Source of the DNA: Nitrospirota bacterium
Lineage (GTDB): Bacteria; Nitrospirota; Thermodesulfovibrionia; Thermodesulfovibrionales; Dissulfurispiraceae
Length of the DNA stretch: 44,600 nucleotides
Assembly (NCBI GenBank): GCA_023476565.1
Contig: JAMCVZ010000020.1
Coordinates: forward strand, 1 to 44,600
Direction of reading: 5' to 3'
How positions within the stretch are numbered: the stretch's first letter is position 1; every line of letters starts with the position of its first letter. Made by a program: the position numbers and the translations under genes. Below are positions 1 to 44,600 of this stretch, piece by piece. The notes below the pieces were generated by a model. That model worked only from the letters and a program-made list of their open reading frames with translations, did no database searches and had not been told where the DNA came from.

Positions 1-92
1 GTTAAAAACGGCATAAGCATATCGAATACGGGGTTCGAAGTGCCGTGATTTATCAAGAAGAATAATTTCTTATCAAGGCTCTGGATATCCAT
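1..92 (-). CDS. PAP2-family phosphatase, N-terminal fragment cut by window edge
   Basis: The minus strand reads from an ATG at 92-90 to the left edge of the window as about 30 residues without a stop, beginning MDIQSLDKKLFFLINHG and continuing SNPVFDMLMPFL. This short hydrophobic opening (an L-D-x-x-L-F-x-x-I-N-x-G stretch followed by N-P-x-x-D-x-L-M-P) is typical of the first membrane segment of bacterial PAP2 phosphatases of the undecaprenyl-pyrophosphate phosphatase type. Those are inner-membrane enzymes that recycle lipid carriers or dephosphorylate lipids. The catalytic histidine motifs would lie outside the window, so activity cannot be judged. No strong ribosome site is visible, and the start is the only in-frame ATG before upstream stops. 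Confidence 0.6.
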   Translation of the reverse strand, partial: MDIQSLDKKLFFLINHGTSNPVFDMLMPFL

Positions 93-553
93 AATGTCTC
101 AATCCGACAGCATTCATAAATATCCCACTATGTTACCATATGCTCATAGTTTTAGCCTTTTTATATAAACAGCAAGAGCCGAGGCGCCTCCACATTACAA
201 TAATATGCCTAAAGATAATTTATACTATTTATCAATAAGTTATCTTCAATAAATACCATTTCGCATACAAGTTCACTATCAGGAATTCAGATCTGAATAT
301 TTCTATCCTTGCTATAAGCTCAGACAAGAGCTGTTGTAGTGCGGCCCTAACAGACTGAACAGCCCGTAACGAGAGAGCTTAGAGATAGTTTGAAATCCCG
401 ATCTGCCCATCTGGGGCAGGCTGATCTCAATATCAAACTCGGAATTGACAGCTCACCCAGGGCTCACAGCCATCAACTGAAAATCTCCGCTGTGCCCCAG
501 AGGCCCATATCTCTTCAGGTCAAAGCGTTTGTTTTAAGAGAAGGGCTGTCTTC
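93..553. other. AT-rich gene-poor stretch
   Basis: I see no convincing gene here. A perfect 14-bp palindrome, ATTCAGATCTGAAT, lies at 285-298. An imperfect hairpin lies at 387-439, where AGTTTGA (387-393) pairs with TCAAACT (433-439) and the inner arms GATCTGCCC and GGGGCAGGCTGATC also pair. An 85-codon open frame on the plus strand (390-647) resembles nothing and crosses a SlyD remnant on the other strand, so it is not called. Confidence 0.4.
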
Positions 554-643
554 TTATACGATCTCCACCAGAGTGGCATCGAATACAAGGGGTTTCCCTG
601 CAAGCGGGTGGTTGCAATCCGAGGGTAAGACCTTTTCGTCTCT
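554..643 (-). pseudogene. Remnant of SlyD-type FKBP peptidyl-prolyl isomerase, C-terminal end only
   Basis: The minus strand between an in-frame TAA (644-646) and a stop at 554-556 encodes 29 residues that include DCNHPLAGKPLVFDATLVEI. This matches the conserved end of the FKBP fold in SlyD-type prolyl isomerases (D-x-N-H-P-L-A-G-K-x-L-x-F-x-x-x-x-x-x-I). The rest of the domain, including the IF insertion and the metal-binding tail, is absent. With no start and an immediate upstream stop it cannot be a functional gene; it is a decayed or deleted copy. Confidence 0.6.
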
Positions 644-806
644 TTAAAAACCGCGCTTCACAACAACCCCTCCCTGCTGTTTGGAAAAAGTGCATTGAAT
701 GGTGTCTGCATTAATTCACAAGACCCGGACAGGTCATGTGCATAAATAAAAGAGGGAAAGTTGCATATCCCTCTCACCCCTCCCTTCTCAATCAAATGTA
801 ATTATC

Positions 807-2030
807 CTATACAAGCGCCTCCTCAAGCACCAATTCTACTTTTATCCACCCCGGCTGCCGCTCATCGAATGCCTTGTAAGCATCGATGACCGAAGTCAGA
901 GGCTCTATGTTCGAGAGGAACATCTCCGGGGCTACAGTACCGCTCCTCACCAGTTCGATAAGTATCGGGATATATTTTCTGTGATTGCAATTTCCGGCGT
1001 TAATCGTAAGATTCTTGTTCATTGCCTTTCCGAAAGGAAAGAACTGGACAGTTTCGGGATAGACGCCGATAATTGATAATGTGCCGGCTTTTGCAACCGT
1101 ATCTACAGCCCATATCAGAGCCTGGGAAGGGGCATCTCCCGGCTGCCAGGCCTCTCCTACAGGATGAATCTGAGGTGCAACCTGCTGTACCTCCTTCTGA
1201 AACTGCGCTTCTTTCTGCTCAGCCTGACGTGCAGCCGGCCCCTTCTCCGGATGTACGGCATCAACTCCCACTGCGTCGATAACACGATCCACACCAATGC
1301 CGCCGGTCAGGTTGAGTATGGCCTCAACCGGATCCTCCTCGTCAAAGTTAATGACCTCGGCCCCCTGCGCCCTCGCCATTTCAAGCCTTGAGGGAATCCT
1401 GTCAACCGCAATAACGCGGCCTGCGTCAAAAAGGAAAGCGCTCAGGATGGCAAACTGTCCGACAGGCCCGCATCCGAATACGGCAACAGTATTCCCCGGC
1501 TTGATCTCGGCAAGGTCGGCCCCGAAATATCCGGTCGGGAAGATGTCAGAAAGCATGATCGCCTGGTCATCTGTTATCTCATCAGGCAATTTGACAAGAC
1601 CGACATTGGCATAAGGTATGCGCGCCTTTTCGGCCTGGAGCCCGTGGAAAGGTCCGCTCATCCTGGGTCCGCCGAAAAATGCGGTCCCCGCTCTCATGCC
1701 ATTCGGATTTGCGTTATCGCATTGAGAAAAATACCCTGAACGGCAGTAAGAACAGTAGCCGCAGCCGATCGTGGACGGGATAACAACGCGGTCTCCCTCC
1801 TCAAGATTCCTTGCTCCCGGCCCTACTTCTTCAACAATGCCCACGCCCTCGTGTCCGAGAATCGTGCCGGGCTCCATCCCGGACATCGTGCCCCGTACCA
1901 TATGCAGATCTGTCCCGCAGATGGCGCTTGCAGTAAGGCGCACGATGGCATCATTCGGATTCCGGATCTTCGGTTCCGGTACCTCCTCAAGCCTGATATC
2001 ACCAACCCCGTGAAATACAACTGCTTTCAT
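807..2030 (-). CDS. Zinc-dependent alcohol dehydrogenase (formaldehyde dehydrogenase-like MDR)
   Basis: This is a 407-residue cytoplasmic medium-chain dehydrogenase. The catalytic zinc site is visible in CGTDLHMVRG (about 37-46) and GHEGVGIVEEVG (about 58). The structural zinc loop is GCGYCSYCRSGYFSQC, with the four-cysteine C-x2-C-x2-C-x7-C spacing. A Rossmann motif VFGCGPVGQ follows near 180. An insertion of about 30 residues rich in Q, E and K near 260-295 is typical of the glutathione-independent formaldehyde dehydrogenase-like branch. The start at MKAVVFHG is chosen because AGGAGG lies 6 nt before that ATG; the longer frame to 2084 adds 18 unrelated residues upstream of the ribosome site. 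It stands alone on the minus strand. The substrate is unknown; it probably oxidises a small alcohol or aldehyde with NAD(P). Confidence 0.85.
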   Translation of the reverse strand: MKAVVFHGVGDIRLEEVPEPKIRNPNDAIVRLTASAICGTDLHMVRGTMSGMEPGTILGHEGVGIVEEVGPGARNLEEGDRVVIPSTIGCGYCSYCRSGYFSQCDNANPNGMRAGTAFFGGPRMSGPFHGLQAEKARIPYANVGLVKLPDEITDDQAIMLSDIFPTGYFGADLAEIKPGNTVAVFGCGPVGQFAILSAFLFDAGRVIAVDRIPSRLEMARAQGAEVINFDEEDPVEAILNLTGGIGVDRVIDAVGVDAVHPEKGPAARQAEQKEAQFQKEVQQVAPQIHPVGEAWQPGDAPSQALIWAVDTVAKAGTLSIIGVYPETVQFFPFGKAMNKNLTINAGNCNHRKYIPILIELVRSGTVAPEMFLSNIEPLTSVIDAYKAFDERQPGWIKVELVLEEALV

Positions 2031-2047
2031 GGAAGACCTCCTTTTGA

Positions 2048-2067
2048 TGAAGTGCTCGATCACTTCA
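2048..2067. promoter_or_regulatory. 20-bp near-perfect palindrome upstream of the alcohol dehydrogenase
   Basis: TGAAGTGCTCGATCACTTCA is self-complementary except for one central pair. It sits 17 bp before the dehydrogenase ATG. On the minus strand a TATTAT box (2073-2068) abuts it, so a bound regulator would cover the likely transcription start. No regulator gene adjoins, so the partner is unknown. Confidence 0.4.
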
Positions 2068-2330
2068 ATAATAGAGTTGTTCACTGTCCATCTGCTGGAA
2101 ATTATGACTTCCCGCCCGATGCTCCCTTTAGTTGCAGAGGGCCTTGTGCCAAGGCCTGATTGTTTTTAGTTGTTAGTTTGGATTCAGCCTGATGAGCTCG
2201 AAAATGGTATTGTGCGTGATACGGCTGTTCATAAATGCATTGATTTGCTGAGCGCAGCCAAGGATTCCGTTTACGTTAATTAAAGTATAGCGCTAAAGCC
2301 TCTGGGTGGCAAGGCTTCGAAAAATCGCTT

Positions 2331-2346
2331 TGTTCCACGTGGAACA
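2331..2346. promoter_or_regulatory. parS: parS-type centromere site
   Basis: The 16-bp perfect palindrome TGTTCCACGTGGAACA matches the widely conserved chromosomal parS consensus (TGTTNCACGTGNAACA), which ParB binds and from which it spreads during chromosome segregation. It lies in a gene-free stretch, not inside a coding region. Chromosomal parS sites normally cluster in the origin-proximal part of the chromosome. No parA/parB genes or second copy of the site were seen in this window. Identification is by motif only. Confidence 0.7.
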
Positions 2347-2366
2347 CAAAAGCCTCTATCAGTAAG

Positions 2367-2703
2367 ATGCAGGAGGGCAGAGTATGTGAGCGGCTTCGAC
2401 GGACTAAGTGCTTCGGTTCATAAATACGGTGTCGCACCGAGAGCGTTGATGCGCCGTGCCGGCGAGGCGCGCGACTGAGGCATACCGTTGCGTACAGTGA
2501 AGGAGCGCAACAAAGCCGGGGCGGATGCAGCGGCGCTCGAATGCAACCGTATTTATGAACCGAAGCACTAAGCGCAGTCATGGATGGCGGAGCAGGCCGG
2601 CGTAGCCTCGGCAGACGGGGCCCCAAAAATGTCGAAGACTCTTGGGGTAAAGATGGGCTGGATGCCCGGCGAGAATGAGCGAACATACTCTGCCCTCCTG
2701 CAT
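2367..2703. repeat. Nested inverted-repeat element in the gene-free stretch 2085-2730
   Basis: Two perfect inverted repeats are nested. The outer pair is 21 bp (2367-2387 and 2683-2703, ATGCAGGAGGGCAGAGTATGT and its complement). The inner pair is 24 bp (2407-2430 and 2546-2569). Between the inner arms is a GC-rich core of about 115 bp. A small stem, CCCCAA/TTGGGG, occurs near 2624-2651. The minus-strand open frame across it (2276-2746) is arginine-, proline- and serine-rich with no recognisable domain and is not called. The symmetry suggests a non-coding mobile repeat (MITE- or REP-like) or a structured RNA. No target duplication was identified. Confidence 0.55.
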
Positions 2704-2730
2704 ACGATGACCTACTTGCTGAAATAGGAT

Positions 2731-3768
2731 TTAAATCACCGTCCACTGCTGGGGAAGGAAGAGTTTTTCGTAGGTCATAAGGGCAAAACTGTCGGTCATG
2801 CCGGCTATGAAATCGCAGACTATTCTGTGCTTGTCATTTTTACCCTCAGGGGCGATCTCCTGAGAGACTTCATCGATATGTCCCAGATAGTATTCGTAAA
2901 GGGCTTTCAGGATGCCCTCTGCCTTGCTGAATTCTGCTTTGATAACGTCGCTTTCATAGACCTTCTCGAAAAGAAAGTCCCTGAGCTTGTAGACAGCTTC
3001 CGAGACCTCTTCGCTCATGCCCACATTCGCATAATCCGCTGCAATAGTTATTTTGATGGTATCGCGGACCATGGTATCTATGCGCTTTGCATAAGCCTCG
3101 CCGATTATTTTCGTAATTTCTCTGGGCACATCGGAGCGCTTTATTACCCCTGCCCTGATAGCGTCGTCGAGATCGTGATTCGCATAGGCAATTATATCGG
3201 CCATGCGCACCACGAGGCCTTCGAAGGTCGCGGGCTTTTCTTTGATGTTATCAGAGATTATGAGGCCCTTTCCTTTTGAATGCTTTACAATTCCGTCGCG
3301 CACTTCATAGGTGAGGTTGAGTCCCCGGCCGTTCCTTTCGAGAAAATCAACCACCCTGAGGCTCTGCTTGTAATGGTCGAACCCGCCAGGGTGAATATCC
3401 CTCAATACTACCTCTCCTGCATGCCCGAAGGGAGTATGCCCCAGATCATGGCCGAGCGCAATAGCCTCGACAAGATCTTCATTGAGCCTCAATGCCCTTG
3501 CGATCGTCCGTGCTATCTGGGATACCTCAAGCACATGGGTGAGCCTTGTCCTGTAGTGGTCGCCTCTGGGCGCGAGAAAGACCTGCGTCTTGTGCTTCAG
3601 CCTCCTGAAGGCCTTTGAATGGATAATCCTGTCCCTGTCCCGCTGGAAGCAGGTCCTGATATCATCCGCCTTCTCCTGCCTGACCCTTCCCTTGCTCATA
3701 GAACTGAGACATGCCTTGGGATGGAGGATTTTTGTTTCTATCTCTTCTGTCTGTTCACGAATTGTCAT
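2731..3768 (-). CDS. dgt: Deoxyguanosinetriphosphate triphosphohydrolase-like HD protein
   Basis: This 345-residue HD-superfamily enzyme is predicted to hydrolyse dGTP or other dNTPs to nucleoside and triphosphate, in the cytoplasm. The family signature is continuous: [22 protein letters not shown] near the N-terminus, then [15 protein letters not shown], the metal-binding [13 protein letters not shown], and later [13 protein letters not shown] with the final HD-type aspartate. Length is right for the short bacterial dGTPase-like class. I take the ATG at 3768 ([11 protein letters not shown]), which matches the usual family start. A TTG at 3819 would add 17 residues lying in an intergenic repeat. 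No clear ribosome site is seen. It follows selA on the same strand, separated by that repeat. Confidence 0.88.
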
Positions 3769-3776
3769 AAAAAGTT

Positions 3777-3844
3777 GCGTTATAGGGTTATAGCGCTTTA
3801 GCACAAAAGCAGAAATCAAAATCTCCGTTCAACGCTATAACGCG
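3777..3844. repeat. GCGTTATAGCG-type intergenic repeat between selA and dgt
   Basis: GCGTTATAGGGTTATAGCGC (3777-3796) and the oppositely oriented AACGCTATAACGCG (3831-3844) form an inverted repeat around a short A-rich spacer. The right arm runs through the selA stop codon. Near-identical CGCTATAACGC units recur at 8244-8312 and 33503-33578. Confidence 0.55.
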
Positions 3845-5241
3845 TTTAAAATGCCCTTTACCAGAGCATCGATTTCACTATTCCTCACTGTCCTTGCATC
3901 AATAATTAAGGCATCGCTCTTTATCCGGGCGATTATGGGGGGATTACCCTGCCTCAGCCTCTCCTCGAGTGTATTTACGGAAATGCGCAAAGGATTAATA
4001 GCAACCGCATAGGTCTTGAATTCAATTTCAGGGAGAGAGCCTCCCCCGGCTTGTGATGAATCCTCAATAACGTCGATCTCCGCAACATCGCCGGGTATCC
4101 GGCTAACCTCTTTCTTAAGCCGCGATGCGATCCTTTTCGCCCGTTCCTTTATGTCCATATGCCTCTGCAGCAGCATTTCCAGAGTAGGGATGCTACCCTT
4201 TGCTTTATCTTCATCAAGGTAGCACATCAGGACAGCCTCAAAAGCAGACAGGGTCAGCTTGTCTATTCTCACCGCCCTCATTAGAGGATTTTTAACTATA
4301 TTTTCAATGAGTTCAGACTTGCCGACAATCACCCCGCCCTGTGGTCCGCCAAGGAGTTTATCACCGCTGAAGGTCACTATATCAGCCCCTGCCTTTATGA
4401 TTTCCTGGACTGTCGGCTCGATCTGTATCCCGTAGGGCTTAAGGTCAACAAGGCTGCCGCTTCCAAGATCGAACATTACGGGAATGCCATGTTTCATCCC
4501 GAGCGCTGCCAGCTCGTTGATCGGGACCGATTCACTAAAACCGACTATTCTGTAATTCGACTGGTGCACCTTCAATAAGAGTGCCGTATTTTCACTTATC
4601 GCTCTCTCATAATCACGAAGGTGGGTCTTGTTGGTGGCGCCGACCTCTTTGAGAAGAGCGCCGCTGCTGCTCATAACATCGGGAATCCTAAAGGAACCCC
4701 CAATCTCCACGAGTTCTCCCCTTGAGACAATAACCTCCCTGCCCTTTGCCAGCGCAGTCAGGCAGACAAACACCGCTGCTGCATTATTATTGACGATAAG
4801 ACTGCTTTCAGCGCCCGTAATTTCATTGAGGAGTTTTCGGATATGGGAATACCGCTTGCCCCGCTTGCCTTCTTCCAGTTCATATTCAAGATTGGAGTAT
4901 CCACATGCAACTCTTTTGACGTTCTCCATAATCTCTTCAGACATGACGGACCTCCCGAGATTTGTATGGATCACTATACCGGTTGCATTAATGACCGGCT
5001 TCAGGCTGAATGCCGAAAGCAGCTCTATATGCCCGCGGATATCGACAAGCATATCTTTAACCGAAATTTCTTTGAGATCATCTTTGAGAATTGCCCGCCT
5101 GCTTTCGTCTATTACCTCGCGGATTGCCCGGAGGACATACCGCCTCGGATATGCCTTTTGCCACTCCAACCCTTCCCCGGACTTCAGGATTTCATCGACC
5201 GAGGGAAGAGATGCCAATAGCTGCTGTTTGTCCATTTTCAT
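3835..5241 (-). CDS. selA: L-seryl-tRNA(Sec) selenium transferase
   Basis: SelA is a PLP enzyme that converts seryl-tRNA(Sec) to selenocysteyl-tRNA(Sec) using selenophosphate. The protein (468 aa) opens with LPSVDEILKS, as SelA usually does. It carries VINATGIVIHTNLGRS near 85-100 and the PLP-lysine region SGDKLLGGPQGGVIVG. Length is normal for the family. Two neighbouring ATGs are possible (5241, MKMDKQQ; 5235, MDKQQ); a GGAG lies 3 and 9 nt before them respectively, so 5235 may be the true start. A TTG at 5256 is less likely. No selB, selD or tRNA(Sec) is in the window. Its presence implies the organism makes selenoproteins. dgt follows on the same strand. Confidence 0.93.
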   Translation of the reverse strand: MKMDKQQLLASLPSVDEILKSGEGLEWQKAYPRRYVLRAIREVIDESRRAILKDDLKEISVKDMLVDIRGHIELLSAFSLKPVINATGIVIHTNLGRSVMSEEIMENVKRVACGYSNLEYELEEGKRGKRYSHIRKLLNEITGAESSLIVNNNAAAVFVCLTALAKGREVIVSRGELVEIGGSFRIPDVMSSSGALLKEVGATNKTHLRDYERAISENTALLLKVHQSNYRIVGFSESVPINELAALGMKHGIPVMFDLGSGSLVDLKPYGIQIEPTVQEIIKAGADIVTFSGDKLLGGPQGGVIVGKSELIENIVKNPLMRAVRIDKLTLSAFEAVLMCYLDEDKAKGSIPTLEMLLQRHMDIKERAKRIASRLKKEVSRIPGDVAEIDVIEDSSQAGGGSLPEIEFKTYAVAINPLRISVNTLEERLRQGNPPIIARIKSDALIIDARTVRNSEIDALVKGILNAL

Positions 5242-5456
5242 GTACTCCGTTGCCAAGCCCGTAATTTACCGGCTTTCGCGTTAATTTACATGAAATGTGC
5301 AAGCCGGATGTCCGGACAGCACTGATATTTTTATTTTACCTTTTTACCTAAAGGCTTTTCAAAGACAATGGGTTTATATTATTATACATGCTCTGCCAAT
5401 TTTAGATTTAGGATTTATAGCAGCAATCATAAATCATCAATATATTTGGAGGTCGT

Positions 5457-6596
5457 ATGTTAAAGCGCTACTTATTAGCACCAGGGCCGACGCCGGTACC
5501 GCCTGAGGTTCTCCTGTCAATGGCTATGCCGATAATCCACCACAGGGCCCCTGACTTTTTGCCTATACTCGATTCAGCCAAAAAGGGTTTGCAGTGGCTC
5601 TTCCAGACAAAGAACGATGTCCTCATCCTCAGCTCTACGGGCACAGGCGGCATGGTGGGCGCTGTAAATAATTTCTTCAACCCCGGAGAGAAGGTCCTTG
5701 TATTAAACGGAGGCAAATTCGGGGAAAGGTGGACAAAGATATGCCAGGCATACGGCCTGAAAGTAGACGAGCTCATGGTCGAATGGGGATATGCCGTAAA
5801 TCCTGCGGACGTTGAAGCGGCCTTGAAAAAAGACCCTGATATCAAGGCGGTCTTTGTACAGGCGACCGAGACCTCCACAGGTGTCTATCACGATATCGAG
5901 AGACTCGGAAAAGTAATAAAGAAATATGAAAATACGCTGTTCATCGTAGATGCCATAAGCGCCCTTGCTGCGCAGGACTTAAGGACAGACGAGTGGGGTG
6001 TGGATGTTATGATCGGCGGCTCCCAGAAGGGACTGATGCTGCCGCCGGGCCTTGCCTTTGTAAGCGTCAGCGAAAAGGCCTGGAAAAATAACGGATTGTC
6101 CAAGATGCCGAGGTTCTATTTCAACTTCAAAAAAGAGAGGGAGAACCTCGCAAAGAACCAGACGAACTTTACCTCTGCGGTCACCCTGATCATCGGCCTC
6201 AACGAGGCCATCAGGATGCTGCAGAAAGAGGGGCTCGAAAACGTTTTCAAGAGACATGCAACGCTCGCCCATGCCACAAGGGAAGCGGCTAAGGCCATGG
6301 GTCTGGGCATCTATTCAAAAGAATCGCCGAGCAATTCCGTCACCGCTATCGAAGCGCCCCAGGGGATCGACGGACAGCAGATATATAAAATGCTCCGCGA
6401 AAAATACGGCATCACCGGCGCAGGCGGCCAGGACAAGGCAAAAGGCAAGATCTTCAGGCTTGCCCACCTCGGCTATGCCGATATCTTTGATGTAATTACC
6501 GGCATCGCAGCTCTGGAGATGGTCCTGAAAGAACTCGGGTACGCTCTCAAGCTGGGGACAGGCGTTGCAAAGGCGCAGGAAATACTGATGCAGTAA
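5457..6596 (+). CDS. Class V PLP aminotransferase (serine-pyruvate / alanine-glyoxylate type)
   Basis: This 379-residue fold-type I PLP enzyme begins YLLAPGPTPVPPEVLL and has the cofactor lysine in GGSQKGLMLPPG (about 190-201). The N-terminal G-P-T/N-P and the SSTGTGGM phosphate-binding loop near 62 are typical of the alanine:glyoxylate / serine:pyruvate group and of small archaeal-type phosphoserine/serine aminotransferases. A clear ribosome site (GGAGGT) precedes the ATG. It lies 68 nt upstream of serA on the same strand, a pairing that points to serine biosynthesis or serine-glyoxylate exchange. The exact amino donor cannot be read from sequence. Confidence 0.88.
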   Translation: MLKRYLLAPGPTPVPPEVLLSMAMPIIHHRAPDFLPILDSAKKGLQWLFQTKNDVLILSSTGTGGMVGAVNNFFNPGEKVLVLNGGKFGERWTKICQAYGLKVDELMVEWGYAVNPADVEAALKKDPDIKAVFVQATETSTGVYHDIERLGKVIKKYENTLFIVDAISALAAQDLRTDEWGVDVMIGGSQKGLMLPPGLAFVSVSEKAWKNNGLSKMPRFYFNFKKERENLAKNQTNFTSAVTLIIGLNEAIRMLQKEGLENVFKRHATLAHATREAAKAMGLGIYSKESPSNSVTAIEAPQGIDGQQIYKMLREKYGITGAGGQDKAKGKIFRLAHLGYADIFDVITGIAALEMVLKELGYALKLGTGVAKAQEILMQ

Positions 6597-6664
6597 GCTG
6601 TCCCGCTGTTTGCATTCTGTCGCTCACTCTGTTATGAGGAGCTAATAATAAGGAGGTATTTGTT

Positions 6665-8242
6665 ATGAAGGTTCTTGTAAGTGACAACATCTCGTCAAAG
6701 GGTGTTGAAATCCTGAAAAACGCCGGTCTGAGTGTGGATGTAAAGACAGGGCTGAGGCCCGAAGAGCTGAAAGCCATAATAGGCAACTATCATGCGCTCA
6801 TCGTCAGGAGCGCCACAAAGGCCACGGCAGAAATTATCGAGGCCGCCAAAAATCTCAAGGTCATCGGCCGTGCAGGGTCCGGGCTGGACAACGTTGATAA
6901 GACCGCTGCATCAAAGAGAGGCATAGTTGTTATGAACACCCCCGGCGGCAACACCATAACGACAGCGGAGCATACTATCGCCATGATGTTTGCTGTTGCT
7001 CGGAAGATCCCTCAGGCAAATGCCTCAATGGCTGACCACAAATGGGAAAAAAAGAAATTCATGGGCACCGAGCTCTATAACAAGATCCTCGGCGTCATCG
7101 GCCTTGGAAATATTGGAGGCGAAGTGGCCAAGAGGGCGCAGGGCCTCGGCATGAACGTCATAGCCTATGATCCTTTCCTGAGCGAGGAGAAAGCGAAGAG
7201 CATGGGTATCGGGAAGGTGGAAATTCCCGAGCTGATCAAGCGTGCTGATTTCATAACCATGCATACACCGCTGACAGGCGAGACAAAGGGCCTCGTCAAT
7301 ACGAAAACAATAAAGACCATGAAGGACGGCGTTTACATCATCAACTGCGCAAGGGGCGGCATTATCAATGAGGAAGACCTTTACGAGGCCCTTGAAAGCG
7401 GCAAAGTTGCAGGCGCTGCGCTCGATGTCTTCGAAAAAGAGCCGCCGGAAAATAATCCGTTGGTAGGACATGAGAAAGTAGTATGCACGCCGCATCTCGG
7501 CGCCTCGACCCAGGAAGCGCAGGAAAACGTCGCGATAGCGGTTGCGGAACAGATAGTCGATTATTTGATCCATGGGACTATCAGAAACGCCGTGAACTTT
7601 CCGTCAATACCCGCTGACCAGGTAGCGATCCTGCAACCCTATATAACCCTTGCCGAGAAAGCGGGGAGCTTTGCATCGCAGATGTTCGACGGGGAAATCA
7701 CCGAGGTTGCCCTGGAATACAGGGGAGAAGCGTCGGGTCTGAATACGTATCCTCTGACCATCGCCGCATTGAAAGGGTTGCTGTCCCCGGTCCTTGAGGA
7801 AACGGTCAACTTCGTCAACGCCCCGTTTATTGCAAAAGAACGCGGCATAGAAGTAAAGGAGACAAAGAGCAGCGATGCAGGCGACTATAACAGCCTTGTA
7901 ACAATCGTGCTCAAATCTCCCAGGAAGAAGCTCGCCATAGCGGGAACTTTATTCAGCAAAAAAGACCCGAGGATTGTTAAAATAAATATGCTTACCGTGG
8001 AGATAATCCCCGAGGGGGATATGCTGTTCATGTACAACAACGACAAGCCGGGGGTTATAGGCAATATCGGCACTATTTTGGGGAAAAACTCTATAAATAT
8101 CGCCAGAATGCATTTCGGAAGGGAAAAGGCGGGCGGAAGGGCCATATCCGTTGTCAATATCGATGCCCCGGTTTCAGAGAAACTGCTGGCCGAGATAAAA
8201 AAGCTTCCCAATATCCTTGATGTCAAGGTAATAAACCTATAA
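6665..8242 (+). CDS. serA: D-3-phosphoglycerate dehydrogenase
   Basis: SerA oxidises 3-phosphoglycerate to phosphohydroxypyruvate with NAD, the first step of serine synthesis. The protein (525 aa) has the long three-part form: catalytic/NAD domain with the Rossmann motif GLGNIGGEVAKRAQGLG near 147, catalytic arginine in CARGGIINEEDL, glutamate in DVFEKEPP and histidine in CTPHLGAST; an intervening ASB domain (about 315-445); and a C-terminal ACT domain (about 452-525) that usually gives serine feedback control. AAGGAGG precedes the ATG. It is probably co-transcribed with the aminotransferase just upstream. Confidence 0.95.
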   Translation: MKVLVSDNISSKGVEILKNAGLSVDVKTGLRPEELKAIIGNYHALIVRSATKATAEIIEAAKNLKVIGRAGSGLDNVDKTAASKRGIVVMNTPGGNTITTAEHTIAMMFAVARKIPQANASMADHKWEKKKFMGTELYNKILGVIGLGNIGGEVAKRAQGLGMNVIAYDPFLSEEKAKSMGIGKVEIPELIKRADFITMHTPLTGETKGLVNTKTIKTMKDGVYIINCARGGIINEEDLYEALESGKVAGAALDVFEKEPPENNPLVGHEKVVCTPHLGASTQEAQENVAIAVAEQIVDYLIHGTIRNAVNFPSIPADQVAILQPYITLAEKAGSFASQMFDGEITEVALEYRGEASGLNTYPLTIAALKGLLSPVLEETVNFVNAPFIAKERGIEVKETKSSDAGDYNSLVTIVLKSPRKKLAIAGTLFSKKDPRIVKINMLTVEIIPEGDMLFMYNNDKPGVIGNIGTILGKNSINIARMHFGREKAGGRAISVVNIDAPVSEKLLAEIKKLPNILDVKVINL

Positions 8243-8243
8243 A

Positions 8244-9618
<1,375 letters not shown>

Positions 9619-9740
9619 GAATAAGCACCTGGACGCGGGTAGGTGCGCTGCAAGCAAAGTTTTTTCTGCACCACCGCCCGCTCCAGTGCACCTGCTCTGC
9701 TTTATTAATAATTTTCGCTTACTCTGCTGGTTTTAAACGT

Positions 9741-10445
9741 ATGCTCCTAAACAAAGTGCTTAATATTCTTTTCCCCTCTCAATGCCCTCTCTGCGGCAAC
9801 AAGTCGGACAGCGCTCTTTATAACCCCATATGCTCATCATGCTGGAGAGGTATTGAAAGGTATACGGGTCCTGCGTGCAGGATATGCGGGATCCCGGTAG
9901 CATCACCGCTCGCGACAATTTGCGGGTCTTGCATGAAAAAGAAGCCTCTTTTTTCAAGAATCCTCTATTACGGAACGTATGAAGGCGCTTTAAAGGAATC
10001 CATTCGCCTCCTCAAGTTCAGTGGCGTAAAAAGGCTGTCAAAACCCTTGAGTTATCTCCTTTCCGAACTATCTGTTTCGGGGTTTGACGGCATAGTTCCC
10101 GTGCCGCTCCACCCCAAAAAACTCCGACAGCGGGAATTCAACCAGATGGCTGTGATGGGCCGTCATCTTGCCGGAAGGATAAAGGTCCCCCTGATGCTGG
10201 ATGTCCTTAAAAAGGTGCATGACACATTGCCTCAAACAGAGGTAACAGGAAAAGAACGGCTGGAAAACGTTAAAAAGGCATATCTCGCGTCTGAAAAGGC
10301 CGCCGGCCTGGAACTGCTGCTTATAGATGATGTCATAACCACCGGCGCTACGGTGAGCGAATGTGTGCGGGCACTCATGACCGCCGGGGCAAAAGAGGTA
10401 ACCGTTGCAGCGCTCGCCCGCTCTATGCCTAAACAGAACACTTGA
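9741..10445 (+). CDS. comF: ComF-family phosphoribosyltransferase-like protein
   Basis: ComF-type proteins combine an N-terminal zinc finger with a phosphoribosyltransferase fold and are implicated in DNA uptake or single-strand DNA handling; the biochemical reaction is unsettled. The 234-residue protein shows a four-cysteine finger pair (CPLCGNK, CSSCW, CRICG, CGSC) in the first 65 residues. It then has IVPVPLHPKKLRQREFNQ and the PRPP-binding loop LLIDDVITTGATVSEC near 190-206. No other competence genes are in the window. A 120-bp stretch between purA and this gene holds an imperfect GC-rich hairpin (about 9627-9707) that may end the purA transcript. Confidence 0.85.
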   Translation: MLLNKVLNILFPSQCPLCGNKSDSALYNPICSSCWRGIERYTGPACRICGIPVASPLATICGSCMKKKPLFSRILYYGTYEGALKESIRLLKFSGVKRLSKPLSYLLSELSVSGFDGIVPVPLHPKKLRQREFNQMAVMGRHLAGRIKVPLMLDVLKKVHDTLPQTEVTGKERLENVKKAYLASEKAAGLELLLIDDVITTGATVSECVRALMTAGAKEVTVAALARSMPKQNT

Positions 10446-10481
10446 AAACTCCCTCTGTTTGCTGGTATATTTAATGTTGTT

Positions 10482-10566
10482 GCCGAAGTGGTGGAACTGG
10501 TAGACACGCACGTTTGAGGGGCGTGTGGAGCAATCCATGCGGGTTCGAGTCCCGCCTTCGGCACCA
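10482..10566 (+). tRNA. tRNA-Leu (anticodon GAG), CCA encoded
   Basis: The 85-nt sequence folds as a class II tRNA. The acceptor stem GCCGAAG pairs with CTTCGGC. The D arm contains TGGTAGA. The anticodon stem is CACGT/GCGTG with loop TTGAGGG (anticodon GAG). A long variable arm (TGGAGCAATCCA) is followed by a T arm with GGTTCGAGTCC. The 3' end ACCA is encoded. The long variable arm and discriminator A fit leucine. The tRNA lies 36 nt after comF. Open frames on either strand across it are artefacts. Confidence 0.97.
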
Positions 10567-10843
10567 TTTCTTCCAGTAGACCTCACCGAAGTCGTCTTTG
10601 CTCACGGCAGCGGGAGCAGCCGCCACAGTACAAGGAACAAGTATGTTGCTCAGGTAATACAGAATGCCGGATCGGTACACTTCTTTTCGATCTCCTCACC
10701 AGGAAAGAGGATACTATTAACGGCGGGAGTGTATAAGAAGGCTTTTAGTATGGAGGGAAAACTTTACTTTGAGATTCGCGAGAACAGTTTTTTGAAAGCC
10801 GGATTTTGATGGTGCACATGCGGCTTACAGCACGCGCCGGAGG

Positions 10844-12775
10844 TTAATATCGCTCTCCGACCCACATATCGATGGCAAACCTCAGTACCTTGTTCCTGCC
10901 CCTTTCCTTTGCCTTATAGAGGGCGACATCCGCGAACTTGATGGCCTCCCAGAAGTTCTGGGTATCTACAGGGAACTCGCTTACGCCGATACTGATCGTC
11001 TTCTGGACAAGGCCGCCGGTAATCTTGACCTTTGTCGCCTCGATGCTTTCCCTTATCTTTTCCGCCACCATTACGGAATCATCCGGCTTTGTATCTATCA
11101 GCAGGACTATAAACTCCTCTCCGCCGAAACGGATAACGAGGTCGGAGCTCCTCACGCTCTTTCTTATAACGTTCGAGGTCTCTTTCAAAACCATATCGCC
11201 GACATCATGTCCGTATTGATCGTTCGTCTGTTTGAAAAAATCGAGATCGCACATCAGCAGGCCGAGGGTCGTACCCCTTCTCAGGACGCCCGCGATCAGG
11301 TTCTCAAAGCTTTCCTCAAGGAATCTCCTGTTATAAAGGCCCGTCAGTGCATCCCTGAAAGCCGAATCCTTCAGCGTTTTCATGAGCCTTTTCGCTTCCA
11401 AAACCGGCTGGGCCTCGGTTATATACTGCCGTGCCCTGCCTATCTTTTTTTCAAGATCGTTTACCTGGCACAACTCGGGCCTGTCGCACACAAACTGGAC
11501 GACTCCCCCGACATTGCCGCCGACAATGATAGGTACGCAGACATGCGCCGCTTCGGAAGCTTCCGCATAATACTTGCAGATATCCGGATACTCCACCGAA
11601 GAAACAGAATGTCCGGTTCTTTTCGCCCTGCACAGATCGCAATCGAGCTGTGTTTCCCTCTTGCAGTATAATTCCGTTCCCTCGGCTTCAGGGGGATATA
11701 CTATCTTCATCGTATTCTTGCTGTTGGACACCTCATAAATGACACAACTGTCCAGGGCCAGAGCCTCCCTGAATATTCTCCCGAGGCGCATATAGATATC
11801 CTCTATGCTATCGTCCTCCTCTATGACCTTTTTGAAGGACGTTACGTGCCCTATCGTATCCATCAGTTTGTTGAACTCCCTGGAAAGCAGGCCAAGTTCA
11901 TCCTTTGAGGCCACGTCGAGCTTCTTTGAAAGATCTACATCCCCCGCTGACAGCGCCTTGATCTGGCCGATTATAGCCCTGATCGGCCTGACCAGCGAGC
12001 GAGAGATAAACACCCCGAACACTATCGAGAGCAATGCCGCAAACCCGAAGGTAAAGCTGATGGCGACTATCGCTATGTTGAACCACAGCCTCATGGTATT
12101 GGTAAACTTATTCCATGCCTTGCCTACGGTTATGGCATAATCGTTCAGGACGGTGACGGCATCACGCGTGAACAGGTCATACTCGGTTATCTTATCTTCC
12201 AGCCCGGCATTGCCTGCCGCAGCTCCGCCTTTGATGCTGTTGAGCCGCATGCCCGATATTTCATCCACAAGTTTCCCAATATTGGAGATTTTTGAAATGG
12301 CGTCTTCTATTTCCTTCCTCTTGTCAGCATCACGCACCTGAGTTACAAGATAAGGCTCGGAAAGCTGTCCCGTAGCGCGGTTATAATCGATCACCTGGCC
12401 GCCTTTCAGCAGGGCATTAAGATAGGATGTCGAGTCATCCAGGGTCCCCTTGGCGCGTCTGTAGTTGGCTCTAATACCTTTCTCGTCCTTTAATATGAAC
12501 ATGTTGTGCACCGAGATATTCGCGCCCCTCAATTTCCGTATTACTATGTTCGCGGTCTTTTCCTGGGGCCAGATATTATCGACCATCTGCTTCGACTTCG
12601 CGCTCATGTCGAACATCGTACACAACCCGATGGCCGATATTATCGCGAGCCAGAAGAGCGCGCCGAAAGAGAACAATACAAATTTTTTTCGTATGGGCAG
12701 GTCGACAAACGTAATGACGTTTATAATTCGTCGAAATAGCTCTTTTGCACTGGTCTTTGGGGGCATTTGAGACAT
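10844..12775 (-). CDS. Membrane-bound GGDEF diguanylate cyclase with HAMP and GAF-like domains
   Basis: The 643-residue protein has a first transmembrane segment near 30-55, an extracytoplasmic helical region (about 60-205) like four-helix-bundle sensors, a second membrane segment near 215-245, a HAMP linker, and a GAF-like cytoplasmic domain (about 320-455) with several cysteines (CKRETQLDCDLC). A full GGDEF domain (about 475-635) follows. The active site is GGEEF and the inhibitory RxxD site (RSSD) sits exactly five residues before it, so cyclic-di-GMP synthesis with product inhibition is expected. GGAG lies 7 nt before the ATG used here. However, a good promoter overlaps this start, and the ATG nine bases on (12766, MPPKTS) could begin a leaderless message. 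Confidence 0.88.
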   Translation of the reverse strand: MSQMPPKTSAKELFRRIINVITFVDLPIRKKFVLFSFGALFWLAIISAIGLCTMFDMSAKSKQMVDNIWPQEKTANIVIRKLRGANISVHNMFILKDEKGIRANYRRAKGTLDDSTSYLNALLKGGQVIDYNRATGQLSEPYLVTQVRDADKRKEIEDAISKISNIGKLVDEISGMRLNSIKGGAAAGNAGLEDKITEYDLFTRDAVTVLNDYAITVGKAWNKFTNTMRLWFNIAIVAISFTFGFAALLSIVFGVFISRSLVRPIRAIIGQIKALSAGDVDLSKKLDVASKDELGLLSREFNKLMDTIGHVTSFKKVIEEDDSIEDIYMRLGRIFREALALDSCVIYEVSNSKNTMKIVYPPEAEGTELYCKRETQLDCDLCRAKRTGHSVSSVEYPDICKYYAEASEAAHVCVPIIVGGNVGGVVQFVCDRPELCQVNDLEKKIGRARQYITEAQPVLEAKRLMKTLKDSAFRDALTGLYNRRFLEESFENLIAGVLRRGTTLGLLMCDLDFFKQTNDQYGHDVGDMVLKETSNVIRKSVRSSDLVIRFGGEEFIVLLIDTKPDDSVMVAEKIRESIEATKVKITGGLVQKTISIGVSEFPVDTQNFWEAIKFADVALYKAKERGRNKVLRFAIDMWVGERY

Positions 12776-12776
12776 A

Positions 12777-12805
12777 ATTATACTCCGGTCCAAAAAAGTA
12801 ATCAA
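12777..12805 (-). promoter_or_regulatory. Promoter of the GGDEF gene
   Basis: On the minus strand TTGATT (12805-12800), a 17-bp spacer and a perfect TATAAT (12782-12777) form a sigma-70-like promoter. The -10 box ends one base before the first candidate ATG. Transcription would therefore start near 12770, at or inside the first codons, which favours the ATG at 12766. Confidence 0.55.
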
Positions 12806-12887
12806 GATTTATTTTAAATTTTATTTTAAATATTGCGCTTACGGGCCCCCGGATGGGCTCCCACCGGATTTGGGCGTCCCTTTATTA

Positions 12888-12917
12888 TTGACAATATTCC
12901 TTATTTTAGATTATATT
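12888..12917 (+). promoter_or_regulatory. Promoter of the 52-aa cysteine protein
   Basis: A perfect -35 box TTGACA (12888-12893) is followed 18 bp later by TATATT (12912-12917), or 17 bp later by TTATAT. The next plus-strand gene starts at 13064, so the message would have a 5' leader of about 140 nt. Confidence 0.6.
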
Positions 12918-13035
12918 TTAGGGTTTTAGTGAGGTTCCTCAGGTATGCCCAGTTGGTCCTGGCTTAAAAATCCAAAGAGGAATAAATAATCGGGAAACTA
13001 TATATCCGGCGGATATGAACGGAAATTTTCCGGCA

Positions 13036-13051
13036 TTTCCTGTACAGGAAA
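13036..13051. promoter_or_regulatory. Perfect 16-bp palindrome abutting a ribosome site
   Basis: TTTCCTGTACAGGAAA is fully self-complementary and its last base begins the AGGAGGG ribosome site of the following gene. Two other palindromes precede it in the same leader: ATATCC-GGC-GGATAT (about 13003-13017) and CGGAAATTTTCCG (about 13019-13031). They could be operators, or RNA stems controlling access to the ribosome site. Confidence 0.45.
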
Positions 13052-13063
13052 GGAGGGAGAATC

Positions 13064-13222
13064 ATGGCAGAGAAAGTAAAATCAAAGACCGATGTGGCTG
13101 CAAGGGCTGAAAACAAGGGTAAGGGGCAGACCTGCCGCAACTGCGGAAACAAGATCGAAGTTGTTTTGTCCATTTCCGCATCAGGAAAGAAAAGAATGAG
13201 GCGCATCTGCTGCGAAGGCTGA
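13064..13222 (+). CDS. 52-aa cysteine-containing small basic protein
   Basis: The small protein starts MAEKVKSKTDVAARAENKGK and has TCRNCGNK near 23-30 and a closing RRICCEG. The CxxC plus CC pattern could bind one zinc ion, like a minimal zinc ribbon. It is rich in lysine and arginine. AGGAGGG lies 6 nt before the ATG and a strong promoter lies 150 bp upstream, so expression is likely although the gene is short. I do not recognise the family and cannot assign a function; nucleic-acid binding would fit composition only. A long hairpin follows the stop codon. Confidence 0.65.
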   Translation: MAEKVKSKTDVAARAENKGKGQTCRNCGNKIEVVLSISASGKKRMRRICCEG

Positions 13223-13229
13223 TTATCTG

Positions 13230-13265
13230 TTTCCTGCGGCACGGGACAGTCCCTGCCGCAGGAAA
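13230..13265. terminator. Long hairpin after the small cysteine protein
   Basis: TTTCCTGCGGCA plus GGGA pairs with TCCC plus TGCCGCAGGAAA, giving a 16-bp stem with one bulged C and a 3-nt loop. It begins 7 nt after the stop codon. There is no long T run, so it is either a weak bidirectional terminator or an mRNA-stabilising stem. Confidence 0.5.
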
Positions 13266-13326
13266 CATCCAGCCGCAAGCTTAACAGAGCGGCAGACGGC
13301 CCACCCCTTCACTTATTCTGGTCGTT

Positions 13327-14430
13327 GTGTCAATGGCCCTTGACAGCGGCCGTATCCCCTGGTACGCTTGCCTTATGAGTGAGTATATCAGCGACATGTA
13401 TGATCTGTGCAGCGAGATTGCAAAGGCCCGGGACCTCGACACTACCCTGAATATCCTTGTAAAGAGCATTACAGCGATTATGGGAGTGAAGGGCGCGTCC
13501 GTCAGACTCCTGGATGAGAAGAACCAGACCCTGCGGGTAGCTGCAGCCTACGGGTTGAGCAAATCTTACATAGATAAGGGGCCGCTGGTGCTTGCCGAGA
13601 ACCCGGTGGAAAGGGAGATACTCGGGGGCAAGGTGGTCAGCACCAAGGACATTACCCAAGAGCCCGATGTTGTTTATCGTGAAGAAGCCGCGTGGGAAGG
13701 CATAAAATCCATCCTCAACATGCCGCTCATGGCAGGAGACCGGGCAATAGGTATTATAAGAATATACACCTCGGAGCCGCATGAATTTACCCCCGAAGAG
13801 ATCGAAAGGCTCAGGGGTCTCTCCTCCTTCGGCGGGATCATTGTGGACAGGGCGAAACTCTGGGACGAAATGCGCGCCCTCACCTGCATAGCCCAATCCA
13901 TAAGCTCCACGCTGTCCCTTGAGGAGGTCCTTCAAATTATTGCTGAAAACGCAGCACGCGCGCTCGGGATGCGGGCCTCTTCAATCAGATTGCTTGACAG
14001 TGAAGGAAAGCTCCTCGAGATGAAAGCCGCCTACGGGCTCAGCAGCACCTATCTCGGCAAAGGTCCTGTGGAACTCACCAAAAGTACTCTTGACAGGAAG
14101 TGCATAGAGGGGAGGTGCGCCCTGATCCAGGACATAAGCAAGGATGCGGAGCTCCAGTACCCTGATGAAGTAGTACAGGAAGGCATACGGGCCATGCTCT
14201 CTGTCCCGCTGAAGGTTAAGGGCAAGGCGATAGGGATCTTGAGGGTGTATGCATCGGTTCCCTACAAATTCAGCCCTTCTGAAATTGAGTTCCTGACCAC
14301 GCTCGCGTCATACGGGGCCATAGCCATCGAAAATGCCCGCCTTTATGAGCACGTTAAAAATGAATATGAGGAGCTGACAAGAGATGTTTGGAAATGGTAT
14401 GACTGGGGATCCCGCTTCCCGAATATCTGA
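13327..14430 (+). CDS. Tandem GAF-domain sensor protein preceding the hydrogenase operon
   Basis: The protein is made of two consecutive GAF domains (about 20-185 and 195-345), each with the R-L-L-D and A-A-x-G-L-S signatures (SVRLLDEKNQTLRVAAAYGL and SIRLLDSEGKLLEMKAAYGL) and ending in a P-E/S-E-I-E helix. There is no kinase, HTH, GGDEF or membrane segment, so it is a stand-alone small-ligand, redox or protein-binding sensor. The two halves are similar enough to suggest internal duplication. The frame begins at a GTG (13327); an ATG at 13375 (MSEYISDMYDL) is an equally good start, and neither has a strong ribosome site. Its 3' end overlaps the hydrogenase beta gene by 47 nt in another frame, implying co-transcription. 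Confidence 0.82.
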   Translation: MSMALDSGRIPWYACLMSEYISDMYDLCSEIAKARDLDTTLNILVKSITAIMGVKGASVRLLDEKNQTLRVAAAYGLSKSYIDKGPLVLAENPVEREILGGKVVSTKDITQEPDVVYREEAAWEGIKSILNMPLMAGDRAIGIIRIYTSEPHEFTPEEIERLRGLSSFGGIIVDRAKLWDEMRALTCIAQSISSTLSLEEVLQIIAENAARALGMRASSIRLLDSEGKLLEMKAAYGLSSTYLGKGPVELTKSTLDRKCIEGRCALIQDISKDAELQYPDEVVQEGIRAMLSVPLKVKGKAIGILRVYASVPYKFSPSEIEFLTTLASYGAIAIENARLYEHVKNEYEELTRDVWKWYDWGSRFPNI

Positions 14431-15448
14431 CCTTCTTGTTCCAAAGGCGTCTTTTTTCACGTGGCTGGATTCTTTGAGGGAGAGGCTTTCCATCATCGGT
14501 CCTGTTGCTGAAGAGGGCCGGGCCGTGTTCAGGGAAATAGCGTCTTCGGGAGAGCTTTATATGGAATATGAGTCTACGATGCTCTCTCCGGGAAAGGTTT
14601 ACCTGTGCAGCCCAAGGGAAGATCTCTTCAGGCTCTCGTTCGGGAAAGGCCTGAGCATCGAAGAGCCGCCCCGTGATTCCGCGCAGCGCATTATTGTCGG
14701 CATCCATGCGTGCGATACGAATGCCGTGCTTTACCTTGACAGGACATTCCTGGGTACTTTCAGGGACCCGCTGTATGAGGAGAGGAGGAGGAATACAATA
14801 CTCATAGCCCTGAACTGCGGCACAGCATCGAAAAACTGCTTCTGCTCATCGGTCGGCACAGGCCCTTTCCTCAAGGTGGAGAGCGGTTATGACATGCTCC
14901 TCACCGATTTCGGAGAGGATTATCTGGTTGAGATAAAGACCGCAGGGGCCCGCAGGCTTTTCGATGTGGACGATATCCGTGGAGCCGGTCACGAAGACTT
15001 CAGACTCAAGGATGAAAAAGAGCGTTCGGCGCTCCGGACATTCACAAAGACCATCAACACCGAAGGTCTCAACAAACTGCTGAGGGAAAATCCCGAACAC
15101 CCTGTCTGGAGGCATACTGCGGAGGAGCGCTGCCTCTCCTGCACCAATTGTGTCATGGTCTGTCCCACATGCTTCTGCTACGATGTGGTCGATGAAATTT
15201 CCATGGACATGAAAACGGTGAGGAGATACCGGCAGTGGGATGCATGCCAGGACACCCGTTTCGCAGAAGTGCACGGGGGAAATTTCAGGGCAAGGAGATC
15301 CGCGCGGCTGCGGCAGTTTGTGACGCATAAGCTCGATCAGATGCACCAGTACGGAGTATCCGGTACAGTGGGGTGCGGAAGGTGCATCACCTGGTGCCCC
15401 ACAGGCATAGACCTCACCGAGATGGCAAAGCAGGTGCAAGGAAAATGA
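14384..15448 (+). CDS. hydB: Group 3b [NiFe] hydrogenase, iron-sulfur beta subunit
   Basis: This 354-residue protein resembles the beta subunit of sulfhydrogenase / NADP-linked hydrogenases (also AsrA-like), an electron-transfer partner carrying two [4Fe-4S] clusters. IIVGIHACDTNAVLYLD near 105-121 is the family's central motif. The C-terminal clusters are CLSCTNCVMVCPTCFCYD (about 248-265) and CGRCITWCPTGIDL (about 330-343). Starts at 14384 or 14399 are both possible; GAGGAG lies about 10 nt before the first. It overlaps the GAF gene upstream by 47 nt and the gamma gene downstream by 4 nt, so all are likely translated from one message. Confidence 0.88.
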   Translation: MFGNGMTGDPASRISDLLVPKASFFTWLDSLRERLSIIGPVAEEGRAVFREIASSGELYMEYESTMLSPGKVYLCSPREDLFRLSFGKGLSIEEPPRDSAQRIIVGIHACDTNAVLYLDRTFLGTFRDPLYEERRRNTILIALNCGTASKNCFCSSVGTGPFLKVESGYDMLLTDFGEDYLVEIKTAGARRLFDVDDIRGAGHEDFRLKDEKERSALRTFTKTINTEGLNKLLRENPEHPVWRHTAEERCLSCTNCVMVCPTCFCYDVVDEISMDMKTVRRYRQWDACQDTRFAEVHGGNFRARRSARLRQFVTHKLDQMHQYGVSGTVGCGRCITWCPTGIDLTEMAKQVQGK

Positions 15449-16260
15449 ATCCCCTGAGACCGGTAAAGGCGATCTTAAAAAAGATAAGGCGCGAAACAGC
15501 CGATGTCAAAACCTATACCGTGCAGGTGGGCGAGGAGTTCCCCGGGGAATTGTCGCCCGGACAGTTCAATATGGTCGGCTATCCGGGAGTCGGGGAAGCG
15601 CCCCTATCGTTCAGCTCACTCCGGGATGACGGCTGCATCGAGCATACGGTGAGGGTTGTCGGCGCGGTGACCGCTTCCATAGATAAAATGACCGAAGGAG
15701 ATGAGCTTCTCCTCAGGGGCCCTTACGGACAGGGCTGGCCCATGGACAGGGCAGGAGCAGGGGATCTGCTTCTGGTCGCGGGTGGGTTGGGGCTTGCGCC
15801 CCTGCGGCCTGTGATCAGGGAGGTCCTGAAAAACAGGGACTCGTTCGGGGATGTCTTTCTCCTCTACGGCGCGAGAAATGAAAAGAATCTCCTTTTCATG
15901 GACGAGTATGAAGCATGGAGAAAGGCGATTTCGTTTCACCTCACCGTGGATGAGCTAGTGACCGATGAACGCTGGAGCCATAGTGTGGGCCTGATCACCG
16001 GCCTGCTGGACAGTGTCAAGTTTGGCGGTGGAAAGACACAGGCGTTTGTTGTAGGACCGGAAATGATGATGCGTTTCGTATGCAGGGGACTCATGATGCG
16101 TGGAGTTCATCCCTCGAAGATCTCTGTGTCTCTTGAAAGGCGCATGAAATGCGGCATCGCCCAATGCGGCCATTGCCAGCACGTCGGCTTTTTTGTATGC
16201 AAGGACGGGCCTGTGTTCACGTATAAAGAGGTGGCAGGGTTGATGGATGGACTACTGTAA
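15445..16260 (+). CDS. hydG: Group 3b hydrogenase gamma subunit (FAD/NAD(P) reductase with [2Fe-2S])
   Basis: This is a 271-residue ferredoxin-NADP reductase-like subunit (AsrB/HydG type), the diaphorase end where electrons pass to or from NAD(P). The FAD motif is in QFNMVGYPGVGEAPLSFSS; the nucleotide-binding part contains LLLVAGGLGLAPLRPVI (about 110-126). The C-terminal cluster loop is MKCGIAQCGHCQHVG with a further C in FFVCKDGP, the four-cysteine [2Fe-2S] pattern. The ATG overlaps the beta-gene stop as ATGA, which fixes the start; a longer open frame from 15373 runs inside the upstream gene. Confidence 0.9.
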   Translation: MNPLRPVKAILKKIRRETADVKTYTVQVGEEFPGELSPGQFNMVGYPGVGEAPLSFSSLRDDGCIEHTVRVVGAVTASIDKMTEGDELLLRGPYGQGWPMDRAGAGDLLLVAGGLGLAPLRPVIREVLKNRDSFGDVFLLYGARNEKNLLFMDEYEAWRKAISFHLTVDELVTDERWSHSVGLITGLLDSVKFGGGKTQAFVVGPEMMMRFVCRGLMMRGVHPSKISVSLERRMKCGIAQCGHCQHVGFFVCKDGPVFTYKEVAGLMDGLL

Positions 16261-16269
16261 GCAAATTCG

Positions 16270-16369
16270 AAATCCTAAACTCTAAATCCTGAACATAGGG
16301 AAGCACGCCGTGTTTGGAAAATTTTAATTTTGAGTTTTGAATTTGTTTGGAGTTTAGAAATTAGGATTT
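16270..16369. repeat. AT-rich inverted repeat inside the hydrogenase operon
   Basis: In the 139-bp gap between gamma and delta genes, AAATCCTAAACTCTAAATCC (16270-16289) pairs with GGAGTTTAGAAATTAGGATTT (16349-16369), about 17 of 22 positions. A T run (TTTTTTAT) follows the right arm. It could fold into a stem-loop that tunes the ratio of upstream to downstream subunits. Confidence 0.45.
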
Positions 16370-16399
16370 AGATTTTTTATCTTATATCTCGGAGCTTGT

Positions 16400-17170
16400 A
16401 TGAACAAACCTCGTCTCGGGTTTTTTAAATATTCCTGCTGCGCGGGGTGCGAATTCCAGACCTTTTATTTCCAGAAGCATCTGGCTGAAACGCTCGCCGC
16501 TTTTGACATCGTCTACGCAAAGATGGTCTTGAGAGGTGGCGCCCCGGAGGGCCCCTTTGATCTGGCCCTGGTTGAGGGCACGATCACTGAGGCGTGGCAA
16601 GTGGATGAGCTCAAGAAGGTCAGAAAGAACAGCACGCTGCTTTTCGCTATAGGCGCCTGCGCGGTGAACGGAGGCATTCCCGCGATAAAGGCCCTGGCGC
16701 CGGAGCTTGAGGTTGAGGAAAAGGTCTACAAAGACCTCTCCACGATCCATTCCATAAGGCCCCAGCCCATCAATGTGTATGTTCCTGTGGATGGTTATAT
16801 CAGGGGCTGTCCTCCGGGAGCAAGGGATCTCTATGAGGCCCTCACCTCGGTGCTTGCACAAAAAAAGCCCGGCTTTCTTACATACTCCGTATGCGTGGAA
16901 TGCAAACTGGAGCGTAATATCTGTATCCTGGTCGCTTACGGCATGCCCTGCATGGGCCCGGTTACAAATGCCGGGTGCGGCGCGCTCTGTCCCACATACA
17001 AGAGGCCCTGCTATTCCTGCTTCGGCGCGATGAAACAGGCCAATGCCCCTGCACTCGCACATAAGTTCAGGAAGCTCGGGCTGTCGGAAGATGATATCAG
17101 GAGGAAATTTACCATGTTCGATGCTAACAGTGCTGAATCCCGAAAGGCGGCCGATTTCAGTGAAGATTAA
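16400..17170 (+). CDS. hydD: Group 3b [NiFe] hydrogenase small (delta) subunit
   Basis: This 256-residue small subunit carries the iron-sulfur relay next to the NiFe site. The proximal cluster residues are in YSCCAGCEFQ (near 11), GACAVNGGIP (near 77) and RGCPPG (near 135). Further cysteines in CVECKLERNIC, GMPCMGPVTNAGCGALCP and CYSCFGAM give the medial and distal clusters. There is no twin-arginine signal, so the enzyme is cytoplasmic. CGGAG lies 6 nt before the ATG. The last codons overlap the alpha-subunit start by 11 nt. Confidence 0.92.
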   Translation: MNKPRLGFFKYSCCAGCEFQTFYFQKHLAETLAAFDIVYAKMVLRGGAPEGPFDLALVEGTITEAWQVDELKKVRKNSTLLFAIGACAVNGGIPAIKALAPELEVEEKVYKDLSTIHSIRPQPINVYVPVDGYIRGCPPGARDLYEALTSVLAQKKPGFLTYSVCVECKLERNICILVAYGMPCMGPVTNAGCGALCPTYKRPCYSCFGAMKQANAPALAHKFRKLGLSEDDIRRKFTMFDANSAESRKAADFSED

Positions 17171-18386
17171 TATAGATTACATCGCCAGGGTAGAGGGCGA
17201 GAGCTCGGTAAAGCTTGAGATAGAGGGCGGAAAACTCAAAGATCTCAAGCTCAATATCTGGGAGCCCCCGCGCTTTTTTGAAGGCTTTATGGTTGGCAGG
17301 AAATTCGATGAAGTGCCGGATATCGTTGCCCGGATATGCGGCATATGCCCGGTCTCGCACATGATCACCTCCATAAGGGCTCTTGAGAAAGCCATCGGCT
17401 TTATCCCCTCGGATGAGATTGTAAGGATCAGGAGAATCATGGCATTAAGTCAGATCATGGCGAGCCACGTCGTGCATCTCTATGTGCTTGCGCTTCCGGA
17501 TTATCACAAGCTCGGCATGATAACAGGACTCGACAAAGAGATCAGGAGGCTTTTAAGGATGAAGGAGGCATTGAATGGCATAACAGCCGCATTCGGGGGT
17601 AGGGCGCTCCATCCGGTTGCCATGATTGTCGGCGGATTCCCGAAGCTGCCGCAGAGGGATATCATCGGCATTCTCATCGGCGGACTTGAAGGCATACGAG
17701 GAGATGCACACGAGACTCTGAAGATGATAGCAGAGCTTGATATCCCTTTATTTGAGCCTGAAACAGAGCATGTCGCCCTCAGCGGAGATATAAACAAAGG
17801 CATTATTGTTTCTGACCTCGGGCTCAGGACAGATGAAGATGTGTACAGCAGTTCATTCGAAGAGCGTGAACTCCCTTATTCAAATGCAAAGAGGACGGTA
17901 GTGAAGGGCAGGGGCTCGATTATGGTCGGCGCCTTTTCGAGGCTCAATCTCAACCTGGACAAGCTCCACCCGGAGGCGAAAAGGGCTGCACAGGAAATCG
18001 GATTTGCCCCGCCACTCAAGAATCCCTTTATGAATAATGTCGCTCAGGCCATTGAGATAATTTGCGGCATAGAGGAATGCATTGAGCTCCTCGATGGCTT
18101 TACCGGCAAGGATAATTTTATAATGCCCAAACTCAGAGAGGGGGCGGGCTCTGCAGTCACCGAGGCCCCGCGCGGACTCCTCTATCACCATTACCAATTG
18201 AACCGTCAAGGTGTAGTGGAGAGGGCCAATATCGTAACCCCTACCGCACACAACTTCCTCAGTCTTGAGGAGGCATTAAAAAAACTCGCGAGTGAAAATA
18301 TAAATCTTCCTGAAGACGAGATCGTGTTCAAATGCGAAATGCTCGTCAGGGCATATGACCCGTGCTTCTCGTGCTCGGTACACTGA
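17160..18386 (+). CDS. hydA: Group 3b [NiFe] hydrogenase large (alpha) subunit, catalytic
   Basis: The catalytic subunit (408 aa) binds the Ni-Fe centre through two CxxC motifs: RICGICPVSH (C60, C63) and the C-terminal DPCFSCSVH (C402, C405). Gene order beta-gamma-delta-alpha, the reductase subunit and lack of export signals mark a soluble bidirectional NAD(P)-linked group 3b enzyme. The protein ends exactly at the conserved histidine: the next codon is TGA, so the usual C-terminal peptide removed by a maturation protease is missing. I take the GTG at 17160 (VKINIDYIARVEGE), where homology begins; an ATG at 17121 would add 13 residues. No hyp or protease genes are in the window. Confidence 0.92.
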   Translation: MKINIDYIARVEGESSVKLEIEGGKLKDLKLNIWEPPRFFEGFMVGRKFDEVPDIVARICGICPVSHMITSIRALEKAIGFIPSDEIVRIRRIMALSQIMASHVVHLYVLALPDYHKLGMITGLDKEIRRLLRMKEALNGITAAFGGRALHPVAMIVGGFPKLPQRDIIGILIGGLEGIRGDAHETLKMIAELDIPLFEPETEHVALSGDINKGIIVSDLGLRTDEDVYSSSFEERELPYSNAKRTVVKGRGSIMVGAFSRLNLNLDKLHPEAKRAAQEIGFAPPLKNPFMNNVAQAIEIICGIEECIELLDGFTGKDNFIMPKLREGAGSAVTEAPRGLLYHHYQLNRQGVVERANIVTPTAHNFLSLEEALKKLASENINLPEDEIVFKCEMLVRAYDPCFSCSVH

Positions 18387-18663
18387 GCGGCTTATTTTGA
18401 GAAAGCCATGGACTGCATCAAGGCGATTTAACTCTCCTCGCTGCGGCATCCCTGATATTCCAGATGCCCTGCTCCCGGGTACCAGGCGCACCGTATTCGC
18501 AAATCTTTTCGTTTCTGATATACTTCCCCATGATGATTTCAGTATTGAACAGTTCCGTCGATACTATAATCATGTTTATCAGAGGCGGGCATTCTCCTGA
18601 GTCCACGCTGTCACGTCATCCGCACCGTCACATAAAACCGCCGTCAGGCTCGTGGGGCAACAG
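18387..18663. other. Gap between hydrogenase and dynamin-like gene
   Basis: About 280 bp with no supportable gene. After the alpha-subunit TGA the frame stays open for 14 codons (ending MDCIKAI) to a TAA at about 18429. Short frames on both strands have no recognisable features and no ribosome sites. Confidence 0.4.
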
Positions 18664-21207
18664 ATGGATATCGTAAAAATCAACGGCGCTTCTTATATGC
18701 AGGGCGCTTCTGCGAAAAAGGATTTCTCCGCCCTTTTGGACAAGAAGATACTTCTGGAGGACGACATCCCGGTCTTCCAGTTTGTCGATAATGCCGGCCT
18801 TGACGGGAATTCCATCCATAATATCCGGGTCGCCAGGGAAATAGTGTTCGGCTTCACTACCTGTCTCAAACATAAGCCGACCGGGAAGGTCCTGCTCAAG
18901 CCCGGAAGTTTCAGTGAATTAATCCGGTATCTCGATGAAAAAGAGCTGTTGAATTACCGTTTTGTTTTGGAAACGGAGGACAAGGATGTCCTGAGCAGAA
19001 CAATCCAGTACCTGCTCTATCTCGACATAAACATAGAAGTGATGCTGAAGAAAGAGGAATCCGAAATAAGAAAAATGGAGCTCCTCCTGAAAATGTCCGG
19101 AGACCTGAAGCGGGCACTGGTGGATGCGAAAGGCCGGATCCATAACCGGGGCAAGCATGATGCGATAAGGGAGTACAGAAGCACAATCCTGTATACTCTG
19201 GCCGAGATTGAGACAAATCTGGGGGAGATGCAGGGAAAAGACCTGAAAGTGGCGATCATGGCCCTCAAGAAGTCGGGAAAGAGTGTTGTTGTCAACTGCC
19301 TGCTGGGCGGGGATTATGCGCCTGCAAGCGTAGAGCTCCCCACGTTCACCACCTGCGTATACAGGAAAAGGGAGGGCAAAAAAATATCCCTGGCCTATAA
19401 AGACAACACACTCTCTTTTGACAGCCCCGAAGCTTTGAAGAAGTATATCCTGAATGAATTTAAAAGCATTCATATCGACAAAACGGAATACGCCCCCGAC
19501 GATTGTATGTATGTAAGTTACATCCCCAACAAAGACAGCTTGTGCAACTACACGATTATCGATACGCCGGGACCCGACCTTGCAGGGGATTATTACAAGA
19601 ATATCGCATACAGGTGGATAGGAGAGGCGGACATCATACTGTTCATTATCGATTACTCAAAGCACCTCACCAACAGCGAGGAGGAATTTTTCAGGGCCAT
19701 AAAGAGGGTGTTCGAGGAGCATCAGAAGTTCTATTCCTTTATTGTAATCGTCAACAAGCTCGATCTCATGTATTTAAGCGAAGAGAAGAAATCCGGCCTC
19801 AGATTTATAGATTTCCTGAGGTCGAAACTCAAGGACCTGGGGTATAAGGGGTTCACCGTTTTCGGGATTTCCGCACTGCAGTACATCTACTCTCTTACAG
19901 CCCCCCAGATAGCGGGCTGCGGGGATTTGAATACCAATGACGGCAAAAAGCTCAGGGAGTATCTGGATAAATGCCTGCAGCTCTATCAGGGCAAGGACGA
20001 GATGACGTCCCTGTCTTTCCTTGATAACCAGATAAGAAATTTGTTGCGGTTTCACGGGAAAGAGGATGCAACCCTGCAAGACCTCAAAGAAAAGAGCGGC
20101 GTCGAGCATCTGATGAAATATATCAATTACATCGCGATGGAAAAGGCCCACATCGAGCTCTTCAATCACAAACTGTCGCTTATAGACAGGAAACTCGCGG
20201 AATTCCGCACTAATTTTATCGGGGACCTCCTTGACCGCCTCGAAGAAGACAGCCGCACGCTGGAAAGGACGATAAGCGATATAACACACTTCAGAGAGGA
20301 GATGCTGACAGATGCAAAGCAGGATTTCAAGCCCGAAGAGATCCTGAACAGCATAGAGAAGGACGTAAACCTTGCCCGGAAGTCCCTTTACAAGGTGCTC
20401 ACTATGCATATGGAGAACATCGAGAAGCACCTGGTCAAGATCATCAAATCGCTGTCGAATGCCGAACTCGTATCGTTCCAGAAGGGCAATAGCCTGAAGG
20501 CGATCGGGGACATGTTTTACAAGATCGAAAAAGGCATCATAGAGAAATTATATGCACCGGTCCTGGGGAAGCATTGCGGAAGCTTAAACAAGGAGCTGGC
20601 CGCACGGAACAAAAGGTTCGGAGAATTCAAGGGAACAATACAGGAAAAGATATCCGACCTCGACATGCACTTTAAAAAGAATTACCGGTTGAACTGCTCG
20701 GACGTTGTGCTGCCCGGAGTGCCGGACTCTTTCACCAGGTTCGATTTCGCTCCTATCGTCATGAGGCTGGACGACCTTTTCGCCCAATCCCTCATCAAGG
20801 AGCGGCTTATAAGGAAGAGAGGGCTTCTGGGTTCGCTGCTTATGGTTACCTCCCTCGGATTTATAAATGTCAAAACCGGAAAATTCAAATTCGACGATAT
20901 AAAACTGAAAAAGGCGCTCCTCCTCGAAAGAAAGAGCCTTGACGGCAATACGCAGCAGCAGGTCGACGAGATGCACAGAAAGCTGCTGTCGCATATAAGC
21001 GTCCACCTCAATCGCCTGGAAAACAGCCTCCTGGAGACATACGGCGCATTTGAAAATGACTGCACGACCGTTTTTAATAATTTCACCGATGATCTGAAAA
21101 TATTTAAAAAGGAAATTGAATCTAAGATCGAATTCCTGAAAGAAGCGGAAAAAGGACTGGAACGGTTTACCGCCTTATGGGACAAGATAAGGACCCCCGA
21201 TCAATAA
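18664..21207 (+). CDS. Large dynamin-like GTPase
   Basis: A protein of 847 aa with a dynamin-type GTPase domain after an unfamiliar N-terminal region of about 140 residues and a helical linker. G1 is ALKKSGKS (about 200-207), with alanine where the first P-loop glycine usually is. G2 lies in ELPTFTT (about 224-230), G3 is DTPG (about 300-303) and G4 is NKLD (about 364-367). The remaining 450 residues are charged, helical and coiled-coil rich. A single hydrophobic stretch, GLLGSLLMVTSLGFI (about 720-735), resembles the membrane-inserting paddle of bacterial dynamin-like proteins. Membrane remodelling or repair is a likely role. A GTG at 18652 would add four residues; the ATG has GGGG 6 nt upstream. 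It is a single gene, without the usual paired second dynamin. Confidence 0.8.
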   Translation: MDIVKINGASYMQGASAKKDFSALLDKKILLEDDIPVFQFVDNAGLDGNSIHNIRVAREIVFGFTTCLKHKPTGKVLLKPGSFSELIRYLDEKELLNYRFVLETEDKDVLSRTIQYLLYLDINIEVMLKKEESEIRKMELLLKMSGDLKRALVDAKGRIHNRGKHDAIREYRSTILYTLAEIETNLGEMQGKDLKVAIMALKKSGKSVVVNCLLGGDYAPASVELPTFTTCVYRKREGKKISLAYKDNTLSFDSPEALKKYILNEFKSIHIDKTEYAPDDCMYVSYIPNKDSLCNYTIIDTPGPDLAGDYYKNIAYRWIGEADIILFIIDYSKHLTNSEEEFFRAIKRVFEEHQKFYSFIVIVNKLDLMYLSEEKKSGLRFIDFLRSKLKDLGYKGFTVFGISALQYIYSLTAPQIAGCGDLNTNDGKKLREYLDKCLQLYQGKDEMTSLSFLDNQIRNLLRFHGKEDATLQDLKEKSGVEHLMKYINYIAMEKAHIELFNHKLSLIDRKLAEFRTNFIGDLLDRLEEDSRTLERTISDITHFREEMLTDAKQDFKPEEILNSIEKDVNLARKSLYKVLTMHMENIEKHLVKIIKSLSNAELVSFQKGNSLKAIGDMFYKIEKGIIEKLYAPVLGKHCGSLNKELAARNKRFGEFKGTIQEKISDLDMHFKKNYRLNCSDVVLPGVPDSFTRFDFAPIVMRLDDLFAQSLIKERLIRKRGLLGSLLMVTSLGFINVKTGKFKFDDIKLKKALLLERKSLDGNTQQQVDEMHRKLLSHISVHLNRLENSLLETYGAFENDCTTVFNNFTDDLKIFKKEIESKIEFLKEAEKGLERFTALWDKIRTPDQ

Positions 21208-21244
21208 ACCGTCCTGCCTGCATCAGCGCCTGCAATTCGGGGTA

Positions 21245-21273
21245 TCGACTATCGACCGCCGTTATAGTATACT
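21245..21273 (+). promoter_or_regulatory. Promoter at the APS-kinase-like gene
   Basis: TCGACT (21245-21250), a 17-bp spacer and TATACT (21268-21273) resemble a sigma-70 promoter. The -10 box ends 7 nt before the ATG at 21281 and there is no ribosome site, so the message would be leaderless. Confidence 0.45.
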
Positions 21274-21280
21274 TTGACTC

Positions 21281-21832
21281 ATGAGCGGCTTTGTCATATG
21301 GCTAACGGGGCTGCCGGGGAGCGGCAAGAGCACCATCGCGGACGGAGTAAAAGAGCTCTTCCCCGGCTTCGTTGTCCTCAGGATGGACAAGCTGAGAGAG
21401 ATCGTAACACCTGAACCCGCGTTCTCGGAATCCGAAAGGGACCTGGTATACCGTGCCATTGTCTATACGGCGAAGACCCTTTCAGACCTCGGCCACGAGG
21501 TAATCATCGACGCCACCGGAAATATGAGGAAATGGAGGGAGCTTGCGAGGCTGCTTGTCCCGAATTTTGCCGAGATATATTTGAAGTGCTCCCTGCAGGT
21601 CTGCGCAGGCAGGGAGGCATCACGCGCGGACACCCGCGGCGCTCCCCCAGAAATTTACAAAAAGGGAAAGGCGGGCTGGCCTGTGCCGGGAATGCAGGTC
21701 CCGTACGAGGAGCCTTTGAATCCGGAACTCGTCGTCGATACGGACAAGCTGACATTTGATGATTCATTGTCTCTCATACGGGAGTTTATATCAGAAAGAC
21801 TGCCCGGCCTCCGGCAACGCCACAGCGGATAA
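21281..21832 (+). CDS. APS-kinase-like P-loop protein
   Basis: This 183-residue protein has a Walker A motif WLTGLPGSGKSTIA at the N-terminus, IDATGNMRKWRELAR near 74-88 and the C-terminal block IYKKGKAG...VPYEEPLNPELVVDTDK. That order matches adenylylsulfate kinase (CysC), which phosphorylates APS to PAPS. However, the DGDxxR motif that binds the nucleotide in CysC is replaced by RMDKLREIV (about 31-39), so another small substrate is possible. No sulfate-assimilation genes adjoin it. It stands alone between the dynamin-like protein and a chemoreceptor. Confidence 0.72.
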   Translation: MSGFVIWLTGLPGSGKSTIADGVKELFPGFVVLRMDKLREIVTPEPAFSESERDLVYRAIVYTAKTLSDLGHEVIIDATGNMRKWRELARLLVPNFAEIYLKCSLQVCAGREASRADTRGAPPEIYKKGKAGWPVPGMQVPYEEPLNPELVVDTDKLTFDDSLSLIREFISERLPGLRQRHSG

Positions 21833-22030
21833 GCTCAAAATCAACATACCGGATTGCAGAGCTCAAAATTTGGCTTTTGGGATTTGAGAAACGGCTCCCG
21901 ACAACAGGATATAATGCCTGCGTTGCGCCTTGCAACTGTTTTGCCAAATTTAAATACACGATTGCATTTATAAAGCTTTTCGAGTATATTTATTTGTTTC
22001 CAGCAATGCCCTTATTTAGAGGAGGAGAAA

Positions 22031-23629
22031 ATGAAGTCCCTCGCCAATGTATCAATTAAAAACCTTTACAAAATTCAAATAGCCTCTGTAATTCTCCTGG
22101 TTTTCAGCGCCTGCCTGGTTTGGTTTTATACGATGCGCCTTACCGAAAGTGTCAGCGCTGAAAATGCTCAGCATGCGGATATACAGGTTTTTATGAAGGA
22201 AAAGTATATAGATCACCTGCTATGGATACAGGCCCTCAGCGAGCACGTCTATGAGGGCAAGAAATTTGAGAAGGCGCTCGACCCTGAGAAGTGCGATTTC
22301 GGCAAGTGGTATCTTGCGTACAAACCCGCCGGGGATGAAGCCGAGATATACAAAGCGATGGATGAGCCCCACAGAAAGCTGCATAAGACTGCAGAAGCCA
22401 TACTCGCAACGGACGACAAGGCGAAGAAGGCGGAAATCTTCAATGAACAGAGCCTTGTGATTGTAAAGGATATAAAGGAGCTCTTCAACAAGCTGGCGGA
22501 TATAAGAAAAGCAAAAGCGGAAAAGAATACCCAGCGCCTGCATGCGATACAAAGCAGGATCAATATATCTCTCTGGCTCATCCTGGGCGCAACCATCATA
22601 GGCTGCATACTCATGTACAACCTGGTCGGCAAGCAATTATTGCTGGACCCGATGAAATCCCTTAAAGAAAGTTTTGATAAAATGGCAAAGGGAGACCTTA
22701 CGGCCGATTTTTCCTTCAACTCCTCAAACAATGAGATAGGTCATATGTGCTCCACAGCTTCAACAACCACAAATCAGATAAAAAAGGTGATACAAAATGT
22801 CTCCTCTGCAACAAGCCGCATTGCCGCATCCTCCGAGGAATTCTCCCAGACCTCCGCTGAAGTCAACAGGTCCTCACAGGAGCAACTCTCGCAGATCGAG
22901 CAGGTGGCCTCTGCTACAGCGGAGATGTCGCAGACCGTAATAGATGTGGCAAAGAACGCGTCAAGAGCCGCGGATGCGACAAAGCAGACCTCCGGCATCG
23001 CCCTGAAGGGGAAGGAGGTTGTAGAGAGGGCGGTATCCGCGATGCTCGGTATTGCGGATACCGTAAAAGAGTCCGCCAATACCATTGATGATCTCGGGCA
23101 CAGTTCCCAGGAAATAGGAGAGATCGTTTCCGTAATCAACGATATCGCGGACCAGACCAATCTCCTTGCGCTCAATGCCGCCATTGAGGCCGCACGGGCA
23201 GGGGAGCAGGGCAGGGGTTTTGCCGTTGTAGCGGACGAGGTCAGGAGGCTTGCGGAGCGGACAGGCAAGGCTACGCAGGAAATCACCGGTAAGATATCCG
23301 CAATACAGCAGATGGCGGAGCGCTCGGTGGATGCGATGAGAAAGGGAAGCGACGAGGTCGCGGGAGGCGTAGAGCTTGCGCAGAAGGCATCGGGCTCGCT
23401 GGATGAGATAGTGGGCGCATCAAGAAACGCAATGGATATGGTGCAGCTCATAGCAACGGCGACCGAGGAGCAATCGGCGGCAGCGGAAGAGATAACGCAT
23501 AACATTGAGAATGTCTCTTCCATTATAAACAGGACATCGGCGGCAATCGGCCAGATAGATAACGCAGCTCAGGACCTGGCCAGGCTCTCGTCCGAACTTC
23601 AGGATATGATAAAATGGTTTAAAATATGA
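22031..23629 (+). CDS. Methyl-accepting chemotaxis protein with CZB zinc-binding sensor domain
   Basis: This 532-residue chemoreceptor has membrane segments at about 17-34 and 178-197, with the sensor domain between them outside the membrane. The sensor carries the CZB signature: H62 in DHLLWIQAL, C88 in CDFGKWY and histidines in EPHRKLHK (114, 118). Together these bind zinc and in other systems respond to metal or oxidants. A HAMP linker follows, then a full signalling domain with the conserved hairpin IADQTNLLALNAAIEAARAG. A strong ribosome site (GAGGAGG) precedes the ATG. The isochorismatase-like gene overlaps its stop. No che genes are in the window. Confidence 0.92.
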   Translation: MKSLANVSIKNLYKIQIASVILLVFSACLVWFYTMRLTESVSAENAQHADIQVFMKEKYIDHLLWIQALSEHVYEGKKFEKALDPEKCDFGKWYLAYKPAGDEAEIYKAMDEPHRKLHKTAEAILATDDKAKKAEIFNEQSLVIVKDIKELFNKLADIRKAKAEKNTQRLHAIQSRINISLWLILGATIIGCILMYNLVGKQLLLDPMKSLKESFDKMAKGDLTADFSFNSSNNEIGHMCSTASTTTNQIKKVIQNVSSATSRIAASSEEFSQTSAEVNRSSQEQLSQIEQVASATAEMSQTVIDVAKNASRAADATKQTSGIALKGKEVVERAVSAMLGIADTVKESANTIDDLGHSSQEIGEIVSVINDIADQTNLLALNAAIEAARAGEQGRGFAVVADEVRRLAERTGKATQEITGKISAIQQMAERSVDAMRKGSDEVAGGVELAQKASGSLDEIVGASRNAMDMVQLIATATEEQSAAAEEITHNIENVSSIINRTSAAIGQIDNAAQDLARLSSELQDMIKWFKI

Positions 23630-24204
23630 CGGGCAAATTCTCTCTTGATGCAAATGATACCGCTTTGCTGATAGTCGATATCCAGGACAGGCTCGCGGTA
23701 ATCATGAAGGCACGGGATGAGGTCGTAAAAAATTGCCTTCACCTCATCGAGCTCGCAAAAATGCTGGACATCCCCATAGTGCTGACTGAACAATACCCGA
23801 AGGGGCTCGGCCGGACAGTCAGCGGGATACGCGATGCGCTGCCCGCATATCAACCGTTGGAAAAACTGACTTTCAGCTGCTGCGGAGAGCCTCATTTCCT
23901 GGACGAAATAAGAAAACTCAACAAAAAAAATATTATCCTCACCGGCATGGAGACCCACATCTGTGTCCTTCAGACCTGCACCGGCCTCCTGGGGGACGGG
24001 CTCAATGTCCATCTGGTGCAGGATGCCGTATGCTCAAGGACTAAGGAGAACTGGCAGACCGCGACCGAATTCATGCGCGATGCGGGGGCGGTGGTAACCT
24101 GCACAGAGACCGTCCTTTTCCAGCTTCTGAAGGTCGCCGGCACCGAAGAGTTCAAGGCAATCTCGAAGAGGATTAAAACAAGGGGTTGTGCTCAGGGGGA
24201 TTAA
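23626..24204 (+). CDS. Isochorismatase-family cysteine hydrolase
   Basis: This 192-residue cytoplasmic hydrolase belongs to the isochorismatase/nicotinamidase fold. The catalytic triad can be read as aspartate in LLIVDIQDRL (near 18), lysine in LEKLTFSCC (near 81) and cysteine in GMETHICVLQT (near 114). The G-M-E-T-H-I-C-V motif puts it in the YcaC/hydrolase branch rather than the true nicotinamidases, so the substrate is uncertain. Its ATG overlaps the chemoreceptor TGA (ATGA) and there is no separate ribosome site, so it is translationally coupled to the receptor. It converges with the release-factor-like gene 21 bp downstream. Confidence 0.88.
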   Translation: MTGKFSLDANDTALLIVDIQDRLAVIMKARDEVVKNCLHLIELAKMLDIPIVLTEQYPKGLGRTVSGIRDALPAYQPLEKLTFSCCGEPHFLDEIRKLNKKNIILTGMETHICVLQTCTGLLGDGLNVHLVQDAVCSRTKENWQTATEFMRDAGAVVTCTETVLFQLLKVAGTEEFKAISKRIKTRGCAQGD

Positions 24205-24225
24205 AAAGGACGGGGTTGCAGGGTC

Positions 24226-24645
24226 TTATTCATTATCCTTGTATCTGAAAGTCCTCATCTTCTTCTTTGCCGATATTTTCGCCTTTGCTTCCAATATCTT
24301 TTCCTTCACCTTCTGCGGACGTTTCCTTTTCTGGCGGCGCTTTTTCTCCAACCGCTGTATCTTTTCCCTTTCCTTGTTTTTCGTCATCTCTTCGATCTTT
24401 TCGACAAGAAGTATCCGCGCCTGGTAGCGGTTGAGGGCCTGGGAGCGCTCCTGCTGGCATTTGACTTCAATGCCGGTGGGGATATGTTTCAGGTAAACGC
24501 AGGTGGAGGTCTTGTTCACATGCTGGCCGCCTTTGCCGCTTGAGCGCACAAAATGTTCCTCTATGTCCTTTTCGCGGATATTCAGCTCCTGCATCTTTCC
24601 CCTGAGGGCCTGCTCTTTCAATTGGCTTATGGAAAATAGTCTCAT
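24226..24645 (-). CDS. Release-factor-like GGQ protein (ArfB/YaeJ type)
   Basis: The 139-residue protein has the peptidyl-tRNA hydrolysis motif GGQ in FVRSSGKGGQHVNKTSTCV (about 33-51), but lacks the codon-recognition and RF1/RF2 anticodon domains. The C-terminal 55 residues are very basic (KKRRQKRKRPQK and similar), like the tail that enters the empty mRNA channel in ArfB. It is expected to release peptides from stalled ribosomes. GGAG lies 5 nt before the ATG. An insertion sequence sits just upstream, inside what was its promoter region. Confidence 0.88.
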   Translation of the reverse strand: MRLFSISQLKEQALRGKMQELNIREKDIEEHFVRSSGKGGQHVNKTSTCVYLKHIPTGIEVKCQQERSQALNRYQARILLVEKIEEMTKNKEREKIQRLEKKRRQKRKRPQKVKEKILEAKAKISAKKKMRTFRYKDNE

Positions 24646-24691
24646 TCCGGCTCCTTGTATTCCATACTATACCATCTTTCGGAGCGGCGGT

Positions 24692-25904
24692 GCAGGGCAA
24701 ACGCACTATATAGGTTAAATCAGTAGATCGGGCATAGTATCTGCAATAACATGGGCATTAAAAAAACAGGAGGAGCCCATGTTACCAAATCCCAAGCCGT
24801 ATTTTGACAGAGTATCAGACCCCCGGAGAGAGACAGAAAACAAGCTGCATGCGCTTTCAGACATCCTGAGCATAGTATTGTGTGCAGTCATATCGGGGTG
24901 TGACGACTGGGAAGCGATAGCAATATTTGGGGAGGCAAAAAAGGACTGGCTCAGGAAATTTTTGCCGCTTACCAATGGAATCCCATCACACGATACATTC
25001 AGGAGAGTTTTTTTATTAATAGACCCCAAGGTGTTTGAAGAAGCCTTTACCTTATGGGCAAGAGACGCAAAGATGGGCTCAGAAGATCACATCGCGTTGG
25101 ATGGAAAGACCTTGAGGCGTTCACATCGTGGTAAAGCTGGGCGAGCCTTGCATATGCTGCACGCATGGTCTTGCAAGCACGGTGTTTTGATAGGACAGCG
25201 CAAGGTAGATAGCAAGACAAATGAAATAACAGCAATCCCCGATGTGCTTTCACTGTTTGACCTGAAAGATGTTACGGTGACCATAGATGCCATGGGTTGT
25301 CAGAAGGACGTAGCTGAGCAGATAGTTCAAGCAGAGGGAAACTATGTGCTTGCGCTAAAGGGCAATCAAGGCGACCTGTTGGATGATGTAAAACTGTATC
25401 TTGACACAGAGGCCAGGGATAGGCCGAGAGGAGATTTCAAAACTGTGGAAAAGGATCACGGCCGGATTGAGACACGGAAGGTATGGGCTACGGATAATAT
25501 TGATTGGATGGAGCAGAAAGAAAAGTGGAGGGGATTAAAATCTCTCGTTATGGTGGATGCCACGCGTGAGATACAGGGGGAAAAGACAACCGAGCGCAGG
25601 TACTACATCTCATCCTTGGCTGCCGACGCTAAGCATTTAGGCTCAACCATTCGCGCGCACTGGGGGATTGAGAATAGTCTTCACTATGTTCTGGACATGG
25701 CGTTTAACGAAGACCAGAGCCGAGCAAGAACCGGCGATAGCGCTGAGAATCTGGCTATAATCAGACGCTTTGCCCTGAATCTGCTGAAGCAAAACAAATC
25801 TTGCAAGCTTGGAGTGAAAAACAAAAGGTTAAGGGCTGGCTATGATGACAAATACAGAGCTGAGATTCTCAACCTCCAGGGGGCAGCATAGTGCGTTCGC
25901 CCTG
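24692..25904 (+). mobile_element. Complete ISAs1-type insertion sequence with 10-bp target duplication
   Basis: Terminal inverted repeats CAGGGCAAACGCACTAT (24692-24708) and its mirror at 25888-25904 agree at 16 of 17 positions. The flanks carry perfect 10-bp direct repeats AGCGGCGGTG (24682-24691 and 25905-25914). The element is 1213 bp and holds one intact transposase gene. Perfect target repeats and an open transposase suggest a recent insertion. It lies between two genes and interrupts neither. Confidence 0.92.
24779..25891 (+). CDS. ISAs1-family transposase (DDE)
   Basis: A 370-residue transposase of the ISAs1 (H-repeat associated) group. It opens with the family DDE_Tnp-associated N-terminus (YFDRVSDPRRETENKLHALS...). 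The catalytic residues can be placed in ALDGKTLRRS, TIDAMGCQKD and HWGIENSLHYVLDMAFNEDQ. The frame is full length and uninterrupted, and its stop lies inside the right inverted repeat. An ATG with AGGAG 5-6 nt upstream begins it. Confidence 0.95.
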   Translation: MLPNPKPYFDRVSDPRRETENKLHALSDILSIVLCAVISGCDDWEAIAIFGEAKKDWLRKFLPLTNGIPSHDTFRRVFLLIDPKVFEEAFTLWARDAKMGSEDHIALDGKTLRRSHRGKAGRALHMLHAWSCKHGVLIGQRKVDSKTNEITAIPDVLSLFDLKDVTVTIDAMGCQKDVAEQIVQAEGNYVLALKGNQGDLLDDVKLYLDTEARDRPRGDFKTVEKDHGRIETRKVWATDNIDWMEQKEKWRGLKSLVMVDATREIQGEKTTERRYYISSLAADAKHLGSTIRAHWGIENSLHYVLDMAFNEDQSRARTGDSAENLAIIRRFALNLLKQNKSCKLGVKNKRLRAGYDDKYRAEILNLQGAA

Positions 25905-25987
25905 AGCGGCGGTGACCGGCATTTGCTTAAATCATTGTAAATATGCTAAACTTTTATATAAAGTTTCAGAAGTTTTTGGGTATACAG

Positions 25988-26025
25988 GGCGTCACAAAGA
26001 CTTTAAACTTTGTGGCGCCTTTTTG
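25988..26025 (+). terminator. Rho-independent terminator ahead of the cold-shock gene
   Basis: GGCGTCACAAAG (25988-25999) pairs over 12 bp with CTTTGTGGCGCC (26008-26019), loop of 8 nt, followed by TTTTT. It has the full form of an intrinsic terminator. It lies 50 bp before the cold-shock gene and no gene ends just upstream except the inserted transposase. It could therefore act as an attenuator in a long cold-shock leader. Confidence 0.7.
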
Positions 26026-26075
26026 TTAGCGGCGCTCTGAAACTCTAATTCACAGAGAAGGAGGTACATGACGAA

Positions 26076-26276
26076 ATGGCCAACGGAACAGTAAAGTGGT
26101 TCAATGAGTCCAAGGGTTTCGGCTTTATTACTCATGAAGACGGCACTGATATTTTCGTCCATTATGCATCCATCCAGAGCAATGGGTTCAAATCCCTTGC
26201 CGAGGGCGACAGGGTCAGTTTTGATACTGAGAAGGGACCGAAAGGTCTTAAAGCAATCACTGTGGTAAGGCAGTAA
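26076..26276 (+). CDS. Cold shock protein (CspA family)
   Basis: A 66-residue single cold-shock domain with both RNP motifs: [11 protein letters not shown] (RNP1, about 13-23) and DIFVHYASI (RNP2, about 25-33). It ends in the usual KGLKAITV strand. CspA-type proteins bind single-stranded RNA and DNA and melt secondary structure. AAGGAGG precedes the ATG by 12 nt. Intrinsic terminators lie on both sides, so it is a single-gene unit. Confidence 0.95.
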
Positions 26277-26291
26277 TCACCGGAATAAGGG

Positions 26292-26316
26292 CCCCCTGCA
26301 ACACAGGGGGTTTTTT
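26292..26316 (+). terminator. Rho-independent terminator after the cold-shock gene
   Basis: CCCCCTG (26292-26298) pairs with CAGGGGG (26304-26310) around a 5-nt loop and is followed by six T residues. It ends the cold-shock transcript 16 nt after the stop codon. Confidence 0.88.
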
Positions 26317-26331
26317 GTTGAAAGAGGGAAA

Positions 26332-26709
26332 ATGACCAACAAGCAGAAAAACGCTGCAAAGATGAAAAGGATGCAAAACAAGATTGACGCCGGTATTCTT
26401 TCCGACCGCTTCCCCGGGGTCTCAAGTATTGTCATTCACATGAAGTACTTTCACAGGGGGATGAACCATGCCATTATGGAGCGCACGGTGAATTTCTTCC
26501 CCGGCAGTTATGCGTATTTCCATATGGAATGCATGAGCAAGGGGTGTGTTGAAGGCGGGTTTGACCTGGATTGGGCCATTGCCCAACTGGTGAGAAACCG
26601 CAGGGAATCAGGAGAGGGAAAGCTCGTCTGCGACGGTGAAAATACTTATTCGGATCATTCGAAAGTCGACTACAAAATCACTATCGATTACGGCGGCCCT
26701 GCCCGCTGA
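26332..26709 (+). CDS. Conserved hypothetical protein, 125 aa
   Basis: The protein begins MTNKQKNAAKMKRMQNKID and contains HMKYFHRGMNHAIMERTVNF and HMECMSKGCVEGGFDLDWAI, with two cysteines six residues apart (positions about 67 and 73), and ends in a strand-rich KVDYKITIDYGG. GAGGG lies 6 nt before the ATG and the frame is clean. It looks like a conserved small soluble protein, but I cannot name a family or function. It follows the cold-shock gene after a terminator, so it may be transcribed by read-through or from its own promoter. Confidence 0.7.
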   Translation: MTNKQKNAAKMKRMQNKIDAGILSDRFPGVSSIVIHMKYFHRGMNHAIMERTVNFFPGSYAYFHMECMSKGCVEGGFDLDWAIAQLVRNRRESGEGKLVCDGENTYSDHSKVDYKITIDYGGPAR

Positions 26710-26750
26710 TTCATCAGAGTTGTTACTGGAAATAGAACAAATGTTTCACA

Positions 26751-26900
26751 TTATGCCGATTCTCTCACGCCCCTGATCGGAAGGTACATGCCGGTGAGAT
26801 AATCCGACGCAAGGGAAACAGTCGCCCTTGCAACATCGTCGGGCTCTCCCGGCCTCTTGAGCGGGTTCATTGCGGCTCTCTGCCCTTCTGCAGCACCCCA
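26751..26900 (-). pseudogene. C-terminal remnant of a short-chain dehydrogenase/reductase
   Basis: The minus strand between an in-frame TGA (26901-26903) and TAA (26751-26753) encodes NPLKRPGEPDDVARATVSLA followed by SDYLTGMYLPIRGV. That is the standard end of SDR enzymes such as FabG (P-L-x-R-x-G-x-P-x-D-V-A, then Y-L-T-G). The Rossmann motif and catalytic YxxxK part are gone. It is a decayed remnant with no start or ribosome site. Confidence 0.65.
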
Positions 26901-27042
26901 TCAGCACTCCTGAAATCCCCCGACGCCGTACAGGCCGGATTCTACTGCCCTGTATTATTTTGTGTACTCAATGTATGGAAATTTTATATCCTACATATCA
27001 GGGGCGGACATAATAACCAGTGCATTCAAACCGGGGGGGAGT

Positions 27043-28125
27043 ATGCGGCGGTGCCCGCTGAAGCTGGTCACTTCAGCAGTACCCATCTTGACAATAGCGC
27101 TTTCACTCGTCTGGATTACGGGAATAAACGGGCGGGAAAAAGTGGAACTGAAGGAAGTGGCCCGCTCAGAGCGCCAATGGACGGGCGTTGCAGTGTCAAC
27201 GGAGGGGAGGATATTTGTTAGCTACCCCCGGTGGTCGGACAATGTCCCCTTCTCTGTCGGAGAACTCATGCCCGACGGCGAGGTAAAGCCCTTCCCTGAC
27301 AAGGGATGGAACGCATGGGTCGCCGGTCTATCGCCGAAAGAACATTTGATCTGTGTTCAGAGCGTGTATATCGACGGCGACAATTCCCTGTGGATACTCG
27401 ATGCTGCAAATCCCAAATTCGAAGGCGTGATAAAAGACGGTCCGAAGCTCTTAAAAATAGACCTTAAGACAAATCGGATTGTCCGGACGATTTATTTTGA
27501 CGAATCCGTAGCGCCTTACACAAGCTACCTTAACGATGTCCGTATCGATACGAAGAAGGGCTATGCTTACCTGACCGATTCCGGAACAGGGGCACTGATC
27601 ACCATCAATTTATCGGATGGCCGGGCACGGCGTGTGATGGGCAACCATTTTTCCACCGAATGCGAGAGAATTGTCGTGAAAATCAACGGCAAAGTATGGC
27701 GCCGGACAGACGGGAGAATCCCGCGATTTCATGTGGATGGAATTGCTCTGGATAAAGCAGGAAAATATCTTTATTATCACGCCCTTTCAGGGCTGACCCT
27801 TTACCGTATTAATACCAAATTGCTGCAGGACACGGCTCCTGATGAGCAAAATGTGAAGATAGAGGCCATTGAGATAACGGGGCCGGTAGACGGAATGGAG
27901 TTCGGGCCTGACGGCAATCTCTATCTCGCCGCCATAGAAGACAGCTCCATCAAAAGGATTACCCCTGCCAGGAAGTTTGAGACGGTTATTCAAGACCCCC
28001 GCCTGGCCTGGCCGGACAGCCTTGCTGTCGGACCTGACGGATTTATCTATGTTACGACTTCCCAGACCCACTGGTGGGACAAACCACCCGGGCCTTACCG
28101 TCTTTTTAAATTCAAACCCCTGTAA
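27043..28125 (+). CDS. Yellow/major royal jelly protein-like beta-propeller, exported
   Basis: This 360-residue protein has an N-terminal hydrophobic segment (about 7-25, LVTSAVPILTIALSLVWITG) that is a signal peptide or anchor. A six-bladed propeller-like repeat pattern follows. Typical MRJP/yellow blocks are visible: RIFVSYPRW, SVYIDGDNSLWILDAANP, YLNDVRIDTKKGYAYLTDSG and VDGIALDKAGKYLYYHALSG. Bacterial members are periplasmic or secreted and mostly of unknown function; some resemble gluconolactonase/SMP-30 propellers. GGGGGGAG immediately precedes the ATG at 27043; the frame opens 27 codons earlier, but that part lacks a ribosome site. Confidence 0.82.
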   Translation: MRRCPLKLVTSAVPILTIALSLVWITGINGREKVELKEVARSERQWTGVAVSTEGRIFVSYPRWSDNVPFSVGELMPDGEVKPFPDKGWNAWVAGLSPKEHLICVQSVYIDGDNSLWILDAANPKFEGVIKDGPKLLKIDLKTNRIVRTIYFDESVAPYTSYLNDVRIDTKKGYAYLTDSGTGALITINLSDGRARRVMGNHFSTECERIVVKINGKVWRRTDGRIPRFHVDGIALDKAGKYLYYHALSGLTLYRINTKLLQDTAPDEQNVKIEAIEITGPVDGMEFGPDGNLYLAAIEDSSIKRITPARKFETVIQDPRLAWPDSLAVGPDGFIYVTTSQTHWWDKPPGPYRLFKFKPL

Positions 28126-28383
28126 TGGCTGTCCGGCCCTGCAAGCCGGAACTCAATCCGGGCGCGCTTCACAGGCGAGCAACCTCAGATGATCTGACAG
28201 CGCACTCAGTATGTAACCCTTCCCAACGCTTGACCGCTCGGGGACACCGGGTTTGTGAAACGGACCCGGAACATCAGGCGGGGCAGGCTTGCAGGACGCG
28301 GACTGTCCCTGTGCCGTCTGAGCTGATTGAAAGGCGGCTATCAGGAACAAAGCCGTTAAAGCTGCGTGATAAATACTGTCCAT
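28124..28383 (-). pseudogene. Frameshifted, truncated intradiol dioxygenase-like gene
   Basis: The minus strand starts with MDSIYHAALTALFLIAAFQS, a signal peptide, and continues PAPPDVPGPFHKPGVPERSS and GKGYILS. This is the conserved opening of exported intradiol ring-cleavage dioxygenase-like proteins (P-P-D-x-P-G-P-F-Y-K-P-G-A-P-x-R-S). The frame then fails. The next conserved piece, ARIEFRLAGPDSHY, resumes in another frame at about 28172. The rest of the enzyme, including the iron ligands, is missing and the remnant runs into the end of the convergent MRJP-like gene. One frameshift plus a C-terminal deletion explain it. Confidence 0.65.
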
Positions 28384-28389
28384 ACCTAA

Positions 28390-28539
28390 ACTGTAGCTTA
28401 TTTTATTCGTGATGGCAAACGGTATGATATCCCTATCAGGCCGGAGAACGAAGGGTTCCGGCCTGAGGACGAGAACAGGGCGTTACCGGAATTAAAGGAG
28501 CGCACGATACGCGGGGCAAAGGTCCTGATGATGAAGTGA
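28390..28539 (+). other. 49-codon open stretch, possible gene tail
   Basis: Between a TAA (28387-28389) and a TGA (28537-28539) the plus strand reads TVAYFIRDGKRYDIPIRPEN and ends KERTIRGAKVLMMK. The composition looks protein-like rather than random, but there is no start codon or ribosome site and I cannot name a family. It may be the C-terminal end of a deleted gene. Nothing else was found between 28384 and 28577. Confidence 0.25.
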
Positions 28540-28577
28540 TTTCCTGAATGCGCCGTTTGCTGCACGGGCCGGTACGG

Positions 28578-31307
28578 TCATTTCGGGCCCGGTCCCTGGG
28601 TTATCTGAACGAGGCTGTCCGGCCGTATCCACCGTGCAAACGCCGCTTTTACCTGTAAGGCCGTCATTTCAAGATAACGCTGTGCCGCGCGGACCGGCTC
28701 GTCGAGGGGCAGGTCCTCATGAGCAAGGGCAAGGAGTTTTACCGCAATATTATCCGTACTCGATTCACCAAGAGGTATCTGCCGGAGGAGGAGCGCTTTT
28801 GTCCGTTGCAGTTCGTAGTCCGAAAGAGGGGTTGTCTGCAGATTACGGAGCTCCTGCTCTACCATAACGCGCGCCTTTGATACATCAGGCGGGTCAGAAG
28901 CATAGAACACCCCGAAAAGCGCGCGGGTCTTCCTGACATCGAGGAATGATTCCACAGCATAGACCAGGCCGGCCTGCTCACGCAGGTCGCGATAAAGCCG
29001 GGTAGCATAAAAAGCCCCTGACAGCACGTGATTGCCCACCTGGAGAGCGTAGTAATCCGGATGCGCGCGGGTCAGGCCCAGTGTTTCGGCAAGCACTACC
29101 GCATCCTGGACCCTGCTTGAATCAGGCACTACGGATGACGAGGGCTTGTTCAGGGGCACCGGTGGAAGGTCTGTTTCGGGTTTCGGCCCTGAGGCTGTCC
29201 AATCTCCGAAATACTTTCCGATTACTGCTTTCGCCTGTTCCGGGGTCACGTTCCCGATTACGACGACAGTCGTCAGATCAGGGCGGAACGTTTTATGGTA
29301 ATAGTCTTTTACGTCGGCAAGCGTAAGCGGCCCCACAGTGGCGGGAGTAGCCTGGCGCAATGAGGGATCGCCCTGAGGGTAGAGCGCTGCGATGAGGGCG
29401 CGTTTGGCAAGGTAATCGGGGCTTTGCAGCAGACCGGCAAGCGCCCCGGATGTTTCCTGCCTGACTATAGTGAATGCGCTTTCCGGCAATGCCGGGTGCA
29501 GCAGGTTATCCGCGAGCAGTTGTGCTCCACGGTCGAAGTGCTCGGACAAGACCTTGAGCGAGAAGGTCGCTCCTACTGAAATATCGGCGCCGATATCATC
29601 CACCGCGGTCTGGAATGCAATGCGATCCAGGGTTGTTGTGCCGTAGGAAAAGAGCGCGTTGAGTACCTGATCGACTCCTTCCTTTCCCTTGGGTGTCTGG
29701 AGGTCGGGGTTGCACTTAACCTGGCCGTAAATGCTGATGGTCGGGCTGATGGTTTCGCGTTTGACAATAAGGCGCAGGCCGTTGGGCAGCCTGATGTCTG
29801 CGGGATTTATGTTCACTGCCGGGAGGTCAGGTGTGCGCACGGTTTTTTTAGCCCATGCAGGCAGTTTTACCGGCTTGACGTTTTTAACGGAAAAAGATTC
29901 TTTGCCGCGAAGACCCTTTGTGGGGATGGGCTTTCCGGATGCCCGGGGCAGCAGCACAGCGGTGATGACAGTATCATTGACGAGGTATTTTCCCGCTACC
30001 CGGTTTACATCGTCAACAGTGACCTTTTTCATGGCATTGATGTCGTCCTCAGGGGAAGTGCGGCCCTCCACGGCGAGCGCCTGGGACCATACGTCCGCGA
30101 GGCCCGACACGGAATTCTTCTGGAACTCCATTTCAGCAATTTCGCGGCGTTTTGCCGCTTCCACCAGGTCGGCGGGAACGCCGTTTTTCACGTAATCCGC
30201 AACAATACTTTTGATTGTTTCAACGAGGGCAGAGCCGTCGCCACCCCGGGGAAATGCCGCCATGGCATATCCTAAAGCTGCCTTCGGCAGGGGGCTCCAA
30301 CTGAAGTTAGCGGCGAGCGCCTTGCCCTCAGGGACCAGCCCGTACAGGTTTCCCCTCTGGCTGCCCAGCACGTCGACCAGTATCTGGCCTGCGGCGAAAT
30401 CAGGGCTGTCAAAACCAGGCAGGCGGTAGGCGACGACGGACAGGCCGTATGAAAGGTTTGTTTCTATGGTAAAGCTGTCCGGCTTGAGCGGCTGCAGGTT
30501 AACTTCGGGACGGGGCGGCAGGGGCCGACCGGGAATATCCCCGAACAACTTTCTTACCAGCTCCAGGGAACGGTCCGGATCAACATCGCCGACAATAACC
30601 AGTATGGCGTTATTCGGCGCGTACCAGGAATCATAAAATTTTTTGAGCATTGCGCCTGTCGTCCTGTTGAAGGACCGGCGTGTGCCGAGCGCATCTTGAG
30701 CATAAGGCGTGCCCGCGAAAATCTTCCCGAGGAGCCTGGTGTAGAAGAGGTATTCGGGGTTGGAGAGATTCTGCGCAACTTCCTGCTCGATAGCCCCGCG
30801 CTCCTGCTTCCAGAGCTTCTGGGAATCGAGCACCCCTTTCATTCTTATCGCCTCTATATTCAGCGCGATGTCGAGGTCCTCTGCAGGCACGGTAAAGAAA
30901 TACTGTGTTACCACCTGCTGGGTATCGGCATCGAAATTACCCCCCATTGCAGCTATGAGTGTGGAGAGCTGGGCCGCGGAAAGCCCGGGACTGCCGCGGA
31001 ACATCATATGCTCCTGGGCATGGGCCATGCCGGGGAAACCTTCCGGCGCCTCATTGGAACCCACGAGATAGTTGATCTCCGTTGTTACCACCGGCGCAAG
31101 CCGGTTTTGCACAATGACAACGCGCAGCCCGTTTTTCAGGGTTGAGCGGACGACTGTGCTGTTCGCTTCCGCCCATGCCGGTGCAGTTGTGGACAGGAGC
31201 AGCGCAGCTATAACCAGCAAGGCGGCCGCCAGGACCCCCAGTTTGTTTCCCCTCAGGCTATAGGGGCCTCCCGACCACGCTGTTATTGCATATTCGGTAT
31301 TCTTCAT
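28578..31307 (-). CDS. M16-family zinc peptidase (pitrilysin-like), exported
   Basis: The protein (909 aa) has an N-terminal signal segment (LGVLAAALLVIAALLLSTTA, cleavage probably after APAWA) and two M16 halves. The first half carries the inverted zinc motif HAQEH (HxxEH) in GMAHAQEHMMFRGS, with the third ligand glutamate in ERGAIEQEV about 75 residues on. The second half (about 500-905) is the inactive partner domain (NGLRLIVKRETISPTISIYG). Such periplasmic peptidases degrade small peptides or process exported proteins. Length is right for a fused two-domain form. The ribosome site is weak (GGATTGATATAGAAT before the ATG). Confidence 0.9.
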   Translation of the reverse strand: MKNTEYAITAWSGGPYSLRGNKLGVLAAALLVIAALLLSTTAPAWAEANSTVVRSTLKNGLRVVIVQNRLAPVVTTEINYLVGSNEAPEGFPGMAHAQEHMMFRGSPGLSAAQLSTLIAAMGGNFDADTQQVVTQYFFTVPAEDLDIALNIEAIRMKGVLDSQKLWKQERGAIEQEVAQNLSNPEYLFYTRLLGKIFAGTPYAQDALGTRRSFNRTTGAMLKKFYDSWYAPNNAILVIVGDVDPDRSLELVRKLFGDIPGRPLPPRPEVNLQPLKPDSFTIETNLSYGLSVVAYRLPGFDSPDFAAGQILVDVLGSQRGNLYGLVPEGKALAANFSWSPLPKAALGYAMAAFPRGGDGSALVETIKSIVADYVKNGVPADLVEAAKRREIAEMEFQKNSVSGLADVWSQALAVEGRTSPEDDINAMKKVTVDDVNRVAGKYLVNDTVITAVLLPRASGKPIPTKGLRGKESFSVKNVKPVKLPAWAKKTVRTPDLPAVNINPADIRLPNGLRLIVKRETISPTISIYGQVKCNPDLQTPKGKEGVDQVLNALFSYGTTTLDRIAFQTAVDDIGADISVGATFSLKVLSEHFDRGAQLLADNLLHPALPESAFTIVRQETSGALAGLLQSPDYLAKRALIAALYPQGDPSLRQATPATVGPLTLADVKDYYHKTFRPDLTTVVVIGNVTPEQAKAVIGKYFGDWTASGPKPETDLPPVPLNKPSSSVVPDSSRVQDAVVLAETLGLTRAHPDYYALQVGNHVLSGAFYATRLYRDLREQAGLVYAVESFLDVRKTRALFGVFYASDPPDVSKARVMVEQELRNLQTTPLSDYELQRTKALLLRQIPLGESSTDNIAVKLLALAHEDLPLDEPVRAAQRYLEMTALQVKAAFARWIRPDSLVQITQGPGPK

Positions 31308-31449
31308 ATTCTATATCAATCCTATCTCTTTACAGGCGCAGTGTCAAAGGAGCGGGGCATGTGCTTCCTCATTGAGAGGTTGTCTACCGCAAAGGTAGGA
31401 TGGGGGCAGAGTGCAACCCGCTCTCCGGCATTGTTTTCACAGGAGGAAT

Positions 31450-31515
31450 ATGTTTAGAATGGAGATATATAATCTTGCTCTGGGAGGGCTGCCCGATGAA
31501 ACTGACGCATTTTGA
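31450..31515 (+). CDS. Possible 21-aa leader peptide overlapping the moaC start
   Basis: An ATG with a near-ideal ribosome site (AGGAGGAAT directly ahead) opens a 21-codon frame, [20 protein letters not shown] plus F, that ends at 31515, 20 nt inside moaC in another frame. A TATAAT-like box inside it is an alternative reading of the region. It could couple or limit moaC translation. It is small and unrecognised, so the call is tentative. Confidence 0.35.
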
Positions 31516-31984
31516 CGAAGAGGGAAAGGCGAGGATGGTGGATGTATCAGGGAAACCCCCGACCAGCCGTGAGGCGGTAGCAGGGGGCTCTATTTCTATG
31601 AAACCCGGAACCATCCGGCTGATAAAAGACAGGCAGATATCAAAGGGCGATGTCCTCGGGGTCGCGAGGGTTGCCGGGATAATGGCTGCAAAGAGGACCC
31701 CTGAGCTGATACCCATGTGCCATCCCCTGAACATATCATCCGTAAACATCGCTTTCGACATCGATGAGCGCGAAAGCACGATCACTATCAAAACCACGGT
31801 GAAGATGACCGGTCAGACAGGAGTTGAAATGGAAGCGCTCACAGCCACGGCAGTTGCGGCCCTGACCATCTACGATATGTGCAAGGCGGTGGATAAGGAG
31901 ATGGTCATTTCAAATATAACGCTTCTCGAAAAGCGCGGCGGTAAGAGCGGGGAATTTAAACGAAGGTTGAAGGATGAGGGTTGA
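31496..31984 (+). CDS. moaC: Cyclic pyranopterin monophosphate synthase
   Basis: MoaC works after MoaA in molybdenum cofactor synthesis, converting 3',8-cyclo-dihydro-GTP to cyclic pyranopterin monophosphate. The 162-residue protein has the family blocks [20 protein letters not shown] (start), [29 protein letters not shown] and [20 protein letters not shown], which include the active-site histidine and glutamate/lysine region. GGGAGGG lies about 7 nt before the chosen ATG ([10 protein letters not shown]); the upstream frame to 31400 is not coding. No other moa genes are adjacent, but a MOSC-domain gene lies 8 kb away. Confidence 0.95.
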
Positions 31985-32012
31985 AGGTTAAAAGCAAACC
32001 AATTTCATCCTT

Positions 32013-32522
32013 TTACTTGTACCTTTCCACTACAAACTTGTAAATTTCCACATCTTTGTCCGACGGTTCTATGCCGGCTTTCATCTTTGTGATTTCCAAT
32101 TGCTCGTCAACAGTATCGACGCCCTCGATATCGGGCAGGAGCAGGCCTTTTCTCTGTCCTTTGGTTACTATTACCCCGTATCTCCGGGGGTCGAGCTCTG
32201 AAATGCTTTTTACCTTTTCAGGCAGGGAAAGCACATCCACAGAGCATTCCAGGTCTTTCAGATCTTCCGCCAGTACAGAACTGAACCTCGGATCTTCTGT
32301 GGCGGCGGATATGGCGTTCCTGATTATTTCCTGGCAGATATTCTCGGTAGTTGGAAGGAATGTGCCTATGCATCCGCACAGCATTCCGTGTTTCTTCAGG
32401 CAGACAAAGACACCTGCCTTGTGCTTCATATCTTCAGGCAGGTTTTGAGGGGGGGCGAGGATTTTCTTGTTCTTTATATATTCTTCGATAGCCCTTCTGG
32501 CAAGTTCGGGATACGGGTGCAT
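32013..32522 (-). CDS. AMMECR1-family protein (AmmeMemoRadiSam system protein A)
   Basis: The 169-residue protein matches the AMMECR1 domain: GVFVCLKKHGMLCGCIGTFLPTT near 38-60 with its L-x-G-C-I-G motif, then AISAATEDPRFSSVLAEDL and VDVLSLPE, and GLLLPDIEGVDTVDEQL. In bacteria this family is usually found with a Memo-like dioxygenase and a radical SAM enzyme, of unknown role. Those partners are not in the window. GGAG precedes the ATG by 5 nt. The start lies 2 nt after the polyprenyl synthase stop, so the two are in one operon. Confidence 0.88.
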   Translation of the reverse strand: MHPYPELARRAIEEYIKNKKILAPPQNLPEDMKHKAGVFVCLKKHGMLCGCIGTFLPTTENICQEIIRNAISAATEDPRFSSVLAEDLKDLECSVDVLSLPEKVKSISELDPRRYGVIVTKGQRKGLLLPDIEGVDTVDEQLEITKMKAGIEPSDKDVEIYKFVVERYK

Positions 32523-32524
32523 TC

Positions 32525-33499
32525 CTACTCCTTTCGCTGCATCGCGTAATCAGCCATGGCAATCAGGGTATCCTTTTTGTCCGAGGCAGGAAAGACGTTC
32601 AGTTCCGCTTTGGCCTCCTCTGCAAGTGTTCGCGCTATCTTCAGGGATTCGTCTATGGCGTTGTATTTCGAAAACAGTTCCATTATCCTGTTGTGTCCGT
32701 TCTTGTTCTTTGCTTTTTCTTTTATGATATGCCGGATATCATCCTGCTCGGAATCTGACGCGGTTTTCAGGAGATAGATGAGCGGCATGGTGATTTTCCC
32801 CTCTTCAAGGTCTTTGCCGAGCTTCTTGCCGAGGTCATCCTGCTTTGCCACATAATCAAGAATATCATCGGCGAGCTGGAACGCAATGCCTGTTTTCATC
32901 CCGAACCGCGCAAGGGCTATTTCCTTGTCCTCGGGCTGGTTTGCGAGAATCGCGCCGATCCTGCACGCCGCGGATATCAGCACGCCTGTCTTTGCGGCTA
33001 TGATCTCAAAATACTCTTCCCTGGTTATCCCGGGGTCCCCGATCTTGTACAGTTGGAGTATTTCACCCTCGGTCATGCGGGTTGTGGCCTCGGACAACGC
33101 TTCCATTATCCGCTGCTTTCTCTGGGAGACCGCTATCTTCAGGGCTTTCGAGTACAGGAAGTCCCCGACGAGGATGACGACCTGGTTTCCCCATATGGCA
33201 TGGGCCGCCGGGTTCCCTCTCCTCGTTTCAGCCCCGTCGATTACATCATCGTGCAGCAGCGACGCGGTATGGATGGCTTCGATGATCGCCGCCAGCATGG
33301 TGCGGCTCGTTTCCTTGTAGCCGCAGAGATCGGCGCTGAGCAAAAGGAACAGGGGCCTGATCCTCTTGCCGCCGCTGCCCAGAATATGTTTGCCTATCAC
33401 GGGTATCAGAAACACATTGCTGCTGAAAATGTCCATGAGCTGCTGGTCAACGGTCTTCAGCTCTTTGGCGTAATGCGTAAAAATATCTTTGGTTTTCAT
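32525..33499 (-). CDS. Polyprenyl diphosphate synthase
   Basis: This 324-residue trans-prenyltransferase elongates isoprenoid diphosphates with IPP. The first aspartate-rich motif is LLHDDVIDGAETRRG (near 82-96) and the second is FQLADDILDYV (near 207-217); GGKRIRPL near 43 binds IPP. The spacing fits long-chain synthases such as those making the quinone side chain, but chain length cannot be read reliably. It is the fourth gene of the minus-strand run that starts with the MgtE-like sensor, though a repeat and its own promoter separate it from mtnA. Confidence 0.9.
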   Translation of the reverse strand: MKTKDIFTHYAKELKTVDQQLMDIFSSNVFLIPVIGKHILGSGGKRIRPLFLLLSADLCGYKETSRTMLAAIIEAIHTASLLHDDVIDGAETRRGNPAAHAIWGNQVVILVGDFLYSKALKIAVSQRKQRIMEALSEATTRMTEGEILQLYKIGDPGITREEYFEIIAAKTGVLISAACRIGAILANQPEDKEIALARFGMKTGIAFQLADDILDYVAKQDDLGKKLGKDLEEGKITMPLIYLLKTASDSEQDDIRHIIKEKAKNKNGHNRIMELFSKYNAIDESLKIARTLAEEAKAELNVFPASDKKDTLIAMADYAMQRKE

Positions 33500-33502
33500 A
33501 AT

Positions 33503-33578
33503 TTGCGTTTATAGTGTTACAGGAAAATAAAATCAGTTCCTTTTGCGCTATGACGCCCAACGCAATAACGCTATAACG
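33503..33578. repeat. GCGTTATAGCG-type intergenic repeat between mtnA and polyprenyl synthase
   Basis: The unit occurs as GCGTTTATAGTGTTAC (33505-33520), GCGCTATGACGC (33545-33556) and ATAACGCTATAACGG (33565-33579). It overlaps the 3' end of mtnA, just as the copy at 3777-3844 overlaps the selA stop. Confidence 0.5.
33508..33536 (-). promoter_or_regulatory. Candidate promoter of the polyprenyl synthase gene
   Basis: On the minus strand CTGATT (33536-33531), a 17-bp spacer and TATAAA (33513-33508) resemble a sigma-70 promoter lying partly in the repeat. The box ends 8 nt before the ATG and there is no ribosome site. Confidence 0.35.
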
Positions 33579-34638
33579 GTCTTAACCTTATGGATTCGAG
33601 ATCCACGTCCTTTCTTAACAGCTTCTTTATATCCTGCGGTTTGAAAGCTCCTCTTTCAGTAAAAAGGGAAGTAACATATTTAGCTGGCGTAACGTCGAAA
33701 GCTAAGTTTATTACATTTACCCCTTCCGGCGCAACTCTATGCCCCCAGATTGTCGTCACCTCATCGGCATGGCGCTCTTCAATGGGGATAAGGTCACCGG
33801 AATCCATGGTGAAATCTATGCTGCTGAGCGGCGCCGCAACATAGAACGGAATGCCGTGCTCCTTGCACAGTACGGCAACGGTGTAGGTTCCTATCTTGTT
33901 CGCCACATCTCCGTTCCTTGTTGTCCTGTCGGTGCCGACAATGGCGAGATCTATCATGCCCTTTTTCATCAGGGCGCCTGCTGTATTGTCCGTTATCAGC
34001 GTTACCGGGATGCCGGCCTGCATCAGTTCCCATGCGGTCAACCGTGCGCCCTGCAATACAGGCCTCGTCTCATCGGCGATGACCTGTATCTTTTTCCCCT
34101 GTTCTTGTGCGGCTATCAGCATGGGGGCCGTGGCAGTGCCGTATCCCCCTGTCGCGAGGCTGCCCGCGTTGCAGTGGGTGAGTATCGTATCGCCGTCCTT
34201 TATGAATTGAGATCCCCACCTGCCGATTGCCTTGTTGATCTCGATATCCTCCTCGAGGATTCTTCGGGCTTCATCTATAAGCAGCAGCTTCACCGTGCTG
34301 ACCGGCTCGGCTTTATGGTCCGAAAGGAATTTCCTTATTCTCGCCACCGCCCATTTTATATTTACCGCAGTGGGCCTGGTGGAAAGCATGGTGTCCATAA
34401 CGGGCTCAAGCCCCTCGATAAAATCGTCCATGCTTCCGGCCTTTATTTCCTGTGCGCCGAGTGCGATCCCCATTGCCGCTGCGATGCCTATGGCGGGCGC
34501 TCCCCTTATCCAGAGCTTTTTGATCCCTTCAGCAACTTTCCGGTAATCGGTGCATTCGATAAATTTCACTTCAAGCGGCAATCTGCTCTGGTCGAGCATC
34601 ATCACTGCGCCGTCTTTCCACTCTATAGTGCTGACCAT
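33571..34638 (-). CDS. mtnA: Methylthioribose-1-phosphate isomerase
   Basis: MtnA isomerises 5-methylthioribose-1-phosphate to the ribulose form in methionine salvage. The 355-residue protein has KKLWIRGAPAIGIAAAMG near 40-57, THCNAGSLATGGYGTA (the catalytic cysteine region, near 155), RPVLQGARLTAWEL and the catalytic aspartate region GTDRTTRNGDVANKIGTY. GGAGGAG precedes the ATG by 4 nt. It begins 23 nt after the Nramp-like gene on the same strand. No other mtn genes are present, so it may serve a shortened salvage route. Confidence 0.93.
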   Translation of the reverse strand: MVSTIEWKDGAVMMLDQSRLPLEVKFIECTDYRKVAEGIKKLWIRGAPAIGIAAAMGIALGAQEIKAGSMDDFIEGLEPVMDTMLSTRPTAVNIKWAVARIRKFLSDHKAEPVSTVKLLLIDEARRILEEDIEINKAIGRWGSQFIKDGDTILTHCNAGSLATGGYGTATAPMLIAAQEQGKKIQVIADETRPVLQGARLTAWELMQAGIPVTLITDNTAGALMKKGMIDLAIVGTDRTTRNGDVANKIGTYTVAVLCKEHGIPFYVAAPLSSIDFTMDSGDLIPIEERHADEVTTIWGHRVAPEGVNVINLAFDVTPAKYVTSLFTERGAFKPQDIKKLLRKDVDLESIRLRPL

Positions 34639-34661
34639 TTATCTCCTCCAACCAAGATATT

Positions 34662-35885
34662 TTAAATGAACATTGTTGCTACGAACATTCCGGTAAGGGC
34701 GATCATTATTGCTGTCGCTGTCCATGCAATCCAGTTAAATGTTTTTGAGTTTACGTACTCTTCCATCAACTCCTTCTTGTTTATCAGGAGCAGCATGAAA
34801 ACCAAAACAAAAGGCAGCATCACACCGTTTATGACCTGTGAAATCCACATGATAGCTATAAGCGGGGCATTCGGGATCAGGACTATGAGAGAGCCTATCG
34901 CGATCAGGATGGTATAAAGCCACATGAATTGAGGGGCATCCTTGAATGTCTTACTTACCCCTGCCTCCCAGCCCATACCTTCGCATATATAGTATGCTGT
35001 AGCCAACGGCAGTATGGAGGCGGAAAAGAGAGAGGCATTGGCAAGGCCGATTGCAAACAACACAGAGGCATATTTACCCGCAATAGGCGCAAGCGCAGCA
35101 GCAGCATCTTTGGCGCTCTCTATCTGTATTCCGGCCTTAAAGAGGGTGGCGCCGCACGCAACGATGATGAAAAAGGCCACGATATCCGTCATAAAGCAAC
35201 CGACGATGACATCTATTCTCGATGCCCAGTACTGTTCTTTGCTGACGCCCTTTTCGACAACCGATGACTGCAAATAGAACTGCATCCACGGTGCTATCGT
35301 AGTCCCCACCACGCCGATGAGTGTAACGATATAGAGAGAATTAAAGTGAAAGGCAGGTTTAATGGTTTCCAACGCTACTTGGGACCAATCGGGCTTGGCC
35401 AATATGGCCGCCGGTATATATACGAAATAAACAACGCATATGACCAGGAATATTTTTTCAACTATACGGTACGTCCCCTTCACAACAAGCAGCCAGACCA
35501 GCAGCGCGCCGATCGGCACGGATATATATTTGTTAATGCCGAACATCTCATTGCTTGCCGCCCATCCTGCAAATTCAGCGGCGGTATTCCCGAGATCCGT
35601 TACGAAGAGAAAGATCATGAGCCAGAAGGTGATCTTTACGCCGTAGTTTTCCCGGATTAGTTCAGCAAGCCCTTTGCCGGTAACCGCTCCCATCCGGGCG
35701 GACATCTCCTGCACCACGATAAGCGCGATGGTAATAGGAATGAGGGACCATAAAAACGAATAGCCGAAATGCGCGCCGGCTATGGAGTAGGTTGCAATAC
35801 CCCCCGCATCGTTGTCCACATTTGCCGTTATGATACCCGGACCTAAGATGGACAGGAGTATCAGGAACCTCTTCCAGCGGGTCAT
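34662..35885 (-). CDS. Non-canonical Nramp-family metal transporter
   Basis: This 407-residue protein has about 11 hydrophobic segments and the Nramp order of helices. In true Nramp carriers helix 1 holds DPGN and helix 6 holds a metal-binding methionine (M-P-H). Here helix 1 reads ANVDNDAGGIATYSIAG and helix 6 reads TTIAPWMQFYLQSSV: the proline and asparagine of the first motif are changed and the helix-6 methionine position is alanine. Loss of that methionine is a feature of Nramp-related magnesium carriers. Its ATG overlaps the stop of the MgtE-like sensor gene by 4 nt (ATGA). Magnesium or another hard divalent ion is therefore the likely substrate. Confidence 0.85.
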   Translation of the reverse strand: MTRWKRFLILLSILGPGIITANVDNDAGGIATYSIAGAHFGYSFLWSLIPITIALIVVQEMSARMGAVTGKGLAELIRENYGVKITFWLMIFLFVTDLGNTAAEFAGWAASNEMFGINKYISVPIGALLVWLLVVKGTYRIVEKIFLVICVVYFVYIPAAILAKPDWSQVALETIKPAFHFNSLYIVTLIGVVGTTIAPWMQFYLQSSVVEKGVSKEQYWASRIDVIVGCFMTDIVAFFIIVACGATLFKAGIQIESAKDAAAALAPIAGKYASVLFAIGLANASLFSASILPLATAYYICEGMGWEAGVSKTFKDAPQFMWLYTILIAIGSLIVLIPNAPLIAIMWISQVINGVMLPFVLVFMLLLINKKELMEEYVNSKTFNWIAWTATAIMIALTGMFVATMFI

Positions 35886-37141
35886 CGGGCTCTTCCTTTG
35901 CGTTTTGCAGGCGGGAGTATTCTGTCGATTATGTCGTCGATTGATACTATGCCGAGGAGATAGCCTTCGTTATCAACGACCGGAAGGGCGAAGAGATTGT
36001 ATTTAGATATGATTTCGGCAGCCACCATTTCATCGGCATCAGGTGTTACGGTCTTCAGTTTTAATTCCATTATTTCGGAAAGCTTCGTGTCCGGCCCTGC
36101 CAGGAGCAGGTCCCTGAGGGAAGCGACCCCCAGCAGTTTTTCCTGCTCATCAACAACATATATGTAATAAACGTTTTCGCTCTCTTCGGAATCCTTCCTG
36201 AGTCTCTCTATGGCTTCCTTTACGGTCATGTCATAGCGGTATGCGATGAACTGGTTGGTCATCAGGCCGCCGGCAGTATCCTCTTCGTGTCCGAGGAGTT
36301 CCTGTATATCTTCGGCCTCTTCCTTTTCTATATGCTCCAGAATCTCTTTGGCTTTTTCGGTCGGGAGATCGCTCAGGACGTCAGCAGCTTCGTCCGGGGG
36401 CATCTCCTCTATGATATCTGCGGCCTTTTCAGGATCGAGGGCGTTTATTATATCAGCCTGCATATCGGGTTCCATTTCGGACAGGGCCTCCGCGGCGGTC
36501 CCGATGTCGAGGTCTTTAAACAGGTGAGCGCCCTCTTCGCGCGAGACCTGGCTGATGATGTCGGCAATATCGGCGGGATGGAGCTCCGACAGCATCTGCC
36601 GGGGAACGGTAAGCGCAATCGTTTTCAGTTTCGGCTTCAGATGCTGTATGTAGTTCCAGCTTATCAGATTGCAGGGCATCGAGCTGTTGAACAATCTAAG
36701 GAACTCCTCACTCCCGCGCTCCAACCCGAGTCTCCTCAGTATCCCTCTCATGCCGACATCAACGGCAACGAGCACGGCCTCGCCCTCGTATCCTTCCAGC
36801 TTTATATCGTTTACTCTGACTACTTTGGCGCCGTTAGCATCGACAATCTGCTTGTCGAGGATATCTCTTACCGCAAGGAGGTCATCCCCGCTGCCTTCGG
36901 AAGGCCCGATGGAATCGGTATCGAGGTATGAGGATATTATCCTTTTATTGAAAATATTGATATCTTCCCATTTAATGCGGTACAACTGCTTTTTCCTCTC
37001 GATGATAAGGGCGGATATTTTCGGAAGGGGGTCCCCTTTGACTACAACGGCATCTTTCATCCTTCCGATGACCTCACCCTTGGGGTCGAAGACAGGCTTC
37101 TTTATTACTTCGCTGAGGAATAATTCACCAAATAACGGCAT
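35882..37141 (-). CDS. MgtE-like magnesium sensor without a transport domain (PRC, MgtE-N, CBS)
   Basis: This 419-residue soluble protein has two N-terminal PRC-barrel-like segments (about 1-75 and 85-150), an MgtE N domain (about 180-285, with repeats such as DPEKAADIIEEMPPDEAADV) and a CBS pair (about 290-410, ending LPVVDNEGYLLGIVSIDDII). Linkage to MgtE is clear in DTAGGLMTNQFIAYR, but the five-helix MgtE pore is absent. In MgtE these parts bind Mg2+ and gate the channel. Here they would act on a separate protein, most likely the Nramp-like carrier encoded next with a 4-nt overlap. The start has no strong ribosome site; a TATACT box lies 11 nt upstream of it. Confidence 0.85.
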   Translation of the reverse strand: MPLFGELFLSEVIKKPVFDPKGEVIGRMKDAVVVKGDPLPKISALIIERKKQLYRIKWEDINIFNKRIISSYLDTDSIGPSEGSGDDLLAVRDILDKQIVDANGAKVVRVNDIKLEGYEGEAVLVAVDVGMRGILRRLGLERGSEEFLRLFNSSMPCNLISWNYIQHLKPKLKTIALTVPRQMLSELHPADIADIISQVSREEGAHLFKDLDIGTAAEALSEMEPDMQADIINALDPEKAADIIEEMPPDEAADVLSDLPTEKAKEILEHIEKEEAEDIQELLGHEEDTAGGLMTNQFIAYRYDMTVKEAIERLRKDSEESENVYYIYVVDEQEKLLGVASLRDLLLAGPDTKLSEIMELKLKTVTPDADEMVAAEIISKYNLFALPVVDNEGYLLGIVSIDDIIDRILPPAKRKGRAR

Positions 37142-37269
37142 AATTTTTAGTATACCTTATTTAAAATAAATAAGCCCGTAAGTTGCAGTGTTGAATATCG
37201 ATCGAAGGCAAAATGATAAAATAGCAGTTATGGTTCTAATCCACTACGCATCACGCATTACGGAGCATT

Positions 37270-39792
37270 ATGACCGGCTATCCGATTGACGACATACTCC
37301 CCGAACTGAAAGAAGCGGTGCTCAGGAACGCTTCGGCGGTTCTGCATGCACCGCCCGGCGCAGGAAAGACCACCCGTGTTCCTCTTGCCCTGCTCGATAT
37401 GCTACCGCCTGAAAAGGGCCGTATCATCATGCTCGAGCCGCGCAGGATAGCCGCTGTTTCCGCGGCCCGGTGGATGGCGCAGACCCTCGGCGAACAGGCA
37501 GGAAAAACCGTCGGCTATACCATACGCTTCAACAGCCGTACCTCCGATTCAACGCGGATCGAAGTCGTTACCGAGGGGGTCCTCACCCGGCGTATTCAGC
37601 ATGACCCCGGTCTCGAAGGCATTGCTATGGTCATCTTCGATGAATTCCACGAGCGGAGCCTCCATGCCGATCTTGCGCTTGCTCTCTCTCTCGATATACG
37701 CCGGAACCTCAGGGAGGACCTGAAAATCCTCGTCATGTCCGCAACCTTGGATTGCGGCCCCATCGCATCGCTGCTGGACAATGCGCCGGTAATTACCTCG
37801 CAGGGCACGGCCTTTCCCGTAGAAGAGCATTACCTTGGAGATAAGCGGGACCGATCCCTCTCAGAACAGGTCACGGATGCTGTCAGAGCGGCACTGAACG
37901 AAACCTCCGGCGATATCCTTGTCTTTCTGCCCGGATCGGGCGAAATCCGCTCATGCGCCGAAGCGCTGCGAGCAGTGATAGAACGCAGAGGCGATGGCAT
38001 TACTCTTCATCCCCTCTACGGCGATCTTCCTTTTGAGGAGCAGGAGCGCGCAATCTTCCCGTCGAAAAACCGCAAGGTCGTGCTCGCCACAAACATTGCT
38101 GAAACAAGCCTGACCATCGAGGGCGTGCATGTTGTCATTGACAGCGGCCTGACCCGCAGGCTCCAGTACGACCCGTCCACAGGCATGAACCGGCTGATCA
38201 CGCTCTCTGTTTCAAAGGCCTCGGCAGAACAGCGCAAGGGCCGGGCCGGGCGGCTCGGGCCCGGAGTCTGCTACCGCCTCTACAGCCGGCATGCCTTTCA
38301 GTCCATGATTCCCTTTGCGCCGCCCGAGATGCTCGTGTCCGACCTGTCGTCACTCGCGCTCGAACTCGCGGTATGGGGCGTTAAGGACCCATCCGCTCTC
38401 TCGTGGCTCGATACACCACCCCCTGCTGCCTGGGACGCTGCCCGTGCGCTGCTTACAGACCTGGGCGCGCTTGACACTTCCGGCTCGGTCTCTCAGGCAG
38501 GCAAGGCCATGTCCCGCATGCCGCTCCATCCGCGTCTTGCCCGTCTGCTGGTGAGGGCCGGGGAACTCGGCTGTATCCATCTCGGCGCTGATCTTGCCGC
38601 CCTCCTCTCGGAGCGTGACATACTCCGCAGGGGCGGATATGGCCGTATGATCCATACAGGCGAAGCGGACATTGCCGAACGGATCGATATCCTGCACGCA
38701 TGGCGAAACGGGAATGAAGCGCACGGCACAGTCGATACCCTGGCCCTGCGCACTGTAGACAGGACATCGAAACAGCTTATGCGCCTGGTTCCCGGAACGC
38801 GGAAGGAAACAAGTGATCCCGACCTGATCTCACGCCTCCTCCTGTGCGCCTTCCCCGACAGGGTCGCCCGGCAACGTGAGGATGGAAACAATCGTTTTGT
38901 TCTTGCCCGGGGGAGGGGCGTGCGGCTGTCCGCAACAAGCGGGTTGAGCATAAGCCCTTTCATTATTGTCGTTAATGTGGATGCAGGCGAAAAAGGCGAA
39001 GGCTTTGTGCATCTCGCTGCACCGCTCACCGAGGGACTTATCCGTGAGGAATGCGCCGGACGCATCGAGTCCCTGCGGCGGGTCGAGTGGGACAAAAAAG
39101 AGAGTCGGATTATCGCCACTATCGAAGAGCGGCTGGGCGCAGTGCCCCTTTCAGCAAAGCCTTTTAATCCTGTGGATGAAGAGGCCGCGCCCCTTCTCTG
39201 CGCAGCAATCCGCTCTGCCCCCGGCATGCTTGCCTTTGGCAAAGAGGCCCGCCAACTACAAGGAAGGGTGGGTCTGATGCTAAGGGTATTCCCTGAGGAG
39301 GCCTGGCCTGATTTTTCAGATGAACGCCTCGCATCCGCGCCTGAAGAATGGCTCATGCCCTGGCTCGGCGGCGTTCGCAGCGCACAGGACCTTGCTATCC
39401 TGGATATCCTCCCTGCGCTGAAAGCGCTGCTTTCCCGGGAACAGGCACGGCTCCTCGATGAGCGTGCGCCGGCATCGATCATCGTTCCCAGCGGCCATCG
39501 CGTGCATCTCGATTACGCTGCGGGGGATATTCCGGTGCTCGCCGTTAAATTGCAGGAGATGTTCGGGCTCGCCGGTACTCCCGCGATAGCAGGTGGACGG
39601 GTGAAAGTGCTCCTCCACCTCTTATCCCCGGCGCGCAGGCCCGTCCAGATCACGCAGGATTTGAAGGGGTTCTGGAACGGCAGTTATCAGCAGGTGAAAA
39701 AAGAATTGAAAGGGCGCTACCCCAAGCATCCCTGGCCGGATGACCCGTGGAACGCCGTCCCTACGCGAAAAGCCAAACCCCGCGGGCAATAG
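37270..39792 (+). CDS. hrpB: ATP-dependent helicase HrpB
   Basis: An 840-residue DEAH/RHA-type helicase. Motif I is HAPPGAGKTTRVPLALL (near 26-42), motif II is DEFHERS (near 125), motif III is MSATLD, and motifs V/VI are ATNIAETSLTIEGVHVVIDSG and QRKGRAGRLGPGVCYRLYS. The HA2 region and the HrpB-specific C-terminal domain (ending PRRPVQITQDLKGFWNGSYQ-like) are both present, so the gene is full length. The cellular role is poorly defined. GGAG lies 5 nt before the ATG. It is divergent from the MgtE-like gene. Confidence 0.94.
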   Translation: MTGYPIDDILPELKEAVLRNASAVLHAPPGAGKTTRVPLALLDMLPPEKGRIIMLEPRRIAAVSAARWMAQTLGEQAGKTVGYTIRFNSRTSDSTRIEVVTEGVLTRRIQHDPGLEGIAMVIFDEFHERSLHADLALALSLDIRRNLREDLKILVMSATLDCGPIASLLDNAPVITSQGTAFPVEEHYLGDKRDRSLSEQVTDAVRAALNETSGDILVFLPGSGEIRSCAEALRAVIERRGDGITLHPLYGDLPFEEQERAIFPSKNRKVVLATNIAETSLTIEGVHVVIDSGLTRRLQYDPSTGMNRLITLSVSKASAEQRKGRAGRLGPGVCYRLYSRHAFQSMIPFAPPEMLVSDLSSLALELAVWGVKDPSALSWLDTPPPAAWDAARALLTDLGALDTSGSVSQAGKAMSRMPLHPRLARLLVRAGELGCIHLGADLAALLSERDILRRGGYGRMIHTGEADIAERIDILHAWRNGNEAHGTVDTLALRTVDRTSKQLMRLVPGTRKETSDPDLISRLLLCAFPDRVARQREDGNNRFVLARGRGVRLSATSGLSISPFIIVVNVDAGEKGEGFVHLAAPLTEGLIREECAGRIESLRRVEWDKKESRIIATIEERLGAVPLSAKPFNPVDEEAAPLLCAAIRSAPGMLAFGKEARQLQGRVGLMLRVFPEEAWPDFSDERLASAPEEWLMPWLGGVRSAQDLAILDILPALKALLSREQARLLDERAPASIIVPSGHRVHLDYAAGDIPVLAVKLQEMFGLAGTPAIAGGRVKVLLHLLSPARRPVQITQDLKGFWNGSYQQVKKELKGRYPKHPWPDDPWNAVPTRKAKPRGQ

Positions 39793-39859
39793 CCTACATT
39801 ATCTCTCGCGTTAGAGAGCAGAAAGGATAAGGCTCATGTTCTCCTGGTCCCCTTCTCAT

Positions 39860-40237
39860 TCACTCATATCGCCTCAGCTCATCCTCTGAAAAGCCGAAGT
39901 AGTGCCCGATTTCGTGAATGAGGGTCTTTCTGATCTCTTCAACGAGGTCCTTTTCAGTGGAACAGATCCTTTCGATGTTTTTCTGAAAGAGAATGATCTC
40001 ATCAGGCAGGGGATGGGGGATATCGAAAAAACCGCCCCTCGACGGATGCGCAACACCGCGAAAAAGCCCGAGCAAGTATCCCTGACCGGCGCCGATGTTC
40101 CTGGTATTCTCCTGCGTCGGATAGTCCTCTACAATAATTGTAATATTGGTGAGGTGTTTTTTGAACTTCCTGGGCAATGCTTCAAGGGCTTGTTCTACAA
40201 GCTGCTCGAAACGCTCTCTGCTCGTTCTGAAGGCCAT
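39860..40237 (-). CDS. Zincin-like metallopeptidase (DUF1025/MMP type)
   Basis: A 125-residue minimal metallopeptidase. The zinc-binding helix is TLIHEIGHYFGFSEDEL (about 105-121), with the HExxH motif and the downstream acidic residues typical of the family; LPDEIILFQKNIE precedes it. Members are short cytoplasmic zincins of unknown substrate. It converges with hrpB across a 67-bp gap containing a small CTCTC/GAGAG stem. Confidence 0.85.
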   Translation of the reverse strand: MAFRTSRERFEQLVEQALEALPRKFKKHLTNITIIVEDYPTQENTRNIGAGQGYLLGLFRGVAHPSRGGFFDIPHPLPDEIILFQKNIERICSTEKDLVEEIRKTLIHEIGHYFGFSEDELRRYE

Positions 40238-40280
40238 GAGATAATTTTAACAGTATCTCAGGATTCTGTCTGCCGGTTCA

Positions 40281-40391
40281 ATGCACGAATGCAACCCCGG
40301 CCGGATCCGCTTTATACTGACCCAACAGATCAAGGCCCTCGAAGAGGGGTTCGATTGTCAGCTTTTCGAGGGGATAGGAAAGAGCACATAA
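40281..40391 (+). pseudogene. Fragment of a LysR-type regulator (HTH end only)
   Basis: A 36-codon open stretch encodes LTQQIKALEEGFDCQLFEGI followed by GKST and a stop. This matches the recognition-helix end of LysR regulators (Q-x-x-I-x-x-L-E-x-x-x-x-x-x-L-F-E-R). The preceding helices are unrecognisable and the effector domain is missing. It is a remnant, unrelated in detail to the intact LysR gene at 41127. Confidence 0.5.
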
Positions 40392-40399
40392 CCACACTT

Positions 40400-40428
40400 C
40401 TTATACTACCGCCGGCATCTGCTATAAT
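40400..40428 (+). promoter_or_regulatory. Promoter of the MOSC gene
   Basis: A perfect TATAAT at 40423-40428 ends 6 nt before the ATG at 40435; the -35 region 17 bp upstream (CTTATA, 40400-40405) is weak. With no ribosome site, the message would start at or one base from the ATG. Confidence 0.45.
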
Positions 40429-40434
40429 TTATAA

Positions 40435-41076
40435 ATGATAATCGAATCGCTCGCTATCGGGCTGCCGAAGAAAGAGATATTCAATGATAAAGAGATTGTG
40501 ACAGGCATCTGCAAGGTTCCTGTATCAGGGCCGTTTCATCTCACGAAAACGGGATTCGAAGGTGACGGGGTTGGGGACTTGAAATATCACGGCGGTCCGC
40601 ACAAGGCTATCTGTGTGTACGGCAAGGACCACTATCCCTACTGGGAAAAAATACTCGGGATAAAAATGCCTGTTGCCGCATTCGGCGAGAATTTCTCTGT
40701 TTCATGCCTGCATGAGGATGATGTCTGCATCGGCGATATCTTCCGGGTCGGGACTGCTGTTGTACAGGTCAGCCAGCCCCGCCAGCCCTGCAAGACCCTT
40801 GCCGCACGGCTCGGCAGGGCTGATATGGTCCAGCTCGTAAAAGATTCGGGCCGCACCGGATTCTATTTGAGGGTGCTGGAAGAGGGGACGGTAAAAAAAG
40901 GCGATGCTTTGGTACTGAAGGAAAAGGATGCAAAGGGGGTAACGGTCTCATTCGCCAATCACACTTTTTATCACGACAGAGGTAATTGCGGGGCCATTGA
41001 AAAGGTCCTTACTGTATCCGCGCTCTCTGAGTCCTGGCAGCGCTCGTTTCTTAAGCTGATCGAGGAGTGTAAATAA
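40435..41076 (+). CDS. MOSC-domain protein (YiiM-like)
   Basis: This 213-residue protein begins MIIESLAIGLPKKEIF and has the MOSC blocks GFEGDGVGDLKYHGGPHKAI (about 40-59), FGENFSV and VSQPRQPCKTLAARLGR, where the conserved cysteine (about 119) lies. Standalone MOSC proteins of the YiiM type bind molybdenum cofactor and reduce N-hydroxylated compounds in some bacteria. Length and motif order are normal. It is the first of two same-strand genes, the second being a LysR regulator 50 nt on. Confidence 0.9.
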   Translation: MIIESLAIGLPKKEIFNDKEIVTGICKVPVSGPFHLTKTGFEGDGVGDLKYHGGPHKAICVYGKDHYPYWEKILGIKMPVAAFGENFSVSCLHEDDVCIGDIFRVGTAVVQVSQPRQPCKTLAARLGRADMVQLVKDSGRTGFYLRVLEEGTVKKGDALVLKEKDAKGVTVSFANHTFYHDRGNCGAIEKVLTVSALSESWQRSFLKLIEECK

Positions 41077-41126
41077 AACAGCGGGGAATACAAGAAACAT
41101 ACCGGTTTATGTTAATGTAAAAAAAT

Positions 41127-42038
41127 ATGGATGTAAGGTTGAAAGTTTTCTGCGCTGTTGCTGAAACAAAGAGTTTTTCAAAGGCTTCCCGCATCATTCA
41201 TCTGTCCCAACCGGCAATAAGCCTTCAGATTCAGGCGCTCGAAGAGCTTTTCGAGACAAAGCTCTTCGACAGGTCTGAAGGAACTGTGGAACTCACTTAC
41301 TCAGGCAAGACCTTTTACCGCGAGGCGAAACACATTTTGCAGCACTATGCCTCCCTGGAAAAGCAGATCGGGAAGATCACCGGGATGATACGGGGGGACG
41401 TTACCCTCGGCTCAAGCATCTCGCTCGGCGACCACGTGCTCCCCCGCCTGATTATCGACTTCAAGAAAAAACATCCGAAGGTGAAAATAAACATGCTGGT
41501 GGGCAACACCAAGAGAATCGAGGACCTGCTGTCAGCAGGGCTTATCGATATCGGCCTGGTGGCGGGTGAGTCATCAAGGACCAATATGAAGACAGAACCC
41601 ATCGTCCATGATGAGCTGATCCTCATCGTACCCCGGACGCACCCTTTGGCGAGGAAGAAGGTGGTTTCTATACTCGAAGTGGCGCAGGAGCCTTTTATTC
41701 TAAGAGAGGAGGGCTCGGGAACGCGGCGGCGGATCGATGAGTATTTTGCCCGTCATGGTGTCAGCACACGCACAATGCATATTGCGCTCATCCTCGGGAG
41801 CACGGAGTCGATCAAAGAGGCGGTCGAGGCGGGCATTGGAATATCCATTGTTTCGAAGTGGGCCGTCAAAAAAGAGGTCGAAGACGGGAGATTGAGGATG
41901 CTTACCCCGAAAGAGGGGAGGATACTGAGAGACCTCTTTATAATGCTGCCCAATAAAATCCAGCATTCGCACGTTATCGAGGACTTCATCCTCTTTGTCA
42001 AAAAGTACCCCTATGAAAGGATCATGCCGGAAGAATAG
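41127..42038 (+). CDS. LysR-family transcriptional regulator
   Basis: The 303-residue protein has an N-terminal winged helix-turn-helix (about 1-60: FSKASRIIHLSQPAISLQIQ) and a periplasmic-binding-fold effector domain (about 88-295: GDVTLGSSISLGDHVLP, then GLIDIGLVAGE). It most resembles the CysL/CbbR side of the family, and similar proteins are annotated with selenium metabolism genes; selA is present at 3835, though 36 kb away. Probable targets are the MOSC gene just upstream or unlinked genes. The start ATG has no strong ribosome site. Confidence 0.9.
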   Translation: MDVRLKVFCAVAETKSFSKASRIIHLSQPAISLQIQALEELFETKLFDRSEGTVELTYSGKTFYREAKHILQHYASLEKQIGKITGMIRGDVTLGSSISLGDHVLPRLIIDFKKKHPKVKINMLVGNTKRIEDLLSAGLIDIGLVAGESSRTNMKTEPIVHDELILIVPRTHPLARKKVVSILEVAQEPFILREEGSGTRRRIDEYFARHGVSTRTMHIALILGSTESIKEAVEAGIGISIVSKWAVKKEVEDGRLRMLTPKEGRILRDLFIMLPNKIQHSHVIEDFILFVKKYPYERIMPEE

Positions 42039-42152
42039 ATGAACCGTATCCCCCCCTGTGGACCCTCTCTCACTGAGCACACCATATTAAAGACCTTCGG
42101 CACACACCGTGTTCCATTTAAAGCCGGGGTCCGATTGTTCGGGATGGCGGGT

Positions 42153-42557
42153 TTAATCGCTCTTATCGTCTTTTTCGCGGTTCCGGGCCTTTCCCTCGCC
42201 GCTGTGTTTTTTTAACTCCCTTCCGCAGTGGAAGCAGTAAGTGATCTGCGCAGTGAAAATCTCCTTTCCGGCCCTCGTAAATACAATCTTTTCAAAGCTC
42301 AGGGCCCCCATTACCCTGCAGCACCAATCCCCTCTTCCGCTCCCTCTTTTCTCATATTCCTCATTTACGGGATTGCCGCACTGGCAACAGTAATTGACGC
42401 TGAATTTAATGGGCACTATATCATCAAACGCGAGTTTGAGATGCTCCTCAAGCGCGCCCTCTTTCAAGACATTGCAGCACTGGTTATCTTTTTTATACTC
42501 TTTAAGCTCCTTCCACCATATTACTGTTGTATTATCTACCGCTTTTTCCCTTCCCAT
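42153..42557 (-). CDS. Zinc-ribbon-like hypothetical protein
   Basis: This 134-residue protein has several cysteine pairs: QCCNVL, YCCQCGNPV, WCCRVMG and YCFHCGREL. The CxxCG knuckles at about 57-60 and 108-111 look like two halves of a zinc ribbon. The C-terminus is very basic and acidic (KKHSGEGKARNREKDD). AGGTTG lies 8 nt before the ATG. I do not recognise a named family. It is divergent from the methyltransferase gene, and a CRP-type palindrome lies between them. Confidence 0.6.
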   Translation of the reverse strand: MGREKAVDNTTVIWWKELKEYKKDNQCCNVLKEGALEEHLKLAFDDIVPIKFSVNYCCQCGNPVNEEYEKRGSGRGDWCCRVMGALSFEKIVFTRAGKEIFTAQITYCFHCGRELKKHSGEGKARNREKDDKSD

Positions 42558-42648
42558 GTATTTTCAACCTGCCTGGAACAAACCTCCCGGTCAATTTTAT
42601 GCATATATTATGCTCTCATTATTCAATAGTAATCCAGGGGGAAAAAGC

Positions 42649-42664
42649 TGTGATTGCAATCACA
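42649..42664. promoter_or_regulatory. CRP-type operator palindrome
   Basis: TGTGATTGCAATCACA is a perfect 16-bp palindrome identical in its conserved halves to the CRP consensus (TGTGA-N6-TCACA). It lies between divergent genes, 92 bp upstream of the zinc-ribbon ATG and 102 bp upstream of the methyltransferase ATG. A CRP/FNR-family protein is the obvious candidate; none is encoded in this window. Confidence 0.6.
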
Positions 42665-42728
42665 CTATGCTGCTTTTGCCTTAACCAAGGCGATGAAATT
42701 AGCCCAAACAATATCGCAGAAATGAACC

Positions 42729-42757
42729 TTCCGGTCCCGCCGCGTTTAAGCTATAAT
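42729..42757 (+). promoter_or_regulatory. Promoter of the methyltransferase gene
   Basis: A perfect TATAAT (42752-42757) lies 8 nt before the ATG, with a weak -35 (TTCCGG, 42729-42734) 17 bp upstream and no ribosome site. The transcript would have a leader of about two nucleotides or none. Confidence 0.45.
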
Positions 42758-42765
42758 AAACAGTT

Positions 42766-43386
42766 ATGGACGAACTTTCAAAGGAATACGTAATCTCGTT
42801 CTTCGATAAAAACCTGATGCTGCACGGCGACAGGCCCGAGGCGGTCAGATGGTCATCAACAGGACAACTGCTGCACTATCAGGCCATGCTCGACATCGGC
42901 GACATGAACGGCGCAAGAATCCTCGATTTCGGCTGCGGGAAAGGGGACCTTTACCAGTTCCTCAAAGACAGGGGCATTGGAGTTGCATATTCCGGTTTCG
43001 ATATTAACGAGAAACTTATTTCCCTTGCCGGGCAAAAGTTCCCGGGAGTCGACTTCAGGGTCTTCGATGCGGGGAAGGATGAGCTCGAAGAGGATTTTGA
43101 TTATATCCTCCTCTGCGGAGTGTTCAACCTGCAAGTGCAGGGGCTTGATGAACTGGTTAAAAATACGTTGATAAAGCTTTTCCGGCACTGCCGTATCGCG
43201 CTTGCCTTCAATGCCCTTTCAGCGCACAACCCCAAAAAAGACTTCGAGTTGCATTATACATCCCCTGGAGAAATGTTTGCCTTTGCGGTACAGAACCTCT
43301 CCCCCCTTGTCTCGCTCAGGCACGACAGAATGCTGTACGATTTCACGATGTTCGTATACAAGGACCTGAACGGCTTTACAGGATAG
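42766..43386 (+). CDS. Class I SAM-dependent methyltransferase
   Basis: The 206-residue protein has motif I ARILDFGCGKGDLYQFL (near 48-64), then YSGFDINEKLI (motif II acidic residue) and DYILLCGVFNLQ (motif IV). The fold is a standard Rossmann-type methyltransferase; target is unknown. It starts near-leaderless from a good -10 box. It is followed by a decayed phosphofructokinase fragment on the opposite strand, so it has no intact partner downstream. Confidence 0.85.
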   Translation: MDELSKEYVISFFDKNLMLHGDRPEAVRWSSTGQLLHYQAMLDIGDMNGARILDFGCGKGDLYQFLKDRGIGVAYSGFDINEKLISLAGQKFPGVDFRVFDAGKDELEEDFDYILLCGVFNLQVQGLDELVKNTLIKLFRHCRIALAFNALSAHNPKKDFELHYTSPGEMFAFAVQNLSPLVSLRHDRMLYDFTMFVYKDLNGFTG

Positions 43387-43422
43387 ATATCTCCCTCCAT
43401 ACAGCGGATTGTCAATCTTTTC

Positions 43423-43680
43423 CTATGCAGGGCCGTGAAAATCCGGGATCCCCTTTTTATAGAAATCATAGGCGATCTTGAGGCTCCCGTCGCCCCCTAT
43501 GGCTATCAGGCAGTCGAAACGGAGACGTTTGAAATTCTCGACGACCTTGTCTGAAACATCGTGCAGCTCGGTCTCCCCGGCTACGTTGGTTATGGCCAGT
43601 TGAAAGGGGTTGCCTTTATTGGTGGTCCCGAGGATAGTCCCTCCCGTGGTGCAGATATGGCGGACCTTATCAGGATTCAG
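43423..43680 (-). pseudogene. Internal fragment of a 6-phosphofructokinase gene
   Basis: The minus strand encodes LNPDKVRHICTTGGTILGTT and later LIAIGGDGSLKIAYDFYKKG. These are the GGTILGT and IAIGGDGS blocks of phosphofructokinases, seen mostly in the PPi/ATP-PFK family. The N-terminal GG-PAPG motif and the following T-I-D-N-D catalytic motif are absent; the frame ends GIPDFHGPA and a stop. The upstream part of this open frame is a REP-like hairpin, not PFK sequence. Both ends have been lost. Confidence 0.7.
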
Positions 43681-43705
43681 GTAAAGTATGTAGGTAAAGT
43701 AGGTA

Positions 43706-43810
43706 AAGGGGACGGTTCTATTTATTGACAAAAGGTGATGATTTTGTGATGATTTTGGGGAAAGAAGAAAATAAATTGGAAAAGGTGACGGAAAATAGAA
43801 CCGTCCCCTT
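43706..43810. repeat. REP-like inverted repeat pair
   Basis: The 18-bp AAGGGGACGGTTCTATTT (43706-43723) is repeated in perfect inverse orientation at 43793-43810. The sequence, as I recall it, is typical of REP elements moved by RAYT (Y1) transposases in many bacteria. Short direct repeats of AGGTAAAGT precede the left arm. It appears to have inserted beside or into the decaying phosphofructokinase gene. No RAYT gene is in the window. Confidence 0.6.
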
Positions 43811-43904
43811 AATCTCACGGATTGCCGAGGAGTCAAGGAATTCCCCGGGCCATTCTGCACGATCGACGCTTTTAAGCTAAAATATATAGGTACACAAAAT
43901 AAAT

Positions 43905-44525
43905 GTGCAAGGGGAGGTTGTTCTGAATACCTATCTTATTATCATTTTATGCCTTTATATACTCAAAGAGGCTTTTGAATACCTGGTCCGGTATCTCAAT
44001 CTCAAGCATATGAAAAAGGCGGGAGCGGCGATACCTCCTGAGTTTGCCGGGAAGACGGATGAAGCCCTCATGAAGAGGACCCGGGAATATGAGGGGGAGA
44101 AGACCCGTTTCAGCTTTGTTACCTCCCTGTCCGGCAACATTGTTGCCGTTCTGTTCATTTTCGGCGGGCTGCTGAACATCTTTAATTCATGGATAGCATC
44201 GCTCAACTTCTCTTTCATCATTTCCGGATGGCTCTTTTTCATGCTCCTGTACTACGCTGATGACCTGCTCTCCGTTCCCTTCAGCATTTACGGCACCTTT
44301 AAGATAGAAAATAAATTCGGGTTCAATACCATGACCCCGCGCTTGTGGCTTTCGGATTTTGTAAAGTCGCTCCTGATCTCGACCATCCTGATGTCCCTTA
44401 TGATATTGGCGGGCTTATGGCTCATCAAGTGGAGCCCCCGGTACTGGTGGTTCTGGGTATGGGGCTTTCTCTTTGTAGGGAGTAATTTAAACTGCCCCCA
44501 AAAGAGTAATCTTTTTTGCCCATAG
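43905..44525 (+). pseudogene. M48-family membrane peptidase, N-terminal part, cut by an insertion
   Basis: The frame encodes the membrane N-terminal domain of an M48 (CAAX prenyl protease 1-like) peptidase: hydrophobic segments, then YEGEKTRFSF, DDLLSVPFSIYGTFKIENKF, GFNTMTPRLWLSDFVKSLLI and WFWVWGFLF. After WGFLF the usual continuation (a further membrane segment and the HExxH zinc domain) is replaced by VGSNLNCPQKSNLFCP and a stop. The break coincides with a sequence that looks like the end of an insertion element. The start is uncertain: GTG at 43905, or a CTG at 43923 that is the better placed relative to AGGGGAGG (5 nt spacing). Confidence 0.7.
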
Positions 44526-44600
44526 TTTTTTGTTGTTCCTGCCATTGCAGCGTCAAATATTATTAGACCTCTTCTTTCATCACGTCGGCAGCATATTTTC
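44478..44600. mobile_element. Probable end of an insertion element interrupting the M48 gene
   Basis: At about 44478 the M48 reading frame abruptly changes to AGTAATTTAAACTGCCCCCA, a sequence resembling the ends of some IS21/IS3-type elements. Beyond it no M48 sequence is found up to the window edge. On the minus strand a frame ends with KYAADVMKEEV and two stops at about 44560, which could be a transposase end. Only one side is visible, so the family and boundary are uncertain. Confidence 0.4.

Follow-up and report, generated by a model that had tools for sequence, protein, structure and literature searches.

A group 3b-type [NiFe] hydrogenase large subunit from a Nitrospirota bacterium that ends at its final conserved histidine and is predicted to mature without proteolysis

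The large (alpha) subunit of a group 3b-type [NiFe] hydrogenase from a Nitrospirota bacterium ends exactly at its final conserved histidine and has no native C-terminal extension. It is very probably a complete and functional subunit that is translated in its mature form, is matured by the Hyp proteins without proteolysis, and needs no HycI/HydD-type endopeptidase. This was also the main reading of a preliminary description of the same DNA, a stretch of 44,600 nucleotides referred to here as the window, and the comparative evidence supports it. Peptide-less group 3b enzymes thus seem to have dispensed with a step of maturation that is generally considered necessary.

The C-terminal peptide of [NiFe] large subunits is regarded as a checkpoint. 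In the accepted model, it keeps the active site from closing before nickel has been inserted and is then cut (PMC12134894, cited, like PMC7294309 and PMC12342949 below, from the portion available). Large subunits that naturally lack the peptide are found in groups 2b, 2d, 4c, 4e, and 4g (PMC7294309, PMC12134894), and these seem to be Hyp-matured all the same (PMC7294309). Group 3 is missing from the lists of exceptions in the available portions of both papers. Genetic removal of the HoxG extension from the membrane-bound hydrogenase (MBH) of R. eutropha, which leaves a pre-processed subunit ending at the His, gives an enzyme that is still active, and the same removal in R. eutropha SH and E. 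coli Hyd-2 gives enzymes with no nickel or cofactor (PMC7294309). Peptide loss is therefore not neutral in every enzyme, and the importance of the peptide has been termed ambiguous (PMC7294309). Group 3b is a subgroup in which both kinds occur together.

A 2025 paper describes group 3b enzymes in Nitrospirales genomes without a protease, closed genomes included, and considers alternative maturation or loss of function (PMC12342949, available portion). The term "C-terminal" has 0 occurrences in its main text. A literature search, judged by titles and the first part of abstracts, returned no paper about peptide-less group 3b enzymes, and an earlier mention elsewhere is possible. The observations below turn the published puzzle into a simple prediction that can be checked at the last codons of the alpha gene.

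The alpha gene, its operon, and its stop codon

The alpha frame extends on the forward strand from a GTG start at 17160 to 18386 and encodes 408 residues by reading-frame translation. Its best match among solved structures is the alpha subunit of sulfhydrogenase 1 (E 4.6e-72), followed by the cytosolic enzyme of T. kodakarensis (E 1e-68), with MvhA well behind (E 4.3e-43). HydA and ShyA are the top NCBIfam models, yet alpha scores under their strict equivalog cut-offs. The HydA match (E 4.7e-78) covers model positions 4-422 of 426, and so the last 4 model positions, which make up the peptide, are missing from alpha. All four Ni-ligand cysteines are present, with RxCGxC as RICGIC (residues 58-63; 17331..17348, forward strand) and DPCxxC as DPCFSC within DPCFSCSVH, the last residues of the protein (18357..18383, forward strand).

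Three further subunit genes precede alpha on the same strand. These are the 4Fe-4S beta subunit (14384..15448; ShyB E 1.2e-54, Fer4_22), the gamma subunit with its FAD/NAD(P)H module (15445..16260; AsrB E 5e-61, ShyC 8.5e-49, HydG 1.5e-47, NAD_binding_1), and the small (delta) hydrogenase subunit (16400..17170; HydD E 1.2e-48, Oxidored_q6), with all E-values from NCBIfam models. The four-gene operon is intact, and its order, beta-gamma-delta-alpha, comprises the group 3b subunit set. Judged by its closeness to sulfhydrogenase alpha over MvhA, the content of the operon, and the Ni-ligand motifs, alpha is a group 3b subunit. Directly 5' of the beta gene, and overlapping it by 47 bases, lies a gene for a two-GAF-domain protein (13327-14430). 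A dynamin-family GTPase of 851 aa is encoded about 270 bases 3' of the operon (18652-21207).

The nearest structural and family relatives, P. furiosus sulfhydrogenase I and T. kodakarensis HyhL, share the subunit set and the Ni-ligand motifs with the window enzyme. They differ in that the archaeal precursor model extends 4 positions past the His and the window alpha is tail-less. The group 3b hydrogenases of P. furiosus and T. kodakarensis are served by a dedicated protease.

The preliminary description had noted that alpha finishes DPCFSCSVH-TGA and that 14 open codons follow, which the sequence confirms. The TGA lies at 18384..18386 on the forward strand, and the open codons (AAYFEKAMDCIKAI) with the TAA that closes them (18429-18431) occupy 18387..18431. 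The description had offered as an alternative that the TGA is read as selenocysteine and that translation runs on through the 14 codons to give a short C-terminal tail. A selA gene, which it had also reported, is present in the window (3835..5256, reverse strand; TIGR00474, 614 bits), and another hydrogenase frame of the genome has two in-frame TGA codons. Both fit a capacity for selenocysteine; those TGA codons are not in alpha. The 14 open codons carry no meaning by themselves because a run of this length stays open by chance about half of the time ((61/64)^14 = 0.51). The nearest relative, with 82% identity, has TAA at the equivalent place with unrelated sequence downstream, and two related species have TAA (G054) and TGA (G043) there. 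In the clade of 17 to which the window protein belongs, all 17 end exactly at the His, and the stops are TAA in 11, TGA in 4, and TAG in 2. A selenocysteine codon is expected to be conserved or replaced by Cys, with coding sequence after it, and position 18384 is instead TAA or TAG in 13/17. No SECIS-like hairpin, which the description had suggested looking for, is observed after the TGA: the 60 nt from the TGA give z = +0.49, with 136/200 shuffles folding as well. In 69/73 extended relatives, the genuine tail opens with F, L, M, or V, and the 14-codon tail does not. Selenocysteine recoding is rejected as exceedingly unlikely, given the stops of the homologues, the unconserved tail, and the lack of a fold. 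The TGA is an ordinary stop, since all three stops interchange within the clade and nothing after it is conserved, and the 14 codons are noncoding.

A normal short extension could also have been lost through a sequencing or assembly error. The draft state of the assembly is the sole point in favor of such an error, and the identical ending is found in 64/395 genomes of the phylum. An error at the stop is rejected on this count and has a negligible probability. The two findings that the preliminary description had named as contrary to its reading, a conserved 14-codon extension and a sequencing error at the stop, were both looked for, and neither was found.

C-termini and proteases across the phylum

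Group 3b alpha subunits are encoded in 184/395 phylum genomes (E <= 1e-55). The DPCxxCxxH-stop pattern occurs in 70/395 genomes and the reversed-pattern control in 3/395, so ending exactly at the His is not due to chance. The SCSVH form, picked by eye from 76 sites, accounts for 64/395 genomes. On visual inspection, the other 12/76 sites, e.g., DPCLVCTVH and DPCIACATH, were judged to be chance matches or to belong to other types of hydrogenase and were excluded. Hydrogenase-like genes with the DPCLVCTVH-stop and DPCIACATH-stop endings (G036:C43, G048:C60, G399:C24, and G034:C21; G172:C23 and G292:C99) may be further peptide-less types.

Of 134 chosen alpha loci, 131 were read to their end, one of them from outside the phylum. 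The three rows left out are L045 and L109, with alpha split over frames, and L106, with no alpha match; a scan of the contig collection gave one relative only. The number of residues after the His is 0 in 58 of the 131 alphas, 4-24 in 73, and 1-3 in none. The window alpha belongs to the first class, with a frame that goes no further than the His following the last motif and 0 residues of the short peptide that is customary, if not a formal criterion, for group 3b. All 58 peptide-less proteins end in CSVH, which precedes the tail in only 12/73 extended proteins. Stop codon usage is alike in the two classes (TGA 28, TAA 21, and TAG 9 in peptide-less genes; 37, 27, and 9 in extended genes). Plasmid-borne group 3b genes from Burkholderiales and Actinomycetota have 9-residue tails in 4/4 cases, and a maturation protease adjoins the gene in 3/3 annotated records.

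Linked proteases were searched with a HycI profile built here, at loci with at least 700 nt downstream; 10 loci with shorter flanks are not counted. A HycI-type endopeptidase gene lies directly 3' of 31/69 extended genes and 0/52 peptide-less genes (Fisher 1e-9, a p-value that is only indicative as the loci are related). By laxer rules, HycI is near 2 further extended loci. The remaining 36/69 extended genes have no HycI in the flanking DNA examined and would need the protease from elsewhere in the genome.

The contrast reaches down to genomes without any such protease. HycI (PF01750) is absent from 12/64 peptide-less genomes vs 3/124 other group 3b genomes, and at ≥90% completeness from 7/51 vs 0/105; absence in a draft genome may reflect incomplete assembly. 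The genome sets were compiled by hand, with sizes of 184 and 234 that agree with the tallies, the 64 were selected by us, and for the ≥90% set only the completeness column was used. In one of the three HycI-free genomes of the other class (G385), a contig end cuts alpha before the tail. Six of the seven HycI-free genomes at ≥90% (G054, G170, G206, G211, G235, and G267) have the peptide-less alpha as their only PF00374 gene above the cut-off, and HypD is present in all six. The seventh, G324, is not a clean case, since its alpha frame is split and it encodes additional hydrogenases. HycI-free genomes are found in both large peptide-less groups.

Most peptide-less genomes (52/64) still hold a HycI gene. 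The window genome has a single one, on another contig, where it follows a group 1 large-subunit gene at a distance of about 0.8 kb; the protein from that gene carries 15 residues beyond its motif as a C-terminal peptide. The protease that the preliminary description had proposed to look for elsewhere in the genome thus sits beside a peptide-bearing hydrogenase. In the 52 genomes HycI presumably serves another hydrogenase, a point checked in the window genome only.

Maturation, function, and origin of the peptide-less enzymes

Maturation would begin in an open apo-form, which receives Fe(CN)2CO and Ni from the Hyp proteins. The C-terminus would then close spontaneously and the small subunit would join, with no proteolysis. 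Folding or subunit docking could serve as the check for correct cofactor filling, a role that has been proposed for them in the H2-sensing hydrogenases. This scheme is inferred from other peptide-less groups, which seem to be Hyp-matured, and from pre-processed MBH, which is active; the order of its steps and the activity of the peptide-less group 3b enzyme are predictions. The H2-sensing enzymes (2b/2d) and groups 4c, 4e, and 4g resemble the window enzyme in the natural absence of an extension and in the Hyp-dependent cofactor placement that is predicted for the latter, as described in the available portions of the cited papers, and differ in belonging to other phylogenetic groups. MBH without the HoxG extension likewise has a large subunit made pre-processed with a His end (PMC7294309, available portion); it is engineered, whereas the window enzyme is natural and is predicted to be of a soluble, NAD(P)H-dependent type. 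A protease-independent group 3b enzyme would save one helper gene in heterologous production.

The peptide-less enzymes could instead be decaying or non-functional, with the protease lost along with them, as raised for the protease-free group 3b genomes of Nitrospirales (PMC12342949, available portion). Those enzymes resemble the present ones in occurring in genomes that lack the protease; here, peptide absence offers a direct cause, and the families are others within what is taken to be the same phylum. In two cases (G045:C7:122186-123444 and G324:C54), a peptide-less alpha gene is spread over two frames, through either gene breakage or an assembly error. The remaining observations argue against decay. 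In seven pairs of peptide-less genes, dN/dS is about 0.05-0.17, indicating purifying selection, and both Ni-ligand motifs are retained in the window protein, which speaks against decay without establishing activity. The CSVH end is exact and uniform in 58/58 proteins, HypD is retained, and the window operon is intact. Decay is accordingly given a very low probability. It is just as improbable that the HycI of the genome still acts on the enzyme, e.g., as a Ni-dependent checkpoint chaperone that does not cleave. Retention of the gene in 52/64 genomes would suit such a role, but the enzyme is present and HycI absent in six genomes, and no HycI gene adjoins any of the 52 peptide-less genes.

Maturation without the protease might be accompanied by changes elsewhere in the subunit. 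The N-terminal tail, which in HyhL is the part that binds HypA (PMC12134894, available portion), was compared as a test for compensation. The nearest start lies 4-12 residues before the xRVEG motif in peptide-less proteins and 1-23 in extended ones, with much overlap and an uncertain choice of start. Only Val407 and Leu107 passed the filter for residues convergent in the peptide-less clades, with Val407 in 57/57 proteins of the two clades vs 13/71 extended ones. Their connection to peptide loss is suggestive only.

In a tree of 130 alpha rows, built by a quick method that gave long-branch warnings, the peptide-less proteins fall into two clades, of 17 and 40 members, plus a singleton (G328), all placed inside extended ones. 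The clade of 17, which includes the window protein, has SH-aLRT support of 99. The tree requires 3 label changes, of which the starred branches force 2. Joining the two big peptide-less groups into a single clade is not rejected by the AU test (p 0.228). The two forced changes and the unrejected single large clade together imply at least two events, one of which rests on the single sequence from G328. Group 3b has probably lost the peptide on at least two occasions, each time along with the protease and each time where Val precedes the His, which would provide a natural set for comparing self-proofreading, protease-free Ni-Fe insertion with that of close extended relatives. The G328 protein (L072) is a lone peptide-less alpha nested among relatives with tails of 4-7 residues. 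If correctly placed in the tree, it would represent the peptide loss that looks most recent.

A second hydrogenase with two in-frame TGA codons

Outside the window, the same genome encodes a group 1 [NiFe] large subunit (C2:60366-61916, L001) with the N-terminal motif RI-TGA-GV-TGA (RIUGVU). Both N-terminal ligand cysteines are replaced by in-frame TGA codons, and the C-terminal DPCMACAVH is intact. The pattern occurs in 72/395 phylum genomes and in 0 with the reversed control. In the 30 double-TGA loci that were read, no stop other than these two TGA codons interrupts the frame up to its end or that of the locus. Nucleotide conservation around them goes beyond what the codons require and includes synonymous positions, and the second TGA is followed at about 20 nt by a short hairpin with little covariation. 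For the copy in this genome, single-sequence folding does not outperform that of shuffled sequences (z -0.73 and +1.12). A table in a 2026 review shows UxxC and CxxU motifs for hydrogenase subunits (PMC13188914, available portion), and a literature search judged by titles and the first part of abstracts found no paper describing a double-selenocysteine N-terminal pair. On the pattern of codons and its conservation, both residues of the N-terminal ligand pair in the group 1 enzyme are likely selenocysteine.
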